Origin: Cenarchaeum sp.
Lineage (GTDB): Archaea; Thermoproteota; Nitrososphaeria; Nitrososphaerales; Nitrosopumilaceae
DNA: 10,550 nucleotides
Direction of reading: 5' to 3'
NCBI GenBank assembly: GCA_020027365.1
Contig: JAHRAJ010000032.1
Location: 1 to 10,550, forward strand
Each line of letters begins with the position of its first letter. Positions within the stretch are counted from its first letter, which is position 1. The translations under genes and the position numbers were made by a program. The notes under the pieces are model-generated. The model ran no database searches. It worked only from the letters and a program-made list of their open reading frames with translations, and was not told the DNA's origin. This document shows positions 1-10,550 of the stretch, in pieces.

Positions 1-2
1 TC

Positions 3-74
3 GGCAGCCGCGTCATAGGGCGGGTCGTTGGCGGGAGGGGCAGGGTGGAGGTAAACTCCGTCCGGATCGCCTGA
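3..74 (+). CDS. Possible 3' end of a gene entering from the left edge (partial)
   Basis: The frame beginning at base 3 is open from the window edge to a TGA at 72-74. It reads as about 23 residues ending in VEVNSVRIA, with a Val/Gly/Arg-rich stretch (VIGRVVGGRGRVEV) that looks like a C-terminal beta hairpin. Such endings occur in proteins of the PurM/ThiL/HypE AIR-synthase superfamily, but the fragment is far too short to assign. Codons such as AGG, ATA and GTC match the neighbouring genes. It could equally be chance open frame in GC-rich DNA. Confidence 0.3.
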   Translation, partial: GSRVIGRVVGGRGRVEVNSVRIA

Positions 75-110
75 TCGCCTGCCCCTTTGCTGGCGTGCCT
101 GCGGCGACCT

Positions 111-129
111 GCGCCGCCGCCGCCGCCGC
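111..129. repeat. (GCC)n triplet run upstream of the antiporter gene
   Basis: About six consecutive GCC/CCG triplets form a simple-sequence tract in the non-coding leader between the left-edge fragment and the antiporter start. The tract is followed by a short CCTG/CCTGC repetition. No function is visible; it may reflect replication slippage in GC-rich DNA. Confidence 0.6.
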
Positions 130-194
130 ACGGGTGTGCGCCTGCCTGCCTGCGGGATGGCTGGACGCCCTGCGGCCGCCGCCGGGGGTAATCG

Positions 195-202
195 TCTTAT
201 AT
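195..202 (+). promoter_or_regulatory. TATA box for the antiporter gene
   Basis: The AT-rich octamer CTTATATT stands out in very GC-rich surroundings. Its centre lies about 27 bases before the ATG at 226, the normal TATA-to-transcription-start distance in archaea. Transcription would therefore start at or next to the start codon, giving a leaderless mRNA. This is also the main reason for preferring the ATG at 226 over the GTG at 136. Confidence 0.65.
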
Positions 203-225
203 TGCCCGTCATTCCAGCACGTCTG

Positions 226-1572
226 ATGGCGGCAGAGGCGCACTTTATCCAGATCATCATAGGGATTGGGATACTTTTGTTTGCCGCCAAGATCATGGCG
301 GAGGTATTTTTGAGGCTGAAGCTTCCGATCGTGCTGGGCGAGCTGCTGGCCGGCATGATAATCGGCCCCTTTGCACTGGGATCGTTTCTTGTCTGGGACG
401 GGGAGCAGCTGCTGCAGATTGGGCCCGAGATCAAGGCACTGGGGGAGATTGGGGCGATTGTAATCCTGTTCATGGCCGGGCTGGAGATGACCCCCAAGGA
501 GTTTCTCAGGGGGGGCAAGGCGTCATTTACCGTCGGCACGCTTGGCGTGGTGGTGCCGTTTTTTGCGGGGCTGGTGTCGTTTCAGATGTTCGGATACGAC
601 GCGTTGCAGTCCATGATGATCGCCACGGCGCTGACCGCCACAAGCATCGCCATATCGATCCAGGTCCTAAACGAGTTTGGCAAGATAAAGACCTCCGAGG
701 CCCGCCTGATAATCGGCGCGGCGGTCGTGGACGACATACTTGCAATCGCGGTCTTGTCGGTCGTCTCGTCCATCGCGGCCGGCGGTGACGGTGTGGAAAA
801 CATAGACATCGGGGAGATTACGATCACCATCCTCAAGGTGCTTGGATTCTTTGCGGTCATGCTGGTCGCCGCGGTGTTTTTGGTGCCAAAGTTTGTCACA
901 CCCAACCTGTGGAAGGCAAAGGGGAGCGTAGAGGGGATTGCGACGGCGGTTTTCTTTGGGGCCGCCGCCCTTGCAGGTTCGATAGGACTGTCGCCAATCG
1001 TGGGCGCGTTCGCGGTGGGGATGGCGCTGTCCACCACAAAGGTGTTTGAAAAGGTGGAGAGCTACATCGGCAAGGTCGGACTGATATTTGCGCCCCTGTT
1101 CTTTGCGATAATCGGCGCACAGGTGGACTTTACCTCTGTGGATCTCAACATATTGATGCTAAGCGGGGTGGTGATTGTCATAGCCGTGGTTACAAAGCTG
1201 CTTGGCTGCGGCCTGCCCGCCGCCGTGTTCCTCAAGAACAGGGCCCAGGGCATGAGGGTCGGCATCGGGATGATATCAAGGGGCGAGGTGGGCCTGATTG
1301 TGGCAGGCGTGGGCGTGTCGCTGAGCATACTAAACTCCGAGGTGTATTCCACCATCGTGCTGATGGTGGCGGTCACCACCATAATCACCCCGATATGGCT
1401 AAAGATGGAATACCGAAAGGAGATGCAGCGGCAGGGGGAGGGTCTGGCGGCGACGAAACACGATCCCCCTGACGGTCATGGGGGCGGCTCTGGAGGCGGT
1501 GCCGGGGGCGGCGGTGCACGGGTGGCCGACGGCGGCGAGCAAGGGACGCTTGTTAAAAAGGACAAGGTATAA
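226..1572 (+). CDS. Kef/NapA-type monovalent cation:proton antiporter (CPA2 family)
   Basis: Integral membrane antiporter of 448 residues that probably exchanges Na+ or K+ for H+ across the cytoplasmic membrane. Around a dozen hydrophobic segments span residues 6 to 392. Family marks are GELLAGMIIGP (38-48), GAIVILFMAGLEM (76-88), the TATS helix (137-140), the ion-binding Asp pair in GAAVVDD (Asp169-Asp170) and SRGEVGL (351-357), as in NapA/GerN-type proteins. The C-terminal RCK/TrkA-N nucleotide-binding domain of KefB/KefC is absent; instead there is a hydrophilic Gly-rich tail after about residue 405. The frame stays open upstream to a GTG at 136, but those 30 residues are Ala/Gly/Pro-rich and the TATA box lies inside them, so the ATG at 226 is preferred. 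The antiporter call is firm; the transported ion cannot be read from the sequence. Confidence 0.9.
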   Translation: MAAEAHFIQIIIGIGILLFAAKIMAEVFLRLKLPIVLGELLAGMIIGPFALGSFLVWDGEQLLQIGPEIKALGEIGAIVILFMAGLEMTPKEFLRGGKASFTVGTLGVVVPFFAGLVSFQMFGYDALQSMMIATALTATSIAISIQVLNEFGKIKTSEARLIIGAAVVDDILAIAVLSVVSSIAAGGDGVENIDIGEITITILKVLGFFAVMLVAAVFLVPKFVTPNLWKAKGSVEGIATAVFFGAAALAGSIGLSPIVGAFAVGMALSTTKVFEKVESYIGKVGLIFAPLFFAIIGAQVDFTSVDLNILMLSGVVIVIAVVTKLLGCGLPAAVFLKNRAQGMRVGIGMISRGEVGLIVAGVGVSLSILNSEVYSTIVLMVAVTTIITPIWLKMEYRKEMQRQGEGLAATKHDPPDGHGGGSGGGAGGGGARVADGGEQGTLVKKDKV

Positions 1573-1574
1573 AA
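1568..1574 (+). promoter_or_regulatory. TATA box of the H1-like gene, overlapping the upstream stop codon
   Basis: TATAAAA covers the last bases of the antiporter gene, including its TAA stop at 1570-1572. Its centre is 27 bases before the ATG at 1598, so the basic-protein gene can be transcribed by itself as a leaderless mRNA even though only 25 bases separate the two genes. Confidence 0.65.
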
Positions 1575-1597
1575 CGACATTGTGGGGATGACGGTTA

Positions 1598-2260
1598 ATG
1601 TCTGAAAAGCCCGAGACAAGCGAGTCACAAAGCCCGGAATCTGAGCAGCAGCTAAAGAAGATGGAGATACTGCGCGAGCTGCAGACGCTCAAGGCGGAGC
1701 TTGCAAAATTCAAGAGCGGCAGGGCCGCAGACGCCAATGGCGGGGATGCGGCAATCACCCCCAAAAGGCGCACGGGTGCGGCAAAAAGGACTGCGAAACG
1801 GCGGGCCGCTGCTACAAAGACAAAGACAAAGAGCAAGGCCAAGACCCGGGCCGGGGGCGCAAAAAGGACTGCGAAACGGCGGGCCGGCACAACGACGGCG
1901 GCAAAAAAGGGCGGACGTAGTGTAGCACGAAAGACTGCGAAACGGCGGACCGTTACTGCAAAGGGCAAGACCAAGGCCAGGGGCGCAAAGACTGCGAAAC
2001 GGCGGGCCGCGGCTACAAAGACAAAGACAAAGACAAAGAGCAAGGCCAAGACCCGGGCCGGGGGCGCAAAAAGGACTGCGAAACGGCGGGCCGGCACAAC
2101 GACGGCTGCCAAAAAGGGCGGACGCAGTGTAACAAGAAAGGCTGGCAAAAGGCGGACCGTTACTGCAAAGGGCAAGACCCGGGCCGGGGGCGCAAAGACT
2201 GCGAAACGGCGGGCGACGGCTCCAAAGGGGCGCGGTGCCACACGCACAAAACGGCGGTAG
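1598..2260 (+). CDS. Lys/Arg/Ala-rich histone H1-like repeat protein
   Basis: Protein of 220 residues with two parts. Residues 1-42 are Ser/Glu-rich and then form a probable short coiled coil (LKKMEILRELQTLKAELAKF). From about residue 55 to the end the chain is almost wholly Lys, Arg, Ala, Thr and Gly, resembling the C-terminal tail of histone H1 and bacterial HctB/AlgP-type proteins. The pentad TAKRR or a variant recurs at residues 65, 91, 113, 132, 160, 182 and 201, within two tandem units of 67 and 69 residues. Likely role (inference): a dimeric or oligomeric DNA-binding or nucleoid-compacting protein, or possibly an RNA-binding one. There is no histone fold, Alba fold or HMG motif. The start rests on the TATA box 27 bases upstream. 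The high compositional bias means similarity searches alone would be unreliable. Confidence 0.8.
   Translation: MSEKPETSESQSPESEQQLKKMEILRELQTLKAELAKFKSGRAADANGGDAAITPKRRTGAAKRTAKRRAAATKTKTKSKAKTRAGGAKRTAKRRAGTTTAAKKGGRSVARKTAKRRTVTAKGKTKARGAKTAKRRAAATKTKTKTKSKAKTRAGGAKRTAKRRAGTTTAAKKGGRSVTRKAGKRRTVTAKGKTRAGGAKTAKRRATAPKGRGATRTKRR
1791..2214 (+). repeat. Tandem DNA repeat (201 and 207 bp units) inside the H1-like gene
   Basis: Two nearly identical direct copies occupy about 1791-1991 and 1992-2198, followed by a partial third copy from 2199 that begins CTGCGAAACGGCGGGC. Copy 2 has one additional ACAAAG-type hexamer (two more residues, Lys-Thr) in the AAAGAC run near 2013-2040, so the period moves from 201 to 207 bp. 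Identity extends to synonymous positions, which suggests recent duplication or ongoing gene conversion rather than protein-level constraint only. Confidence 0.85.
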
Positions 2261-2325
2261 ATGATTTGGCCGTTGTACTGATGATCACGTGCCGGTCGGA
2301 GATTCATGCTAGCCGATGACGCGGT

Positions 2326-3951
2326 ATGTCACGACACGATCAGGATCTTAGGCTGGCATGCGTGGAGATTACGAGCAATTTGCTGCGCGCCAAAAACCCG
2401 TCCAGGGGGCAGGTGGTGGCGGAGATAAAGAGGGCGTGCTCCAAGTATTCGCTTGACCGGATGCCGAGGAACAACGAGATTCTGTCCAGCGTGTCCGGGC
2501 GGGATTTTGCAAGGCTCAGGCCCGTCTTGCTACGCAAGCCGGTAAAGACCGCCTCGGGCGTGGCGGTGGTTGCGTTGATGCCGATGCCGTATGCGTGTCC
2601 GCACGGGCGGTGCACCTACTGCCCTGGCGGCGTCGAGTCCAATACGCCCAACAGCTACGTGGGGACGGAGCCGTCCGTGATAAACGCCGTGGAAAACATG
2701 TATGATCCGGGGGCGCAGATCACGTCAAAGATTGACAAGCTTGTGGCGTACGGCCATGACGTTGAAAAGATGGAGCTGGTGGTGGTTGGCGGGACGTTCT
2801 TGTTCATGCCCGGGGAGTACAGGGCCGGGTTTGTAAAGTCGTGCTATGACGCCCTCAACGGGTTTGAGTCTGCCACGTTGCACGGGGCAAAGGCGGCAAA
2901 CGAGGGCGCGCGTGTGCGCAACGTGGGGTTTTCCGTGGAGACAAAGCCAGACTACTGCGGGGTTCGAAACGTTGACGACATGCTGGAGTACGGGGTGACC
3001 CGCGTGGAGATTGGAGTGCAGTGCCTGCGCGAGCGCGTGTACGAGAGGACAAACCGCGGGCACGGGATGGCAGAGGTCGTCGAGTCGTTCCGGGTGTCCA
3101 GGGATGCGGGGTATAAGATTGTGGCACACATGATGCCGGGGCTGCCGACGATGACCCCCGAGGAGGATATCGAGGACTTTGCGAGGCTGTTTGACGATCC
3201 GAGGTTTAGGCCCGACATGCTCAAGATATACCCGTCGCTGGTGATCAAGGACACGCCGATGTATGACGAGTATGCGTCCGGGGGGTACCGCCCGTATTCC
3301 GACGAGGAGATGATACGGGTCCTTGCCGAGGTAAAGGCGCGCGTCCCCCCGTGGGTCCGGATAATGAGGGTGCAGCGGGAGATCTCGCCGGACCAGATTG
3401 TGGCCGGACCCAGATCGGGCAACCTCCGGCAGCTTGTACACAAGAGCATGCGTGACAGGGGGATGTCGTGCAGGTGCATCCGGTGCCGCGAGGCCGGGCT
3501 GTCTGCGGGGGGCGGTGCAGGCGGGCTTGCGATGAACCGGCAAGAGTATGATGCGGCTGACGGCAGGGAGGTCTTTTTGTCATATGATGACGGGGATGGG
3601 CGGATTTACGGGTTTTTGAGGCTGAGGATGCCCGGACGGGGGGCGCACCGGGACGAGGTGGCGGGGAGGGCGGACGGCGGCGGCGGGTCTTGCACGTCGG
3701 CGTCGGGGCGCGCCGCCGTGGTGAGGGAGCTGCATGTGTATGGCAGGTCGTTGCGGCCCGGGGATCGGGATTCGGACGGCATACAGCACCGCGGGCTGGG
3801 GCGGGGGCTGATGGCAGAGGCCGAGCGGATATCCGCAGAAGAGTTTGGGGCCGGCAGGATGCTGGTAATCAGCGCAGTGGGAACCCGCCCGTATTACAGG
3901 GGGATTGGGTATGCGCTGGACGGCCCGTACATGGCAAAGGAGCTTGGATGA
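2326..3951 (+). CDS. elp3: Elp3: radical SAM tRNA uridine-34 acetyltransferase
   Basis: Archaeal Elp3 of 541 residues. The family uses acetyl-CoA and radical SAM chemistry to place a carboxymethyl group on C5 of wobble uridine in tRNA, in the cytoplasm. The radical SAM part carries CPHGRCTYCPGG with the CX4CX2C iron-sulfur cysteines Cys91, Cys96 and Cys99, then VVVGGTF (152-158), VGFSVETKPD (200-209) and VEIGVQ (227-232). The Elp3-specific Cys cluster MSCRCIRCREAG is at 380-391. The C-terminal GNAT domain (about 405-541) has the acetyl-CoA loop QHRGLGRGL (487-495) and the signature VGTRPYYRGIGY (518-529). A low-complexity Gly/Ser/Arg insert (about 437-462) sits in the GNAT domain. There is no clear TATA box or Shine-Dalgarno site in the 65-base gap before the ATG, so its promoter is unresolved. 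It is the first gene of a compact set with lysS. Confidence 0.95.
   Translation: MSRHDQDLRLACVEITSNLLRAKNPSRGQVVAEIKRACSKYSLDRMPRNNEILSSVSGRDFARLRPVLLRKPVKTASGVAVVALMPMPYACPHGRCTYCPGGVESNTPNSYVGTEPSVINAVENMYDPGAQITSKIDKLVAYGHDVEKMELVVVGGTFLFMPGEYRAGFVKSCYDALNGFESATLHGAKAANEGARVRNVGFSVETKPDYCGVRNVDDMLEYGVTRVEIGVQCLRERVYERTNRGHGMAEVVESFRVSRDAGYKIVAHMMPGLPTMTPEEDIEDFARLFDDPRFRPDMLKIYPSLVIKDTPMYDEYASGGYRPYSDEEMIRVLAEVKARVPPWVRIMRVQREISPDQIVAGPRSGNLRQLVHKSMRDRGMSCRCIRCREAGLSAGGGAGGLAMNRQEYDAADGREVFLSYDDGDGRIYGFLRLRMPGRGAHRDEVAGRADGGGGSCTSASGRAAVVRELHVYGRSLRPGDRDSDGIQHRGLGRGLMAEAERISAEEFGAGRMLVISAVGTRPYYRGIGYALDGPYMAKELG
3936..3942 (+). promoter_or_regulatory. Shine-Dalgarno-like site deciding the lysS start
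   Basis: AAAGGAG lies in the last codons of elp3 and ends 10 bases before the TTG at 3953. It is only one base from the alternative TTG at 3944 and downstream of the TTG at 3905, so it favours 3953 as the lysS start. The spacing is somewhat long, so the support is moderate. Confidence 0.4.
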
Positions 3952-3952
3952 G

Positions 3953-5569
3953 TTGACGGACGGGCGACAGGATGTCATCGGGAGGGGGACGTGGATTGAC
4001 AAGCTTGCGCATGAGATGGTGGAGCGCGAAGAGGGGCTGGGGCGCAGCACCGACATGCTGAGGGTGGAGAGCGGGCTTGGGGCGTCCGGCATACCCCACA
4101 TTGGGAGCATCGGGGATGCCGTCAGGGCGTTTGGCGTAAAGCTCGCGCTTGAGGACATGGGGCATGGCTCGGAGCTGGTGGCATACTCGGACGATCTTGA
4201 CGGGCTGCGCAAGATACCGGACGGGATGCCGGCCTCGCTGGAGGAGCACATGGCAAGGCCGGTGTCGGCAATCCCGGATCCCGACGGGTGTCACGATTCG
4301 TATGGGATGCACATGAGCAGCTTGCTGCTGGACGGGCTGGACAGGATTGGGGTGGAGTATAGGTTTGAGAGGGCCCGCGACGCGTACGGGAGGGGGGAGT
4401 TTGCCGAGCAGATTCACCGCATTCTGTCAGAGCGCGGGAGGATTGGCGAAAGGATATCCGAGATGGTCGGGCAGGAAAAGTATACCAGGTATCTGCCGTA
4501 CCATCCGGTGTGCGCCGGCTGCGGGAGGCTGTACACGGCAGAGGCGCACGATTATCTGGAGGACAGTAGGAGGGTCAGGTACAGGTGCGGTGACGCCAAG
4601 ATTGGAGAGTCGGTTGTAAGGGGATGCGGCCACGAGGGCGAGGCCGACATCTCCGGGGCCGGCGGCAAGCTTGCATGGAAGGTGGAGTTTGCGGCTAGGT
4701 GGCAGGCGCTGGACATCAGGTTTGAGGCGTATGGCAAGGACATCATGGACTCGGTACGCGTCAACGACTGGGTTGCCGACGAGGTGCTTGGGTTTGCACA
4801 CCCTCACCATGTAAAGTACGAGATGTTCCTGGACAAGGGCGGAAAAAAGATATCAAAGTCTGCCGGCAACGTGGTGACCGCGCAGAGGTGGTTTCGGTAC
4901 GGCTCGCCCCGGTCGGTGTTGCTTTTGCTGTACAAGAGGATTACCGGTGCAAGGGAGCTGGGGTTTGATGACATCCCCGCCCTGATGGACGAGTATAACG
5001 AGCTGGAGGACGTCTACTTTGGGCGTGCAAAGATCGACAACCCGGCGCGGGCGGCCAGGCTCAGGGGGCTGTACGAGTATGTCAACCTGCTGGATCCGCC
5101 CGCCGGCGCTGCACCGCACGTGAGCTATAGGCTGGCCGCCGAACTGGCCGGGATATTTGTAGAGGACAGGGTCGACAGGGTGACCAAAAAGCTTGCGGAT
5201 TACGGCGTCATTGGCGAGGAGGACGCGCAGAGTCTGGCTGTAAGGGAGCTTGTCGGGCTGGCGGGAAACTATGCGGACGACTTTGGCGGCGGTGGCGGCG
5301 GTGGCGGCGACGGGGGGGCGGAGATTGGCAAGGAGGTCCGCGCCGCACTTGCGGGCGTGGCCGACATGCTGGAGGGGACGGAGGATCCGGCGGATTTACA
5401 AAACTCGATATACCAGGCGGCCAAGTCAAACGGCGCGGCCCCCAGGGATCTCTTCCGGGCGCTTTACCGGATAATTCTGGGGACCGACCGGGGGCCAAAG
5501 ATTGGACCCTTCATCCTTGACGTGGGGCGGGGCAAGGTGGGGCGGATGATCAGGGCCTGGTTGGGGTGA
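3953..5569 (+). CDS. lysS: Lysyl-tRNA synthetase, class I
   Basis: Class I LysRS (LysK type) of 538 residues, which charges tRNA-Lys with lysine using ATP. It is the archaeal form, unrelated to bacterial/eukaryotic class II LysRS. The Rossmann fold carries the HIGH-type motif PHIGSIGD (residues 48-55) and the KMSKS-type motif KISKS (299-303). Between them is a Cys cluster (Cys187, Cys190, Cys212, Cys225) that fits the zinc-binding insert of the family, followed by GKLAWKVEFAARW (238-250). The C-terminal helical region is the anticodon-binding part; a run of eight Gly at 445-452 interrupts it and looks like a species-specific insert. The frame is open back to TTG 3905 within elp3. TTG 3953 is chosen because it begins one base after the elp3 stop behind AAAGGAG; TTG 3944 is also possible. 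Translation is probably coupled to elp3. Confidence 0.93.
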   Translation: MTDGRQDVIGRGTWIDKLAHEMVEREEGLGRSTDMLRVESGLGASGIPHIGSIGDAVRAFGVKLALEDMGHGSELVAYSDDLDGLRKIPDGMPASLEEHMARPVSAIPDPDGCHDSYGMHMSSLLLDGLDRIGVEYRFERARDAYGRGEFAEQIHRILSERGRIGERISEMVGQEKYTRYLPYHPVCAGCGRLYTAEAHDYLEDSRRVRYRCGDAKIGESVVRGCGHEGEADISGAGGKLAWKVEFAARWQALDIRFEAYGKDIMDSVRVNDWVADEVLGFAHPHHVKYEMFLDKGGKKISKSAGNVVTAQRWFRYGSPRSVLLLLYKRITGARELGFDDIPALMDEYNELEDVYFGRAKIDNPARAARLRGLYEYVNLLDPPAGAAPHVSYRLAAELAGIFVEDRVDRVTKKLADYGVIGEEDAQSLAVRELVGLAGNYADDFGGGGGGGGDGGAEIGKEVRAALAGVADMLEGTEDPADLQNSIYQAAKSNGAAPRDLFRALYRIILGTDRGPKIGPFILDVGRGKVGRMIRAWLG

Positions 5570-5775
5570 CGGCGGTGGCGTACAACAGACACAACAGATC
5601 AAGGGGCAATGGCGGGTTTTTCCTGATACTGCTGGGCGCGCTGATCTTCATCACGGCCCCCGTGTACCTGGCGGACAGTCCGGGGCTTGGCGCGGCTGCC
5701 ATTGTGGCGGGCTTTGCGGCCGGAGGGATAGGGTTTTACGTAAAGTTTGTCAGGCATAGGTCGGGAGGGGAGTGA
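5566..5775 (+). CDS. Small two-helix membrane protein, unknown function
   Basis: A 69-residue protein with a basic N-terminus (NRHNRSRGN), a first hydrophobic helix at about 18-35, a short loop, a second helix at about 42-60 rich in Ala/Gly, and a basic end (KFVRHRSGGE). By the positive-inside rule both ends would be cytoplasmic, making a hairpin in the membrane. Its GTG start overlaps the lysS stop as GTGA, so it is probably translated by coupling; a GTG three codons later (5575) is an alternative start. I do not recognise a family. Reality as a gene is supported by the overlap, the clean two-helix pattern and the close spacing to the next gene. Confidence 0.7.
   Translation: MTAVAYNRHNRSRGNGGFFLILLGALIFITAPVYLADSPGLGAAAIVAGFAAGGIGFYVKFVRHRSGGE
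5764..5772 (+). promoter_or_regulatory. Shine-Dalgarno site of the coiled-coil protein gene
   Basis: GGAGGGGAG is a strong match to the anti-Shine-Dalgarno end of 16S rRNA. It ends six bases before the TTG at 5779 and overlaps the end of the preceding gene. It fixes the non-ATG start of the next gene. Confidence 0.65.
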
Positions 5776-5778
5776 AAG

Positions 5779-6855
5779 TTGGGGCTGTTTGGGTGGCGAA
5801 GGAACGGGGGTGACGACGGCAAGGACGGGGATGATGATGCTGGCGTCGGGGCATCCGACGTCGGCGGGCGGGGGGACGGTGGCGCGGGCGGCGTTGCCCC
5901 GGATGCCGGCGGGTCGGAGGGTGACGGTGCCGGGGCCGGGAGGGGCGACAACGACGGCGGTGACGATAACAACAACAACAACGACGACGACGCCAATGAG
6001 CAAAAAACAGGGGGGGCCGGCAGTGTGGGGGGGAACAAAACACGGTCTGCGGGTGTGGAACAAGGCGGCCCGGCGGGGGCCGCAGACGGCGGTGCCGCGG
6101 CCGGTGATGGCGGGGGCGGTGCGGGGCTTGCAAAAAGGGGCGAACTAGAGTCGCAGATCAGGGACATGGAGGGGGTGATGGTTGCAAAACGCCGCGAGCT
6201 TGACGGGCTGTCTGCCAAGCTTGTAGACGTCAAGAGCGAGTATGACATAGCGGTGGCCGGACTCATGTCCGTAAAAAAGGAGACAAACGAGGGGAAAAAC
6301 CGCATTGTCTCGCTTGAACGGCAGGAGAGGGTGGCCGCGGCAAGGCTTGAGGATCTTAAAAAACGGTGCGCGCAGGAAGAGTCCGGACTCGAAGACATCT
6401 CCAAGTCAACGGCCCAGCTGGATCGGGTGAAAAAGGACATTGAGCTAAACGCCGAAAAATATGAGAAGATACGGCGGGATGTCGAGGCCGCCCAGGACCG
6501 GCTAAACCAGCTTGGCGTCAAGAGGATAGAGGCAGAAGACCGGTACCAGGAGATGCTTGGCAAGGTGGGCGATGCGGGGGGGCTTGCCGCCCAGCAACGG
6601 GGCGTTGTCGGGGCAAAAGGAACGGACACGGCCGGCAGGGGCGGCGGCACCGACACCGGCTCTCCCAAGAACGTGGTAGAGGCAGCAAGCGCGGTGGTCG
6701 CATCGATGAAGGCAAAACTGAGCATAGCACAAAAGGAGGTCGAGACGGTAAAGCGGTTGCTTGAAAAGGAGAGGTCTGAACATGAAAAGACAAAGGAGGA
6801 TCTGATGCGGCTCCGGCGCAAGACGGGCGACGGGGGTGCCGCCAGCGCCGGCTAG
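5779..6855 (+). CDS. Coiled-coil protein with acidic low-complexity N-terminal region
   Basis: A 358-residue protein of unknown function. After MGLFGWRRN comes an approximately 110-residue region dominated by Asp, Gly, Ala and Asn, including NNNNNDDD at 64-71, which should be disordered. Residues from about 118 to 250 have the heptad-like Lys/Glu/Leu pattern of a long coiled coil, broken near 190-200 by CAQEESG. A second Gly-rich linker (about 255-295) leads to another coiled coil at about 305-350. No Walker motif, membrane helix or catalytic motif is visible, so it is not an SMC-type ATPase. A strong Shine-Dalgarno site and a three-base gap to the small membrane gene place it last in the elp3-lysS set. 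A structural or scaffold role, perhaps with the membrane protein, is inference. Confidence 0.8.
   Translation: MGLFGWRRNGGDDGKDGDDDAGVGASDVGGRGDGGAGGVAPDAGGSEGDGAGAGRGDNDGGDDNNNNNDDDANEQKTGGAGSVGGNKTRSAGVEQGGPAGAADGGAAAGDGGGGAGLAKRGELESQIRDMEGVMVAKRRELDGLSAKLVDVKSEYDIAVAGLMSVKKETNEGKNRIVSLERQERVAAARLEDLKKRCAQEESGLEDISKSTAQLDRVKKDIELNAEKYEKIRRDVEAAQDRLNQLGVKRIEAEDRYQEMLGKVGDAGGLAAQQRGVVGAKGTDTAGRGGGTDTGSPKNVVEAASAVVASMKAKLSIAQKEVETVKRLLEKERSEHEKTKEDLMRLRRKTGDGGAASAG
5968..5991 (+). repeat. (AAC)5(GAC)3 triplet run coding Asn5-Asp3
   Basis: Five AAC and three GAC codons in frame encode the NNNNNDDD stretch of the coiled-coil protein. The identical codon use shows slippage-type expansion at the DNA level within a disordered region. 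Confidence 0.75.
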
Positions 6856-7298
6856 TCCTGGGACAGGATCCTCTTTTTCCAGGTCTGGCGTATGTCTTCC
6901 TCGGGGATTCCTAGATCGTACAGCGGCGAGGTCACCTCGTCGACAGAGCCGACGGACACCAATATGATGTCGAGTATCCTGCTCCTCACACCCAAATCCC
7001 TGTAAAACGATAGTATTCTGCCGTGTAATCCTGCGCCGGGATCCAGGATCTGGGCCGTCCCTCCAAAGCGGTAGCCGCGACGGGATATGGGATCGATTAC
7101 GTTAATCTCCACCCTTGGGTCGGCACGTATGTTGTTTACCGTCCGGGGGGACTTGATGTTTGCAAATACCAGGCGCGTCTTGTCCCACACGTGGATTGTC
7201 CCCTTGGGGGACACGTTGGGCGAGCCATCCGGCGAGACCGTCGCGACATATCCCAGCCTTTGTCGGAGCAGCAGATCTTTCATCTTGCCGTCAAGCAT
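6852..7298 (-). CDS. Pyridoxamine 5'-phosphate oxidase-like flavin-binding protein
   Basis: A 148-residue single-domain protein with the split-barrel pattern of PNPOx-like flavoproteins: LGYVATVSPDGSPNVSP (residues 14-30), then VFANIKSPRTVNNIRADPRVEINVID (about 43-68), where the Ser/Pro-Arg-Thr-x-x-Asn-Ile segment corresponds to the flavin-phosphate contact. Such proteins bind FMN or F420 as dimers and act as small cytoplasmic oxidoreductases. True PdxH is longer and has extra C-terminal motifs, so a vitamin B6 role is not implied; the cofactor and substrate are unknown. The frame is open back to 7484, but those 62 residues are Pro/Arg-rich, and the ATG at 7298 has a TATA box about 26 bases upstream. 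The gene converges on the coiled-coil gene with a three-base stop overlap. Confidence 0.85.
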   Translation of the reverse strand: MLDGKMKDLLLRQRLGYVATVSPDGSPNVSPKGTIHVWDKTRLVFANIKSPRTVNNIRADPRVEINVIDPISRRGYRFGGTAQILDPGAGLHGRILSFYRDLGVRSRILDIILVSVGSVDEVTSPLYDLGIPEEDIRQTWKKRILSQD

Positions 7299-7319
7299 GC
7301 GCCTCAACCGGCGCCTCTG

Positions 7320-7327
7320 AATAAAAA
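7320..7327 (-). promoter_or_regulatory. TATA box of the flavoprotein gene
   Basis: On the minus strand the octamer reads TTTTTATT and is centred about 26 bases before the ATG at 7298, consistent with a leaderless transcript. It is the most AT-rich spot in this divergent intergenic region. Confidence 0.55.
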
Positions 7328-7508
7328 CCGAGATCTTTGACCGGCCAGACCCCGCCGGGGGGACTGGCCAACGCCCGGTTTCGGCGCGGTTTTCCGGTGG
7401 CTGGTGCCGACGCGGCGCCGGCGGCGGGACGGCGGCATGGATGCCGCCCGGTGCGTCAAACACCGTGCGCGGCATGGCCGGCACCTCGGGGATCTTGGGC
7501 CGTCAGAT

Positions 7509-7516
7509 CATTTAAC
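7509..7516 (+). promoter_or_regulatory. TATA-like box of the solute-binding protein gene
   Basis: CATTTAAC is centred about 28 bases before the TTG at 7541, the start that gives a clean signal peptide. The 242 bases between the two divergent starts contain this box and the opposite-facing box at 7320-7327; nothing else clear was seen between them. Confidence 0.45.
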
Positions 7517-7540
7517 AATGACGCGTTTTGTGCAACGGCG

Positions 7541-8869
7541 TTGGCACCAAAAGGCAGGCGACCCGCCGGGGCGGCCGTCGTCGTCATTGCGGCGGCTGTG
7601 GTGGCCGCCGGAATTGCATATGCGGCCATGGGCGGCGGCATCGCGCCGGTTCCGGGTGTGGGCGGTGGCGACGTATTGCCGCCTGCGCCCGCGGGGCGGG
7701 ACGCCGCCCCCGGCGCACCGGTGCTCGAGGGCGAGGTCACGATCGGGATCCTCCTGCCACTGACGGGGGATCTTGCCACGCATGGCACCGAAAACCTAGA
7801 GGGGACAAAACTGGGCATTGCAGACTTTAACTCGCATCTTGCAGAGGCGGGCGCCGGGTGGAGTCTAAAGGCCCTTGCGGAGGACTCTGCCACAAGCCCC
7901 GTCATCGCGCTTGAAAGGCTTGCGTCACTTTATGCAAGGGGCGTGCCCGTGGTAATCGGCCCGATTGCAAGCTCCAGCATACAAAACATCAAGGGCTATG
8001 CGGATTCCAACAACATGCTGCTTGTAAGCTGCTGCTCGTCGGCCTCCTCCCTGGCCATACCAGACGACAGCGTTTACCGCCTGATCCCGGACGACTCCAA
8101 CCAGGGCGTCGCGATTGGCAAGCTGTTGGACCATGCAGGCGTCGAGGTAATGGTGCCCATCTGGCGCGGCGACACGTGGGGGGACGGATTAAAGGATTCA
8201 TCCACAAGGTCGTTTCAAAAGCGTGGCGGACTGGTGGATTCCGGCATCAGGTACAATCCGGAACTAACCGAGTTTTCGGCATCCCTGTCACTGCTGGCGC
8301 AAAGCGTGCAGGAACACGTGGACCGGGTTGGAGCCGACAGGGTCGGCGTGCTGTTTCTTGGATTTGACGAGGCGCTCCATCTGATGCAGTCTGCGTCAGA
8401 ATATGGCGTGCTTGGCGACATACGGTGGTTCGGCCCCGGCACCGTGACCCGGGATCTAAAACTGGTCACGGATCCCATAGGCGCCGAGTTTACAAACAAG
8501 GTTGCGTTTACGACCGTGCAGGTGGCCGCCTCCCAGAGCCCGACCTATGAGCGGGTCCAGGCGCATCTGACCGATACGCTGGGGGTTGTCCCAAACACGT
8601 TTGTGCATTTTTCATATGACGCGGCATGGGTGGTCGGACTGTCGATACTCGAGGCACAGGGCCTCGACGTTACTGAAATCAAGCGCGTGCTGCCGGCCGT
8701 GGCCGGCAACTATAGCGGATCAATCGGATCCACGAAACTAAATCCGGCAGGCGATCTAATGCATGTAAACTACGAGGTCTGGGGCGTGCGCGATGGCGAA
8801 TGGCTCGGGCTGGGGCAGTATGACCACATCGGCGACTCTGTAGTGATAAATGACCCGCACGATCAATAG
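7541..8869 (+). CDS. Branched-chain amino acid-type ABC transporter solute-binding protein (LivK-like), orphan
   Basis: A 442-residue exported protein of the periplasmic-binding-protein type I fold (Peripla_BP_6/LivK). The N-terminus has a basic patch (PKGRR), a hydrophobic core (about 9-29) and a Gly/Pro linker, so it is either a cleaved signal peptide or an uncleaved membrane anchor. The binding domain begins near VTIGILLPLTGDL (66-78), the canonical first strand, and contains VPVVIGPIASSSI, the second-lobe start VEVMVPIWRGDTWGDG, and a late SYDAAWVVGLSI helix. No lipobox cysteine is seen. In other organisms such proteins deliver amino acids, amides or urea-type solutes to ABC permeases or sensors; no permease or ATPase gene is adjacent. 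TTG 7541 is chosen because upstream in-frame extension (to 7337) would bury the signal peptide and lacks coding character. Confidence 0.85.
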   Translation: MAPKGRRPAGAAVVVIAAAVVAAGIAYAAMGGGIAPVPGVGGGDVLPPAPAGRDAAPGAPVLEGEVTIGILLPLTGDLATHGTENLEGTKLGIADFNSHLAEAGAGWSLKALAEDSATSPVIALERLASLYARGVPVVIGPIASSSIQNIKGYADSNNMLLVSCCSSASSLAIPDDSVYRLIPDDSNQGVAIGKLLDHAGVEVMVPIWRGDTWGDGLKDSSTRSFQKRGGLVDSGIRYNPELTEFSASLSLLAQSVQEHVDRVGADRVGVLFLGFDEALHLMQSASEYGVLGDIRWFGPGTVTRDLKLVTDPIGAEFTNKVAFTTVQVAASQSPTYERVQAHLTDTLGVVPNTFVHFSYDAAWVVGLSILEAQGLDVTEIKRVLPAVAGNYSGSIGSTKLNPAGDLMHVNYEVWGVRDGEWLGLGQYDHIGDSVVINDPHDQ

Positions 8870-8870
8870 G

Positions 8871-8886
8871 CGGCAGGCGTCTGCCG
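8871..8886 (+). terminator. Short hairpin just after the solute-binding protein stop
   Basis: CGGCAG and CTGCCG form a six-base-pair stem with a four-base loop (GCGT), starting two bases after the TAG. It is not followed directly by a T-run; a run of six T at 8952-8957 further on is the more usual archaeal termination signal. Confidence 0.35.
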
Positions 8887-8915
8887 ACGCACGGCGACCC
8901 AAACGCAACCTGCTG

Positions 8916-8974
8916 GGGTTGGTGTTATTCTACAACAACTTGCCAGACCGCTTTTTTAGCCGAATAACCAACCC
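8916..8974. terminator. Long inverted repeat between convergent genes
   Basis: GGGTTGGTGTTATTC (8916-8930) pairs with GAATAACCAACCC (8962-8974) along 13 base pairs with a two-base bulge, enclosing a 31-base loop that contains a T6 run. Both flanking genes are read toward it (plus-strand gene ending 8869, minus-strand gene ending 9002). It may act as a two-way terminator or protect 3' ends. Confidence 0.5.
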
Positions 8975-9001
8975 TTGTTTGCAGTCTGCGACGACGGGCC
9001 G

Positions 9002-9760
9002 TCACTCGTTTTGTATTCTGGCATCGCACTGGGAAAAGTATCTGCAGGGGGCGCACCGTTTTGCGCTGTTGTGGTGCATCATGTCCAGGCTGCCCAGCGC
9101 AAGCAGTGCAAACCGTTGGGCGGACCTCTCGAGGAACAGCCGCGTCTCCTCGGTCTGCGTCCCGCGGAATATCTTGAACGGACGGTTGCCGTTGCCGCGA
9201 TCCTTGATCTGGATTATCCACGACTTTTCGGCATGCGGGATGTCTATCCACTCGTCTGGGCTGTAGGTGCCGTCGTCGGAGAACCTGGAGTTGAGATATG
9301 TCAGCGTCTGGAGCATCTGGTTGGGGTATGGCTCGAACCGTTCCGCGTATTTCTGGGGGTCTGCCGGAAACTTGTCGTCCTGGACAAGCAGGCGGCTGTC
9401 AGACCTGAGCATCTTGTCGGATCTGCCAAACAGCGAGAGCGTTACGGTCTTCCCTCCTTTGCCTGTAGCCACGGTCTGCTGGTACTTTGTAAGGACCGTC
9501 TCCCTTGCAAACTCGACATCCTGCTTCATGTCGGAGAGCTGCTCTGGCGTGATCGGCTCCAGCTCTACGTGCTCCATCTCGTATTTTTCCTCCTCCTTGT
9601 GGGCCTTTGAACCGCTGATGGTCTCGGCCGACGGCGGGGCCCTTATTCCTGCAAGCTGAAACGGGATTTTGTACTCGCAATACCCGATCGCGTCGGTAAA
9701 GTCGGACACGGTGGCCGTCACCTCTTGCCCCCCGTCGCCCGATCCCTTGATCTTTATCAT
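9002..9760 (-). CDS. Cas4/RecB-like iron-sulfur PD-(D/E)XK nuclease
   Basis: A 252-residue protein carrying, in order, every motif of the Cas4/RecB nuclease family. Near the N-terminus is Cys28 in GYCEYKIPFQLAG, then GSKAHKEEE with His54 (motif I). Next come GRSD (112-115, motif II), LLVQDDKFP with Asp128 and Lys130 (D-x-K, motif III), and QTLTYL (151-156), the Q-x3-Y motif. The end has RCAPCRYFSQC with Cys236, Cys239 and Cys245 spaced CX2CX5C, as in archaeal Cas4, which with Cys28 would bind a 4Fe-4S cluster. Known members are metal-dependent single-strand exo/endonucleases in CRISPR spacer processing or DNA repair. No cas gene or CRISPR array is in view, so repair or plasmid/virus defence is more likely (inference). 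The ATG at 9760 is chosen over GTG 9841; the extra residues include a poly-Pro stretch from the G12 tract. A shorter paralogous role cannot be excluded. Confidence 0.72.
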   Translation of the reverse strand: MIKIKGSGDGGQEVTATVSDFTDAIGYCEYKIPFQLAGIRAPPSAETISGSKAHKEEEKYEMEHVELEPITPEQLSDMKQDVEFARETVLTKYQQTVATGKGGKTVTLSLFGRSDKMLRSDSRLLVQDDKFPADPQKYAERFEPYPNQMLQTLTYLNSRFSDDGTYSPDEWIDIPHAEKSWIIQIKDRGNGNRPFKIFRGTQTEETRLFLERSAQRFALLALGSLDMMHHNSAKRCAPCRYFSQCDARIQNE

Positions 9761-9780
9761 GGTGTTTTCTACCTGCACTT

Positions 9781-9788
9781 GATTATCA
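9781..9788 (-). promoter_or_regulatory. Weak TATA-like box of the Cas4-like gene
   Basis: On the minus strand the bases read TGATAATC-like and sit about 24-25 bases before the ATG at 9760. The match to the archaeal consensus is poor, but the position agrees with the leaderless pattern of other genes here. The gene may also be read through from the winged-helix gene upstream. Confidence 0.3.
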
Positions 9789-9813
9789 GCTTTGCTGAAA
9801 ATGCGGGCGGTGC

Positions 9814-9825
9814 GGGGGGGGGGGG
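9814..9825. repeat. G12 homopolymer upstream of the Cas4-like gene
   Basis: Twelve consecutive G on the plus strand (C12 on the gene strand) lie in the 93-base gap between the winged-helix gene and the nuclease start. Tracts of this length are prone to slippage. It lies upstream of the probable promoter element, so length changes could alter promoter spacing; it could also carry a sequencing error. Confidence 0.7.
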
Positions 9826-9853
9826 CCGGACGACTGATCACGATCCCCTGCCG

Positions 9854-10201
9854 TCATTGGCAGTTTTTTTGCATAAACAGCTCTAGCATGGTCATGCCGC
9901 GCTCTGTTATCGAGTAGATTGTGCTGGTCTTGTTCACCCGCTTGCTTACAAAGTTATAGTCCAGGCACAGGTGAAGGTACCTCAAAAAGGACTTTTTCAT
10001 CCTGATGTTTGATTTCATGTACAGGTCTGTAAACGACATCGGACCCGTCTTGATTTGGTATAGCAGCTTTATCAGGGAGAGGGTGCTATAATCGCGCGTT
10101 CTGGCCCTCACCGCGTCAAGCACCTGTTCGTCGCGCTCTATGATAAAGTCGTCAAACTGCTCTGCCACGTTGATCGGTACGTACGTCAGACGGGCCTTCA
10201 T
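9854..10201 (-). CDS. Small winged-helix DNA-binding regulator
   Basis: A 115-residue protein. An approximately 38-residue N-terminal part is followed by a winged helix-turn-helix: helix 1 STLSLIKLLYQI (about 39-50), helix 2 MSFTDLYMKSNI (55-66), recognition helix KKSFLRYLHLCLDYNFV (69-85), wing strands SKRVNKTSTIYSIT (86-99) and a closing helix RGMTMLELFMQ (101-111). This order matches the ArnR1-like/HTH_45 family common in archaea. It probably binds DNA as a dimer and represses or activates transcription in the cytoplasm. A perfect palindrome sits between its TATA box and its ATG, pointing to self-regulation. It lies 93 bases upstream of the Cas4-like gene on the same strand, so it may control that gene as well. 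Codon composition is AT-richer than in the elp3 set. Confidence 0.8.
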   Translation of the reverse strand: MKARLTYVPINVAEQFDDFIIERDEQVLDAVRARTRDYSTLSLIKLLYQIKTGPMSFTDLYMKSNIRMKKSFLRYLHLCLDYNFVSKRVNKTSTIYSITERGMTMLELFMQKNCQ

Positions 10202-10204
10202 ACC

Positions 10205-10218
10205 GTACCGTACGGTAC
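10205..10218. promoter_or_regulatory. Perfect 14-bp palindrome, probable operator of the winged-helix gene
   Basis: GTACCGTACGGTAC is its own reverse complement. It lies just upstream of the ATG at 10201 and just downstream of the TATA box at 10223-10230, so a bound dimer would block transcription initiation. An overlapping TACCG direct repeat precedes it, and further GTAC tetramers occur at 10177, 10181 and 10243. Confidence 0.65.
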
Positions 10219-10222
10219 AGCA

Positions 10223-10230
10223 CTTATTAA
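10223..10230 (-). promoter_or_regulatory. TATA box of the winged-helix gene
   Basis: On the minus strand it reads TTAATAAG, centred about 25-26 bases upstream of the ATG at 10201, again consistent with a leaderless transcript. The operator palindrome lies between it and the start. Confidence 0.6.
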
Positions 10231-10246
10231 CCTTGGGTTGTGGTAC

Positions 10247-10256
10247 ACTGTTAAGT
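10247..10256 (+). repeat. ACTGTTAAGT element, copy 1
   Basis: Exact 10-mer, upstream of the winged-helix promoter. It has a second direct copy exactly 30 bases to the right and an inverted copy at 10409-10418. Confidence 0.7.
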
Positions 10257-10276
10257 TGGTGGGAGTTTTCGCCTAG

Positions 10277-10286
10277 ACTGTTAAGT
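10277..10286 (+). repeat. ACTGTTAAGT element, copy 2
   Basis: Exact copy, 30 bases (about three DNA turns) from copy 1, so both would face the same side of the helix. It lies immediately upstream of the TATA box at 10295-10302. Confidence 0.7.
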
Positions 10287-10382
10287 CAGGGTGCTTTATA
10301 TACGAAAATTCTCAAAAAGCTGCCTTTACAGGAATAGAGTCAGAGTCGGTGCAATAACAATTCACACAAAACTCCCTGACTT
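10283..10382. repeat. Inverted repeat AAGTCAGGG / CCCTGACTT
   Basis: AAGTCAGGG at 10283-10291 is matched by its exact reverse complement at 10374-10382. The left arm overlaps ACTGTTAAGT copy 2. The arms enclose the TATA box at 10295-10302 and about 80 bases of AT-rich sequence. Confidence 0.55.
10295..10302 (+). promoter_or_regulatory. Strong TATA box with no assigned gene
   Basis: TTTATATA matches the archaeal box A consensus exactly. In plus orientation a transcript would begin near 10325, where no open frame follows; in minus orientation it would begin near 10271 and give the winged-helix gene a leader of about 70 bases. The flanking bases do not settle the direction. Confidence 0.45.
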
Positions 10383-10408
10383 TACAACCACGGTAAAAGA
10401 TACCGCGG

Positions 10409-10418
10409 ACTTAACAGT
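10409..10418 (-). repeat. ACTGTTAAGT element, inverted copy 3
   Basis: The plus strand reads ACTTAACAGT, the exact reverse complement of copies 1 and 2. Confidence 0.7.
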
Positions 10419-10550
10419 GCAAGATCACTTGTGATATCGATCGGCAGTCTACAACCTGCCATCCCCACTGTTTGACTGTTGGCACATTTTTGCTAAAAAA
10501 TCGGTAAATATTAGATAAATTTCAGTAAAATCACACTATTTGGACAGTTT

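Follow-up and report, generated by a model that had tools for sequence, protein, structure and literature searches.

A Cas4-like nuclease family outside CRISPR, patchily distributed in one archaeal family and encoded near a CARF-type regulator in part of its members

Solo Cas4 nucleases are widespread in archaea. Stand-alone Cas4-like nucleases outside CRISPR form an already described class (Hudaiberdiev et al. 2017, PMC5704561), which the accessible portions of that article present as Cas4-type PD-(D/E)XK proteins that share a conserved cysteine cluster and whose archaeal genes lie apart from cas genes, and for which a role in defence or repair is proposed; UvrD-Cas4 fusions are known from the same portions, and are proposed there as defence components. 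A thaumarchaeal stand-alone Cas4 sits beside the atp operon, according to the accessible sections of PMC6863869. As for regulators, the available part of PMC11434293 describes HFX_2341 of Haloferax mediterranei as a regulator of global reach, which represses cas genes, cas4 included, when over-expressed, and reports HFX_2341 homologs in CRISPR-free species as well as the lack of a type III cyclase homolog in H. mediterranei; its authors allow that the effects may be indirect. Here, we compare these systems with a nuclease gene carried by a stretch of 10,550 nucleotides from Cenarchaeum sp. (hereafter the window, meaning the whole stretch of DNA analysed), in which the following features were recognized:

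9002..9760, (-) strand: Cas4/RecB-type PD-(D/E)XK nuclease with a predicted Fe-S cluster, CRISPR-independent, 252 aa
9854..10201, (-) strand: winged-helix DNA-binding protein, 115 aa (PF14947 HTH_45, E 5.1e-5, 23.7 bits against a cut-off of 25.5)
136-1572: cation/proton-antiporter-like frame, by sequence reading
1598-2260: Lys/Ala-rich protein, by sequence reading
7337-8869: periplasmic-binding-protein-like protein, by Pfam
elsewhere in the window: ELP3-type radical-SAM protein, by Pfam
elsewhere in the window: class I lysyl-tRNA synthetase, by Pfam

The nuclease frame translates into 252 amino acids followed by a stop, and contains, with the residue numbers given in the preliminary description, every motif listed there, namely Cys28, His54, G112-R-S-D115, D128-D-K130, Q151-x3-Y155 and C236-x2-C239-x5-C245. 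An alternative GTG start at 9841, 81 bp upstream of the nuclease ATG, lies in open frame and would yield a longer version; however, a MIKI-type start is common to most of the 38 aligned rows of the family, and since these rows begin at the equivalent position, translation probably starts from the ATG at 9760. A protein search at E<=1e-3 returned 94 entries, one of them the query itself and the other 93 being 41-56% identical to it, and a profile of 38 members returned 519 entries at E<=1e-5, 120 of which are listed; with such numbers of relatives, the reading frame is not a chance one. A single-sequence scan of genome contigs with the nuclease found two loci only, and neither phmmer nor profile searches matched any PDB sequence. 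The ten catalytic and cysteine residues of the motifs are all kept in 179 of 180 full-length rows (those of at least 230 aa among P0001-P0192, the matches listed in the protein and profile searches, query included), the remaining row carrying Q151H. The four cysteines, one N-terminal (C28) and three C-terminal (C236, C239 and C245) as in Cas4, are invariant in all 180; a row taken from a genome, L045, has a gap in place of the last one in a separate alignment of 43 nuclease-family rows (query twice) and 13 others. Six further residues, E61, E87, R119, W181, H229 and H230, are likewise invariant in 180/180, which marks these nucleases as a family of their own, and the H229-H230 pair is absent from the core Cas4, CAS-Cas4 and UvrD-fusion rows of the 43-plus-13 alignment. 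Within the family tree, the window protein forms a long branch and falls into no starred group.

The assignment to the PD-(D/E)XK superfamily is supported by a predicted alpha-beta nuclease core whose motifs run in the order His, Asp, D-x-K, Q-x3-Y. Among 38 family members, Pfam at E<=0.1 gave PDDEXK_1 in 27, Cas_Cas4 in 21 and Exo5 in 10, with a best value of 1.4e-8, and the PDDEXK_1 matches of these members place the family in the pfam12705 Cas4-like group, the query on its own being without a Pfam match; PADLOC with the query alone gave no more than weak Cas4 matches (E 0.0065). In structure comparison, the predicted fold is best matched by Cas4 chains, and it also matches human EXO5 and the nuclease domains of AdnA/AddB, compared with which the window protein is shorter, lacks a fused helicase and shows a low identity of 13-18%. 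The Cas4/RecB-type identity first proposed from motifs is thus borne out by family profiles, predicted fold and conserved residues, and, given that the D-x-K and cysteine residues are conserved among relatives, none of the contrary results named beforehand appeared. The remark that such a gene could be left as hypothetical applies only in part, as some Nitrosopumilus relatives are labelled 'PD-(D/E)XK nuclease family protein' at NCBI, so that the identity is partly known and the assignment itself is not new.

Compared with the solo Cas4 proteins of the pfam12705 survey, the present nucleases stand apart as full-length proteins of about 245-252 aa, forming a family with invariant residues of its own; the genome surveys found them within a single archaeal family, one protein, P0027, being labelled Bathyarchaeia. 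The nuclease represents a new subfamily of Cas4-like nucleases, and what is new here is its linkage in relatives to a CARF regulator, in several of them together with an RNase J-like beta-CASP hydrolase; a CARF-regulator linkage was not found described in the accessible portions of PMC5704561. Another Cas4-like protein, shorter at about 217-237 aa, occurs alongside in 17 of 30 carrier genomes, and resembles the core thaumarchaeal Cas4 of PMC6863869, as far as the accessible sections describe it, in being solo and Cas4-like and, at L073:1114-1755, in adjoining an ATP synthase C subunit. Seven rows of this core protein (L073, L066, L069, L070, L074, L075 and L081) keep the C-terminal cysteines but show no match to His54, D-x-K or Gln151 in an alignment that spans distant families, and hence look catalytically degraded, which leaves the window family as the one with an intact active site. 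None of the core Cas4 matches listed, as read by eye, lies within 12 kb of a CARF gene.

The nuclease is an accessory gene, patchily distributed in one archaeal family. Carriers amount to 46 of 250 genomes of that family (inferred to be Nitrosopumilaceae), a count to which G100, G188, G371 and G370 contribute short or broken pieces and G033 and G209 pieces at contig edges. Surveys of the class (31/300) and the phylum (17/398) yielded only carriers that also appear in the family list; since many genomes are drafts, absences in these surveys are weak. Against a strict restriction to the family stands P0027, the entry with the Bathyarchaeia label, with which P0021 and P0029, lacking such a label, group in the tree. 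Broken or partial copies in G370, G104 and G080 point to turnover of the gene.

The 31 nuclease loci compared, the window included, share no general context, and among 139 neighbour proteins (a set without the genes of the window and without the majority of the CARF and beta-CASP copies, with 25 of 77 and 25 of 60 Pfam families listed) no listed family occurs more than twice, and the commonest ones are for the most part metabolic. One 254-aa neighbour does recur, in 9 of the 31 loci; it matches HFX_2341_N (1.4e-37), the DUF6293_C winged helix (6.4e-21) and Csa3_N (2.2e-6), the domains by which it resembles the Csa3/HFX_2341 regulators, is classed as CARF3 by PADLOC, and, judged by these matches, is a CARF-type, Csa3-like winged-helix regulator (HFX_2341/DUF6293). 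Unlike HFX_2341, as described in the available part of PMC11434293, the homolog here adjoins a Cas4-like nuclease or a UvrD-nuclease fusion, and not CRISPR. The CARF gene was found in 113 of 250 family genomes, fragments and broken copies included, and in 36 of 46 nuclease carriers, as compared with 77 of the 204 genomes without the nuclease (p 9e-7 by Fisher's test, uncorrected for kinship). Of the 36 genomes that have both genes, 16 carry them on one contig, separated by 7 bp to ~11 kb (10.9 kb), for which the binomial chance is 3e-19 only if positions and genomes are independent; related genomes are not, and kinship inflates these linkage statistics. In the other 20, the genes are not close or are on different contigs. 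Gene overlaps and distances, like the core-Cas4 control, were read by eye from match lists. The geometry of linked pairs varies: in G221, G119 and G370, the last with a broken nuclease, the two genes converge, in G180 and G105 they diverge, and in G001, G002 and G333 other genes lie between them. Linked copies are spread by eye over the nuclease tree, which covers 10 of the 16 and has many weakly supported deep forks. One fixed neighbourhood, with genes read from the sequence as Sir2-like, RNase Z-like, PRPP synthetase-like and TFB, surrounds the CARF gene in six of the 20 CARF loci fetched (L092, L096-L100), so that part of the CARF family looks vertically inherited.

Further genes recur around the CARF gene. 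At least 12 of the 113 CARF genomes (G085, G143, G228, G013, G336, G054, G283, G058, G030, G104, G321 and G269) hold, within about 7 kb of it, a frame of 893-1040 aa ending in PDDEXK_1, which lies in tandem with the CARF gene in G143 and convergent to it in G336, G269 and G013. None of these 12 genomes is among the 16 with a linked nuclease, and G336, G104 and G283 hold the Cas4-like nuclease gene elsewhere. Pfam identified a UvrD helicase together with PDDEXK_1 in both frames examined (L093 and L082); in the alignment, a Cas4-like cysteine cluster is present in the fusion type of L093/L094 and absent from that of L082/L087. CARF genes with in-frame stops were seen at G054:C1:356833-357060, G104:C18:17431-18177, G283:C15:8510-9271 and G066:C79:2370-3131, and the first three, near UvrD-nuclease genes, suggest decay of the module in some lineages. 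Also recurrent there are a DUF7220 protein, a small protein that reads as Zn-ribbon-like but matches nothing in Pfam, and a beta-CASP hydrolase of RNase J-like type, which scores 64 bits (E 9e-18) with the RNase J family, where the cut-off is 400. At E<=1e-40, the hydrolase was found in 22 of 46 nuclease carriers versus 6 of 34 non-carriers (17 of the 34 with CARF and 17 lacking it; p 0.0085). Some of these matches are pieces, and the profile, A6, derives from members close to the nuclease gene and is thereby biased towards that location; in 7 of the 22 carriers (G001, G002, G087, G333, G221, G090 and G370) no more than 600 bp separate the hydrolase gene from the nuclease gene. Cas10 is the usual maker of cyclic oligoadenylate. 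Its family (PF22335) was found in none of 32 genomes (28 with one or other of the linked pairs and 4 others), the control being positive in 5 of 14, E. coli unexpectedly among them, and thus the usual source of this signal was not detected. A literature search of limited depth, which is no proof of absence, did not find a CARF/beta-CASP/Cas4-like neighbourhood without CRISPR, and in PMC6563490 CARF occurs once, as a reference title.

Several explanations of the nuclease have to be weighed. The score of 12.3 bits with the cas4 equivalog model (TIGR00372), against a cut-off of 65, the genomic context and the lack of an array lead us to reject a CRISPR cas4 gene: no CRISPR-like array was found in the 10.5-kb window, whose listed repeat families resemble repeats of coding or GC-rich sequence, and Pfam found no cas family in the other four of the five window proteins scanned. 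The earlier impression that no CRISPR was in sight therefore holds within the window, where neither an array nor a cas gene beside the nuclease was seen, and the proposal of a non-CRISPR Cas4 relative is strengthened by the same data. The nuclease might still serve CRISPR or casposon adaptation in trans, together with a distant Cas1, and Cas1-family matches do occur in 11 of 30 carrier genomes, mostly as long frames, which we take to be of casposase size, or as fragments, one of them (G075) some 15 kb from the nuclease gene. Yet 19 of the 30 carriers, many of them drafts, have no Cas1 match, none is closer than that ~15 kb on the same contig, Cas1 adjoins a canonical Cas4 only in G180 and G221, and the score falls far below the cas4 model, so that such a function seems to us very improbable. 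A recent arrival as cargo of a mobile element or virus would agree with the patchy distribution, the unstable position and the broken copies, and PF12705 Cas4-like genes are found in many phages, according to the accessible portions of PMC5704561. Nevertheless, we hold this origin to be improbable, as the Pfam families listed for the 139 neighbours include no integrase, transposase or capsid, and the GC content of the gene (0.576) is close to that of its flank (0.616). A viral source in particular is unsupported, the scan of viral contigs with this single protein, by six exact peptide patterns that detect close kin only, being empty.

The nuclease could also be a housekeeping-type repair exonuclease, a counterpart of EXO5 or the AddB nuclease domain, whose CARF neighbour merely reflects a shared variable region of the chromosome. 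The fold matches to human EXO5 and AdnA/AddB speak for this, as do two loci near DNA-end-resection genes: in G090 (L044), the nuclease lies a few kb from a NurA gene and from genes read from the sequence as Mre11 and Rad50, and in G070 (L045), genes read likewise as Mre11/Rad50 are a few kb away. But a gene present in only 46 of 250 family genomes is not a housekeeping gene, and the CARF linkage takes several geometries and is spread, by eye, over the tree, which leaves this reading rather unlikely, if still worth considering. The intact motifs, the fold, the distribution and the gene linkage in relatives, all established by computation, instead make it probable that the protein is a metal-dependent nuclease of the Cas4/EXO5/AddB-C-terminal type, with a predicted and probably 4Fe-4S cluster, which acts outside CRISPR, most likely in DNA-damage processing or foreign-DNA removal, and is tied to a CARF protein in part of the family. 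Such an enzyme would likely trim or degrade DNA ends, as do the exonucleases it resembles, and its expression or use would probably depend, in that part of the family, on the adjacent HFX_2341/DUF6293 CARF-winged-helix regulator. Against this explanation count the 20 genomes in which the two genes are apart, the mostly unrelated metabolic genes among the other scanned neighbours, and the nature of HFX_2341 as a global regulator with a possibly indirect effect on cas genes (PMC11434293, available part). The linked arrangement is moreover absent from the window, no CARF partner being encoded in its visible flanks of 9 kb on one side and 0.8 kb on the other, and regulation of the window's own copy in this manner would have to be assumed. 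More speculatively, a CARF-winged-helix sensor might control the Fe-S Cas4-like nuclease, interchangeably with the UvrD-PD-(D/E)XK fusion and with the beta-CASP, Zn-ribbon-like and DUF7220 proteins as partners, in a module of Nitrosopumilaceae independent of CRISPR and Cas10; the sensor would respond to a nucleotide signal from a source other than Cas10 and permit DNA to be destroyed or repaired, and the window nuclease would be an effector of this module or a copy moved away from it, a proposal which we advance tentatively and think doubtful as it stands. An intact, CRISPR-free Cas4-like family found repeatedly near a CARF sensor, with no Cas10 detected, nonetheless offers a concrete handle on solo Cas4, and if CARF controls the nuclease, CRISPR-type signalling parts would work together without CRISPR in abundant marine archaea.

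In the window itself, the stop of the winged-helix gene lies 93 bp before the nuclease ATG on the same strand. This gene has 1114 homologs, the 119 others listed being 68-81% identical and, where named, from Nitrosopumilaceae or other Thaumarchaeota, and no homolog was found among the neighbours at the other 30 nuclease loci compared; it is probably a widespread gene rather than a dedicated partner, and a dedicated operon with the nuclease is unsupported on these counts. Neither tRNA genes nor Rfam families were found in the window. Directly upstream of the winged-helix gene, at 10246-10419, there is an imperfect 52-nt inverted repeat with outer ends CACTGTTAAGT / ACTTAACAGTG. The motif occurs a third time near 10277, and the repeat may be an operator or a small element of the inverted-repeat kind. 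A tandem 207-bp duplication, 93% identical, occupies 1814-2227 inside the Lys/Ala-rich coding sequence.
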